Positions 1-38,934 of a stretch of 38,934 nucleotides of DNA are shown piece after piece. The translations under genes were made by a program, and so were the position numbers. The notes under the pieces were generated by a model, which had not been told where the DNA came from, did not search any database, and worked only from the letters and a program-made list of their open reading frames with translations. The stretch comes from a virus. The DNA lies in IMG/VR virus record IMGVR_UViG_3300046361_000130, positions 1 through 38,934 of that record; one strand, 5' to 3'. Positions within the stretch are counted from its first letter, which is position 1, and every line of letters starts with the position of its first letter.

Positions 1-36
1 GATTTGGGAAATATTAAAAACTATAATCGAAAAATA

Positions 37-75
37 AAAATGTACCAATTTTAAAATAAAAACGTACATTTTCTG
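37..75. repeat. Candidate left transposase end sites
   Basis: Two copies of an AAATGTAC-type word occur here in opposite orientation: AAATGTAC at 38-45 and GTACATTT at 64-71, separated by A/T-rich DNA containing TTTTAAAAT. A related block, AAATGTAC followed by TTTTTAAAAT, lies near the other end of the window at 38802-38819. Mu-like transposases bind several such sites at each phage end. That these are the real ends is inference. The first 97 bases otherwise hold no gene; the only other sign is an outward-pointing TATATTTG element (minus strand, 79-86) without a partner box. Confidence 0.4.
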
Positions 76-97
76 AGCAAATATACATAAAAACAAT

Positions 98-130
98 AAA
101 CGCCCTTTAAATTGCTTTTAAAGGGCGTTT
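98..130 (-). terminator. Terminator after the methyltransferase gene
   Basis: There is a perfect 14-bp inverted repeat (98-111 with 117-130) with a 5-base loop and a GC-rich middle. On the minus strand it is followed by a T-rich stretch. It begins a few bases after the stop codon of the adenine methyltransferase and would end the leftward late transcript. Confidence 0.85.
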
Positions 131-135
131 TAGTA

Positions 136-951
136 CTATTTAAATAGCATTATGTCTGTGTAACTTGTAGTGAAATTCAAAGACGCCTTCATTTCGACCT
201 TTGTAGCATCACTAAATGGGTTACCGGTTCCAGTTTTACTTTCAACCCACTCACATAGTTCCACGATGGATGACTTGTTGGAAGTAAAGTAAAAGAACTT
301 CGGGCTGGCCAATACATCCAATACATTCAAATAGTCGTGAAGCTTCCAATAGCTCTTATAAGCTTTCACGTCTGTTGAAAGATATGGTGGATCAACTAAG
401 AAAATAACATTTTCATAATTTTTATACTCATCATAAAGCTCACGATAATCACAACTCGTGCGCTCAACACCTTCTAAATAACCGTCACAAACATAATCTG
501 TCATCTTCACTTTATTGTATAAACTATCCTTGTAGAACTCTTTCAATTCTAAGAAATACTTCATGCCAAAAAGAATAGAACTACTCACAGTTAAATAATC
601 AACATAACCTGCAGCATCCTCCTGTTCAAGTCGCGCTACTATTCTGTCACGATAAGGTCCTTTAATGAGTGCGTCCTTTGGGTAGTCATGTAAAATTTCT
701 CTAAAGTCAGCCAATAACTGGTTAGTTTTAGCGATATTTTTAAGCCTTTTTTGATAATTGTCGTAATCATTCCAAATTACTTTTGCATTTGGAAAATTAA
801 GCTTTGTTGTGTGTGAAAGCAGTCCAGAACCTCCAAATAAATCCACATAAATTGCGTCCTGTGGATAGTTCTCTAATGCGGTGACAAAATGTTTTAAAAA
901 ATTTCTTTTTTGTCCCATAAATGGCAGTGGTGCCGTGCTAAATTTTTTCAT
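136..951 (-). CDS. DNA N6-adenine methyltransferase, D12/Dam class
   Basis: This 271-aa protein is predicted to move a methyl group from S-adenosylmethionine to adenine N6 in DNA. The D12-class motifs occur in the expected order. PLPFMGQKR at residues 8-16 is motif X. VDLFGGSGLL at 36-45 is the AdoMet-binding motif I. VDPPY at 186-190 is the catalytic motif IV. FYFTSNK follows downstream. The length matches Dam-type enzymes (about 270 aa). It is the last gene of the leftward late unit, next to a thymidylate-synthase-like gene and at the genome end where Mu carries its DNA-modification gene mom. It probably protects phage DNA from host restriction. Recognition specificity cannot be read from the sequence. 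Confidence 0.92.
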   Translation of the reverse strand: MKKFSTAPLPFMGQKRNFLKHFVTALENYPQDAIYVDLFGGSGLLSHTTKLNFPNAKVIWNDYDNYQKRLKNIAKTNQLLADFREILHDYPKDALIKGPYRDRIVARLEQEDAAGYVDYLTVSSSILFGMKYFLELKEFYKDSLYNKVKMTDYVCDGYLEGVERTSCDYRELYDEYKNYENVIFLVDPPYLSTDVKAYKSYWKLHDYLNVLDVLASPKFFYFTSNKSSIVELCEWVESKTGTGNPFSDATKVEMKASLNFTTSYTDIMLFK

Positions 952-997
952 TTTTTGATTGATTTTTTGATGATTTTATTTGTTTATATGAATTGAT

Positions 998-1029
998 TTT
1001 CCTATCTTTATAGTGTTATTGATAGGAAA
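998..1029. promoter_or_regulatory. Hairpin in the leader of the methyltransferase gene
   Basis: TTTCCTATC (998-1006) and GATAGGAAA (1021-1029) form a perfect 9-bp inverted repeat with a 14-base spacer. It sits between the TS-like gene and the methyltransferase start. No T-run follows on the minus strand and no clear promoter boxes were found, so an operator or an RNA leader element is as likely as a terminator. Confidence 0.4.
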
Positions 1030-1043
1030 GTTATGCCTTGTTT

Positions 1044-1685
1044 TTAACCGCCAACATTTAATGTAAATGTTGCCTGTTCCCCATTCAATAATGCTTTGGT
1101 ACTATCGATGTTATTCTCATAGATATGCACATTACCAAGCATTACGGTAATGCTTTTCAGTGGAACATCTATTTGCTTACTAATTAAATACAAGTGATAA
1201 ATATCACATGGCAAACCAAGTGAAGCATCACTACTACGTTGATAGGCTGTTATTACTAACTTTCCATTCTCTATTTGGAACTGAACCAACGACAAACACG
1301 GCTGTTGATTACTCTCGGTATCGTTAGAACCAAGAAATAGGACATAGTTTTTTGAGTTTCTTTTCTCCTGGTTAATTTTGGATATCAACTTTGGCAACTT
1401 TTCGAAGTAAGTAGGATAACTATTTACTAGAATAGGACCACAATAGTCCCACCAAGAAACCCCAACCTCTCTATAAGCCTGTGTAGAACGTTCGCCACTC
1501 ATAAAGAGATTAAGTTCGTCCTTCAGTTTCTTTTTTGCCATTGGATGTCCTTCGAATAACTCCAATAGATCTATTGGTTTTAATTCCATTTTTTCATTCA
1601 ATAAGTAAGTTATTGAACCTTTTTTATTGCTCAGATTCTTACCTTTGGCAATGATTTTGCTTAAAATTTGATGATACTTGTTCAT
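1044..1685 (-). CDS. Thymidylate synthase-family protein, predicted dCMP-specific (hydroxymethylase-like)
   Basis: This 213-aa protein of the thymidylate synthase/dNMP hydroxymethylase family lacks part of the usual N-terminus (typical enzymes are about 260 aa). PC at 129-130 holds the nucleophile Cys130. YQRSSD at 148-153 is the phosphate-binding motif. LGLPCDIY at 156-163 and GNVHIY at 184-189 match the remaining active-site blocks. Spacing from Cys130 to Arg150 (20) and Arg150 to Asp161 (11) equals that of E. coli ThyA from C146 to R166 to N177. Asp161 therefore replaces the pyrimidine-selecting Asn. Asp at this position is known in T4 dCMP hydroxymethylase, and the Asn-to-Asp mutant of L. 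casei TS prefers dCMP. It may make a modified cytosine nucleotide for phage DNA. Activity is inferred. Confidence 0.75.
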   Translation of the reverse strand: MNKYHQILSKIIAKGKNLSNKKGSITYLLNEKMELKPIDLLELFEGHPMAKKKLKDELNLFMSGERSTQAYREVGVSWWDYCGPILVNSYPTYFEKLPKLISKINQEKRNSKNYVLFLGSNDTESNQQPCLSLVQFQIENGKLVITAYQRSSDASLGLPCDIYHLYLISKQIDVPLKSITVMLGNVHIYENNIDSTKALLNGEQATFTLNVGG

Positions 1686-1687
1686 TT

Positions 1688-1718
1688 TTTGATTGATGAT
1701 TGATTTATACTATATTTG
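1688..1718 (+). promoter_or_regulatory. Consensus Bacteroidota promoter for a small RNA
   Basis: TTTG at 1688-1691, 19 bp, then TATATTTG at 1711-1718 is an exact match to the Bacteroidota vegetative promoter TTTG/TAnnTTTG. It points rightward, against the surrounding late genes. Its predicted start near 1725 lies just before a structured non-coding region. The upstream box overlaps the start of the TS-like gene on the other strand. Confidence 0.75.
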
Positions 1719-1724
1719 CAACTC

Positions 1725-1840
1725 TCAGGATATTACAAATAACAAAGCCACAGCATAGAAGACTTATGTCCTCCAACGCTGTGGCTTATGCTATTTTAAA
1801 ATACCCTGAGAAAGTTTTTAAATGTTGGAGGACTTTTTTT
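1725..1840 (+). ncRNA. Predicted pseudoknotted small RNA
   Basis: This roughly 115-base region has its own consensus promoter and no convincing coding capacity. Three perfect inverted repeats interlock. P1 is TCTCAGG (1723-1729) with CCTGAGA (1805-1811). P2 is AGCCACAGC (1746-1754) with GCTGTGGCT (1778-1786), concentric with P1. P3 is GTCCTCCAAC (1768-1777), inside the P2 loop, with GTTGGAGGAC (1824-1833). P3 therefore closes an H-type pseudoknot and is followed directly by seven Ts (1834-1840), as in an intrinsic terminator. Promoter, structure and T-run together support an RNA gene. I do not recognise the family. It would be transcribed from a vegetative promoter, so it could be made in the lysogen. 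Confidence 0.6.
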
Positions 1841-1857
1841 ACTTCACCTCCACGAAG

Positions 1858-2196
1858 CTATTCTAATTCTCTAATGCTTTTCTTGCAATGATTCTTATCT
1901 ATTCTGTCCAGGACAAAACATATCACTTTACCAAACCAACTCAATGTTTTATCACGTTGATTCTTACCTAGTGCGCTGCTAATTGTTTCGCGGACATCAC
2001 CAAACTCATAACCATTGACCTGCATTGTAATGTTTAAAAAACACCTAAAGTTATGGTTGCCAAATCGGTCAATATCTATTGCTGTTTGCTTAAAATATTC
2101 ATTACTCAAACCATGTTGAGCTGCTACGAATATCCAATTGATAAAAGTCATAGGCAACCAAAGAGCTGTTGCAATAATAAAAAGTAAGATTCCCAT
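1858..2196 (-). CDS. Small membrane protein of the late operon
   Basis: Unrecognised 112-aa protein. I chose the ATG at 2196, one base after the upstream stop codon, instead of the earlier in-frame start at 2229 that would overlap the previous gene. Residues 2-27 are strongly hydrophobic (GILLFIIATALWLPMTF and onward) and should span the inner membrane or act as an uncleaved signal. The rest is polar with several Cys, Asp and Arg residues. It follows the tail-fibre genes, where phages often keep lysis or host-interaction genes. One membrane segment would fit an accessory lysis protein or holin, but no motif supports a specific role. Confidence 0.65.
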   Translation of the reverse strand: MGILLFIIATALWLPMTFINWIFVAAQHGLSNEYFKQTAIDIDRFGNHNFRCFLNITMQVNGYEFGDVRETISSALGKNQRDKTLSWFGKVICFVLDRIDKNHCKKSIRELE

Positions 2197-2197
2197 T

Positions 2198-2635
2198 TTA
2201 GACCTTGTTACCGTTAATAAATATATCATCCAAGTCTTCTTGAGTCAATCCCATCAATACGGCCACTAATTGCAAATCTGCGTTGTATCTGTCAAAGTAA
2301 GCAGCCTCCTCAAACTTGATGATTGCTATCTGTTTTTGAACATCAGGAAACATAGAACTAGGAATTGAGTTAATGGTTTCAATAATATCTACTATTTCAA
2401 TTCCTTTTAAAAGCAATTGAATTTTCAAACCCATTCTTGAAACAGATAAAGGAACTAGAGCTTTGTTTGCTTCAGCTATTTCTTCAGGTGTAGCTCCTTC
2501 AACCCAAGCAGAACCATTCCATTTTTCTATTACAAATGAATAAGTGTTTGGAGTATTAGTCCAATTATCATGTTCGGGTTTTGTTTCGGTCATACCTTGG
2601 AAAAATCCCACTCCGTTATATACGTAGTAATACAT
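2198..2635 (-). CDS. Tail-fibre-region protein
   Basis: This 145-aa protein starts MYYYVYNGVGFF. An N-terminal part rich in aromatic residues (about 1-50) contains WNGSAWVEG and is followed by a helical C-terminal half (about 55-145). It resembles the small fibre-assembly or fibre-tip proteins that follow Bacteroidota phage fibres, in which a short carbohydrate-binding-like strand region precedes a helical tail. It lies 5 bp from the 139-aa gene upstream and directly before the small membrane protein, so the three are probably cotranscribed. The role as chaperone or fibre accessory is inferred from position only. Confidence 0.7.
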   Translation of the reverse strand: MYYYVYNGVGFFQGMTETKPEHDNWTNTPNTYSFVIEKWNGSAWVEGATPEEIAEANKALVPLSVSRMGLKIQLLLKGIEIVDIIETINSIPSSMFPDVQKQIAIIKFEEAAYFDRYNADLQLVAVLMGLTQEDLDDIFINGNKV

Positions 2636-2640
2636 AGCTC

Positions 2641-3060
2641 TTATTTTTTAATTAATATAAATCCACTAGCTATTTTAGTTGCTGTTCCAGCTGACCAAGT
2701 AGAGCCTGGAATTGTAGCAAAAAGATTGACAACATTTGAGCCGTTAGATATAGAGCCACGTCCTGGATTGTTAAAATAAGAACCGTTACTCATAGGAATA
2801 TGTTGACTGGTGCTATTCTCAGTTGTATTAAAATGGATTGTAAATGATGAATTTATTCCACTACCAGGACCTTCTAAATGGTAGAAATAAAGGCAGTGTG
2901 TTCCTAAATCTATGTACCATAATATTTTTTGTGCAAATGAACTCCAACCCACAGTCGTTGTTCCAATTGCATAGCTAACAAAACCCAAAATATTCTGCTT
3001 TAAATTTAAAGCTTCTTCTATGCCTAATTGCCCTATATCTATTTTTTTACTACTTTGCAT
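2641..3060 (-). CDS. Putative tail-fibre tip or receptor-binding protein
   Basis: This 139-aa protein is rich in Gly, Ser, Thr and Asn, with a predicted beta-rich body and no recognised domain. It begins two bases after the stop of the large fibre-like gene and precedes the 145-aa protein. The composition (long strings of small polar residues with aromatic positions such as WYIDLGTHCLYFYHLEG) suits a trimeric fibre tip. No diversity-generating repeat is present here: nothing resembling the DGR template was seen in this gene. Confidence 0.6.
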   Translation of the reverse strand: MQSSKKIDIGQLGIEEALNLKQNILGFVSYAIGTTTVGWSSFAQKILWYIDLGTHCLYFYHLEGPGSGINSSFTIHFNTTENSTSQHIPMSNGSYFNNPGRGSISNGSNVVNLFATIPGSTWSAGTATKIASGFILIKK

Positions 3061-3062
3061 AA

Positions 3063-4619
3063 TTAATTTTTTATTATTCTGTAAAAATCACCAGTTAATG
3101 TTTGGTCATTTACTGTATGACCGATTGCAAATATAAAGTATTGGTTTACTGTCCAATCAATTGTAAGTGTTGACATTGCTGCTGCTTGAGTTGTATCAGT
3201 TGCAATAGCAGCAGCAGTATTGATAACTTTTGTAGTAGCACCTTTTACTGCTAATCTTCTTTCTAATTGTGTTGTTCTACCAACTGCTGCTGTGTTATAT
3301 ATAGCAACTTGTATTGGTGTTCCAGTTAAGTTAGATGCTGTATTAACGTACACATAAACATTTGTTTGTGATGTTTTAGAACCTGGTGAAGTACTTCTAA
3401 ATAATAATTCAACTACATCTCCTCCTGAAAATGTATTAGCTGGTATTAATTGAGTATAAGTAGGTGTTATTGTAAGTGTATTAGCAACTGTTACTCCATC
3501 AATTCCAGACCTCCAAGTTCTTGGCGTTTGATTATAATTAGCTTTTAAATTCAATAAAGCATCTACTTCTGCTTGTGAGTAATAAGGTTGTATTCCTGTA
3601 ATAGCGTTTGAATAAATTACCACTACATAATCTCCACTATCTAAAGTATCTAAAATTGTAATCTGATTTGGAGCTACTAATGTATATTGACTTGTGCTTA
3701 AAGCACCTTGACCTTGAACTTCGATACTATAAACTTGTCCGTAATTATTTGCTAAAGTAAATGTTTGAGAGCCACTAAAAGTAAATTCTTCACGAAGCAG
3801 ATTTCCTACTTGTGTTAAATCTGCTTTTAAATCCAAACCTATTTTAACAGCATTTGGTGTAATTCCACCATCAGTTTCAGTTCCAATAGCATTGTACAAT
3901 TTAGCTATTCCTGCAATCAAATTAGTAGCAACTGCAACAGATGAACCAAAGTCTTGAAAAACAATATTAGATGTTCCAATAATTGGGTTTAATGTGGATT
4001 GTCTAAAAGTTTTACCAGCGTGAGTTCCACTAGTAACTCCTACAACTGCATTATTTAATTCTGCTGTTGTGTTTGCATCATTGGTTCTGAAAAGCCTATA
4101 ATAAGAATAACCACCAACTCCAGTTATTAAATTTGAATTAACTCTATGAATTCCATTCTTAGTTTGATTTGCTAATCCTGACACAATAACTCTTGAGCCA
4201 TCAACTAAGGTAACACCTTGTTGTGTTAAAGAAGTTATACCAATTATTGCAGGACTTATGTCATCAACACCAGAAGTTAAATTTAATTCCACAGGTTGTT
4301 TCCATGCGATACCTTCTAATAAAGCAGCTATATCATCAAGATACGCAACTGTTCCATCCTTATCAGGAAAAGAAACGTTTCTTAATGAAGTTATTAAAGA
4401 AGTAACAAAATTGATTTTACCAGAAAGTGTAAGTCCTGCAACTTCAATTCCTAACGTGGAACTATTATCAACATTCAAAATTTGTTGCAAATTCAATCCA
4501 TTGACATAATCAACGAAAGCCATGAACTCTGGAGCTGACAAATAGTACTTTGTAGGCTTTCCGGCAACAGCTGCTAATTTTTCTGGACTATCCTCTTTTA
4601 ACTCAATTTCGAATCCCAT
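3063..4619 (-). CDS. Tail fibre protein
   Basis: This 518-aa beta-rich protein starts with a short virion-attachment-like segment (about residues 1-60). There follow regions typical of Bacteroidota phage fibres: SFPDKDGTVAYLDDI near residues 83-97, a GIHRVNS/TAELNNAVVGVTSGTHAG block, repeats of the LKADLTQVGNLL type, and YYSQAEVDALLNLKANYNQ. The C-terminal 150 residues are Thr-rich strands that probably form the distal adhesin. It is expected to bind the host surface. It lies between the 159-aa putative fibre-assembly gene and the small tip protein, in one transcription unit with 1-3 bp spacings. Confidence 0.8.
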   Translation of the reverse strand: MGFEIELKEDSPEKLAAVAGKPTKYYLSAPEFMAFVDYVNGLNLQQILNVDNSSTLGIEVAGLTLSGKINFVTSLITSLRNVSFPDKDGTVAYLDDIAALLEGIAWKQPVELNLTSGVDDISPAIIGITSLTQQGVTLVDGSRVIVSGLANQTKNGIHRVNSNLITGVGGYSYYRLFRTNDANTTAELNNAVVGVTSGTHAGKTFRQSTLNPIIGTSNIVFQDFGSSVAVATNLIAGIAKLYNAIGTETDGGITPNAVKIGLDLKADLTQVGNLLREEFTFSGSQTFTLANNYGQVYSIEVQGQGALSTSQYTLVAPNQITILDTLDSGDYVVVIYSNAITGIQPYYSQAEVDALLNLKANYNQTPRTWRSGIDGVTVANTLTITPTYTQLIPANTFSGGDVVELLFRSTSPGSKTSQTNVYVYVNTASNLTGTPIQVAIYNTAAVGRTTQLERRLAVKGATTKVINTAAAIATDTTQAAAMSTLTIDWTVNQYFIFAIGHTVNDQTLTGDFYRIIKN

Positions 4620-4621
4620 TG

Positions 4622-5101
4622 TTAATAAGGTTTTGTGTAATTCAACAATTGTTTTGTGTACTCAAAATAGAACGCATCAATATTAGCTTCAACCAAAGAA
4701 AACTCTTCACCATCAACTGTCATAACAGTATGATCACCTAACTGTTCTTTGATAGCATAATAAAACAAACGTGAAGCTTCATGCATTGGAAAATACTTTC
4801 CAGAATACAAGAAAGAACCTGCATTAACATCATTAGTCTTTGCTTGAAATTCTGAAATCTTTTCAGCTAACAAAAATTCCTCTTCAAAAGCTTCCATTTC
4901 TGGAGCTGTAAGTTCCACAAGTTCACCCGAAACAATCTTCCATGGACAAACACCATAGATTTGTGCCGGAATAACATTTTCAGCAACAATCAACGGATTT
5001 TCAAACTCACCCATTTCAGTAAGTTCTGTAATGTCTTTTGCCCATTCCATCCAATTGATTAATGGCTTTTCTGCTATAGCAAATGCTTTGAAATATTTCA
5101 T
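4622..5101 (-). CDS. Putative tail-fibre assembly protein
   Basis: This 159-aa mostly helical acidic protein has a long central helix (about residues 68-110, TAPEMEAFEEEFLLAEKI and onward) and no signal peptide. It sits between two tail-fibre genes with one- to two-base spacings. Size, charge and placement fit a fibre chaperone such as Mu U/P2 G, but the sequence does not clearly show that domain. It could also be a short structural connector. Confidence 0.6.
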   Translation of the reverse strand: MKYFKAFAIAEKPLINWMEWAKDITELTEMGEFENPLIVAENVIPAQIYGVCPWKIVSGELVELTAPEMEAFEEEFLLAEKISEFQAKTNDVNAGSFLYSGKYFPMHEASRLFYYAIKEQLGDHTVMTVDGEEFSLVEANIDAFYFEYTKQLLNYTKPY

Positions 5102-5102
5102 A

Positions 5103-5909
5103 TTAATTCGCGATTAGTTTATAGTGTAATTTGATGTTTCTTACGCCTGTGTTTATCATTGCTAAAAGCATGAAGTCAAAAGATGTTGCAGTATAAGCAG
5201 CGGTGGCAAAAGAAACAACGTCTTGTGAACGTGAACCAAAAGGACTTAAACTTTCAACCTCACAGATAACATGATAATTGGTAGTTCCTACATCTGGAAA
5301 GTTTATAACTGTTGTTGTGTTAGAACCAACAGCTCCAAGAATAGCAGAACCAGTTTTTAAAACATTTTCAATAACTGGCTTATTTTTAATGTAAGCATCA
5401 GATAATGGATTTGTAACATTCCAATCAGATTGAACATTTACTTCAGCGCCTGCTTCAATTGCATTCAACTTTGCAAGTAAAGCAGCTGTAAAGTTTTCTT
5501 CAGTATGAATATAGTTAGAATCGTTTACATAGTGAAACTTTATAAAATCAATCCACATAGTTCCACCACTCGAAACCTTAACCGCTTCCAGTTCTCTAAA
5601 AACTGGTTGATCAACACCGTTTTTAAAATTCAAAGTTGATGTAGTTGCTTGTTTAGCAATAAGTGTGTTGGCATCGCCTGGTGTACCTGCAAAAGGACAA
5701 AGCTCACCATCGATGTACATCATTCCGGCAGTTATGTTAGCACCAACAATTTGGCAACCAGAAATTATATAACTTCCTGTTTCTGCACAACCCAAAAAAG
5801 AAACCAATGTTTTAAGATAAAAAATATAGCTTTCTTGCATCTTATCAAGTGTAGCTTGTTTTAATCTGTAACCTCCTAATTTTGAAAAATCAATAATGAC
5901 ATTTTTCAT
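5103..5909 (-). CDS. Tail fibre protein with collar motif
   Basis: This 268-aa protein has near the middle (about residues 140-180) the block KLNAIEAGAEVNVQSDWN followed by SDAYIKNKP. This is the characteristic AGAEVNVQ/SDWN motif of Bacteroidota phage fibres. The N-terminal 60 residues probably attach it to the baseplate; the C-terminal 90 residues are beta-rich. It overlaps the gene upstream by 4 bp (ATGA type), which ties it to the baseplate proteins. It probably forms the proximal fibre, with the 518-aa protein as distal part. Confidence 0.82.
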   Translation of the reverse strand: MKNVIIDFSKLGGYRLKQATLDKMQESYIFYLKTLVSFLGCAETGSYIISGCQIVGANITAGMMYIDGELCPFAGTPGDANTLIAKQATTSTLNFKNGVDQPVFRELEAVKVSSGGTMWIDFIKFHYVNDSNYIHTEENFTAALLAKLNAIEAGAEVNVQSDWNVTNPLSDAYIKNKPVIENVLKTGSAILGAVGSNTTTVINFPDVGTTNYHVICEVESLSPFGSRSQDVVSFATAAYTATSFDFMLLAMINTGVRNIKLHYKLIAN

Positions 5910-6406
5910 AATGTATATGTTTGAATTGTAAAATAAGTTCCAATATATCTGTAGTTATTCACCACACTTCGAACTACAGCTTCATTAAATGGAATTGTGT
6001 CCGGTATAAAAATTATAAAACCAAAAGAGTCGTTTCCTTCGCTTTCACTATCTAAAAACAAATCGTCTTCAGAGTCATCACCATCGTCTTCAATAAAAAC
6101 TGATTCCTCCTCAGCATTTTGATGAATGTATATTTTTTCACTTACCAATGCATCCTCAATGTATATTTGTTTTGTACCATCATGGTCTGTTGGATCATAT
6201 CCTGGAACCGTAAAAAAATCATTAAGAACTTTCTCAAGATATATCGTTTCACCATTGTGCTGCATTCTGTATAATGCAGTTTCTTGAACTCGGTAAAACA
6301 GTTCAAAGATGCATTTCACTAAAGGAACCATTTCTGAACCTGCAGTTAACTTGGCAAATAAATCATTAACCAGTTTATTGAAATCTATGTTAAACCAAAT
6401 TTTCAT
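5906..6406 (-). CDS. Baseplate-region protein (Mu gp48-position)
   Basis: This 166-aa protein lies directly downstream of the baseplate J-like gene, where Mu encodes gp48, the last baseplate component before the fibres. The N-terminus (about 1-75) is helical. Residues 98-125 are a strikingly acidic run of Glu, Asp and Ser, and a conserved-looking beta segment (FGFIIFIPDTIPFN) follows. The acidic linker is unusual for a baseplate protein and may bind metal or another tail protein. Assignment rests on gene order; the start overlaps the upstream gene by 17 bp. Confidence 0.6.
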   Translation of the reverse strand: MKIWFNIDFNKLVNDLFAKLTAGSEMVPLVKCIFELFYRVQETALYRMQHNGETIYLEKVLNDFFTVPGYDPTDHDGTKQIYIEDALVSEKIYIHQNAEEESVFIEDDGDDSEDDLFLDSESEGNDSFGFIIFIPDTIPFNEAVVRSVVNNYRYIGTYFTIQTYTL

Positions 6407-7235
6407 TACTCAAGTAAATTACGGTGAAATCAGCATCTGGAATATTAAAATAACCACTTTCAGGAATCTGTCCTGTTTGAAAATCACTATAGGGAAAACT
6501 TGCGTACTTCCATTTCATTTCTTCAATTTCTACTAGTGTAACACCTTCAACATTCATAATTTCCTGTTCAAAGAAACGTTTGATAAAAGCTCCATTAAAC
6601 TCGAGCTTTTTCAAGTAGCTTTCTTTTGCTTCCTTAACAGGATTTGTGGTTCCATTGATTAATAAACCTGTTTCTATGTCAATAATTTCTGGATTAACCC
6701 AAACTTTGATTGTCGTTTTTATCAAGTCTGCAGGCAAATTGATTATTGCTGTAGGAATGCCTGGTACTTTCTTTTTTTGATAATAAGCTTTAAAAGCTTC
6801 AAGCTGTGGTGTTGTTAATGGACCATCAGCTGTTGTAACTTTCAAAACCAAACCGCCAGTTGATGGTTCCAGTATTGCACAGTTAGAAATTATTTTCATT
6901 GAATCTGGATCTACAACATCCGTTAAATCGTATTGAAAACTTTTATCTACATACTGAAGCTCGAGTCCATAATGAAAATCGAGAATAGCTGCTTTTAAAT
7001 TCGGTTGGTTTTGCTCCTTGGTATTTTTGGAATTCTCAATTACAGATTTTTCTAAGTACCAAAATGACAAACAGAATATAAATATCCATTGTCGCCATTG
7101 TGAAACTTTTGATGTGGAATTTGCAGAAGTAACAGAAACCTCTTCAGGAGTTAAAATTTCCAATGCGTTTAAGTCTGCAACTGTATCACGTGCATCAAGA
7201 ACTATTTTTTGTATTTCATTAAAACGATTGTCCAT
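6390..7235 (-). CDS. Baseplate J-like protein
   Basis: This 281-aa protein occupies the place of Mu gp47/P2 gpJ. The C-terminal half has the usual order for these wedge proteins: an alpha/beta part with GIPTAIINLPADLIKTTIKVWV (residues about 161-180), a helical stretch with KLEFNGAFIKRFFEQEIM, and a terminal strand region ending in TVIYLS. The N-terminus is shortened and rewritten compared with gpJ, as is common in Bacteroidota Mu-like phages. It would connect the baseplate hub to the fibre-bearing parts. The assignment is moderately secure because the neighbours are gp25-like, hub and spike proteins. Confidence 0.7.
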   Translation of the reverse strand: MDNRFNEIQKIVLDARDTVADLNALEILTPEEVSVTSANSTSKVSQWRQWIFIFCLSFWYLEKSVIENSKNTKEQNQPNLKAAILDFHYGLELQYVDKSFQYDLTDVVDPDSMKIISNCAILEPSTGGLVLKVTTADGPLTTPQLEAFKAYYQKKKVPGIPTAIINLPADLIKTTIKVWVNPEIIDIETGLLINGTTNPVKEAKESYLKKLEFNGAFIKRFFEQEIMNVEGVTLVEIEEMKWKYASFPYSDFQTGQIPESGYFNIPDADFTVIYLSNENLV

Positions 7236-7237
7236 AA

Positions 7238-7735
7238 TTAAAATGAGTAAGGAAATTCACCCGGAAATAAATAATCAAGGTAAGTTGGTTCTGGTAACTG
7301 TTGTGTAAAAATTGATGTTGCTATTTTGATGCCTCTATCTTTAAAACGTTTGGCTGTAATTTCATTTTTTAATGTTGGAACTATTGATTTAGTTCTATAT
7401 CCTGGTGTCAAAGTATCTGTAACATTCATTCCATTTGCAACAGCTCTTTCAAATGCCGAAAATGGACTTCCATCTTCTTGATTAGCGATATCTACAAAAG
7501 ACTGATTTGGATGTGCAATTACTGAAGGTAAAACAGCGCTTGGTTTTTCAATAAGCAGCTGTTCAAAACTCAAATAGTTTTCTTTGACAAAACTAGGTTT
7601 TTGCAATGCTTGACCTGCAAGGATGACATCAGTAACAGAAATATTATTTCTTAAAGCAAGTGCAAAAGCATAACCAACGCCGTGCTCTAGAGTTGCTATA
7701 CTAATAATACTTTGTTCTGGTCCTGCAATTATCAT
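7238..7735 (-). CDS. Baseplate-associated protein with LysM-like repeats
   Basis: This 165-aa protein contains two related segments, about residues 7-46 (QSIISIATLEHG and then NNISVTDVILAGQ) and 78-116 (QSFVDIANQEDG and then GMNVTDTLTPG). Each looks like a diverged LysM unit: a start such as QSxxxIA, a middle helix and a closing N-VTD-L-PG. LysM domains in tail proteins (for example P2 gpX) bind peptidoglycan or help assembly. The gene overlaps the coiled-coil gene upstream by 4 bp and precedes baseplate J. Confidence 0.65.
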   Translation of the reverse strand: MIIAGPEQSIISIATLEHGVGYAFALALRNNISVTDVILAGQALQKPSFVKENYLSFEQLLIEKPSAVLPSVIAHPNQSFVDIANQEDGSPFSAFERAVANGMNVTDTLTPGYRTKSIVPTLKNEITAKRFKDRGIKIATSIFTQQLPEPTYLDYLFPGEFPYSF

Positions 7736-8148
7736 GGATGCTCTCTTTTATATAAGTTGTGTTTTTTAACCTCTTCTTTGTACATCTTTTCAAACAATGC
7801 CGATTGCTTAGCATGAAACTCAATTTCTTTCATTAAATGAGCTTCTTTTTGTTTGTATAATTCATCGAGTGCTGCTAACTTTTTATTGGAACTTGCTTCG
7901 AGTTCTTGATACTTCCTTTCGTAGCGATCGTTTAAATCGTCAAGTGCGTTTTTATAAAGGTCAACTACTTTTGTTCCATTTTCGATTTCAGTTGTTTCTG
8001 CAGCTTTGTGCGCTTGCAAAACTTCAACTTTCATTTTTTCAACTTCTTGCAAATACTTTGATTTTGCAAAAGCAAAAGAAAAGTAACCTGTACCTCCAAT
8101 AGCTCCAATAATTGAAATAACTGTTCCAATGATTTCTATAACACTCAT
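7732..8148 (-). CDS. Membrane-anchored coiled-coil protein
   Basis: This 138-aa protein has an N-terminal hydrophobic, Gly-rich segment (about residues 4-29, IIGTVISIIGAIGGTGYF). A long charged helix follows, rich in Lys and Glu (about 33-130), and is almost certainly a coiled coil. No enzymatic motif was seen. It lies between the gp25-like and LysM-like baseplate genes. It may be a membrane-interacting tail component or a small lysis accessory; the sequence does not decide. Confidence 0.65.
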   Translation of the reverse strand: MSVIEIIGTVISIIGAIGGTGYFSFAFAKSKYLQEVEKMKVEVLQAHKAAETTEIENGTKVVDLYKNALDDLNDRYERKYQELEASSNKKLAALDELYKQKEAHLMKEIEFHAKQSALFEKMYKEEVKKHNLYKREHP

Positions 8149-8151
8149 AAA

Positions 8152-8433
8152 CTATCTAATTGCATCAACCTCAATATTTGGATAACTGAGTTTGATTGTT
8201 ATTTTTTTAAATCCATCAGCGGTTAATTGCTCATGAATTGATTTCTTTATAGCTGTTTCTGTTGATCTACTTTTTACAAGCTGTGGTAAGTTTACACCAA
8301 CCGCAGGATTCTCTTTCCAATCACCAGGACTACTCATTAATAAAAGGTCAATTTCTTGCTGTTCACTTTCACCAATAACAAAATCGCCGTTTTTAATCAG
8401 CATCTTTCCGTTAGTATCTAATAAATAATCCAT
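8152..8433 (-). CDS. Baseplate wedge protein, gp25/W-like
   Basis: This 93-aa protein has the opening DYLLDTNGKMLIKNGDFVIGES, the Q-E-I-D-LLL helix, and PGDWKENPAVGVNL. These are typical of the small GPW/gp25 or Mu gp46-like baseplate wedge proteins in Bacteroidota phages. Length is normal for the family (about 90-130 aa). It starts just after a strong minus-strand terminator (8446-8478), so its transcription needs read-through, antitermination or a promoter that I could not see. Confidence 0.72.
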   Translation of the reverse strand: MDYLLDTNGKMLIKNGDFVIGESEQQEIDLLLMSSPGDWKENPAVGVNLPQLVKSRSTETAIKKSIHEQLTADGFKKITIKLSYPNIEVDAIR

Positions 8434-8445
8434 AATTGAAACTTT

Positions 8446-8478
8446 AAAAAAAAGCCATCCACCTAATGGATGGCTTTT
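8446..8478. terminator. Strong bidirectional terminator inside the baseplate operon
   Basis: A perfect 12-bp stem (AAAAGCCATCCA at 8450-8461 with TGGATGGCTTTT at 8467-8478) has a 5-base loop and, on the minus strand, eight Ts after it. It separates the exported 152-aa protein from the gp25-like gene, both on the minus strand. Confidence 0.85.
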
Positions 8479-8494
8479 CTATTTTTAATATCTA

Positions 8495-8953
8495 CTAGCA
8501 GTCACTTCTTATTCGAAATTCCGCCAAGTGTTTATTCTTTGTCTGTAAATTATAATCTTCAAATAGCTTTTCCTTATAGGGTATTTCCTTTTGCTTATGA
8601 ATTTGCTTTGTGGAATAATTGTAAGTTAGAATCGCTACACTATGATACTTATTTTTTATCCTGGTATCATTTTGATAATTGAATCTACACCAACCAACGT
8701 CATCGTAGGCAAAGGTTACAAGGTTAAAAGTTTCAATTTCAAAAAATGGTGCATAATTTGCACTTACATAATTGTTTGAAATTGCTGTCAATACAACAAC
8801 TTCAGGGTAATCTACATTTACAGCATTAAATTGAACAGATTGTTCAGTTGAGAATGTTGTTTTTTGCTTTTGCTCCGGAGCGCTTGTAGTTGCGTGTACC
8901 GTACAAACCATCATCCCGATGGCAAGTAAAAAGAGCGAACGAATTGGCTTCAT
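8495..8953 (-). CDS. Exported protein of unknown function inside the baseplate operon
   Basis: This 152-aa protein has a clear signal peptide (about residues 1-21, KPIRSLFLLAIGMMVCTVHA, with cleavage likely after AHA-type residues near 21). The mature part is mixed alpha/beta, with an aromatic core (NYVSANYAPFFEIETFNLVTF) and a Cys near the C-terminus. It starts two bases after the spike gene and is followed by a strong terminator. An exported protein between spike and gp25-like genes is not part of the usual Mu order and looks like a moron. Possible roles are lysogenic conversion or modifying the host envelope. I do not recognise the family. Confidence 0.7.
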   Translation of the reverse strand: MKPIRSLFLLAIGMMVCTVHATTSAPEQKQKTTFSTEQSVQFNAVNVDYPEVVVLTAISNNYVSANYAPFFEIETFNLVTFAYDDVGWCRFNYQNDTRIKNKYHSVAILTYNYSTKQIHKQKEIPYKEKLFEDYNLQTKNKHLAEFRIRSDC

Positions 8954-8954
8954 T

Positions 8955-9461
8955 TTATTGTAATAGTTGATCTATTTTACTTTTATTAGTTTCAACTTCT
9001 GTTTTAATATTTGTAACTGTTGGAACATTTGGACCTGTTCCATAGCCGGGCAAAACAACAATTGCATTAACTGCATCACACAATGAACTTAATTGCTCAT
9101 GTTCTGTCTTCAGTATAGCTTTCAAACTTTGACCGTTTCTTGTAAGTTGCATTCCATCTCCAGACAATTTAAAAAACGTGTCCTGGTACTTATAACTTAA
9201 ACTTTTCACTTTAGAAGTTTGAAGTATAGAAGCTTGATTGTTGAATATTCCAATTATAACAATGCTTCCTATTTCTGGCACTATTGTAAGCTCCGATGTG
9301 TCATTATCCAAAACAGCATTTAAACTGCATTTAAAGAACGTTTTATCAGTGGTTAAACTTTGAACTTTTGCAACTGATCCATTTACTGAAATTACTTTTG
9401 CTTTGTCAATTTGGACTAGCATTTTTTCATCAATAATCTTTTCAATAGCAGCTCTTATCAT
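8955..9461 (-). CDS. Baseplate spike protein, gpV/Mu gp45-like
   Basis: This 168-aa protein has an N-terminal OB-fold-like region, residues about 16-80 (KVISVNGSVAKVQSL, then LTIVPEIGSIVIIGIF), as in gpV-type spikes. A short beta segment and a C-terminal helical tail follow. The usual membrane-piercing apex with a His-x-His iron site is not evident, so the spike tip may be another protein. It overlaps the hub gene by 4 bp. It is expected to sit at the centre of the baseplate. Confidence 0.72.
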   Translation of the reverse strand: MIRAAIEKIIDEKMLVQIDKAKVISVNGSVAKVQSLTTDKTFFKCSLNAVLDNDTSELTIVPEIGSIVIIGIFNNQASILQTSKVKSLSYKYQDTFFKLSGDGMQLTRNGQSLKAILKTEHEQLSSLCDAVNAIVVLPGYGTGPNVPTVTNIKTEVETNKSKIDQLLQ

Positions 9462-10456
9462 TTCAATAATTTCTTATCTGTGGCATACTTGCCAATTTCA
9501 CATTCGCGACGATAACCAGAAGACATTGATGCACTAAATTTTACAGTATCTACAAAATTGGTTGTGTCTCTTTTTTCATAAATACCAGGATCGTATATTC
9601 TCACGCGTTGACCATGTTCTACAAAAGGAAAACCATAACTTGTAATACTTCCTGCATAGCCACCATTGGTTTTTGCATTATTATAGCGATTGTCAACCAA
9701 TTGTTTTAATTGCTCTTTTGTAATTTGATAATCAATATTCATTCTCTGAATATCGCCACCTTCATTTCCTACATCGTAAACAATTACGCTTCCATCATTC
9801 TGAATTGACTTACCATAGATTTTTACATTACAGTCTTCAGGACTTTTATAAACAAGTGAATTGTCAATTATATTTTGTCCAAAAACAAAATTTGGAATGA
9901 CTTCACTAACTTTAACATCAGAATAAGGTAAACCGCACACTAAGCGCTTACCACGAAAGAACGTATATAAACCTGCTTTTTTCTTGAGCTCTTCAAAAAC
10001 TTTTGCCGATGTAGTATTCACATAACTAAAGTCACCATACTTTTCATCAGCACAAGCAATTTCATATCCTGGTGCAGCAGCTTCTAATATTTCTCTAACT
10101 GTCGCATCTTCAATATTTATAGAAACATTGTTCCGTTTCATTTTAAACATTTCGTCTTCGCAGTTAATTTCAATTGGAATAGTAGGTTGAATTTGGGAAA
10201 CATATCCCTCAAACTCAGTTACTAAAACCTTGTTATAACCAAGCTCTATCTTTACTGAGTCACCTGTTTTTATCAAATCTTTCAAAGAATCAATCGGAAA
10301 AACCATGTTTCCAACTTTATATTCGACTGCTTTAGGAAATTTAATGTTGGCAGTTCCTGTGTACTTACGCCACGTTTTCTCACCATCAACCTCCGAAATA
10401 CTTTCAAATACTAAATCACCTATCGTTATTTTACAAAGGAACACCATACGCTGCAT
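9458..10456 (-). CDS. Baseplate hub protein, gpD/Mu gp44-like
   Basis: This 332-aa protein is at the place of the tail hub. It has the mixed beta layout of gpD/gp44-family hubs. An N-terminal domain contains FESISEVDGEKTWRKYTG. A second region, about 100-140, has the NINIEDATVREILEAAA block. A C-terminal barrel follows, with SYGFPFVEHGQRVRIYDPG around residues 275-293. It forms the trimeric ring linking tube and spike. Two ATGs are possible (10456 and 10447); both overlap the upstream gene. Gene order (spike downstream, DUF6046-like gene upstream) supports the call. Confidence 0.75.
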   Translation of the reverse strand: MQRMVFLCKITIGDLVFESISEVDGEKTWRKYTGTANIKFPKAVEYKVGNMVFPIDSLKDLIKTGDSVKIELGYNKVLVTEFEGYVSQIQPTIPIEINCEDEMFKMKRNNVSINIEDATVREILEAAAPGYEIACADEKYGDFSYVNTTSAKVFEELKKKAGLYTFFRGKRLVCGLPYSDVKVSEVIPNFVFGQNIIDNSLVYKSPEDCNVKIYGKSIQNDGSVIVYDVGNEGGDIQRMNIDYQITKEQLKQLVDNRYNNAKTNGGYAGSITSYGFPFVEHGQRVRIYDPGIYEKRDTTNFVDTVKFSASMSSGYRRECEIGKYATDKKLLK

Positions 10457-11045
10457 CTACTATAAAAGGTTCTTTCGATCTGGCTTCAATTTCAAAGGCT
10501 TGCATGTTCTTGTAACCAACTGGTGCAATAGGCGTAAACTTTTGAATTGACAAATATTTTATTCCCAAAATATTTAAGTACGTTCCTTCAACATCAAACA
10601 ATGTTTCTTTTAATCTACAAACACGAGTTAACTCTCTAACTGCTGCTTCAGGATAATCGTTACTATCATAATTGATTATAAAACCTTTAATGGATATTTG
10701 CCAATCGCCATTTCCCATTAACTCTTCAACATCACCATCACGTCCAATGACTTCACTTACAACTATCTTCTTAGGCATTGAAGCTTCAACAACTATTTCA
10801 AAAGGAAAACTATATCCTTCAAATTGTTCGCCTGTTCCTTCAATAATCTTCGGAAGTAGTTTTACGTAATCCCAAATCGGCATTCCTGTTTGAGACTTTA
10901 ACTGCAAAGGTGAAAGCTCTTCAATAGGTTGTAATGCTTGAGCGTCTAATTTGTTGGTTTGTCCATCTATAATAGAATTAGTAGCATAACCTAAATTCAA
11001 CTTAAAAGTTGATTTGAATAATTCACTAAAGTTATAAGTAGACAT
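10431..11045 (-). CDS. Tail protein, DUF6046-like
   Basis: This 204-aa protein is found between the tail chaperone and the hub in Bacteroidota Mu-like phages and resembles the DUF6046 group. The mixed alpha/beta sequence has a central PFEIVVEASMPKKIVVSEVI strand pair (about 82-101) and GDWQISIKGFIIN (113-125), as in LysM-free versions of the tail initiator or gp43-like proteins. It overlaps the -1 frame of the chaperone by 14 bp and the hub by 26 bp, consistent with translational coupling. It probably joins tube to hub. Confidence 0.65.
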   Translation of the reverse strand: MSTYNFSELFKSTFKLNLGYATNSIIDGQTNKLDAQALQPIEELSPLQLKSQTGMPIWDYVKLLPKIIEGTGEQFEGYSFPFEIVVEASMPKKIVVSEVIGRDGDVEELMGNGDWQISIKGFIINYDSNDYPEAAVRELTRVCRLKETLFDVEGTYLNILGIKYLSIQKFTPIAPVGYKNMQAFEIEARSKEPFIVDAAYGVPL

Positions 11046-11235
11046 TTCCTTTTGCGTTTTGGCGTTTTGCTTCGAACTCTAAAGCATAATTTAATTGTTC
11101 CCACTTTTCCCAATAAACATCATCGGGTAATAATTCAGGATGAGGAATATTGAAATGAAAGCTTAACAATGCATCTTGCTTTCTTATTATATCTTTTCCT
11201 GCTAATCTTTCAATTGGCAGGGCTAAGCTTCCCCC
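11032..11235 (-). CDS. -1 frame extension of the tail assembly chaperone
   Basis: An open -1 reading frame follows the 147-aa chaperone gene. At the end of that gene the bases are TTG GGG GAA GCT TAG. A one-base slip back on the G5 run bypasses the TAG and adds about 67 residues, starting GSLALPIERLAGKDIIRKQD, with an aromatic, acidic middle (PDDVYWEKWEQLNYALEFE), and stopping at 11032-11034. A fused product of about 211 aa results. Paired short and frameshifted long tail chaperones (lambda G/GT, P2 E/E') lie at this place in the operon in most long-tailed phages. The frame has no ATG of its own near its start. Confidence 0.7.
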   Translation of the reverse strand, partial: GGSLALPIERLAGKDIIRKQDALLSFHFNIPHPELLPDDVYWEKWEQLNYALEFEAKRQNAKGNVYL

Positions 11236-11666
11236 AACTCAGAATCCATCATTTTAAAGATTCCACTTGCACTAATTGCAGCGGTCACTCCGATGTCACC
11301 ATCTGTTTTCAAACGCTCATCACCGCCTAACCAACAATTGTCACGTAAAAACTCACCAGATTCTAAAATCTTGTTTTGAGAATACATAGACAAAGCAGCA
11401 GCTTTGATATTTCTAGTTGGCGGTTTTAAGTAACCTATAGCGACATCGCCTTCAGCTACAGTAACTTTAATAGTGTGTACTTTTTTGTGTTCTGCTTTCC
11501 AAGCTTCAATTTGCTCCTTGGTAATAACTCCTTTTTTAGTGTTGTTGCTCATAACCTTGTTTTTTATTTTTGTTATTAGTTGTTTTTTAGTTACATCGCT
11601 TGAAAACTTAACCCCAAGCGATGTAGCCTTTATTTTTAATTCTTGAAGTGATAATTCACTAAGCAT
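11223..11666 (-). CDS. Tail assembly chaperone with N-terminal HeH/SAP-like helix pair
   Basis: This 147-aa protein starts at the ATG at 11666, which overlaps the tube stop codon by 8 bp. The first 40 residues (LSELSLQELKIKATSLGVKF, then KKQLITKIKNK) look like the short helix-extension-helix (HeH/LEM/SAP-like) unit. An alternative start at 11552 would remove it and give a 109-aa product. The rest has the pattern of tail chaperones: a beta start with HTIKVTVAEGDVAIGYLKPP, helices, and an acidic C-terminus. It carries a probable -1 frameshift just before its stop. It should bind the tape measure protein during tail assembly, although that gene lies on the other late unit. Confidence 0.7.
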   Translation of the reverse strand: MLSELSLQELKIKATSLGVKFSSDVTKKQLITKIKNKVMSNNTKKGVITKEQIEAWKAEHKKVHTIKVTVAEGDVAIGYLKPPTRNIKAAALSMYSQNKILESGEFLRDNCWLGGDERLKTDGDIGVTAAISASGIFKMMDSELGEA

Positions 11667-12090
11667 TCCAGTTGATATCACCCACATAAAGTGGAATTTC
11701 AACAGCCAAAGCATCGTTAGAACCAGCTTCTGCAGTTCTACTATTTTCTTTGAATTTGCATCCTATCAAAATATGTGATACCATCATTCCATCGTCACCA
11801 ACATAAGAAACAGGAATTGGAAATGGTGGAATATCTTGCAATGTTTTTCCTGCAGGTAAACTTGCTTGAATCAAATCAACCTCTTCAGATAAAATTGTAA
11901 TTGAACCTTCGTAAGCTTCATCACCTTGTGTAAATCCAATAGGCTTACTTGTGCCAACTGCTTTTACTGGATCAATGGCATCAGTTCTTTTATAATTGAT
12001 TGCTTTTACTGTAGTAAGTGTACGACCAAAAGGAGTTACACGTACTGAAGCATAATTTCTAAACTTTCCGTTAATTGCTATTGTGCTCAT
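11659..12090 (-). CDS. Tail tube protein
   Basis: This 143-aa protein follows the sheath gene by 2 bp, as in other myoviruses. The beta-rich sequence has the features of tube proteins: INGKFRNYASVRVTP at the start, then FTQGDEAYEGSITIL near residue 54, and a C-terminal LAVEIPLYVGDINW. It polymerises as stacked hexamers inside the sheath. Mu gpM is the functional equivalent. No signal or membrane segment is present. Confidence 0.8.
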   Translation of the reverse strand: MSTIAINGKFRNYASVRVTPFGRTLTTVKAINYKRTDAIDPVKAVGTSKPIGFTQGDEAYEGSITILSEEVDLIQASLPAGKTLQDIPPFPIPVSYVGDDGMMVSHILIGCKFKENSRTAEAGSNDALAVEIPLYVGDINWNA

Positions 12091-12092
12091 GA

Positions 12093-13331
12093 TTAATTTT
12101 TAAACGGGTTATTAAATCCTATTTTTAAAGTGATTTCTCTACCAATAGCTACAGGAACAAAAGTTAACTTCATTTCTAATTTTGAAGTTGTCAAAACATT
12201 TTGATTAGGATCAACAAAGCAATCAATGCCTCCACTAATATCACCATCGGCTAACATCGGACGTAAAGCTTCTTGAGCTACAACTTCCAAAGATTTACTG
12301 ATTTCTGGTTGTAGTTTACCAGTGTTAGGATCTACATACAATCTTGATTTAACTTTTGGTAAAACAGCCACTCGAGCTAAACGAATAGCCTTTTTGATGG
12401 TTCTGTTGTTTTCAACATAAGCATAGTCAGAAGTTACAACACAAGCAGTGTTCGTGTCTACAATATGATATCCAATAATACCAGGAACCAAAGTGGCAAA
12501 GTTTAATCCTTTTTCATTCAACAAATCTAAGTTGTCGTCTGTATAAGTATTGACATAGCTTCCAGAGCTCAAACCTGCATTAAGGTAGTAACCTTTGTTA
12601 ACATCAGTTAATGAAAATTCAGGAATTTGCTCACCTGCATTTTGTGAAACGTCCGCTAATGAAATCATAGAAACATAGTCCTCAACAGAAGCATATTCAT
12701 TATAAATAGCTTTTAAGTTTGAGACATCATTATCAGCTCCAATCCAAACCGAAACATCTGGACATTCACTTTCTAATGTTCTAAGGTTTAAAACACCACT
12801 TGCAGAACCAGAGAAAGATCTACCTTCTAAAAAGAAATCGCAAAATCTATCTTTTGTAAATTCAAAGTCAGCAAGTTCTTGAAGTTTGTATAAAGCTGTA
12901 ATACAATCAGCATCTAAGCCTGTTGTAATAGTTGCTACATAATCATCTTCCGGATTTAAAGCAATCATTGCAAGTTTACACTCACCGGCTTTATCTCTCA
13001 ATACTTTTGCCAAATAGTTATTGGCTTTGTCTGCCATCTGTGTCAAAGTAACTGTTTGAGCTACCGGCATAAAATGGATAACAATAGATGGATTGTTGAA
13101 AAACATTTTTTTCAATCTGTGGTATGTTAACACCTTATTAGTGTCATCATAAGCATCACTCAATCCTAAAGCTTCAACGTCGTCAATGCTATTTAACGTG
13201 TAAATAGTTCCAAGGTCCATGTCAGCTGTTGCAACTGCATTCATGACAACGGCTGTTGTCATGTCTGCTGTTGTTGCTGTACGTCCTAATTGACCGTTAA
13301 GCTTTAATATGTTTAAACGAGGTCTGTTCAT
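12093..13331 (-). CDS. Contractile tail sheath protein
   Basis: This 412-aa protein of the DUF2586-like sheath group is shorter than Mu gpL (about 495 aa), as usual in Bacteroidota. The N-terminal 60 residues form the arm that interlocks neighbouring subunits. The centre contains the alpha/beta core (LAMIALNPEDDY, then SVWIGADNDV and FATLVPGIIGYHIVDTNT). The C-terminus (VPVAIGREITLKIGFNNPF) resembles the sheath C-terminal arm that contacts the tube. It establishes that this is a contractile-tailed phage. It is followed 2 bp later by the tube gene. Confidence 0.85.
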   Translation of the reverse strand: MNRPRLNILKLNGQLGRTATTADMTTAVVMNAVATADMDLGTIYTLNSIDDVEALGLSDAYDDTNKVLTYHRLKKMFFNNPSIVIHFMPVAQTVTLTQMADKANNYLAKVLRDKAGECKLAMIALNPEDDYVATITTGLDADCITALYKLQELADFEFTKDRFCDFFLEGRSFSGSASGVLNLRTLESECPDVSVWIGADNDVSNLKAIYNEYASVEDYVSMISLADVSQNAGEQIPEFSLTDVNKGYYLNAGLSSGSYVNTYTDDNLDLLNEKGLNFATLVPGIIGYHIVDTNTACVVTSDYAYVENNRTIKKAIRLARVAVLPKVKSRLYVDPNTGKLQPEISKSLEVVAQEALRPMLADGDISGGIDCFVDPNQNVLTTSKLEMKLTFVPVAIGREITLKIGFNNPFKN

Positions 13332-13336
13332 CGTAA

Positions 13337-13933
13337 TTATTTTTTAGCCGCTGTTTCTGCGGAATTTTTAACGTCTTTTGCCTCTTCAACAACTTCAACC
13401 TTTAGAGCTTTTAAAGTTGCTAATTCATTGCTTACTTGAGATAATTGAGCTCTCAATTCAATTACTGATTTTACAATTGGCAAAGCTTCATCGCTTAATG
13501 TAAGTTCAGGAACTTCGTTTTCAAGGTCACAAGCTCTAGTAACAGCCTCAGCAACTTCATTGAAAGTAGTTTGACTAGTTTCAAGCTTTTCTCTTAAACC
13601 TACAACTTTGGCAACAACCTCAGGTGTTTGTCCATCAACTTCAGGAGCATCAGCTTCCAAGTCAGTTGCTAGAATTACTAATTTTATTGCATCACCTAAA
13701 GTTGCATTAGCTTCTTTAGTAATTTGCAAATCCTCTTCCAGTTCCTTCGTGTCTTCAGGTTCAAACCCTTCACGAAAAAACACTTCTGGTTCCTTTTTGA
13801 AACCATTTCTTTGGTGATGACGTGTTGCATCTAAGTCAACAAAAAACGCTTGGCCATCTTCAGTAACAATTACCTTGTTACATTTCGGATAATCCTTTAG
13901 AATTTCATCGGCTATTTTCTTTGAATTGCTCAT
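13337..13933 (-). CDS. Helical coiled-coil protein between lysis and sheath genes
   Basis: This 198-aa protein has residues about 15-50 forming a small alpha/beta start (KVIVTEDGQAFFVDLDATRH). The rest is acidic helices with heptad-like repeats (about 60-195) ending in Lys/Ala-rich sequence. Bacteroidota Mu-like phages often carry such a protein between capsid and sheath; its job is unknown. A head-tail connector accessory or a scaffold-like protein are possible. It overlaps the u-spanin candidate by 4 bp. Confidence 0.65.
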   Translation of the reverse strand: MSNSKKIADEILKDYPKCNKVIVTEDGQAFFVDLDATRHHQRNGFKKEPEVFFREGFEPEDTKELEEDLQITKEANATLGDAIKLVILATDLEADAPEVDGQTPEVVAKVVGLREKLETSQTTFNEVAEAVTRACDLENEVPELTLSDEALPIVKSVIELRAQLSQVSNELATLKALKVEVVEEAKDVKNSAETAAKK

Positions 13934-14418
13934 TTTTTTTTAAAGTTTGTGATCAGATACAAAACTCCTAATCCGGCAAGGATTAATAAGAATATAAACC
14001 CAATCGAATGAATAATTTTTTTAGTCCATCCGCCCTTTTCAGTTGGTGGAGGTGTTGTGATTTTCTCAGACTCAAATCTCTTTCTTAAACTCGAAATAAT
14101 GCTATCTCTAAGTTGCACCTGGAACTGTAAACTATCACAATCCGCTTGAGCTGTTAAAATGTTGTCTTTGTCTTTTGATAGTGTAATTGTTGCATTTCCA
14201 CTTTTCTTAACAAGTGGTTTTTCATTGAGTTCAAAAACGGGTGTTTTAACTTGAACCGATGACGAAGGCGCAACAATTGTTGTGTCTCTTAATCGAACAG
14301 TCTTTGTTACAATTAATGTATCGTGAACTGTTTTCTCAATAGTTGTAACCCGTTTTGAACTGCAACTTTCAACAACACAACTAAATATTATTAATGCTAT
14401 GATAATTAGCTTTCTCAT
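13930..14418 (-). CDS. Putative unimolecular spanin (lipoprotein with C-terminal membrane helix)
   Basis: This 162-aa protein has an N-terminal lipoprotein signal with Cys near residues 14-19 (IIFSCVVESC, lipid-modified Cys likely at 19). A periplasmic region contains VHDTLIVTKTVRLRDTTIV and SLQFQVQLRDSIISSL. A transmembrane helix lies at about 137-158 (IGFIFLLILAGLGVLYLI), followed by a Lys-rich cytoplasmic tail. An outer-membrane lipid anchor plus a C-terminal inner-membrane helix is the topology of u-spanins such as T1 gp11. It overlaps the lysozyme stop codon by 4 bp (ATGA). Lysozyme-spanin pairing supports a role in disrupting the outer membrane at lysis. Confidence 0.7.
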   Translation of the reverse strand: MRKLIIIALIIFSCVVESCSSKRVTTIEKTVHDTLIVTKTVRLRDTTIVAPSSSVQVKTPVFELNEKPLVKKSGNATITLSKDKDNILTAQADCDSLQFQVQLRDSIISSLRKRFESEKITTPPPTEKGGWTKKIIHSIGFIFLLILAGLGVLYLITNFKKK

Positions 14419-14891
14419 TTTGTATAGTATAATTCAGCTTCTAACTGTCTTCTTGAAATTAAGCCGTTAACGACTTTTCCATTTGCTTTGTTCCATTTGG
14501 CAAACTCATTTGCAATAGTTTTATCCAATGGGTTTTTATTAACTTTTTTAAGCAATGTTGAATCACCAAGCCCTTCAGCAATAATGTCGATATCAATATC
14601 AGTTCCTAGGTTGTAAGCAAAACTTAAAAGGGCGTTAAACATATTTTGTGTGATGTTTGATGTAACTAGTTTATTAACATCCCTTTCGTAATCTTGAACT
14701 ATAACTTTGAAAATTTCAACACCATAAGCTCTAGTTATTGGCTTATCTTTCATGGTAACTTTCTTTCCATTTGGATAGTAAGTATTACCAAAACCAATCG
14801 TTGGAACTCCTGCAGAACACAAGTAAGGTTTTGAACTAAAACCCTCTCTATCTTGTAAAAACTTTTCGCCTTTTTGGTCTAATTTTCTCAT
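14415..14891 (-). CDS. Endolysin, glycoside hydrolase family 24 lysozyme
   Basis: This 158-aa T4-type lysozyme cuts peptidoglycan glycan strands. EGF at residues 16-18 carries catalytic Glu16. YLCSAGVPTIGFG at 23-35 carries Cys25 and Thr31, equivalent to T4 Asp20 and Thr26. Cys in place of Asp is a common natural variant and still works in T4 lysozyme. NALLSFAYNLG at 85-95 and the C-terminal ISRRQLEAELY (about 144-154) are further family landmarks. There is no signal peptide, so release probably depends on a holin that I could not identify with certainty. It is encoded just after the capsid gene, with a hairpin terminator between, and before the u-spanin candidate. Confidence 0.9.
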   Translation of the reverse strand: MRKLDQKGEKFLQDREGFSSKPYLCSAGVPTIGFGNTYYPNGKKVTMKDKPITRAYGVEIFKVIVQDYERDVNKLVTSNITQNMFNALLSFAYNLGTDIDIDIIAEGLGDSTLLKKVNKNPLDKTIANEFAKWNKANGKVVNGLISRRQLEAELYYTK

Positions 14892-14900
14892 TACTTTTTA

Positions 14901-14930
14901 AAAATGCTACGCAGTACTAGACTGCGTAGC
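14901..14930 (-). terminator. Hairpin terminator between capsid and lysozyme genes
   Basis: GCTACGCAGT (14906-14915) and ACTGCGTAGC (14921-14930) form a perfect 10-bp stem with a 5-base loop. On the minus strand it is followed by ATTTTT. It lies just downstream of the capsid gene and may lower expression of the lysis and tail genes relative to the capsid. Confidence 0.75.
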
Positions 14931-14942
14931 TATTTATTTTTA

Positions 14943-15863
14943 CTAAACTACAGCCGAAATAATCGCTCCGAAACCATAATCCTGTTTCTTATCGCACAAT
15001 CCGTAAGAGTGTAAACGATAATCAGATTGAGGATCTATAGTTCTTGTAGCTTGCTGCATTGGAGTGTAAAGTGACATTACATTCTCAACGTGATACACAG
15101 TGTTTGGTGCATAGTAGAAAATAGATGCATTTCTATCTGTACTAACAGCTGCTGCTCCTTGTGCTCTCAAAACACCTGCAGTGGTGTAAGTAACATTGAA
15201 GTTGTTTGTAAAGAATTTTAATTCGTACAATCTGTCAATTTTACCTGTGCTAGGATTGATGATTAAATCACCACGATTTACATTTGTTGGATCATTTCTG
15301 TCTAACAATAAATCAGCTTCATGCTCTGGACACAAAATCATGTACCATGCATTTGTATCAGTAAGGTTCAATTTTTTCAACTCCGTGATGTAGTTGATTA
15401 AATCACCAATGGTCAAACGTTTTCTAGTTCCAACAGTCGCACCTGTAGTTCTAACAACTGGCGTTGTAGCAGTGTTTTGCGTTGGAGCAAGTTTGTACAT
15501 TACGTAATTTCTAATACCAATTTTCCAAGAATCCATGTGCATTTTCTTGATTTCAGAATCTTTGTCGAAAGGCATTGCTCTCAATTCTGCATCTGTTACA
15601 ACAGTAACATCTGTATCAAGTTTGTCCCAAGGCACTAATCCTTTTTGAGCATCAATTGCAACTGGTGTAAAAGCAGTTGTTTTATTAACGTGTAGCCCAA
15701 TCGCGTTAATCAATTTGTTGAATTTGATACCATCAGTGTCGATTGCACCTTTTGGAGCTTTTGTCAAAGTTCCGATGAAGTCGTCTTTATAGTTTTTAAA
15801 TTCCGAAAGCAACATCGGATCTACGTATTGCTTTAACCAAGTTCCTGTTTCTAATGTAGGCAT
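14943..15863 (-). CDS. Major capsid protein
   Basis: This 306-aa protein follows the protease/scaffold gene by 2 bp, the standard place. The size matches Mu gpT-type capsid proteins. The N-terminal region (LKQYVDPMLLSEFKNYKDDF) is helical. The middle has FTPVAIDAQKGLVPWDKLDT and the conserved-looking LRAMPFDKDSEIKKMHMDSWKIG, and the C-terminal half is beta-rich with ASIFYYAPNTVYHVENVMS. It should form the T-number lattice of the head. No maturation cleavage site was assigned. Confidence 0.82.
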   Translation of the reverse strand: MPTLETGTWLKQYVDPMLLSEFKNYKDDFIGTLTKAPKGAIDTDGIKFNKLINAIGLHVNKTTAFTPVAIDAQKGLVPWDKLDTDVTVVTDAELRAMPFDKDSEIKKMHMDSWKIGIRNYVMYKLAPTQNTATTPVVRTTGATVGTRKRLTIGDLINYITELKKLNLTDTNAWYMILCPEHEADLLLDRNDPTNVNRGDLIINPSTGKIDRLYELKFFTNNFNVTYTTAGVLRAQGAAAVSTDRNASIFYYAPNTVYHVENVMSLYTPMQQATRTIDPQSDYRLHSYGLCDKKQDYGFGAIISAVV

Positions 15864-15865
15864 GA

Positions 15866-17017
15866 TTATTTGTATTGAGCGTTAAACAATTTGTCAAAGT
15901 CAGCAGGTGAAGCCGCTTGAAGTTTTTGCAAACCTTCAGCATCTTTTTCTTGCCAATCAGCATAAGTCCATTCTGCACGTCCTTTTAAAAGTTCGTGAGT
16001 TTCAGTTCCATCTTTAGGATCTTTGGTAATTTTACCATTGATGTCAACTGTACCGGTCATTTTAGATAATGCACGAGCTGTCAAATCATAGTTTGATTCA
16101 GCATCTTTCGTCCATTGCTCTTTTTCAGCTGCTGTAAGTTTTCCATCCTCAACAGCTTTATCAATTAAGATTTTAGCGTTAGTAGATTGAAATGCTTTTA
16201 AGTCAGCTTCAGCTTTCTCACATTTTCCTGCTTTAGCAACAAGTCCTTCCAATACTTTTTCAAAGTCGGAATCCTCACTTGTAGCAGTAAGAGTGTGAAT
16301 AATACCTGCAGCAGCAAGCATCGTAATGATTCTGTTTTTCATACTTAAATTATATTTGTTTTTAATTTCGTTTGGAATATCACCTTCGTAAGCAGCAAAA
16401 ATTTCTTCAATTGTTTTGTTAACCATGTCTTCAGGTGTAGATTGATGAGCTCTGTTTTTAGATGGTTTAATTACTTCATCACAGATTTTCATCTCAAGAC
16501 ATTTTGCAGAATCTACCCATGTATCATTGTTTGGTTTCATCCAATCAAGAATTACGGTTTCATCGGCTTCAGTTCTTTCTTTGTAGATTTCGACTAAGCG
16601 ATTCTCAGCTTGAACTAATTGATCGGCGGTACTTTGCATTACTGTTTTATCACCCCAAGCGCCACCTGATGGTGCGTGCATCATAAAAAATGCATTCTCA
16701 GTCATTTTAATAATATCGCCTCCTAATGCAATAACCGATGCCATACTTGCCGCCATCCCTTCAACTATGACAGTAATATTAGAATCTGAGCTTCGCATTA
16801 AATCATAGATAGCCAAACCTTCATAAACAGAACCGCCACCCGAATGAATTCGAACGGTAACATCTTTGTTTGTAGATAAGATTTTTTGAAATGAGTTTCG
16901 GAAACCTTTATAGTCGACCTCTTCCCATCGGCCTATGTAACCATAGATCAATATTTCCGAATTGTTATCGGCTTGGTTCTTAACTTCAAATCTGAATTTT
17001 TGTGCTTTATCTGGCAT
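15866..17017 (-). CDS. Prohead protease (ClpP-like, S14) with scaffold domain
   Basis: This 383-aa protein has residues about 20-190 as a ClpP-type serine protease: HSGGGSVYEG near 58-67, EGMAASMASVIALGG at 86-100 with Ser91, and MMHAPSGGAWG at 112-122 with His114. The C-terminal part, about 225-383, is charged helix with coiled-coil character and includes an internal MKNRIITMLAAAG start. That could make a separate scaffold protein, as nested genes do in other phages. It processes the scaffold and head proteins during capsid assembly. It heads the leftward late unit. Confidence 0.88.
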   Translation of the reverse strand: MPDKAQKFRFEVKNQADNNSEILIYGYIGRWEEVDYKGFRNSFQKILSTNKDVTVRIHSGGGSVYEGLAIYDLMRSSDSNITVIVEGMAASMASVIALGGDIIKMTENAFFMMHAPSGGAWGDKTVMQSTADQLVQAENRLVEIYKERTEADETVILDWMKPNNDTWVDSAKCLEMKICDEVIKPSKNRAHQSTPEDMVNKTIEEIFAAYEGDIPNEIKNKYNLSMKNRIITMLAAAGIIHTLTATSEDSDFEKVLEGLVAKAGKCEKAEADLKAFQSTNAKILIDKAVEDGKLTAAEKEQWTKDAESNYDLTARALSKMTGTVDINGKITKDPKDGTETHELLKGRAEWTYADWQEKDAEGLQKLQAASPADFDKLFNAQYK

Positions 17018-17077
17018 TTCTTTGCTTTTGAGATGACAAAGATTAAGCGCAATTATGGTGTTATAAAATTGGCATTG

Positions 17078-17128
17078 AAGCCACTAAATAAATTTGTTAA
17101 GTCACTAAAGATTAGCGTTTAGTGGCTT
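17078..17128. promoter_or_regulatory. Inverted repeat in the divergent late control region
   Basis: AAGCCACTAAA (17078-17088) and TTTAGTGGCTT (17118-17128) are a perfect 11-bp inverted repeat. A third partial copy, TCACTAAA, lies in between at 17102-17109. This sits in the 183-bp gap between the two divergent late units. No good -33/-7 boxes occur here, which fits activator-dependent late promoters; AACCTTTG at 17162-17169 is one base off the -7 consensus, rightward. The repeat is a candidate site for a late activator. Confidence 0.5.
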
Positions 17129-17200
17129 ACATAGAAAATTTAAAATCTTAACTTATAAGTGAACCTTTGCCATTGAAAGTAAACACTAATAGTAGTAGAA

Positions 17201-17632
17201 ATGGCAAAGAAAAAAGGAATTTCAACAGACGATAAAAAATCAATAGCCTTAGAATTGTATCTAGAAACAGATAAAAGTCAAAAGGAAATTGCACTTATTG
17301 TTGGCGTTGCCGAAAAGACTTTAGGAACTTGGAAACAAGCTGGTGACTGGGAACTATTAAAACAAGCTCAAACTGTTACTGTAAAAAACATTATTACCAA
17401 CTTATATAACAAAGCTTACGATTTGTCATTAGCTGATATAGTTGATGCCGATAAATTGGTAAAAATTGCCAATACAATAGATAAGCTTCAAAACAAGAAA
17501 GTAACAATTTCTCATATCATAAATGTATTCAAAGACTTTACTACGTATGCGTTTGGTGAGAATCCTGCTTTGGCCAAAGAAATCAACTTACTTCAAAAAA
17601 AATACATTGACTTTAAAGTAGGCGGTGAGTAA
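17201..17632 (+). CDS. Terminase small subunit
   Basis: This 143-aa protein has an N-terminal helix-turn-helix (residues about 23-50, KSQKEIALIVGVAEKTLGTW) that should bind the packaging site. The rest is helical and probably oligomerises. This arrangement is typical of the small terminase of Mu-like phages. Its stop overlaps the start of the large subunit (1 bp). It opens the rightward late unit. Confidence 0.82.
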   Translation: MAKKKGISTDDKKSIALELYLETDKSQKEIALIVGVAEKTLGTWKQAGDWELLKQAQTVTVKNIITNLYNKAYDLSLADIVDADKLVKIANTIDKLQNKKVTISHIINVFKDFTTYAFGENPALAKEINLLQKKYIDFKVGGE

Positions 17633-19218
17633 TGGCAAGTAATCAAAACATAACAAAAAGAGATTACCAGGAGTGGTTAGAATTTTGTCGTCAGGTACAA
17701 AGTTCTACAGCTGTCAATTTGGTAGAAAGTGCTGCCGATCAAAAGTTCAGAATTACAAACGGACTTCGTGATTATAACTTCTTTGTAAAAGCTTACTTTC
17801 CAAATTATGCCGATGCTGATTGTGCAAAATTTCAAATTGATTTTGCTAATGCCTGTCTTCGCGATAAGAATTTCTTTGGTGTTGCAGAATGGCCACGTGA
17901 GCATGCAAAATCTGTACACGTAAATATAATCATTCCAATGTGGTTAATCGCACACAAGCAATTAACTGGAATGTTGTTGATGGGTAAGAATGAAGCTGAT
18001 GCCTGTAATTTACTTGCAGATATTCAAGCACAATTGCAGTTCAATGAATTGTTTGCGCATGACTTTGGCGTTCAATATAATTTTGGTTCTTGGGAGGATG
18101 GCGACTTTACAACCAAGGATGGAATCCGATTTTTAGCAATCGGTCGAGGACAATCGCCTCGTGGTGCAAGAAAAAATGAAAAACGACCTAACTATGGTGT
18201 CATTGACGATATAGATGACGACGAAATCGTCCATAACCAAAAAAGAGTTAAAAAGATAGTCAACAACATACTTGGGGCGTTTTTCTTTGCATTATCTATT
18301 AAGGGTGCACGTTTGGTAATGGCAGGAAATAGAATTCATTCACAATCAATTTTAGCGCATATTGTTGGTGATACAAAACCGAACGCCAAAAAACGTGAAG
18401 GCATCTATCATAGTAAAATATTTGCTTTGACAAATATTGTCAAAAATGCTCAAGGCGAAATTATAAAAGCCGATGTAAGTTGGGACGAACGCTATTCATT
18501 AGAAGAGATTGTTCAGAAAATGAAAAAAGCAGGTCCTACATTAGCGCTTCAAGAATTCTTTCATCAAACATCCGTTGAAGGATCTATTTTTAAAAATCAA
18601 TACTTCAAGTTCTTAAAATTGCCACACTTGAAACAAATGCAAGTTTTAATTGGATATTTCGATCCATCATTTGAAAACAATGTTACATCAGATTTTAAAG
18701 CTATTGCACTTTGGGGATTGAAAGATTATAAACGCTATTGTGTAAAAAGATTTGTACGTCGTGCCGAAATTGAAGACGCTTTTCAATGGATGATTAATGT
18801 TGAAAAAAGTCTTCCAACTGGTGTAGCTGTTATTTGGTATGTTGAAAAGCAATTTTTTACACGTCCTATAAAAATGGCACTTGAAAGAGTAAAAAAGAAA
18901 AATGGAAACTACAATTTATGTGTAATTGAAGACAACAGAATAAAGCCAAACAAATACACAAGAATCGTAAGGATGGAACCAGAGTATGCATCAGGAAACG
19001 TCATATACAATATTGACGAAGAGCATGACTCAGATATGGTTGAAGGTAATATGCAAGTTCAAGGAATTGAACCAGGATACAAAAGTCCTGATGATGCTCC
19101 TGATAGTGACGAAGGAGCTTGGTACTATCTTGATCAACATATTTCTATATCGCCTGAAAATATAAAAGGTTCCGCAAACATGGGTAAACAAGTACGTAAC
19201 GAAAACAAAAAATACTAA
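17632..19218 (+). CDS. Terminase large subunit
   Basis: This 528-aa packaging motor has an ATPase part at about residues 1-260. A Walker A-like WPREHAKSV (87-95) is of the variant found in Mu gp28-type terminases, and YGVIDDIDDDE (188-198) is Walker B with the catalytic acidic residue. A C-terminal RNase H-like nuclease follows, with YFDPSFENN near 343 as its first Asp strand. It cuts the replicated phage DNA with flanking host DNA and drives it into the prohead. It pairs with the small subunit upstream and overlaps the gp36-like gene by one base. Confidence 0.88.
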   Translation: MASNQNITKRDYQEWLEFCRQVQSSTAVNLVESAADQKFRITNGLRDYNFFVKAYFPNYADADCAKFQIDFANACLRDKNFFGVAEWPREHAKSVHVNIIIPMWLIAHKQLTGMLLMGKNEADACNLLADIQAQLQFNELFAHDFGVQYNFGSWEDGDFTTKDGIRFLAIGRGQSPRGARKNEKRPNYGVIDDIDDDEIVHNQKRVKKIVNNILGAFFFALSIKGARLVMAGNRIHSQSILAHIVGDTKPNAKKREGIYHSKIFALTNIVKNAQGEIIKADVSWDERYSLEEIVQKMKKAGPTLALQEFFHQTSVEGSIFKNQYFKFLKLPHLKQMQVLIGYFDPSFENNVTSDFKAIALWGLKDYKRYCVKRFVRRAEIEDAFQWMINVEKSLPTGVAVIWYVEKQFFTRPIKMALERVKKKNGNYNLCVIEDNRIKPNKYTRIVRMEPEYASGNVIYNIDEEHDSDMVEGNMQVQGIEPGYKSPDDAPDSDEGAWYYLDQHISISPENIKGSANMGKQVRNENKKY

Positions 19219-19652
19219 TGGCAAGATTCCTAAACGATAACGATTATAAAAAGCAAGTGCAAGCTTGGATTAAAAATTTAATCCAAAGTGATGCAAGTGT
19301 TTTAGAGGATGCAGAACTAGCAGCACAAGTTGAAATGGAAACCTATTTAAACAATCGATTTGATATAGCAGCTATTTTCTCAACTACACAACCAACAGCA
19401 GACAGGAACAGACTAATTGTATTGTATTTAGTCGACATTACACTTTATCACCTGTTTACAAACATATCGCCAGATATGATACCAGAATTGCGCGAGAAAA
19501 GATATAAAGCAGCTATTCAATGGTGCAAAGATGTTGCAAAAGGCTACATAACTCCATTGCTTCCAGAACGTGATGCAACAGATGTTGAAAACGTGCCAAT
19601 GTTCAAACATGGAAGTAACGAAAAGTATAATAAGCCAGATTCAAGATATTAA
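19218..19652 (+). CDS. Mu gp36-like head-tail protein (DUF1320)
   Basis: This 144-aa helical protein has the DUF1320 layout. An N-terminal MARFLNDNDY is followed by helices with VEMETYLNNRFDI (residues about 37-49), then LIVLYLVDITLYHLF (73-87) and the C-terminal YKAAIQWCKDVAKG (97-110) helix. The length matches Mu gp36. It is expected to act as a head-completion connector. In Mu it follows the capsid gene, but here it sits between terminase and portal. Confidence 0.78.
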   Translation: MARFLNDNDYKKQVQAWIKNLIQSDASVLEDAELAAQVEMETYLNNRFDIAAIFSTTQPTADRNRLIVLYLVDITLYHLFTNISPDMIPELREKRYKAAIQWCKDVAKGYITPLLPERDATDVENVPMFKHGSNEKYNKPDSRY

Positions 19653-19668
19653 TTTAAACAGTGTTCAA

Positions 19669-22647
19669 ATGGCATTTAAAGACATAATAATGAATGGAGC
19701 AAAAAACATTTTTGCTTCGAAAGAAGTTAAAGAACGTGAGGCGGCTATTTCAAAACTGGTTTCACTAATAAAACAGCAGCGCACACTTTATCGAAAAGAA
19801 ATTCAAGACTGGAAAATAGCGAGAGCTTCAGCATTGGATCCTATTAATCCACGACGCAAAGCTTTGATTGAATTATATGATGACATTCTTGGTGATGCCT
19901 ATATTTATGGAATTTCAGAAAATCGAAAACTTCGTGTTTCTAACAAGGCATTTGCTATTGTAGATAAAGAAGGAAACATCGATGATGAAAAAACAAAGTT
20001 GTTACAAAAGTCCTGGTTCAATCAGTATATTAAATACTCCGTTGAATCGATTTACTTTGGTTACAACTTGATTTATCCTAAGCAATTAGATACTAACGGC
20101 CACATCAAAAAGATTGCTTTAGTTTATCGCGAACACATCATACCGGAAACATGCGAAATATTATTGAATTCGTATGATGTGAAAGGTGTTTCTTTTCTTG
20201 AAGGTGAGTATGCTAAGTGGGTATTGTGGAAAAATCACGATGGCTTTTTAGGTATCCTGGACAAAGCAGCTCCACTATGGATTTTCAAAAAGCACTCATG
20301 GCAAAACTGGGACGAGTTTGAAGAGATGTTTGGTATTCCAATGCGAACTGCAAAAACAGCTTCACAAGATCCACGAGTACAATCAGAAATTGATGGATGG
20401 TTACAAGACTTTGGTTCTAGCAATTGGGCACGTCTTCCAGAAGGTGTTGAGTTTGAAATTAAAGAATCAAACTCTCGTGACAGTTTCAACGTTTTCAATG
20501 AGAAAAGAAAAGCCTGTAATGAAGAGCTTGCCTTTCTTTTTGATGGTAATGCTGAAGGTTCTAAGGATTCAGGTTCTAGAGCTAAGTCTGAAACAATTAT
20601 CGATAGTACTCAAGCATTAATTGCATTAGATGATGAAACACGTGTATTGTTTGATGTGCAAGATGAGTTACTTCCTTTTTTAATCAAAATTGGATATCCA
20701 TTTTCTGAAGGTGACCAATTCATTTGGAATGAAAATAAAAAAGCAACACCAGAAGAGCGTTTAAAAATATTTGAAGGTGTACATCGCATGGGTTACAAAG
20801 TTAAAAAGGAACAGCTTGAAACAGAATTGGATGTCGAGCTTGAAGACATAGAAGAGCAAGAACCGCCAAAAGAAGATCCACCAAAAAACAAAAAAGAAGA
20901 TCCTGCAGAAGACACTAAGGGAAATTTTAAAACGCCTCACGTTCATACAAGTAACTGCGGACGTGAGGCATTTGCAAGTTACAGGAAAATAGACTTTACC
21001 TTATTAAATACTTTGTCAAAAGATGAAGAGGATTTTTTAAGAAAATATTTTGACAATCCGGATTCCATTAATTGGAATTATAAAGATTTTAGTGTTACTA
21101 ATAATAAACTTTTACAAGGTTTACGCGAAGGATTTAATGGTGTTGATACTGACTTTGAAAGTGAGGACCATTTAATGATGGAATTATTTCAAGCCAATGT
21201 ACATCGCTTTGGTGTTGACAAAACGTTCAAAGAAATTATGGACCTTAATCTGATTTTGAAAACATCAAAAGACTTTGCAGAATTCAGAAAACGTGCGCTT
21301 GTAATGTTTCCTAACTATAAGGAAAAATGGTTAGCTTCAGAATACGAACAGGCAAAGGCTGTTTCAAGAATGGGAGCGCGTTACATTGAAATGATGCGTG
21401 ATATTGACATTGCACCTTTTTGGCGATTGGTTGCTGTTCTTGATAGCAGAACTACAAAAATTTGTGATGCGCTTCACAATATTGTTTTCAATAAATTAGA
21501 TAAAAAAGCATGGCAATTTTTACCGCCAAATCATTGGGGTTGTCGTTCTGATGCTGAGGATGTTCTTGGAAGTTACACAGGTAAAATAACAACTTTTGAT
21601 GAAGCCGTTGGATTAGATCCTGATGGTTATCAAAGAATGATAAAGCAAGGTTTTAATGTCAATTGGGGTGATGCAAAAGAAGTATTCTCAGCAGTACAAA
21701 GTTATTTAAACAATGCCGGTGTTGATCCAATGGATATGCAAAGCCTATCTTATAAAGATTACAATTTGCCATCTGTTGATAAATTCAAAAGTAAAGAAGC
21801 TTCAGAAATGACAGCTTTACTTTTTGAATTATTTACTGATCGTTCCGGTGATGCAAAATTTACAAGTGTATTTGGAACTCCTGTTTGGCTTGAAAAACAA
21901 CTTTTTGACAGTACTGAAGAAAAACTGCGTAATACAATAAACAGCGTTTTATCTAATCCAAGTGAGGTTTATTTTCACGATGCTGAAGGAATAAATTATA
22001 AAACCTATTTCAAGTTTTATAAAGATAAAAATGTAAAGATTGTTACTTCATTTAGTGAACAGCAAATCACAAAAGTTTTATCTATTGAAGCTGTTGAAAA
22101 TGTTGATGATTTGAGAAAAGGACTTTTAATTTTTACACCAAAAGAACACATTGCCGGAAGATTAGCACAGTATGAAGCTTTCAGTGATGATTTTATAAAA
22201 GAAGGTTTCAATTATGATAATGGTGGTTTTATAGTTAGAAACAAATTACATGGTGTAAATGAAATAGAGGGAAATATGTTTACATCAAATGCTTTATTAA
22301 AATTAGGTAAAAGTGTTCAATTAATGCCTATTGATGATGTCAAAACTTTTGATGCATTAATGAATGATGTTGAGTGGGAATTTAAGTTGTTGACAAAATA
22401 CACTAATTTACCAAGTCGATTTAAAAAAGAAGTTGGCAAAGCTTTAAAACAATCTTCTAATGTACTTATTCATATAAATAATGATTTTACAATTGACGAA
22501 ATAATATCTGGAATAAGACAGGCAATTTCAAATGACAAGTCAAAAAAATTAAAGTTCTTATCTATTCTTTTAAATGATGGAAGGTTATTTACTTTCAGTC
22601 GTAAAGAAATTGAAATGCTAGAACATATCAAGGTTTTAAACAAATAA
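19669..22647 (+). CDS. Portal (DUF935)-MuF head protein fused to a C-terminal nuclease toxin
   Basis: This 992-aa fusion starts at the ATG at 19669, which avoids an overlap of over 80 bp with the gp36-like gene. Residues 1 to about 395 are a DUF935-type portal (GEYAKWVLWKNHDG, LPEGVEFEIKES). A Pro/Lys/Glu-rich linker follows, about 396-420. The MuF head domain spans about 450-640, with LDSRTTKICDALHN and LPPNHWGCRS. Next is a domain like phage BECR-type nucleases (about 742-823, SEVYFHDAEG, TYFKFYKDKNVKIV). The C-terminal domain (about 850-985) resembles CdiA-type toxins: DALMNDVEWEFKL gives D895, E904 and K906 in D-x8-E-x-K, followed by ALKQSSNVLIHI. Portal, MuF and toxin are usually separate or paired; all three in one chain is unusual. 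No immunity gene is visible next to it. Confidence 0.8.
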   Translation: MAFKDIIMNGAKNIFASKEVKEREAAISKLVSLIKQQRTLYRKEIQDWKIARASALDPINPRRKALIELYDDILGDAYIYGISENRKLRVSNKAFAIVDKEGNIDDEKTKLLQKSWFNQYIKYSVESIYFGYNLIYPKQLDTNGHIKKIALVYREHIIPETCEILLNSYDVKGVSFLEGEYAKWVLWKNHDGFLGILDKAAPLWIFKKHSWQNWDEFEEMFGIPMRTAKTASQDPRVQSEIDGWLQDFGSSNWARLPEGVEFEIKESNSRDSFNVFNEKRKACNEELAFLFDGNAEGSKDSGSRAKSETIIDSTQALIALDDETRVLFDVQDELLPFLIKIGYPFSEGDQFIWNENKKATPEERLKIFEGVHRMGYKVKKEQLETELDVELEDIEEQEPPKEDPPKNKKEDPAEDTKGNFKTPHVHTSNCGREAFASYRKIDFTLLNTLSKDEEDFLRKYFDNPDSINWNYKDFSVTNNKLLQGLREGFNGVDTDFESEDHLMMELFQANVHRFGVDKTFKEIMDLNLILKTSKDFAEFRKRALVMFPNYKEKWLASEYEQAKAVSRMGARYIEMMRDIDIAPFWRLVAVLDSRTTKICDALHNIVFNKLDKKAWQFLPPNHWGCRSDAEDVLGSYTGKITTFDEAVGLDPDGYQRMIKQGFNVNWGDAKEVFSAVQSYLNNAGVDPMDMQSLSYKDYNLPSVDKFKSKEASEMTALLFELFTDRSGDAKFTSVFGTPVWLEKQLFDSTEEKLRNTINSVLSNPSEVYFHDAEGINYKTYFKFYKDKNVKIVTSFSEQQITKVLSIEAVENVDDLRKGLLIFTPKEHIAGRLAQYEAFSDDFIKEGFNYDNGGFIVRNKLHGVNEIEGNMFTSNALLKLGKSVQLMPIDDVKTFDALMNDVEWEFKLLTKYTNLPSRFKKEVGKALKQSSNVLIHINNDFTIDEIISGIRQAISNDKSKKLKFLSILLNDGRLFTFSRKEIEMLEHIKVLNK

Positions 22648-22672
22648 AAAAGGAGCTACTAAAAGCAGCTCC
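22647..22672. terminator. Hairpin after the portal-MuF-toxin gene
   Basis: GGAGCT (22652-22657) pairs with AGCTCC (22667-22672). On the plus strand the stem is followed by AATTTT. On the minus strand it is followed by six Ts, a better terminator in that direction. It may separate the fusion gene from the tape measure gene. The 100-bp gap holds no gene. Confidence 0.6.
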
Positions 22673-22749
22673 AATTTTGGTCACTCTTGCGTAGATGAGC
22701 AATGCAAATATATAAAATAATTACAATAATCACGCCAAAAGATTAATTT

Positions 22750-24585
22750 ATGAAAACAGGTGGTTTAAAATATGCGATGGAGCTTATCGATAAAAACTTT
22801 GGTGTTGGTATTGGTAAGGCAAAAAAATATACTGATGACTTAGACAAAGCCACCAACAAAACCAATGCTGATGTTAAAAAGCTTGGAGCTGAGGGTGAAA
22901 AGTCTATGAATAACTTTGGTAACTCTGTCAAGAAAGTAGGAGGCGCAATGGTTGCGTTATTTGCTTTTGACAAAGCGGTTGATTTTGGTAAACAAATTGC
23001 AGAAGTCACGGATAAAACTCAAAAACTTCAAACAAATTTAGGACTCAATTTAGGTGCAGCAGGTGCAAAAAGTTTAGAGCAAGTTGACAAACGTGCCAAA
23101 GATTTAAACCTATCTATTGAAAGCAACAGAACAGGGTTTGCATCAATGTCGCAAGCTATGAATGGGACTAAGATATCGGGCAAATCTATAATGGATATCT
23201 ACGATGGTGTTGCTGTAGCATCAGCAACAATGCTTTTGTCTGGTAAAGACAATGAAGCTTTGCTTAACTCTTTTGGAGCTACAGCCAAAAAACGTATTGT
23301 TGACTTTGGTGGATTTCAATCTGAGTTTGGTGATAAGATTCCTGGTGCATTTGCAATAGCTGCTAAGTCTATGGGAATGACAGAAAGCAAGTTGAAACAA
23401 ATGATGGACGATGGCAAAGTAAATGCCGATAAGTTCCTTCCTGCTTTTGCTAGTCAGATAAAAACGACTTTTCAAGAAGGTTTACCTGCAGCTGCAAATT
23501 CGATGCAAGCTGCTATGAATAAAAAAGAAAATGCGCTTACAGGATTTTGGGAAAAGGCATCCCAATTGTTTGGTCCTGGTATTACAACTTTACTATCAAT
23601 GGGTTCAGGATTTATTGACTGGTTTGGTGATGCAATGGTAAAGATGGAACCTGTGGGAATGGCTATCTGGAACATTATATTAGCATTACAACCTTTGTGG
23701 GATTCTTTGGGTAATGTAATTTCTCAATTTGGTACGCTCGATAGTAACACCAGTACTTTAACTACGATATTGAATGGCGCTGCGGTTGTTGTAGAAGCTT
23801 TGGCAACAGGCTTTGGTTTCTTTATTGATTTACTTGCGCCTTTAGCTCCTTGGATTGTTGGTATAATTGCGCTACAATGGGCTTGGAATATTGCAATGGC
23901 CGCCAATCCTGTTGGTGTTGTAGTTCTTGCAATTGTTGCATTAATTGGAGCTATCGTTATGGCTTATCAAAAGATTGGTTGGTTTCGTGGTGCAATTATG
24001 GCAGCATGGGAAAGCATCAAAGGTTTTGCCAAGGCAATAAAAGATTATGTGATCAACAGATTTAAAGATATGCTTTCTGGTATTACTGGCATCGGGAAAA
24101 CCTTAATGCTATTTTTTAAAGGCGATTGGGAAGGTGCATTTGAAGCTGGTAAAAAAGCCGTTGGCGACTTAGTTGGTGTTGATTCTAAAAAGAAGCTTAT
24201 CAACGACTTGAAGCAAACAGGACTTGATGCCGGTAAAGCATACGGCAAAGGAATGAAAGAAGCCGAAAAGAATAACATCGTCAAGAAAAAAGACAAAGCG
24301 GTTACACCAACACTTGATGCAAATGGGAAATTCTTTGACCAGTATGCTAAGAACACAAAAAGCGATGGAACAATTATTCCTGGTGCTGATGCTAAAAAAC
24401 AAAAAGGAGTTGCAGGAGGTGGAAATGATTCAAAACATATCACATTCAATATTCACTCTTTTGTCGATAAAATGACTATCAATTCATCCAATGCTTTGGG
24501 TATTACTTCTGATGAAATAAGAAGAGAAATGAATAAGATTTTTATGGAAATAATTTCTGATCTAGAAGTAAGAGTAAATGGCTAA
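22750..24585 (+). CDS. Tail tape measure protein
   Basis: This 611-aa protein sets tail length. The first 250 residues are charged helices typical of tape measure N-termini (KKYTDDLDKATNKTNADVKK). There is the common block GGAMVALFAFDKAVDFGKQIAEV. A Gly-rich hydrophobic middle (about 325-420, LAPLAPWIVGIIALQWAW, VVVLAIVALIGAIVMAY) follows. The C-terminus is Lys-rich and ends with strands. At 611 aa it should give a tail of roughly 90 nm by the usual 1.5 angstrom per residue rule. It lies on the rightward unit, apart from the tube, sheath and chaperone genes. Confidence 0.85.
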   Translation: MKTGGLKYAMELIDKNFGVGIGKAKKYTDDLDKATNKTNADVKKLGAEGEKSMNNFGNSVKKVGGAMVALFAFDKAVDFGKQIAEVTDKTQKLQTNLGLNLGAAGAKSLEQVDKRAKDLNLSIESNRTGFASMSQAMNGTKISGKSIMDIYDGVAVASATMLLSGKDNEALLNSFGATAKKRIVDFGGFQSEFGDKIPGAFAIAAKSMGMTESKLKQMMDDGKVNADKFLPAFASQIKTTFQEGLPAAANSMQAAMNKKENALTGFWEKASQLFGPGITTLLSMGSGFIDWFGDAMVKMEPVGMAIWNIILALQPLWDSLGNVISQFGTLDSNTSTLTTILNGAAVVVEALATGFGFFIDLLAPLAPWIVGIIALQWAWNIAMAANPVGVVVLAIVALIGAIVMAYQKIGWFRGAIMAAWESIKGFAKAIKDYVINRFKDMLSGITGIGKTLMLFFKGDWEGAFEAGKKAVGDLVGVDSKKKLINDLKQTGLDAGKAYGKGMKEAEKNNIVKKKDKAVTPTLDANGKFFDQYAKNTKSDGTIIPGADAKKQKGVAGGGNDSKHITFNIHSFVDKMTINSSNALGITSDEIRREMNKIFMEIISDLEVRVNG

Positions 24586-25096
24586 ACAGAACCATAATGC
24601 AAAGCAGTTTGATGAGCTCAAGAAAAAGTATGAGAATTTTCGAAATACTGTTCCTGATAAAATTGCTATAACGGCTGTCAATTTCTTTAAACGAAATTTT
24701 GAGCTTCAGGGATTTGTTGATCAAGGATTGGCCAAATGGAAAACTGTTTCTAATCCTCGAGACAGAAGTCGAAAGATATTATCGAAACGTGGCAATTTAA
24801 AACGTGCCATAAAGAAGTTTAAAGCGCAACGTAATTTAATTGTTGTTGGTGTTGGAAGTGAAATAGCTTATGCAAATATTCAGAACTACGGTGGCCAAAT
24901 ACCAATAACTCCAAAAATGCGTCGTTACTTTTGGGCTATGTATAAGCAAACTAATGAGGAATATTGGAAAGGATTAGCGCTTACAAAGAAAAAACATTTA
25001 GACATTACGGCACGTAAATTTATTGGTGACTCTGAAGGCTTATTAAAAAACGTTGATAGAATGATTGTGAAAGAATTACAACTAGCATTAAAATAG
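24578..25096 (+). CDS. Phage virion morphogenesis protein (Mu gpG/P2 gpS family)
   Basis: This 172-aa protein carries family landmarks: FKRNFELQGFVDQGLAKWKTV (about residues 34-54), the basic RDRSRKILSKRGNLKRAIKKF, then VGSEIAYANIQNYGG (about 88-104) followed by ITPKMRRYFW. Members join head and tail or complete the tail end. It overlaps the tape measure gene by 8 bp. In Mu, gpG follows the MuF-type gene F, so the local order is shuffled by the tape measure gene. Confidence 0.85.
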   Translation: MAKQNHNAKQFDELKKKYENFRNTVPDKIAITAVNFFKRNFELQGFVDQGLAKWKTVSNPRDRSRKILSKRGNLKRAIKKFKAQRNLIVVGVGSEIAYANIQNYGGQIPITPKMRRYFWAMYKQTNEEYWKGLALTKKKHLDITARKFIGDSEGLLKNVDRMIVKELQLALK

Positions 25097-25115
25097 CATT
25101 TAAACCATATTTAAA

Positions 25116-25664
25116 ATGAGTGTAAAAAAACATACCCAAAAAGAAATTGGAACTTACCTAAAAACAAAAGTTCCTACATTGGCATTCTTTGATAAATACA
25201 GAGGACAATTGGACGCAACAGGAATGTTTACTTTTCCACGTCCTGCAGTGTTTATGAGTTTTGGCCGCTTTGAATGGGAAAGTGGCGTTAATGGTACACA
25301 GCGCGGAACTGGTGTTATAAAATTTAGAATTGCTGTTGAGAATTATGCAGACGCCTACGAAGGTTCCATCAATCAAGATGCAGCTTTAGAATTCTTTGAA
25401 TTTAATGAAAAAATACACGAAGCATTGCAAGGATTGAGTGGTACTTATTTTGAAGCTTTAAAACGTGTAAGTGATGAAGACGATGAGGATCATGGAAATG
25501 TAATTGTGACCATTATGGAATATCAAACGACATTGATTGACAATAGCGCCAGTGTAACTAAGAATTATGTTCTTGTGGATCCAGAACTTGATACGGAATT
25601 TGTAAATAAAGAAAACTTTCCTGCAGGTCCTCCTGTAGGAACATCTTTTGATATACCGATGTAA
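25116..25664 (+). CDS. Putative tail terminator protein (Mu gp37/DUF1834 position)
   Basis: This 182-aa mixed alpha/beta protein opens with a helix, then PRPAVFMSFGRFEWESG (about residues 43-57). There follow strands with GVIKFRIAVENYADAYEG (67-84), a helix with FFEFNEKIHEALQGL, and a final strand with IVTIMEYQTTLIDNS (127-141). That pattern is the tail-terminator fold of gp37 or P2 gpR-like proteins that cap the tail tube. It is the last gene of the rightward unit. A convergent transcript follows. Confidence 0.7.
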   Translation: MSVKKHTQKEIGTYLKTKVPTLAFFDKYRGQLDATGMFTFPRPAVFMSFGRFEWESGVNGTQRGTGVIKFRIAVENYADAYEGSINQDAALEFFEFNEKIHEALQGLSGTYFEALKRVSDEDDEDHGNVIVTIMEYQTTLIDNSASVTKNYVLVDPELDTEFVNKENFPAGPPVGTSFDIPM

Positions 25665-25667
25665 AAT

Positions 25668-25695
25668 AAAAAACCCGGTTATCACTAACCGGGTT
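25668..25695 (-). terminator. Terminator for the leftward tRNA-like transcript
   Basis: AACCCGGTT (25672-25680) and AACCGGGTT (25687-25695) form a 9-bp GC-rich stem with a 6-base loop. On the minus strand it is followed by TTTTTT. On the plus strand no T-run follows, so it mainly ends leftward transcription. It lies just 3' of the tRNA-like RNA. Confidence 0.85.
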
Positions 25696-25698
25696 AAT

Positions 25699-25821
25699 TC
25701 AATCAATAGGACTCGAACCTATAAACCGCCATTACCTCGAGTATTGCCATAATTTACTCTCGACTTTGCATTTCTGCTTTCAGCTACCTCCTTTTATATG
25801 GCTTCTTTGTAGCATGATTGA
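25699..25821 (-). ncRNA. tRNA-like RNA with enlarged body
   Basis: On the minus strand, TCAATCA (25821-25815) pairs perfectly with TGATTGA (25705-25699) as a 7-bp acceptor. A complete T-arm (ATAGG, TTCGAGT loop, CCTAT; 25722-25706) lies directly next to it. Between them are about 92 bases instead of the usual 40 or so. They hold a 5-bp D-like arm GCTAC/GTAGC, a GCA-GAAA-TGC hairpin with a GNRA-type loop, and a TCGA/TCGA-closed arm. Distant GCCAT (25802-25798) and ATGGC (25732-25728) could also pair. No 7-base anticodon loop stands out. The RNA starts three bases after a stop codon and ends at a strong terminator. I read it as a tRNA-like RNA, not a normal tRNA. Confidence 0.55.
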
Positions 25822-25824
25822 ATG

Positions 25825-26331
25825 TTATCTATCTTTTGAACTCACTACCGTTATCTTGGCTGTTTTGCTATCTGGAAAGCTTAATGTGGCCACATCAGAA
25901 AGAAAACGAGTACTAACAACTTCACCAACTTTGATATCCTCAAAATTAAGCTGTGAGGACCAGAAGTTAATATAAAACTTTATGACCGCATTGACATCAC
26001 CAAAGATTTCAATTTTAGTTGTCAAAGGAAGGTTTTGTCCTGGTATATTTTTACTTAGGTAATGAACACTAACAACAGCGCTTTTATTTCTTTGATTTGC
26101 GTATTGAATAGTGTAATCATTAGGATTTTTCAAAGGTTTAAATTCTGTGATTCTCATGTATTCCATATCACCTAAAAGATGTTGAATAGCTGCATCATTT
26201 AAACCATATTCAATATTTGTTAAAAGGTATTCATATTCTGTACCTGCAGCTGCAACAATATCATCGTTTTTATAACTGGTTTGTGCCTGTAGTTGTAGAG
26301 AAAAGAGTAAGAATAGGATTACTTGTTTCAT
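25825..26331 (-). CDS. Exported protein of unknown function
   Basis: This 168-aa protein has a signal peptide at residues 1-17 (KQVILFLLFSLQLQAQ, cleaved after AQA-like residues). The mature part is alpha/beta with IQHLLGDMEYMRITEF (about 50-65), VSVHYLSKNIPGQNL (86-101) and TKIEIFGDVNAVIKFYINF (105-123). Its middle segment N-x-PGQ-L recalls the same short motif NNTPGQPLQYF of the lipoprotein encoded upstream, so the two may be distant relatives. It overlaps the HTH-like gene and ends three bases before the tRNA-like RNA. Possible roles are envelope change in the lysogen or superinfection exclusion. The family is not recognised. Confidence 0.7.
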   Translation of the reverse strand: MKQVILFLLFSLQLQAQTSYKNDDIVAAAGTEYEYLLTNIEYGLNDAAIQHLLGDMEYMRITEFKPLKNPNDYTIQYANQRNKSAVVSVHYLSKNIPGQNLPLTTKIEIFGDVNAVIKFYINFWSSQLNFEDIKVGEVVSTRFLSDVATLSFPDSKTAKITVVSSKDR

Positions 26332-26536
26332 TTTGTTTTTTCTTTTTAGAGTAGAAACCTGTTTCTGTTATTATTAGCCAAATGGTGTTTTCTGTCAATT
26401 CTAAATATTCATCTGCTAATATCTTCAAGGCGTAATCTGTAGAGTGATGTTTAGGCGCACTGGTCAGAGCATTGAAACGTTTTCTTATACGTTCGTTTCT
26501 CATTTCTAGACGTTGTTGTTTGGTGGCTTGCGACAT
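26270..26536 (-). CDS. Small HTH-like protein, candidate late regulator
   Basis: This 88-aa protein has a basic N-terminus (QQRLEMRNERIRKRFNAL). Residues about 34-60 (DYALKILADEYLELTENTIWLIITETG) look like a helix-turn-helix. A Lys-rich stretch and a Ser/Thr-rich tail that overlaps the next gene follow. Similar small proteins recur in Bacteroidota Mu-like phages. It has its own -7 element and an inverted repeat upstream, and sits at the end of the leftward unit next to the late genes. This resembles the place of Mu mor/C, so a late activator is a reasonable but unproven role. Confidence 0.6.
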   Translation of the reverse strand: MSQATKQQRLEMRNERIRKRFNALTSAPKHHSTDYALKILADEYLELTENTIWLIITETGFYSKKKKQNETSNPILTLFSTTTGTNQL

Positions 26537-26553
26537 ACTTGAAGGTGTATATG

Positions 26554-26608
26554 CAAATGTAAAAAAAAAATTGAATAACTACACATTTTACTAATTATCA
26601 AAATGTGT
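26554..26608 (-). promoter_or_regulatory. -7 element with a palindrome in place of the -33 box
   Basis: On the minus strand, TACATTTG (26561-26554) matches TAnnTTTG upstream of the HTH-like gene. No TTTG lies 19-21 bp upstream. Instead a perfect 9-bp palindrome, ACACATTTT (26581-26589) and AAAATGTGT (26600-26608), covers that position. This suggests an activator or repressor site controlling the gene. Confidence 0.5.
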
Positions 26609-26636
26609 GCCTATTTTTTACAAATAGTGCACACAT
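26603..26636 (-). terminator. Hairpin at the end of the zinc-knuckle gene
   Basis: ATGTGTGC plus CTATTT (26603-26616) pairs with AAATAG plus GCACACAT (26622-26636), a 14-bp stem with one bulged base. On the minus strand it is followed by TTTT. Its inner arm overlaps the AAAATGTGT arm of the neighbouring palindrome, so only one of the two structures can form at a time. Confidence 0.55.
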
Positions 26637-26709
26637 CATCTTTAAAAGGTGTCATTGTTAAACATCTTTTGCAGTATCTAAATGCGAGTTTCATTATCTT
26701 TTTTCTCAT
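26611..26709 (-). CDS. 32-aa zinc-knuckle microprotein
   Basis: This tiny open frame starts three bases after the lipoprotein stop codon. It reads MRKKIMKLAFRYCKRC at the start and ends VCTICKK. Two Cys-x2-Cys pairs are separated by ten residues (C13, C16, C27, C30), the spacing of a zinc ribbon or knuckle, with a basic N-terminus. The spacing to the upstream gene and the Cys pattern support a real gene. Small zinc proteins such as Mu Com act in translation control or nucleic-acid binding; which applies here is unknown. Confidence 0.6.
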   Translation of the reverse strand: MRKKIMKLAFRYCKRCLTMTPFKDDVCTICKK

Positions 26710-26711
26710 AA

Positions 26712-26987
26712 TTATTGTGTTATTGGTCCACGCCATCTTGGATTTGGCGATTGAATAGCTAAAGATTGATAATAGTTATAAACTGATTGAGAAACTTCCA
26801 TTAGTACTTTATCATCTTGAGCTGTTCCATATTCTACAAAATATTGTAAAGGTTGTCCTGGTGTATTATTTTGACTTAATGTAAGAACCTTCATGTAATT
26901 ACTAACAGGAACTTCTTTGATAACCTCGTCTTTAGAACATGATGAAAACATCACTAATAAACTTAAAAATAAAATTGCTTTTTTCAT
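26712..26987 (-). CDS. Putative surface-exposed lipoprotein
   Basis: This 91-aa protein has a lipoprotein signal MKKAILFLSLLVMFSSC with the modified Cys at residue 17. It is followed by SKDEV. Acidic residues after a Lys right behind the Cys match the Bacteroidota lipoprotein export signal (K-D/E-D/E), which sends lipoproteins to the cell surface. The mature part (about 74 aa) has PGQPLQYFVEYG and a Tyr-rich helix (SVYNYYQSLAIQS). It has its own promoter, so it is probably made in the lysogen. A role in blocking superinfecting phages is a common use of such proteins but is inferred. Confidence 0.7.
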   Translation of the reverse strand: MKKAILFLSLLVMFSSCSKDEVIKEVPVSNYMKVLTLSQNNTPGQPLQYFVEYGTAQDDKVLMEVSQSVYNYYQSLAIQSPNPRWRGPITQ

Positions 26988-27008
26988 GGTTGTTGTTTTT
27001 GATTAATT

Positions 27009-27039
27009 CAAATGTAATTAATTTTTAATAAAGTTCAAT
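27009..27039 (-). promoter_or_regulatory. Promoter for the lipoprotein gene
   Basis: On the minus strand, ATTG (27039-27036), 19 bp, then TACATTTG (27016-27009) matches the Bacteroidota promoter with one mismatch in the upstream box. The predicted start is near 27002, about 15 bases before the lipoprotein ATG. The upstream box lies in the end of the 83-aa gene. Confidence 0.65.
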
Positions 27040-27276
27040 TGTATCGTTATCAATATCTACGGTTCTGACAATTTTTATGCCGCAAAATTTATATGGAGGT
27101 TGATAATTTACTTTATTAAATAATGCATGTCCGATTTCGTCTAATAATACATTAAACGTGTTATATGAAATTACAATACGTTCTGGATATTTTCCATAAT
27201 TTTGAGATCTAAAAGAATGTATCATTTTATCGATTTGCTCAGCAAGGTTTGTTGGTTTTTTAATGTCAAAGTCCAT
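27025..27276 (-). CDS. Small protein downstream of the DGR
   Basis: This 83-aa protein has a helical start (KKPTNLAEQIDKMIHSFRSQ), then KYPERIVISYNTFNVLLDEIG (about 34-54), and a C-terminal strand pair with FCGIKIVRTVDIDNDTIEL (about 64-82). The last segment, G-I-K-I-V-x3-D-I, resembles the ends of small capsid or encapsulin-like phage proteins, but the match is weak. It follows the DGR-associated 99-aa gene by 12 bp and is probably cotranscribed. Function unknown. Confidence 0.6.
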   Translation of the reverse strand: MDFDIKKPTNLAEQIDKMIHSFRSQNYGKYPERIVISYNTFNVLLDEIGHALFNKVNYQPPYKFCGIKIVRTVDIDNDTIELY

Positions 27277-27288
27277 AATTATTAAGTT

Positions 27289-27588
27289 TTAAGTGAATTC
27301 ATATCTTTCATCATTTTCAACTATAGTAGTTTTAAATGGGAAGTTTTCTTTTGGTATTAGTTGTATTACTTGAATTAAGTATTTAGATCCTGTGAAAATT
27401 ACGTGATTAACATCACCTTTTTTAATTTGAATGTAAAGACATTGACCATCAAATTTTGATTCTTTAATTTCAAAATCAATGACTACAATTTCAGCATTTA
27501 GTATCTTTTTTACTTTTATCTTTTCACCAGTGAAGGCTTTTATTTCTGCCTTTATTCCAAAATCTTTGAAGCTTTTAATTTGTGTCAT
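27289..27588 (-). CDS. DGR-associated conserved protein, possible nucleic-acid-binding
   Basis: This 99-aa beta-rich protein starts inside the end of the RT gene (14-bp overlap). Landmarks are the start (TQIKSFKDFGIKAEIKAFTG), IVVIDFEIKESKF (about 34-46), CLYIQIKKGDVNHVIFTGSK (about 50-69) and the end, FPFKTTIVENDERYEF. I recall close relatives next to DGR reverse transcriptases in other Bacteroidota phages. The compact barrel-like strands suggest an OB-fold or ssDNA-binding protein, but this is not shown. No classical Avd protein is visible in this DGR, so this protein is a candidate replacement partner. Confidence 0.65.
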   Translation of the reverse strand: MTQIKSFKDFGIKAEIKAFTGEKIKVKKILNAEIVVIDFEIKESKFDGQCLYIQIKKGDVNHVIFTGSKYLIQVIQLIPKENFPFKTTIVENDERYEFT

Positions 27589-28537
27589 TTGGTAGTAATT
27601 TTTTTAATAAGTGTTTTGAATTGCAGTGCGAAGTCCAACCTTTATAAGCGGCAATGGTAGCACTATTTTTGTTTTTTGATATTGCCTTTGCAAATCTTTT
27701 TTTAATTGATTTACGCAATAGTGTGTGCGTGTGATAAAACTTGTAACCAACAAAATCAATTCCTCGAGCTTCAACTGGAAACACTTGATAGTTTCCTTTT
27801 ACATCTAAGTCTAAATTAGTCTTTAAATAGTGTTTAATTTCAAATAAAAGCTCATGTAAATGTGGTTTGTTGTTTGATAAAATTACAATGTCATCAGCAT
27901 ATCTGAAGTAATATTTTACTTTCTTATTTTCCTTGATCCAATGGTCAAAATAAGTAAGATAAAAATTAGCAAAATATTGACTCAGATAGTTTCCAATAGG
28001 TAAACCATCAGCACTATCAATAATTTCATCAAGTAACCAAAGTAAATCCTGGTCTTTGAATTTACGTCTTAATAATTGCTTTAAAATATCATGGTTAACT
28101 GATGGATAGAACTTTTTAATATCAAGCTTGAGACAGTATCTTGTATTTGTTTCGTCTTTCAATGCTTTTTTTACAGCTCGCACAGCTCCATGTATTCCTT
28201 TACCTTTTATACAGCTGTAAGTATCGGCTGTAAATAGATTATTAAATATTGGTTCTAGAATATTCATAACTGCATGATGTGTAATTCTATCTGGAAAGTA
28301 TGGAAGTTTAAATACTAATCTTTCTTTTGGTTCGTAAACTTTAAAAGTTGTATATTCTGATGTTTTATAAGTTTTAGAACTCAGTAATTCATTTAAGATT
28401 TGAATGTTTTTATCCTGGTTCTTTTTGTGAAGTTTAACTCCATATTGATGCCCTTTGCCTTTTTGGGCGTGGGCATCAGCTAAATGGAGATTGTCAATTG
28501 AAATTATTTGACTATAGAGGTTTGTTATTCTTTTCAT
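27575..28537 (-). CDS. Diversity-generating retroelement reverse transcriptase
   Basis: This 320-aa RT makes cDNA from the template-repeat RNA with errors at adenines. Catalytic residues are LKLDIKKFYPSV at 136-147 (Asp139) and FRYADDIVIL at 211-220 (Asp215, Asp216). GLPIGNYLSQ at 178-187 is the GNxxSQ-type signature of DGR enzymes. KGNYQVFPVEARGIDFVGY (247-265) and HTLLRKSIKKRF (271-282) are the thumb-side blocks. The length is normal for DGR RTs, with no maturase or nuclease domain. It lies about 100 bp downstream of the template repeat and overlaps the accessory gene that follows. Confidence 0.93.
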   Translation of the reverse strand: MKRITNLYSQIISIDNLHLADAHAQKGKGHQYGVKLHKKNQDKNIQILNELLSSKTYKTSEYTTFKVYEPKERLVFKLPYFPDRITHHAVMNILEPIFNNLFTADTYSCIKGKGIHGAVRAVKKALKDETNTRYCLKLDIKKFYPSVNHDILKQLLRRKFKDQDLLWLLDEIIDSADGLPIGNYLSQYFANFYLTYFDHWIKENKKVKYYFRYADDIVILSNNKPHLHELLFEIKHYLKTNLDLDVKGNYQVFPVEARGIDFVGYKFYHTHTLLRKSIKKRFAKAISKNKNSATIAAYKGWTSHCNSKHLLKKLLPNDTN

Positions 28538-28578
28538 TCCTTTGCTTGTTCCAGTCGTTTTCTTCAGAGAATACTAAC

Positions 28579-28619
28579 GACCTTATTAATTTGTGTTTTT
28601 TTGCTATGTGAGCAAGGTC
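28579..28619 (-). ncRNA. Structured 3' part of the DGR template RNA
   Basis: Between the template repeat and the RT start, GACCTT (28579-28584) can pair with AAGGTC (28614-28619). TTGCT (28601-28605) can pair with AGCAA (28611-28615). The two overlap and would compete. Such structure 3' of the template is typical of DGR RNAs, which bind the RT and prime cDNA synthesis. The rest of the 28538-28746 gap is the template repeat. Confidence 0.5.
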
Positions 28620-28637
28620 TATGATGGCATTATAAAA

Positions 28638-28717
28638 CATAGGTGAGAGCTGACATTCGAATTCGTGTTCCAATTATCGTAGTCGTTGTACGAGAACCTG
28701 ACGCCTGAAGGAGAACT
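28638..28717 (-). repeat. DGR template repeat (TR)
   Basis: This 80-base stretch matches the variable repeat in the target gene (28829-28908) at a constant offset of 191. All 15 differences are at positions where the minus-strand template has A: A to G 11 times, A to T three times, A to C once. Six template As are unchanged and no other base differs. It reads in frame as SPSGVRFSYNDYDNWNTNSN followed by VSSHL, with AAC/AAT codons placed to vary the protein, as in other DGRs. Confidence 0.95.
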
Positions 28718-28746
28718 ACAACAATAACATCATACAACCTTTAATT

Positions 28747-29214
28747 TTATGCGCTCAATACAAAGTAATCTTTGTAAAGCTCTTCAAATTGAGTTCCTGC
28801 ATGTTTTGCAAGCTCAACCGTTTTAAAGCAAAGGCGAGAGCCGACATCCGAAGCCGCGCACCAATAACCGCAGTCGTTGTACGAGAACCCGACGCCCGAA
28901 GGAGAACCCATCTCAAACCATGGATAGTATTTTCTTTCAGAACTATTTGTCCAGTCTGGAATCCATTGTTCATTATAGGCTTTTGAAATTAGTTTAATTT
29001 TACGATAGGCAACTTCATCTGATGATAAGCCTTCTAAATCTTTTAGAAAATTTAAGTGATTTATTCCAAGCTCTTTTAAGACATCTTCAAATGTTTTAAT
29101 TCGCTCAATAACACTTTTTGGTTCGTCTTCAAATACGACTGTTCCTTTTGATTCATCGAAGTTTATTACTTTACCTTCTGGTGCAGTAATAGTGATTGTT
29201 TTTGTTTTTTGCAT
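28747..29214 (-). CDS. DGR variable (target) protein with C-type-lectin-like domain
   Basis: This 155-aa protein has an N-terminal region (about 1-60) that is beta then helix (TITAPEGKVINFDESKGTVVF, then SVIERIKTFEDVLKELGI). The rest is a C-type-lectin-like fold of the DGR target kind: KYYPWFEMGSPSG (95-107), then the variable stretch FSYNDCGYWCAASD (110-123) and DVGSRLCFKTVELAKHAG (123-140). Residues 103-129 are encoded by the variable repeat. The invariant part after it (about 26 residues) fixes the cDNA at the 3' side. The family is common in Bacteroidota phages. It lies in the early unit, far from tail genes, so whether it is on the virion or made in the lysogen is open. Confidence 0.9.
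   Translation of the reverse strand: MQKTKTITITAPEGKVINFDESKGTVVFEDEPKSVIERIKTFEDVLKELGINHLNFLKDLEGLSSDEVAYRKIKLISKAYNEQWIPDWTNSSERKYYPWFEMGSPSGVGFSYNDCGYWCAASDVGSRLCFKTVELAKHAGTQFEELYKDYFVLSA
28829..28908 (-). repeat. DGR variable repeat (VR)
   Basis: This is the copy of the template repeat inside the target gene, covering codons 103-129. Compared with the template, Arg, Tyr, Asp, Asn, Thr, Ser and His codons have changed to Gly, Cys, Tyr, Ala, Asp or Arg by adenine substitution. Two changes are silent. The strong bias to A-to-G suggests this copy has been mutagenised at least once. Confidence 0.95.
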
Positions 29215-29232
29215 TGTTGTTAATATTTAAAT

Positions 29233-29532
29233 TTATAATTCATTTCTTTTTTTGATACGCTCAGCTTCAATTTGCTTTACACCTTCATCAACTGCTTTTA
29301 AGAACTCGTGGTCGATTGGTATTTTTGGTTCAAGCTCATCAAGTAGTTCATTAATAATGTTTTTATAAACCATTGGTGGCTGATAGTCCTCAAGCCATTG
29401 CTTACGACTTGTGTTTTTAGCAACTATATACTGTCCTTCTATTTCAAGCATATTTTTTCGCTTTCCGTAGATGGATTGCTGAAGCTTACTAAGAGCTTTC
29501 CATGCTTTGGTGTTTTCTATTTGGTTTCTCAT
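29233..29532 (-). CDS. Helical protein upstream of the DGR target
   Basis: This 99-aa protein starts at the ATG at 29532, one base after the upstream stop codon; an earlier in-frame start at 29592 would overlap the zinc-protein gene. It is mostly helical (NTKAWKALSKLQQSIYGKRK, then NIINELLDELEPKI) with a Lys/Arg-rich end. It lies 18 bp before the DGR target gene. It does not show the features of Avd. Function unknown. Confidence 0.65.
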   Translation of the reverse strand: MRNQIENTKAWKALSKLQQSIYGKRKNMLEIEGQYIVAKNTSRKQWLEDYQPPMVYKNIINELLDELEPKIPIDHEFLKAVDEGVKQIEAERIKKRNEL

Positions 29533-29533
29533 T

Positions 29534-29797
29534 TTATTTTTTTTTCTTAAATCCTGCTCGTTGTTTCTTGTGCATTTTTGCCAAATACACATCGCGTGAA
29601 TCTTTATAAAATAGTTTTGATTTTCTATTGGTAACTACTTTTTTATTTATTGAATAGATGTGATAAAAGCCACATATATCGCACTTGTAAAAACTTTGTG
29701 AAGAGTCTTTATTGGTAACTGATATAAGATACTCAGCTGATATCACACTATGTTTTTCTTTGCTGTCGCAAACCTGTTCTGCTGTTAACTTAGCCAT
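29534..29797 (-). CDS. Small Cys-pair protein
   Basis: This 87-aa protein has YKCDICGFYHIYS near residues 37-49, with a Cys-x2-Cys pair and a nearby His. Such a pair can bind zinc with help from His46 and an N-terminal Cys10. The C-terminus is strongly basic (KMHKKQRAGFKKKK), which suggests nucleic-acid binding. It overlaps the previous gene by 8 bp. Similar small zinc-ribbon proteins are frequent in Bacteroidota phage early regions. Confidence 0.65.
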   Translation of the reverse strand: MAKLTAEQVCDSKEKHSVISAEYLISVTNKDSSQSFYKCDICGFYHIYSINKKVVTNRKSKLFYKDSRDVYLAKMHKKQRAGFKKKK

Positions 29798-30323
29798 GGC
29801 CGCTTACTTTATGAGTTAATTTACTAGCTAATTCATTTAGTACAGGATTGAAGACTTTGCCAATCTTATTGTCTGTTGGATATTCGTTATCGTAATATTG
29901 ACCATTTATGTAGGTTGCAAGATGCGCCTTTGCTACTTTGCTTTGGCGTAAGTAATTTTTATAGCGCGGTATTGAAGTGAAAATCTTAATGATCGTCTCT
30001 TCTTTGCAACGTTTAAAAGCTTTCTCAGCGTGAAATTTTGCAATTTTATGATCGTACAAGTTCCAGAGCGCATCAAAGGATAAATCGGCTGGTGATACTT
30101 CAACTGTAAAAACCTTTGTGTATTTTTCTTGTTTCATCCATACTGCTTTTATGATTGCTTCAGTTGCAGGAAAACGATTAGAAAATAGCCATTGTATCTG
30201 TTCTGCATTTAGTTCGCCTTCTTGAATTTCAAACACTCTTAAATTGCCGTTTAAATCATATTTAAACAGGAATATCAAACCAATTTCTTTTCCTTTAGCG
30301 CGGTAAGTTGTTAGTTGTTCCAT
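29790..30323 (-). CDS. Replication-protein-like helical protein
   Basis: This 177-aa protein has an N-terminal alpha/beta part (about 1-80). Residues about 83-145 carry the pattern F-D-x-LW-LY-K-x-AEKAFKRC, then RYKNYLRQS and ATYINGQYYDNEYP. This segment recalls the small C-terminal domain of phage replication-initiation/helicase-loader proteins (FW-LY-K then Y, then ATYLN-W). The phage replicates by transposition, so this may recruit host replisome parts after strand transfer, as PriA/DnaT-type loading does for Mu. This role is inferred. It overlaps the next gene by 8 bp. Confidence 0.6.
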   Translation of the reverse strand: MEQLTTYRAKGKEIGLIFLFKYDLNGNLRVFEIQEGELNAEQIQWLFSNRFPATEAIIKAVWMKQEKYTKVFTVEVSPADLSFDALWNLYDHKIAKFHAEKAFKRCKEETIIKIFTSIPRYKNYLRQSKVAKAHLATYINGQYYDNEYPTDNKIGKVFNPVLNELASKLTHKVSGHG

Positions 30324-30332
30324 AGCGTTGTT

Positions 30333-30659
30333 TTATCTATTTCTAAAATGTTGTTGTAAACACCAGAAGCTCTCGAAAGTTGGTATTTGCAGTTTTTCTG
30401 CAAGTTCCTTTTCAATCATTGCACCGGGACTGTCTTTGGTGCATGGAAGCAACAGAACAGCATCACACTTCATTAGTTCAGCGATGCATATTTTCATAGC
30501 TTCATTCCATTTTGCGTTTGGATCTGAAACTAATTGAACAGGATTGACTGGAACCAATCCACGCGATTTTATTTCGGTAGCAGCTGCTTTGAATTTTTCT
30601 GTATAATTATCAATTGACAATCCTGTGATTTTTCCTGCGATGTAAATTTTTTGACTCAT
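30333..30659 (-). CDS. DUF4406 protein, deoxyribosyltransferase-like fold
   Basis: This 108-aa protein starts KIYIAGKITGLSIDNYTEKF, then GLVPVNPVQLV (about 34-44), and CDAVLLLPCTKDSPGAMIEKELAE (about 65-88). These are the landmarks of DUF4406, related to nucleoside 2-deoxyribosyltransferases, with the YIAGK start, the P-N/H-P motif and the SPGA-xE active-site-like segment. Phage members may act on nucleotides, but no activity is certain. It overlaps the gene upstream by 4 bp. Host Bacteroidota phages commonly carry it in early regions. Confidence 0.8.
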   Translation of the reverse strand: MSQKIYIAGKITGLSIDNYTEKFKAAATEIKSRGLVPVNPVQLVSDPNAKWNEAMKICIAELMKCDAVLLLPCTKDSPGAMIEKELAEKLQIPTFESFWCLQQHFRNR

Positions 30660-30997
30660 GCTAGTTGTTGATTAAGTTTGTTTTTTATAAATAGAATTGC
30701 GTTTGAATCGTAGTCGTTTAGTGGTTGCTTTGACTCAACGATTAGTAAATATTTCTCTAAGCAATCACCTTCATAATATTCGAATGTGAACTTGCATTTT
30801 TTAGGTTTTGAAAAGAGTGTGTTAATTGAACTTTCGACCTCGAGGTGTTTTTTCTTAATCTTTAAAATCAATTTTTCCAATATTGATTTCATTACTTTTT
30901 GCTCTCTGGTTTTTGGATATACATAGTTTATATATGTGAATGAATAAACCAAAGTATTTAGTTGCCTTGCTGTTAATTCTAGTACTACTTTTTTCAT
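30656..30997 (-). CDS. Small early protein of unknown function
   Basis: This 113-aa protein starts at the ATG at 30997, whose ATGA overlaps the upstream stop codon; a TTG two codons earlier is less likely. A helical N-terminus (KKVVLELTARQLNTLVYSFT) is followed by basic helices and a C-terminal strand-helix part (KFTFEYYEGDCLEKYLLIVES). No motif is recognised. Coupled translation places it in the early operon. Confidence 0.6.
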   Translation of the reverse strand: MKKVVLELTARQLNTLVYSFTYINYVYPKTREQKVMKSILEKLILKIKKKHLEVESSINTLFSKPKKCKFTFEYYEGDCLEKYLLIVESKQPLNDYDSNAILFIKNKLNQQLA

Positions 30998-31236
30998 CGA
31001 CAATCAGTTTTAGTTTCACTAAGTTGTTTGCCACAATCAGCGCAAAAATCGGCTGTCTGTTCACAGTTAGTTGCGGTCCAAAAGGTTCTAGTTACTTTGT
31101 TTGTGTGAGCGCATTTGGCTGCTTTAATAAGCATTTGAATAAAGATGCAGAACATTGCGCCGGCAAATGCTCCGAAGAGAAAGAAGTAAAGCAAAGCCTG
31201 TTCTACATCTTTTTGAAATTGGCCTATATCTGTCAT
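30994..31236 (-). CDS. Small membrane protein with Cys-rich tail
   Basis: This 80-aa protein has a transmembrane helix at about residues 13-40 (EQALLYFFLFGAFAGAMFCIFIQMLI). A cytoplasmic or periplasmic tail carries KCAH and CEQTADFCADCG (58-69), with Cys pairs that could bind zinc. It overlaps neighbours by 4 bp on both sides. Membrane anchoring plus a zinc knuckle in an early operon suggests an interaction with a host envelope or signalling protein, but the function is unknown. Confidence 0.6.
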   Translation of the reverse strand: MTDIGQFQKDVEQALLYFFLFGAFAGAMFCIFIQMLIKAAKCAHTNKVTRTFWTATNCEQTADFCADCGKQLSETKTDCR

Positions 31237-31601
31237 CGTTTTTTGTTTTTAAAAGTCCATTCTACTATTCCTTCAAAGGCTACAATGACTTTAGAAACTT
31301 CGTCTGGTGTCATTTTCTTGAGTGCCTTGTTTACTGGTGATTTATCGGAGTGCAAAAAATCTGATAATCTCATGATGTCTGGAACTTCGCGTCCGTTCCA
31401 GTCTTTTGTCCATTGCGCTTGACGCATTAGTGACAAAATGGTTCTGTGCTGAGTGTTGTCTTTATCGAAAACACCCCAATTGGCTAACTTCTTTTTTGGA
31501 GCTGGTGGCGGTGTTGAACTTCTATCTAATGATTGATAGAAGTCAACCGCCGAACCTTCGCCTGTGTATGTAACAGGTTTTCTTTTAATTACTGTTGACA
31601 T
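31233..31601 (-). CDS. Early protein, possible GemA-like region
   Basis: This 122-aa protein has an N-terminal Pro-rich linker (about 28-42). The C-terminal helices have WTKDWNGREVPDIMRLSDFL (about 65-84), SPVNKALKKMTPDEVSKVIVAFEGIVEW. The second half has the look of the helical tail of Mu gp16/GemA-type regulators (tryptophan-rich start, then L-x-FL-SPVxKPL-KMT), but without the N-terminal part. It sits in the same early position as gemA in Mu. The call is tentative. Confidence 0.55.
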   Translation of the reverse strand: MSTVIKRKPVTYTGEGSAVDFYQSLDRSSTPPPAPKKKLANWGVFDKDNTQHRTILSLMRQAQWTKDWNGREVPDIMRLSDFLHSDKSPVNKALKKMTPDEVSKVIVAFEGIVEWTFKNKKR

Positions 31602-31846
31602 TATCCTTCTTTACTGATTTTTACAGGAAATTCACCTAAGACTTCTATAGACATTTGAACACCAAATAAAAAACCTTCTTTTAAATGTTCCGGTAGTTCA
31701 ACTTGGTCGCCATCTTTACCTTCAAATAAAATCTTAGATTCATTTTTATTTTCAAGAATAAAATTTAAGTTTTCAACTTTTTGCTCAAACCATTCTTTTA
31801 ATTGTAAAATCATTTCTACGTACTGTTCTTCTTTTTGTGTGCTCAT
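31601..31846 (-). CDS. Small acidic early protein
   Basis: This 81-aa protein starts at the ATG at 31846. A longer in-frame start would run back through the tRNA-like gene and is rejected. Residues about 5-35 are an acidic helix (EEQYVEMILQLKEWFEQKVENL). A strand region with ILFEGKDGDQVELPEHLKEG and a C-terminal helix follow. The stop overlaps the next start by 1 bp. No function recognised. Confidence 0.6.
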   Translation of the reverse strand: MSTQKEEQYVEMILQLKEWFEQKVENLNFILENKNESKILFEGKDGDQVELPEHLKEGFLFGVQMSIEVLGEFPVKISKEG

Positions 31847-31882
31847 TTTGTTGTTGTTTAAAAATTGATTATTCCCTTTTTT

Positions 31883-31904
31883 GGTAATATTTGCGATTAT
31901 TACC
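31883..31904. repeat. Short hairpin after the tRNA-like gene
   Basis: GGTAATA (31883-31889) and TATTACC (31898-31904) form a 7-bp stem with an 8-base loop between the tRNA-like gene and the 81-aa gene. It may help 3'-end processing of the tRNA-like RNA or act as a weak terminator. The remaining bases of the 31847-32038 gap are A/T-rich and show nothing else. Confidence 0.4.
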
Positions 31905-31921
31905 GAAATGTGTAATATTTG

Positions 31922-32008
31922 CTCCCGATACAGGATTCGAACCTGTGACCTTTCAACGTGTTTCCAAACCGTGATCGTTGAACGCTCTACCAACTGAGCT
32001 AATCGAGA
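31922..32008 (-). tRNA. tRNA-like gene with enlarged anticodon arm
   Basis: Read on the minus strand this is a near-perfect tRNA except in the anticodon arm. The acceptor TCTCGAT/ATCGGGA is 7 bp with one wobble, and discriminator G lies at 31922. Positions 8-9 are TA. The D-arm is GCTC-AGTTGGTA-GAGC. The variable loop is AGGTC. The T-arm is ACAGG-TTCGAAT-CCTGT. The anticodon arm has 31 bases instead of 17: a 7-bp stem TTCAACG/CGTTGAA closes a 17-base loop. TTTGGAA inside that loop would be a proper anticodon loop for UGG (Pro) only if further unpaired bases are accepted. CCA is not encoded. Amino acid identity is therefore open. It lies in the early operon between a DUF3164 gene and an 81-aa gene. 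Confidence 0.65.
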
Positions 32009-32038
32009 AACCTCCTAACTAACCTAACTTAGTAATGA

Positions 32039-32755
32039 TTATTTGTCGGAGTTTGAATCGCCACCAGTCGAAGTGATGCCAGAGCTCTCGTCTAATTTTA
32101 ATTCCGCACTTGAGAAGCTCAGTATTAAATTTTCCCATTTTCCTTCATCGTTTTTAATTTTGAATTCGTAACCGTAACCTTTGAAGTGGTTAGAAAAGGA
32201 TTCTTTGATTAATCTTAAACCTTCTTTCCATCTTAGATCATCATAACGAGCTTCGTGGCTGTATAACTCCATAACTTTTGAATATTCCAAATCACCTGCT
32301 TTGTTTTTCTCAATGAAAGTCATGAGAATTTCAAAGGTGTTGATATCACGTTTTTTGATGGTATCACTCAAAAAGTCTTTAATAAGTTCAACGGCTTTTG
32401 CAGAACGTTCGTCCCATGTTGGTTCTGTATCACGACGACGAATAATACGCATCGTTTTTTCTGTATTCTCAACTTGGAAGCCACCTTTGGAGTTGGTTCT
32501 TATTTTGCCATATTCTGCAAGCTTATTCCAAAGCTTATCCATTTCAATATGACAATATTGTTTAAACTCAGCCATTTCCTTGTGCATTACTTTAGCTGTA
32601 CGAATTACATTATCGACAATAGCGTCTCTGTTTTTTTCGTAATCTTCTTTCTCTTTTGCTAATTTTTTAGCCTGTTGGTCCTTGCTCTTTTTTAAGAGCT
32701 GTTCCAATTCTTCTGGTGTCAACTCGCTTGCTTTTTTTTCTAGTAAATCGCTCAT
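32039..32755 (-). CDS. DUF3164 early protein of Mu-like phages
   Basis: This 238-aa protein has a charged coiled-coil start (about 1-60), then MAEFKQYCHIEMDKLWNKLAEYG and KGGFQVENTEKTMRIIRRRD (about 90-109). A helical middle and a C-terminal WKEGLRLIKESFSNHF (about 176-191) follow. These are the landmarks of DUF3164, found in the early regions of Mu-like phages. The function is unknown; it may bind DNA or assist transposition. It starts 2 bp downstream of the previous gene. Confidence 0.8.
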   Translation of the reverse strand: MSDLLEKKASELTPEELEQLLKKSKDQQAKKLAKEKEDYEKNRDAIVDNVIRTAKVMHKEMAEFKQYCHIEMDKLWNKLAEYGKIRTNSKGGFQVENTEKTMRIIRRRDTEPTWDERSAKAVELIKDFLSDTIKKRDINTFEILMTFIEKNKAGDLEYSKVMELYSHEARYDDLRWKEGLRLIKESFSNHFKGYGYEFKIKNDEGKWENLILSFSSAELKLDESSGITSTGGDSNSDK

Positions 32756-32757
32756 TT

Positions 32758-32994
32758 TTATTTTAGTATTAAGATTATTTTATCTTGGTGACAGGCTAAC
32801 CTTCTAGCGTTCCATTCTGTAGGAAGTGTTTTGAAAGTTTCAGTAAACTCATTAAAAATTGCTAATGATGTTTCCTTCTGATTATTGAAGCCTTGTAATG
32901 ATATTTCACTTCTGTCTGAAGTAACTGTAATGTGTAGTGATCTGTTTACTACAACTATGGCTAAATTGTAACCATGGATTTTAATTTGTTTCAT
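32758..32994 (-). CDS. Small early protein
   Basis: This 78-aa protein starts at the ATG at 32994; an earlier in-frame start lies inside the upstream gene. The first 45 residues are beta-rich (IHGYNLAIVVVNRSLHITVT), followed by a helix (KETSLAIFNEFTETFKTL) and a final strand. No family recognised. Spacing of 2 bp on each side places it in the early operon. Confidence 0.6.
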   Translation of the reverse strand: MKQIKIHGYNLAIVVVNRSLHITVTSDRSEISLQGFNNQKETSLAIFNEFTETFKTLPTEWNARRLACHQDKIILILK

Positions 32995-32996
32995 TT

Positions 32997-33263
32997 TTAC
33001 TTTAGTATTTCGTCGTATGGAAACTCGTTTATGTGTGACCATTCGTACCGGTTAATTAATTCTTTTTGTTGTTGAAGCTTTGCTTCGATTTTATCTGAAA
33101 CCTTTCGGTGTGAAGCGTCTGAATAGTGAAACTTGTGTAATAGCGATGCTATTTCTTGATTGATCATTATTCGTTCGCCTGGCTTAAATGTTGTTTTTCC
33201 TCTGGTGAACTGAAGGCACAGGAACAGGAACTTACATCGTTCGTATATTTGAGCTTTATCCAT
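32997..33263 (-). CDS. Small helical early protein
   Basis: This 88-aa helical protein has KAQIYERCKFLFLCLQFTRG at the start and ASHRKVSDKIEAKLQQQKEL as a central coiled segment. Its ATG overlaps the stop of the 57-aa gene upstream. No motif is recognised. Position between the ATPase and DUF3164 genes suggests a helper of transposition or early host takeover. Confidence 0.6.
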   Translation of the reverse strand: MDKAQIYERCKFLFLCLQFTRGKTTFKPGERIMINQEIASLLHKFHYSDASHRKVSDKIEAKLQQQKELINRYEWSHINEFPYDEILK

Positions 33264-33429
33264 TGTTTTCTACTTGTTTTTTGGATTGTTCTTGTTTTAG
33301 TAGCTCTTCCAGTTGGCGTTTTTCATTTAAAATTTTCACATATTCCGAAACAAAAACTTCTTTGGCTAACCTAATGTCACATTGTGAAATTTGGTTTGTG
33401 ATTTCTAGGATCATGGCATCTTGAGACAT
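33256..33429 (-). CDS. 57-aa coiled-coil early protein
   Basis: A short gene between the 88-aa and 128-aa genes starts MSQDAMILEITNQISQCDIR and is nearly all helical, with a Leu-rich amphipathic second half (LNEKRQLEELLKQEQSKK). Its stop overlaps the next start (ATGGATAA, 8 bp), and it starts two bases after the previous stop. That exact packing supports it as real. Function unknown. Confidence 0.65.
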   Translation of the reverse strand: MSQDAMILEITNQISQCDIRLAKEVFVSEYVKILNEKRQLEELLKQEQSKKQVENNG

Positions 33430-33431
33430 GG

Positions 33432-33818
33432 TTAATTCTGATTAAAGATTTTTGTTTCTACTTTTATTCCATGAAGCGACATATATGATGCAGTTTTTGA
33501 TTTCTTTACCTCTTTTAATAATGCACTTGGACGTATATTGAATAAATGAAAGGTGATTTCGTTGTAGCTCTCACGTATTAGTTCACGTGACGCTTTTGGT
33601 GACGTAGCGCATTCTTGAACAAATTTTAATTCAAGTTTTGCGAGTTCTGTTAAGTACCAGGAATTAAGTTCCGGACTGCTGATTAGCTTTTGATATTCAA
33701 GTTGTGATGTAGTGAAGCTTTCACACCAACGAGACCACATACCGAAAAGCATCATTTCATAGTCTTGCGGTTCGTCAAGCAAGTCTAATCTTAAAAGTGA
33801 TTTAATTAGTTCTTTCAT
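33432..33818 (-). CDS. Helical early protein of unknown function
   Basis: This 128-aa protein has repeated Leu-rich helices (KELIKSLLRLDLL, WYLTELAKLELKFVQ) and a Tyr/Trp-rich middle (MLFGMWSRWCESFTTSQLEYQ). The C-terminus is basic and short. It follows the RecA-like ATPase by 18 bp. No family is recognised; it may be the ATPase partner. Confidence 0.6.
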   Translation of the reverse strand: MKELIKSLLRLDLLDEPQDYEMMLFGMWSRWCESFTTSQLEYQKLISSPELNSWYLTELAKLELKFVQECATSPKASRELIRESYNEITFHLFNIRPSALLKEVKKSKTASYMSLHGIKVETKIFNQN

Positions 33819-33836
33819 TGTTGTTGTTATTTGTTG

Positions 33837-34487
33837 TTATCCTTTTTGTAATAAAATCATTTGTCTGTCGTTGTAGCCCTGTTCCCAAATGATTCGATTA
33901 TTGTATGCTCTAAATCTATTTTTGCGAACTATGGCTTGAAAATCTTTTACTTGTATGCAGATGTCTGCATCGTAGTAAATGTCCTGTGCTACTTTACCAA
34001 TTGGTGTTTTACCTTCAGCCCCACTCATCCAAATGAATGTTGTGTCTTTATGTTGAGCAATGAAATCGAAGTAGGCTTGTGTCCTCATTCCTCTGAAAAA
34101 ATATTGAGCGGAATCGATTACTATAATTTTTGCTTGGCGTTTACGTGACAATCGGTTTGATAACTGTTCCAATGTTTCTTGATGGTAACTAAATTTTTCT
34201 TTCACGGTGTTCATATTGTTTTCTTTGAGTGCTAGCTTGAAAGACTGTTTCATCCCTTCCTCAAGTGTATTGTAATGAACCTTGTAACCATTTTGACAAA
34301 GCATTTTTACTATTTGGAGCGCGTAGGTTGTTTTACCATCACCCGATTCGCCATAAATAAACCAACTGCTATTTCCTAATTCTGGTTCGCCAAGATGTTC
34401 GCACCAATCGGTATCTTTTATAGTGATTGTTTTGAACTTTCTTTTATCGATGTCACCATACGCATAAGCTTTTGATGTCTTAGCCAT
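33837..34487 (-). CDS. RecA-like P-loop ATPase (Sak4-type candidate)
   Basis: This 216-aa protein carries Walker A FIYGESGDGKTTY (about residues 43-55) and Walker B KIIVIDSAQYF (about 120-130). WMSGAEGKTPIGKVAQD follows near 153-169. The layout and size match the compact RecA-like ATPases of phages, including Sak4-type single-strand annealing helpers. It is the second ATPase beside the MuB-like one. It may handle DNA ends or strand exchange during replication. The family call is provisional. Confidence 0.7.
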   Translation of the reverse strand: MAKTSKAYAYGDIDKRKFKTITIKDTDWCEHLGEPELGNSSWFIYGESGDGKTTYALQIVKMLCQNGYKVHYNTLEEGMKQSFKLALKENNMNTVKEKFSYHQETLEQLSNRLSRKRQAKIIVIDSAQYFFRGMRTQAYFDFIAQHKDTTFIWMSGAEGKTPIGKVAQDIYYDADICIQVKDFQAIVRKNRFRAYNNRIIWEQGYNDRQMILLQKG

Positions 34488-34490
34488 AGG

Positions 34491-35330
34491 TTACTCTTTT
34501 ACATTGTTTAAAAAATACTTTTGAACGTCCTTTTTTACTCTTCGCATATCGTCTTCACAATTCTCATATATTCTTAGAATCTCGTCATTGTCATCGATGC
34601 CATTTGCTTTGCATATTTGAGCGATATCATCTTTAGTAGCTGCTTTAAGTTTTAACCATTTTCGACCAATACGTGACCAACATTCGTGATAACCGCTTCT
34701 GTCATTATTAACACCTCTTTTGAAGCGTTTTTCTAGTGCAGGAGTTCCAGATAGTAAAAAACCACAGTTAGGTAAGTTGTTGAAAAAATCAATGAACAAA
34801 TCAAGCGATGCGTCTTTCAATTTATCTGTTTGATCAATAATCATGAAAGGAGCTTTTTTGGAGGATAAGTAATCAATAACTCTTTCGATTAAGTCTTCTG
34901 TAGTTCCAAAATCATCAAGTCCACAAGCAACGTTTAATGCTTTTGCAAAAGATTTTTGTTTCCAGAATGTCATGCACTCTATATAAATTACATTTTGGTT
35001 CTGCTTAGCGAAATATTTATAAACTTCGCTTTTACCCGCACCTGCTTTGTCAGAAACTCCAAAGGATAAACTTTGCTTTTGTGCTTGTTCAATGTGTTTT
35101 AAAATGTACTTGAAGTTAGCCGTTGGTGCTGTATTCCAGTTTAACTCTATGCGCAATTTTACTTGTACTTTTTGCCACATTTCGTCTGCAATTAACTCCC
35201 ATTTGTTGTTTATCATTTGGCTAATAGTAGCCGATGAAACACCTGCACGAATGGCTACTTTATTAGCTGAAGTAAGCGATATTAAGTACTTTACTTCATT
35301 TGTTATTTGTTGTTTTTGAGTTGTTGTCAT
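34491..35330 (-). CDS. MuB-like transposition ATPase
   Basis: This 279-aa protein has an N-terminal helix-turn-helix (residues about 20-44, SANKVAIRAGVSSATISQMI), as in MuB. An AAA ATPase core follows: Walker A GVSDKAGAGKSEVY (91-104), Walker B APFMIID (160-166), then a sensor-like GFLLSGTPALEKRF (190-203). MuB binds target DNA with ATP, captures it for the transposase and gives target immunity. It overlaps nothing but follows the transposase by about 23 bp, the Mu A-B order. The length is close to MuB (312 aa). Confidence 0.88.
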   Translation of the reverse strand: MTTTQKQQITNEVKYLISLTSANKVAIRAGVSSATISQMINNKWELIADEMWQKVQVKLRIELNWNTAPTANFKYILKHIEQAQKQSLSFGVSDKAGAGKSEVYKYFAKQNQNVIYIECMTFWKQKSFAKALNVACGLDDFGTTEDLIERVIDYLSSKKAPFMIIDQTDKLKDASLDLFIDFFNNLPNCGFLLSGTPALEKRFKRGVNNDRSGYHECWSRIGRKWLKLKAATKDDIAQICKANGIDDNDEILRIYENCEDDMRRVKKDVQKYFLNNVKE

Positions 35331-35353
35331 TACTATTTTAGGTTGTTAGGTTG

Positions 35354-37315
35354 TTAAAAATCGTATTCTTGAGATTCTAATTTTAAGCGCTCTTCTTTGG
35401 TTAGTGAGCGTTGCATTTTTATTTCAAGATCCTGTGTTTCCATTTCTCGCTGTGGTGTTATTCCTGTGCGTTGCATTAGTTCGGCGATCATTTGTTGGTC
35501 ACGTGAGAATTCTGCATCTTTCACGGCGTAATCTTTAGCCCATTGTGCTTTGTCACCTTCTTTCATTAACACCGGAACGTCTTGGTGTTTACGTTTTGGT
35601 TCTGCATTAGCCACGTGAACAATATTGTCGCTGTTATCTTTCATGCATAGCTGAACATAGCCGTCTAAAAATTCAGGATCATAGCGTACTATGAATTTGT
35701 TACCAATGTGTTTTCTTCTGAATTCTAAATCAATGTTTCCATTAGCGTCATAAACTTCAAATTGATAATCGTCGTTACCAACTGTCATATTTAATCCGTG
35801 TGCTTTGTAGGTAATAGGTTTTGTTTCATTAATCCACATTTTATCCATTATTTCCCAAATTGAAAGCTCTTCGCGCATTGGCATTTCGTGTTGGTAAACT
35901 TCATTTCTTGAAAGTCCAAATTTTGAATGCTTACCATCGTTCCATTTTTTAACCGCTAGTCGCCAAGCTGAGTTTAGTTGTGTAACCGTTAAAAGATTGT
36001 CTTTGTTTTCGATTATAAAATCTTCATTCATTCTGTTGTCATCACGTCTAACTTTTACGCTTTGACCATCAGAAAACCAAAACTTATTGATTACTTGCTG
36101 TTGTAGATTTTTAAATAGTAGTTCTGCAGGTCCGTGAGTTCTTTTTGCTCTGTTTGGGTGATGCGTTCCACCATCTGTTGCAACAATAGAACTGTACAAT
36201 TCTTGCATACGTGCCATCTTGTGACCTCCTTGATTATCATAAGTCAAGTAATAAGGTTTGCATCCGGCTTCATTAACTGCCATTTTGATAGCTTTGAAGT
36301 GTTCTATATGGTTTTCTGTAAAACCAAAGGACCATCCAAGTATTTTTTCGCTGTAAACATCAAACATGATGTCTATTTTCAAACTCGATGACATTTTACG
36401 AGTGCTTTCGTCATCAAAATGGATCCAGTCAAGTTTTGAACCATCAATAGCCCAATAGCAGTTTGGAAACCAATCGTCTTTTTGACGTGTAAGCGTGTAA
36501 CCAAACTTACGGTTCCAAGATTCCTTACCATGACGTGCAAGTGTCCAAATTCTTTCGTTTTCTGGTTTATAAAAAAAATTATAAACAGCAGCTTCAGTAA
36601 GTGTGTCCCAACCTTTCTCTTCGCGAATTTCGTTGTAACGAAACAACACCATTGGAATAGATAATTTTATAGGAAGACAATATTGAGCTAATAAGAAGTC
36701 TGCGATATCGCCTTTAATTTTTGTTGCATTAGATGTACCTTCTGATTTGTGGATAAAAATTTGGTAACCCTCTTTCAAGTAGGCATTATATTTACGTTGC
36801 AAAATTCTGGCATTGCCCGGAAGTGAATGCACCCATTTGTTATTGTCAATCGCATTAACTGCATCACTAATGTTTTGCCACACGTTGGTTTGTTTGCGTC
36901 CAAATATTTTAGTAAGAGCTGAACGATCTTTAAGTACTATTTGAATAGCATTTAAAACCATAGCGTTGGTTGCTTTCTCACGTTGTTGATCTTCACTCAA
37001 TGGTTTGCCATCTGGTTTGCGATGACTAGAGAAAAAAGAAATCGCTTCTTTATCTGGAAAGATGAAATTTTCAAGCTGATTACGAACAATGGTTTCTTTT
37101 GGTGCGCCAAGTTCTGCGATGCATCTATCTTTTATATGCTGAGGCAAATCGTAAAAAGATACATAAGGTTCATTACCCGGACCTCTTCCTTCTTTTGTGC
37201 GTATCAATTTACCGCGTTTGCACATTTGCTTATAATTATCATAAGAAGTGCAATTCCAAACATCGTAAATGAGTTTGGCAGGGATTGATAATATGTTATT
37301 TTGATATTGATACAT
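35354..37315 (-). CDS. DDE transposase, MuA-like
   Basis: This 653-aa protein cuts and joins phage ends for integration and replicative transposition. The N-terminal part (about 1-190) has DNA-binding helices. The RNase H-like core carries WAIDGSKLDW (288-297, Asp291), LTYDNQGGHK (357-366, Asp360) and HGPAELLFKNLQQQ (394-407, Glu398), the DDE triad. An all-beta domain follows and then a C-terminal basic coiled region (about 600-653) that would contact MuB and ClpX in Mu. Its length is almost identical to MuA (663 aa). It follows the Ner-like gene by 10 bp. Confidence 0.93.
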   Translation of the reverse strand: MYQYQNNILSIPAKLIYDVWNCTSYDNYKQMCKRGKLIRTKEGRGPGNEPYVSFYDLPQHIKDRCIAELGAPKETIVRNQLENFIFPDKEAISFFSSHRKPDGKPLSEDQQREKATNAMVLNAIQIVLKDRSALTKIFGRKQTNVWQNISDAVNAIDNNKWVHSLPGNARILQRKYNAYLKEGYQIFIHKSEGTSNATKIKGDIADFLLAQYCLPIKLSIPMVLFRYNEIREEKGWDTLTEAAVYNFFYKPENERIWTLARHGKESWNRKFGYTLTRQKDDWFPNCYWAIDGSKLDWIHFDDESTRKMSSSLKIDIMFDVYSEKILGWSFGFTENHIEHFKAIKMAVNEAGCKPYYLTYDNQGGHKMARMQELYSSIVATDGGTHHPNRAKRTHGPAELLFKNLQQQVINKFWFSDGQSVKVRRDDNRMNEDFIIENKDNLLTVTQLNSAWRLAVKKWNDGKHSKFGLSRNEVYQHEMPMREELSIWEIMDKMWINETKPITYKAHGLNMTVGNDDYQFEVYDANGNIDLEFRRKHIGNKFIVRYDPEFLDGYVQLCMKDNSDNIVHVANAEPKRKHQDVPVLMKEGDKAQWAKDYAVKDAEFSRDQQMIAELMQRTGITPQREMETQDLEIKMQRSLTKEERLKLESQEYDF

Positions 37316-37325
37316 AGTTCAAAAA

Positions 37326-37541
37326 TTATTGATCTTTGTTTTGTAAATTTTCAATCACGTTTTCACGAGCTTCAATTATTTTGCTCATTGCCTCAATAGC
37401 TTCTGGCTTTTCTCTATCAAATCTTTTACGAGCTGCATCCGGATTACACTTTAATGCTTTACCTAAAGTGGTCCAATCACCAACTTGCATTTTTTCTCTG
37501 ATTTCTTCGATTGTCAATGGTTTATTTTCGGCGTTTGTCAT
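37326..37541 (-). CDS. Ner-like early regulator
   Basis: This 71-aa first gene of the early operon begins about 33 bases after the predicted early transcription start. The central part (about 16-50, KMQVGDWTTLGKALKCNPDAARKRF) looks like a helix-turn-helix, followed by a charged helix. In Mu the equivalent gene ner turns down early transcription. The operators lie just upstream of it. Role by position and fold. Confidence 0.75.
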   Translation of the reverse strand: MTNAENKPLTIEEIREKMQVGDWTTLGKALKCNPDAARKRFDREKPEAIEAMSKIIEARENVIENLQNKDQ

Positions 37542-37566
37542 TTTTATTTATTTTATTATACCTTTG
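37534..37566 (+). promoter_or_regulatory. Promoter for the repressor gene
   Basis: TTTG (37534-37537), 21 bp, then TACCTTTG (37559-37566) matches the Bacteroidota promoter. The predicted start is near 37573, with a leader of about 95 bases. It faces the early promoter head-on, and both start points nearly coincide. Confidence 0.7.
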
Positions 37567-37580
37567 TCCTGTTGTACGTA

Positions 37581-37611
37581 CAAATATATACGCATTATTT
37601 CGTATTACAAA
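37581..37611 (-). promoter_or_regulatory. Early promoter for the transposase operon
   Basis: On the minus strand, TTTG (37611-37608), 19 bp, then TATATTTG (37588-37581) is an exact consensus. The start is near 37574, 33 bases before the Ner-like gene. Operator 1 lies inside the spacer and operator 2 just upstream, so a bound repressor would block polymerase. Confidence 0.8.
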
Positions 37612-37634
37612 ATATTTCACGCAATATTTCGTGA
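37589..37634. promoter_or_regulatory. Two repressor operators
   Basis: Operator 1 is TACG-8 bases-CGTA at 37589-37604. Operator 2 is TCACG-8 bases-CGTGA at 37617-37634. Their 14-bp cores are nearly identical (ACGCATTATTTCGT and ACGCAATATTTCGT), with centres 29 bp apart. Both are palindromes, as expected for a dimeric HTH repressor. A further TGTACGTACA palindrome occurs nearby at 37573-37582. Confidence 0.7.
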
Positions 37635-37666
37635 TTTATTTCAACATATTTTATAATATATTGATT

Positions 37667-38377
37667 ATGAACAATTTGGAGTTGCTAAAAATTAGAACAA
37701 AACTAGGAAAAACACAGGAAGAGTTTGCTCTTTTGGCTGGTGTTAGTCCACGTACTGTTCAAAATTGGGAGGCAGGAAAAGCAATTCCGAAGTCAAAACA
37801 CGCATTTTTGCGTGGTCTTTTAGAAAAAAATAATACTGAATATAGTAGTAATAATTCTACAACATTTAACGTTATAAATGAACCATCAGAAATTTACCAC
37901 AATACAAATGGTAATAAATTCATTGAACTAAAAAACGGTAAATTCAAAATTATTGTGAAAAAAGTACCTGTAAAAGCTTTCGGATCCTATTTGTCAGATT
38001 TTCAGAATGTAGAATTCATTGAAGATTTGGAAGAGGTTTCATTTACAGTTGATCACATCGGAAAAGGAAAATACATGTGCTTTGAGGTTGAAGGTGATTC
38101 TATGAATGGTGGAAACTTAAATGATAGTCCCGATGGTGCAGAACTTTTATGTCGTGAATTAGGAAAGCAGCACTGGAAAGATGGTTTTAGAGATTCTCTT
38201 TATGGTTGGGTAATAGTACACAAACAAACGGTCCTTTTTAAAGATATAATTTCTATGAATTTTGAAACTGGTGACATTATTTGCCATTCAAGAAGTGGAC
38301 TTCCTAATCATTCTGACTTTACAATAAACTTAAACGATGTTCACCAGATCCTCAAGGTAATTAAGAGAACATTTTAA
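37667..38377 (+). CDS. Phage repressor, XRE helix-turn-helix with S24 peptidase domain
   Basis: This 236-aa protein starts at the ATG at 37667; earlier in-frame codons lie inside the operator region. Residues about 5-40 (RTKLGKTQEEFALLAGVSPRT, then VQNWEAGKAIP) are a typical XRE HTH. The C-terminal part has the S24 fold: GDSM at 143-146 with Ser145, and a Lys candidate at 186 or 192 in VIVHKQTVLFKD. At the expected self-cleavage site the sequence is VKAFGSYL, not the usual Ala-Gly. Self-cleavage and SOS induction may therefore be altered. It keeps the prophage silent through the operators next to its own gene. Confidence 0.85.
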   Translation: MNNLELLKIRTKLGKTQEEFALLAGVSPRTVQNWEAGKAIPKSKHAFLRGLLEKNNTEYSSNNSTTFNVINEPSEIYHNTNGNKFIELKNGKFKIIVKKVPVKAFGSYLSDFQNVEFIEDLEEVSFTVDHIGKGKYMCFEVEGDSMNGGNLNDSPDGAELLCRELGKQHWKDGFRDSLYGWVIVHKQTVLFKDIISMNFETGDIICHSRSGLPNHSDFTINLNDVHQILKVIKRTF

Positions 38378-38552
38378 AAAAACCTAATAAAACAAATTCT
38401 ACTTTTATCATAACTTACTGATTTTCAGTATTTTTTTATGTTTATTATTGTTTTTTTTATGTCATTTTACTATTATTATAGATGTGTTTTTTATGTTTTT
38501 ACTATAATTTTTTGATTTATCACACAATTTAAAAATTTAAAATTTACTTTTT

Positions 38553-38588
38553 TTTGTCACCCTATTTGTCACCCTATTTGTCACTCTA
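38553..38588 (+). repeat. Triple 12-bp direct repeat
   Basis: TTTGTCACCCTA occurs twice, followed by TTTGTCACTCTA, in tandem without spacers. This iteron-like pattern suggests a cooperative protein-binding site near the genome end. A repressor, transposase or host recombinase could bind it. No gene lies beside it. Confidence 0.7.
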
Positions 38589-38640
38589 TTGCTTTTTTGT
38601 AACTTTTTACAAGTTGTTTTCATTGATGATATTATATAAC

Positions 38641-38667
38641 AAAAAAAGCATCCTAAATGGATGCTTA
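38641..38667 (-). terminator. Terminator reading toward the phage
   Basis: AGCATCC (38648-38654) and GGATGCT (38660-38666) form a short hairpin. On the minus strand it is followed by seven Ts, so it stops transcription entering from the right flank. On the plus strand no T-run follows. It may insulate the repressor region. Confidence 0.7.
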
Positions 38668-38801
38668 TCATATTATAAAATCGTTTAAATAGCCTTTAAA
38701 TGGTAGTTTTTAGGCGTTATTTTGTGGCGGATGGTAATATGTGTGCTAATTACTATATTTGTAGCTTAAACAACGGAAGTATAATGGATGCAAATGGAAG
38801 T

Positions 38802-38819
38802 AAATGTACTTTTTAAAAT
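38802..38819. repeat. Candidate right transposase end site
   Basis: AAATGTAC followed directly by TTTTTAAAAT resembles the left-end blocks at 38-57 and, in inverse orientation, 58-71. Mu-like ends carry inversely oriented transposase sites. The exact end and a target duplication could not be found. Confidence 0.4.
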
Positions 38820-38934
38820 CAATTAAATTTTGACCATTTTTGTTGTAATGTGTTGATTTTATTGACTTTTTTAGACGTTTTTATATATTGTATTATTGTA
38901 TCTTTCTATTTAGCCCTTATATTCAGAAGTAGAT

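Follow-up and report, generated by a model that had tools for sequence, protein, structure and literature searches.

Almost every account of phage diversity-generating retroelements (DGRs) treats them as switches of tropism that act on tail proteins. The virus sequence analyzed here – 38,934 nucleotides, positions 1 to 38,934 of IMG/VR record IMGVR_UViG_3300046361_000130, hereafter 'the window' – presents what is almost certainly a DGR, with its target gene among the early genes of a transposable phage. It raises the question of what kind of protein such an element diversifies, and what the phage would gain from it.

A DGR at the end of the early unit of a Mu-like phage

The DGR locus comprises the following features:

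28747..29214, minus strand: predicted DGR target, 155 amino acids, phrog_11581 family (phrog_11581 E 5.7e-27)
28829..28908, minus strand: variable repeat (VR), within the target gene
28638..28717, minus strand: template repeat (TR), intergenic, between target and reverse transcriptase
27575..28537, minus strand: DGR reverse transcriptase (RT), 320 amino acids (RVT_1 E 3.9e-21; phrog_1423 E 3.4e-122; 8ub7 E 8.5e-44)
27289..27588, minus strand: probable small RT-partner protein, 99 amino acids, overlapping the RT stop by 14 nt; OB-fold-like model

The two repeats align over 80 nt, ungapped and at a constant offset of 191, exactly as the preliminary description of this locus had recorded. Fifteen of the 21 template adenines are changed in the VR (11 A>G, 3 A>T, 1 A>C) and none of the 59 other bases; the chance of 15 randomly placed differences all landing on adenine is 8e-12. 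The next-best placement of the TR in the window has 29 non-adenine mismatches, with nothing nearer. The VR lies inside a coding target gene, the TR is non-coding and the RT is adjacent, in the canonical order claimed earlier: target (ORF 29214..28747), TR, RT (ORF 28537..27575). The best PDB match of the RT is the 328-amino acid reverse transcriptase of 8ub7, which we take to be the BPP-1 enzyme. Its catalytic motifs are intact (IGNYLSQ at 181, YADD at 213), the first being the window's form of the DGR-clade motif [ILV]GxxxSQ that replaces QGxxxSP.

Other genes place this cassette within the phage:

35354..37315, minus strand: MuA-like transposase (phrog_310 E 1.6e-53)
34491..35330, minus strand: MuB-like transposition protein (phrog_296 E 4.7e-51)
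29790..30323, minus strand: replication-initiation-like early gene, upstream of the target (phrog_270 E 1.1e-7; phrog_9474 E 4.5e-7)
37511..38377, plus strand: repressor, divergent from the early strand (phrog_4 E 9.2e-10)

Homologues of both MuA and MuB identify the window as a transposable, Mu-like phage, as first proposed, and the target is encoded on the early strand, where the early unit ends. The Mu-like relatives have a similar layout: their cassette follows MuA, MuB, an ATPase and DUF3164 on one strand, and the portal/terminase genes downstream are convergent with it.

With the BPP-1 DGR (brt/avd/mtd) the window shares a related RT, adenine-only transfer from TR to VR and the order target-TR-RT. 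It is closer in setting to the Bacteroides hankyphage p00, also a transposable Bacteroidota phage with a DGR and a related RT (32% identity to the window RT). The hankyphage target is the C-terminus of a ~2,240-amino acid ORF of the tail module that closes the late unit, whereas that of the window is a 155-amino acid protein at the end of the early unit; the large tail-module target with a C-terminal VR that marks the Hankyvirus type is thus absent here. The DGRs of crAss-like phages (e.g., cr55_1, LMMB) have RTs 49-60% identical to that of the window, and their target, an annotated tail protein of 572 amino acids with a C-terminal VR, is also unlike the window's.

A cassette type widespread among Bacteroidota

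Close relatives of the RT are present in hundreds of IMG/VR contigs, and prophages with a related RT occur in Flavobacterium, Elizabethkingia, Chryseobacterium, Pedobacter, Chitinophagaceae and others. A script that searches for repeats differing only at the adenines of one copy found TR/VR pairs nearly everywhere. Because it demands adenine-only runs, the identity of relatives' pairs at other bases is partly built in – a demand addressed by controls with other bases and by the comparisons of sister phages described below. Among 127 cassettes with at least 2.5 kb of upstream DNA, adenine-only pairs were found in 124, compared with 10 for guanine-only and none for cytosine-only or thymine-only pairs.

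The cassette is a widespread Bacteroidota type, and its usual targets are small: 114 of the 127 have only small soluble targets of the phrog_11581 family and 13 have tail-type targets. Two small targets in tandem are the rule (93 cassettes), followed by three (16), one (4) and four (1). The window, with one small target, is a rare reduced form. The one-TR, two-target arrangement of its relatives recalls the tentaclin DGRs (PMC10743442); tentaclins are proteins with C-lectin and Ig domains and an N-terminal VR, presumed to be virion-bound (PMC10743442), and we saw no resemblance between them and phrog_11581. Two loci depart from the common layout. In Dyadobacter sp. CY261 (L131, 3961-16236) a single RT is surrounded by four target-like genes scattered across 12 kb, of which one lies ~7 kb past the TR, and Sphingobacterium griseoflavum (L145:7928-8788) has a single 286-amino acid ORF where two targets are expected, which may be an in-frame fusion of both paralogues.

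The single target of the window may have arisen by a deletion through the VRs of two tandem genes. Its head is of the upstream paralogue (A) type in 29 of 30 best matches, and the tail of the protein leans to the downstream paralogue (B), which supplies the top five matches; the DNA of the tail is not decisive, with means of 59% against A and 58% against B. Such a chimera, together with the scarcity of single targets (4 of the 114 small-type cassettes, plus the window, where relatives have two or three), would fit a decaying cassette whose VR is no longer rewritten. We consider decay quite improbable: the RT retains its catalytic motifs, the partner gene is intact and the 59 non-adenine positions of the repeats have not diverged at all, which would be unexpected after long inactivity.

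Activity in relatives of the window phage

The preliminary description had called the element active-looking. We compared relatives that share a template. Prophages of Elizabethkingia miricola and E. occulta have identical TRs and RTs sharing 98.9%; between them the two VRs show 13 and 10 differences, every one at a template adenine and none at another base, while the rest of the cassette differs at 9%. Adenine-only VR differences under an identical TR number 12 between L011 and L013, eight between L007 and L008 and 15 between L149 and L150. The last are two MAG contigs with identical RT and TR whose differences lie in a tail VR, a clean natural pair. Adenine-specific variation with a constant template thus recurs in four pairs of relatives (L103/L105, L011/L013, L007/L008 and L149/L150).

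Since relatives with identical TRs differ in their repeats only at template adenines, the lineage is active. Neither an absence of adenine variation nor differences at other bases, the observations that would have spoken against the original proposal, was seen in related genomes. Exact and adenine-wildcard searches of viral contigs for strains of the window phage that share its TR were negative, so for this phage itself we infer activity from its lineage.

Fixed flanks bound a mutable core

To ask where within the repeat variation falls, we aligned 234 TR/VR pairs on the GSR codon and tallied the outcome at each position; these pairs are not phylogenetically independent, and the set comprises pairs without non-adenine mismatches. 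Two regimes emerged. In a core from about -43 to -3 nt relative to the GSR codon, template adenines become a mixture of A, G, T and C. In the flanks outside it, a template adenine nearly always becomes one and the same base. The window VR divides accordingly:

28886..28908, minus strand: upstream fixed block; AGT>GGT (28908), TCA>TCG (28897, synonymous), AGG>GGG (28890)
28845..28885, minus strand: mutable core, ~41 nt; TR counterpart 28654-28694; 9 of 15 template adenines changed
28829..28844, minus strand: downstream fixed block (IMH/IMH*-like); AGC>GGC (28842), CAC>CGC (28835), CTA>CTT (28831, synonymous)

In relatives that have an adenine at the positions of the upstream block, A>G is seen in 93% (28908), 97% (28897) and 98% (28890), and at positions -55 and -48 a template adenine has become G in 97-98%. 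In the downstream block the glycine codon (28842) has G in 213 of 213 relatives and the arginine codon (28835) in 207 of 207; the counterpart of 28831 is T in 92%. Six of the 15 differences in the window (VR 28908, 28897, 28890, 28842, 28835 and 28831) are therefore fixed in essentially all relatives. The corresponding TR adenines (28717, 28706, 28699, 28651, 28644 and 28640) are absent from the window VR and have almost always one fixed replacement in relatives. An unmutated copy of the template would encode SSH, compared with the invariant GSR.

Two of these fixed changes are synonymous, so selection on the protein does not explain them, and the sites mark sequence outside the replaced tract. 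At TCA>TCG the change was present in 103 of 113 codons compared, with A kept in none; at CTA>CTT it was present in 125 of 129, with A kept in one (~241 codons over both synonymous sites). The six fixed differences are consequently differences between TR and VR blocks and not evidence of mutagenesis in the window phage. Judged from the aligned repeats, only the ~41-nt core of the VR varies, and true variation in the window amounts to 9 of its 15 core adenines.

We know of no described counterpart of the upstream fixed block. The downstream block resembles the IMH of BPP-1, in which a 21-bp part with five fixed mismatches sets the direction of transfer (PMC3240598). Other features differ from BPP-1: the mutable core is only ~41 nt and is bounded upstream as well, and no strong conserved hairpin was seen 3' of the VR. 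Compared with synonymous shuffles, the region following the VR had a mean z of -0.40 over 126 targets and a z of -1.2 in the window, a weak bias only.

A small soluble target without a tail-attachment domain

The profile of phrog_11581, a family of unknown function in PHROG, is matched by 98 of 99 aligned family members. Pfam and NCBIfam hold no family for the target, and PDB sequence and fold searches gave no significant match. Its AF2 model (pLDDT 87 overall) is confident for an N-terminal hairpin with helices and for a helical tail at the C-terminus, while the VR, which separates these parts, is modelled as loops of low confidence (pLDDT 59-72); display of the VR in a lectin-like manner is accordingly putative, the VR being poorly modelled and the fold without a PDB match. 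Unlike the usual C-terminal VR, that of the window is followed by 27 conserved residues, a further difference from BPP-1, as is a target that is no tail fibre. No tail-attachment domain, signal or membrane segment was found in the 155-amino acid protein, and no hydrophobic segment in it or in 115 relatives. The target is very probably a soluble early protein outside the tail, 'early' being a reading of gene order and strand.

The comparison with the hankyphage in the preliminary description had implied a receptor-binding or host-range protein, and this implication is not supported for a soluble protein lacking tail, signal and membrane segments. The corresponding alternative is that the target is a virion-borne receptor binder, decorating tail or capsid as in BPP-1 and the hankyphage, with the DGR tuning host range and the early position incidental. 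Phage DGRs do mostly target tail proteins (PMC8144416), and the GSRLCF that closes the VR motif is shared with the tail-type targets found beside related RTs. Against this stand the small size of the protein, its want of a tail-attachment domain and its usual presence in two or three tandem copies. We regard a virion-borne binder as unlikely, if the most serious of the alternatives; further evidence on it comes from relatives of the target outside this cassette type.

The same family is the distal second target of tail-targeting DGRs

We found members of the same protein family as second, distant targets in gut phages. In the Bacteroides phage BT-TP2 one TR has adenine-only VRs both in a 2,262-amino acid tail-module ORF and in a 183-amino acid phrog_11581-like gene, with 0 of 86 non-adenine mismatches in both. 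The latter is unannotated (L170, PQ571279, 44859-45224, continuing at the record start) and lies behind an HTH gene; the record has a 141-nt terminal repeat, and the gene spans its ends. No homologue of this small target was found in plasmids. In BI-TP1, of the LoVEphage type, a single TR again has two adenine-only VRs: one, with 20 changes, in a tail protein that carries an Mtd-like annotation, the other, with 14 changes and none at other bases, in gp84 (PQ571265; L171:11926-12510), which lies far away in the early region.

The same holds for four Bacteroidales prophages (L143, L149, L151 and L155), in each of which a distal gene matches the genome's own TR over 69-86 nt with differences at adenines only, and this TR also has a separate tail target. 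Here the distal gene is in a recombination/replication operon, with RecT or RecE and a DnaD-like helicase loader as neighbors by profile in those tested. Two further genomes in an even draw of 395 Bacteroidota also have distant small targets, and in G369 the same TR has a separate tail target. Because distal relatives sit in recombination/replication operons, the early location is a property of the family. No second VR was found in the hankyphage.

Dahlman et al. 2025 (PMC12629997) describe a second VR, distant from the RT and near counter-defence genes, in four species of gut prophage; the part of that report considered here names neither the protein family nor the flavobacterial cassettes. 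Whereas in these DGRs (BI-TP1, BT-TP2 and the LoVEphage type) the small, adenine-only diversified target comes in addition to one in the tail, the window lineage has no targets other than small ones, and these adjoin the TR.

The distal genes bear on the virion-borne alternative in both directions. Their VR part matches the tail-protein family phrog_5302, which speaks for it. They also lie in RecET/DnaD-like operons, in phages whose TR already supplies a VR in a tail gene, and this setting – an early DNA-metabolism operon beside a separate tail target – likewise counts against the host-range function implied earlier.

They bear as well on a role in superinfection exclusion or phage competition, in which a prophage protein, intracellular or receptor-masking, would bind components of incoming phages or host receptors through its variable loop. 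A small soluble protein in temperate phages and prophages would suit this role, and the BT-TP2 copy adjoins the repressor region. However, that gene is on the cro-like, early lytic side, and others lie within lytic replication genes, not in a lysogenic operon; there is also no export signal. Exclusion therefore seems improbable to us, more so than a virion-borne binder.

An OB-like protein beside the RT

No Avd-like gene was recognized beside the window RT, another departure from BPP-1; the place is taken by the 99-amino acid protein. Homologues are present at 151 of 167 RT loci, where they usually overlap the RT stop. In the even draw of 395 Bacteroidota genomes, all six matches were beside a DGR RT, one of them in the genome on which the draw was centred; this count used a purpose-made alignment, the PHROG model of the partner being too insensitive.

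Pfam and NCBIfam contain no family for this protein. Its AF2 model (pLDDT 94.6) is OB-fold-like, with the order b-b-b-a-b-b, and its best Foldseek match, a weak one (E 0.04), is the DNA-binding protein PrgE. By hhalign its homologues include the C-terminal extension of the hankyphage RT (98.9%, E 2.1e-17) and the C-terminal domain of the BT-TP2 RT (probability 97.4). That the domain is fused to the RT in the hankyphage and BT-TP2 argues for a joint function. The 99-amino acid protein is probably a partner of the RT, and it is a candidate for a DGR accessory factor that replaces Avd.

In Bacteroidales cassettes another small ORF separates the RT from the OB-like gene; BT-TP2 and hankyphage relatives carry it with the annotation DUF4376. 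Instances are L138:9983-10348, L139:9986-10345, L151:10007-10390 and, in the hankyphage, L193:40044-40529; the window has none. The hankyphage small ORF adjoining the RT was once likened to Avd (PMC6199706).

Proposed mechanism and significance

In the mechanism we propose, the RT, aided by the adjacent OB-like protein, would make a cDNA of the TR transcript in which the errors fall on adenines, and this cDNA would replace the ~41-nt core of the VR. The fixed adenine differences flanking the core, outside the replaced tract, would keep donor and recipient distinct. The product would be a small soluble protein with a conserved helical scaffold and ~11 variable codons between strands that end in GSRLCF, and it is encoded with the early transposition and replication genes, not with the tail genes. 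Taken as a whole, we lean towards a Bacteroidota-specific DGR that diversifies an early, small, soluble binder in a transposable phage. The preliminary description anticipated part of this picture, and overlooked the tandem targets of relatives, the RT-partner protein and the fixed flanking adenines.

What the binder does is a more tentative matter. We infer a cytosolic site of action and a ligand there: the target may bind variable host factors inside the cell early in infection, with the DGR keeping it adaptable, and may serve counter-defence or takeover of the host. The context that bears on counter-defence is the early-operon setting, nearby methyltransferases and the counter-defence genes that Dahlman et al. 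note near distal VRs. At a shade greater reserve, the proposal can be widened: Bacteroidota phages might use DGRs beyond tropism, with phrog_11581 proteins as 'affinity-maturing' early intracellular proteins that bind variable host defence or replication factors, occurring as tandem pairs or as the distal partner of a tail target, with a 41-nt core bounded by fixed adenines and an RT whose OB-fold partner is split or fused.

What is new, within a known kind of system, is the class of target, together with its connection to distal second VRs, the bounding of the mutable core and the RT partner. In a large and consistent set of cassettes the diversified protein is small and soluble and its gene stands with transposition or replication genes; in gut phages with tail-targeting DGRs, members of the same phrog_11581 family are a hidden second target. 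Two features offer handles on retrohoming without Avd: the RT partner, which hankyphages have as part of the RT itself, and the fixed adenines on either side of the core. If the target does act inside the cell, phages would be aiming targeted hypermutation at intracellular host factors.
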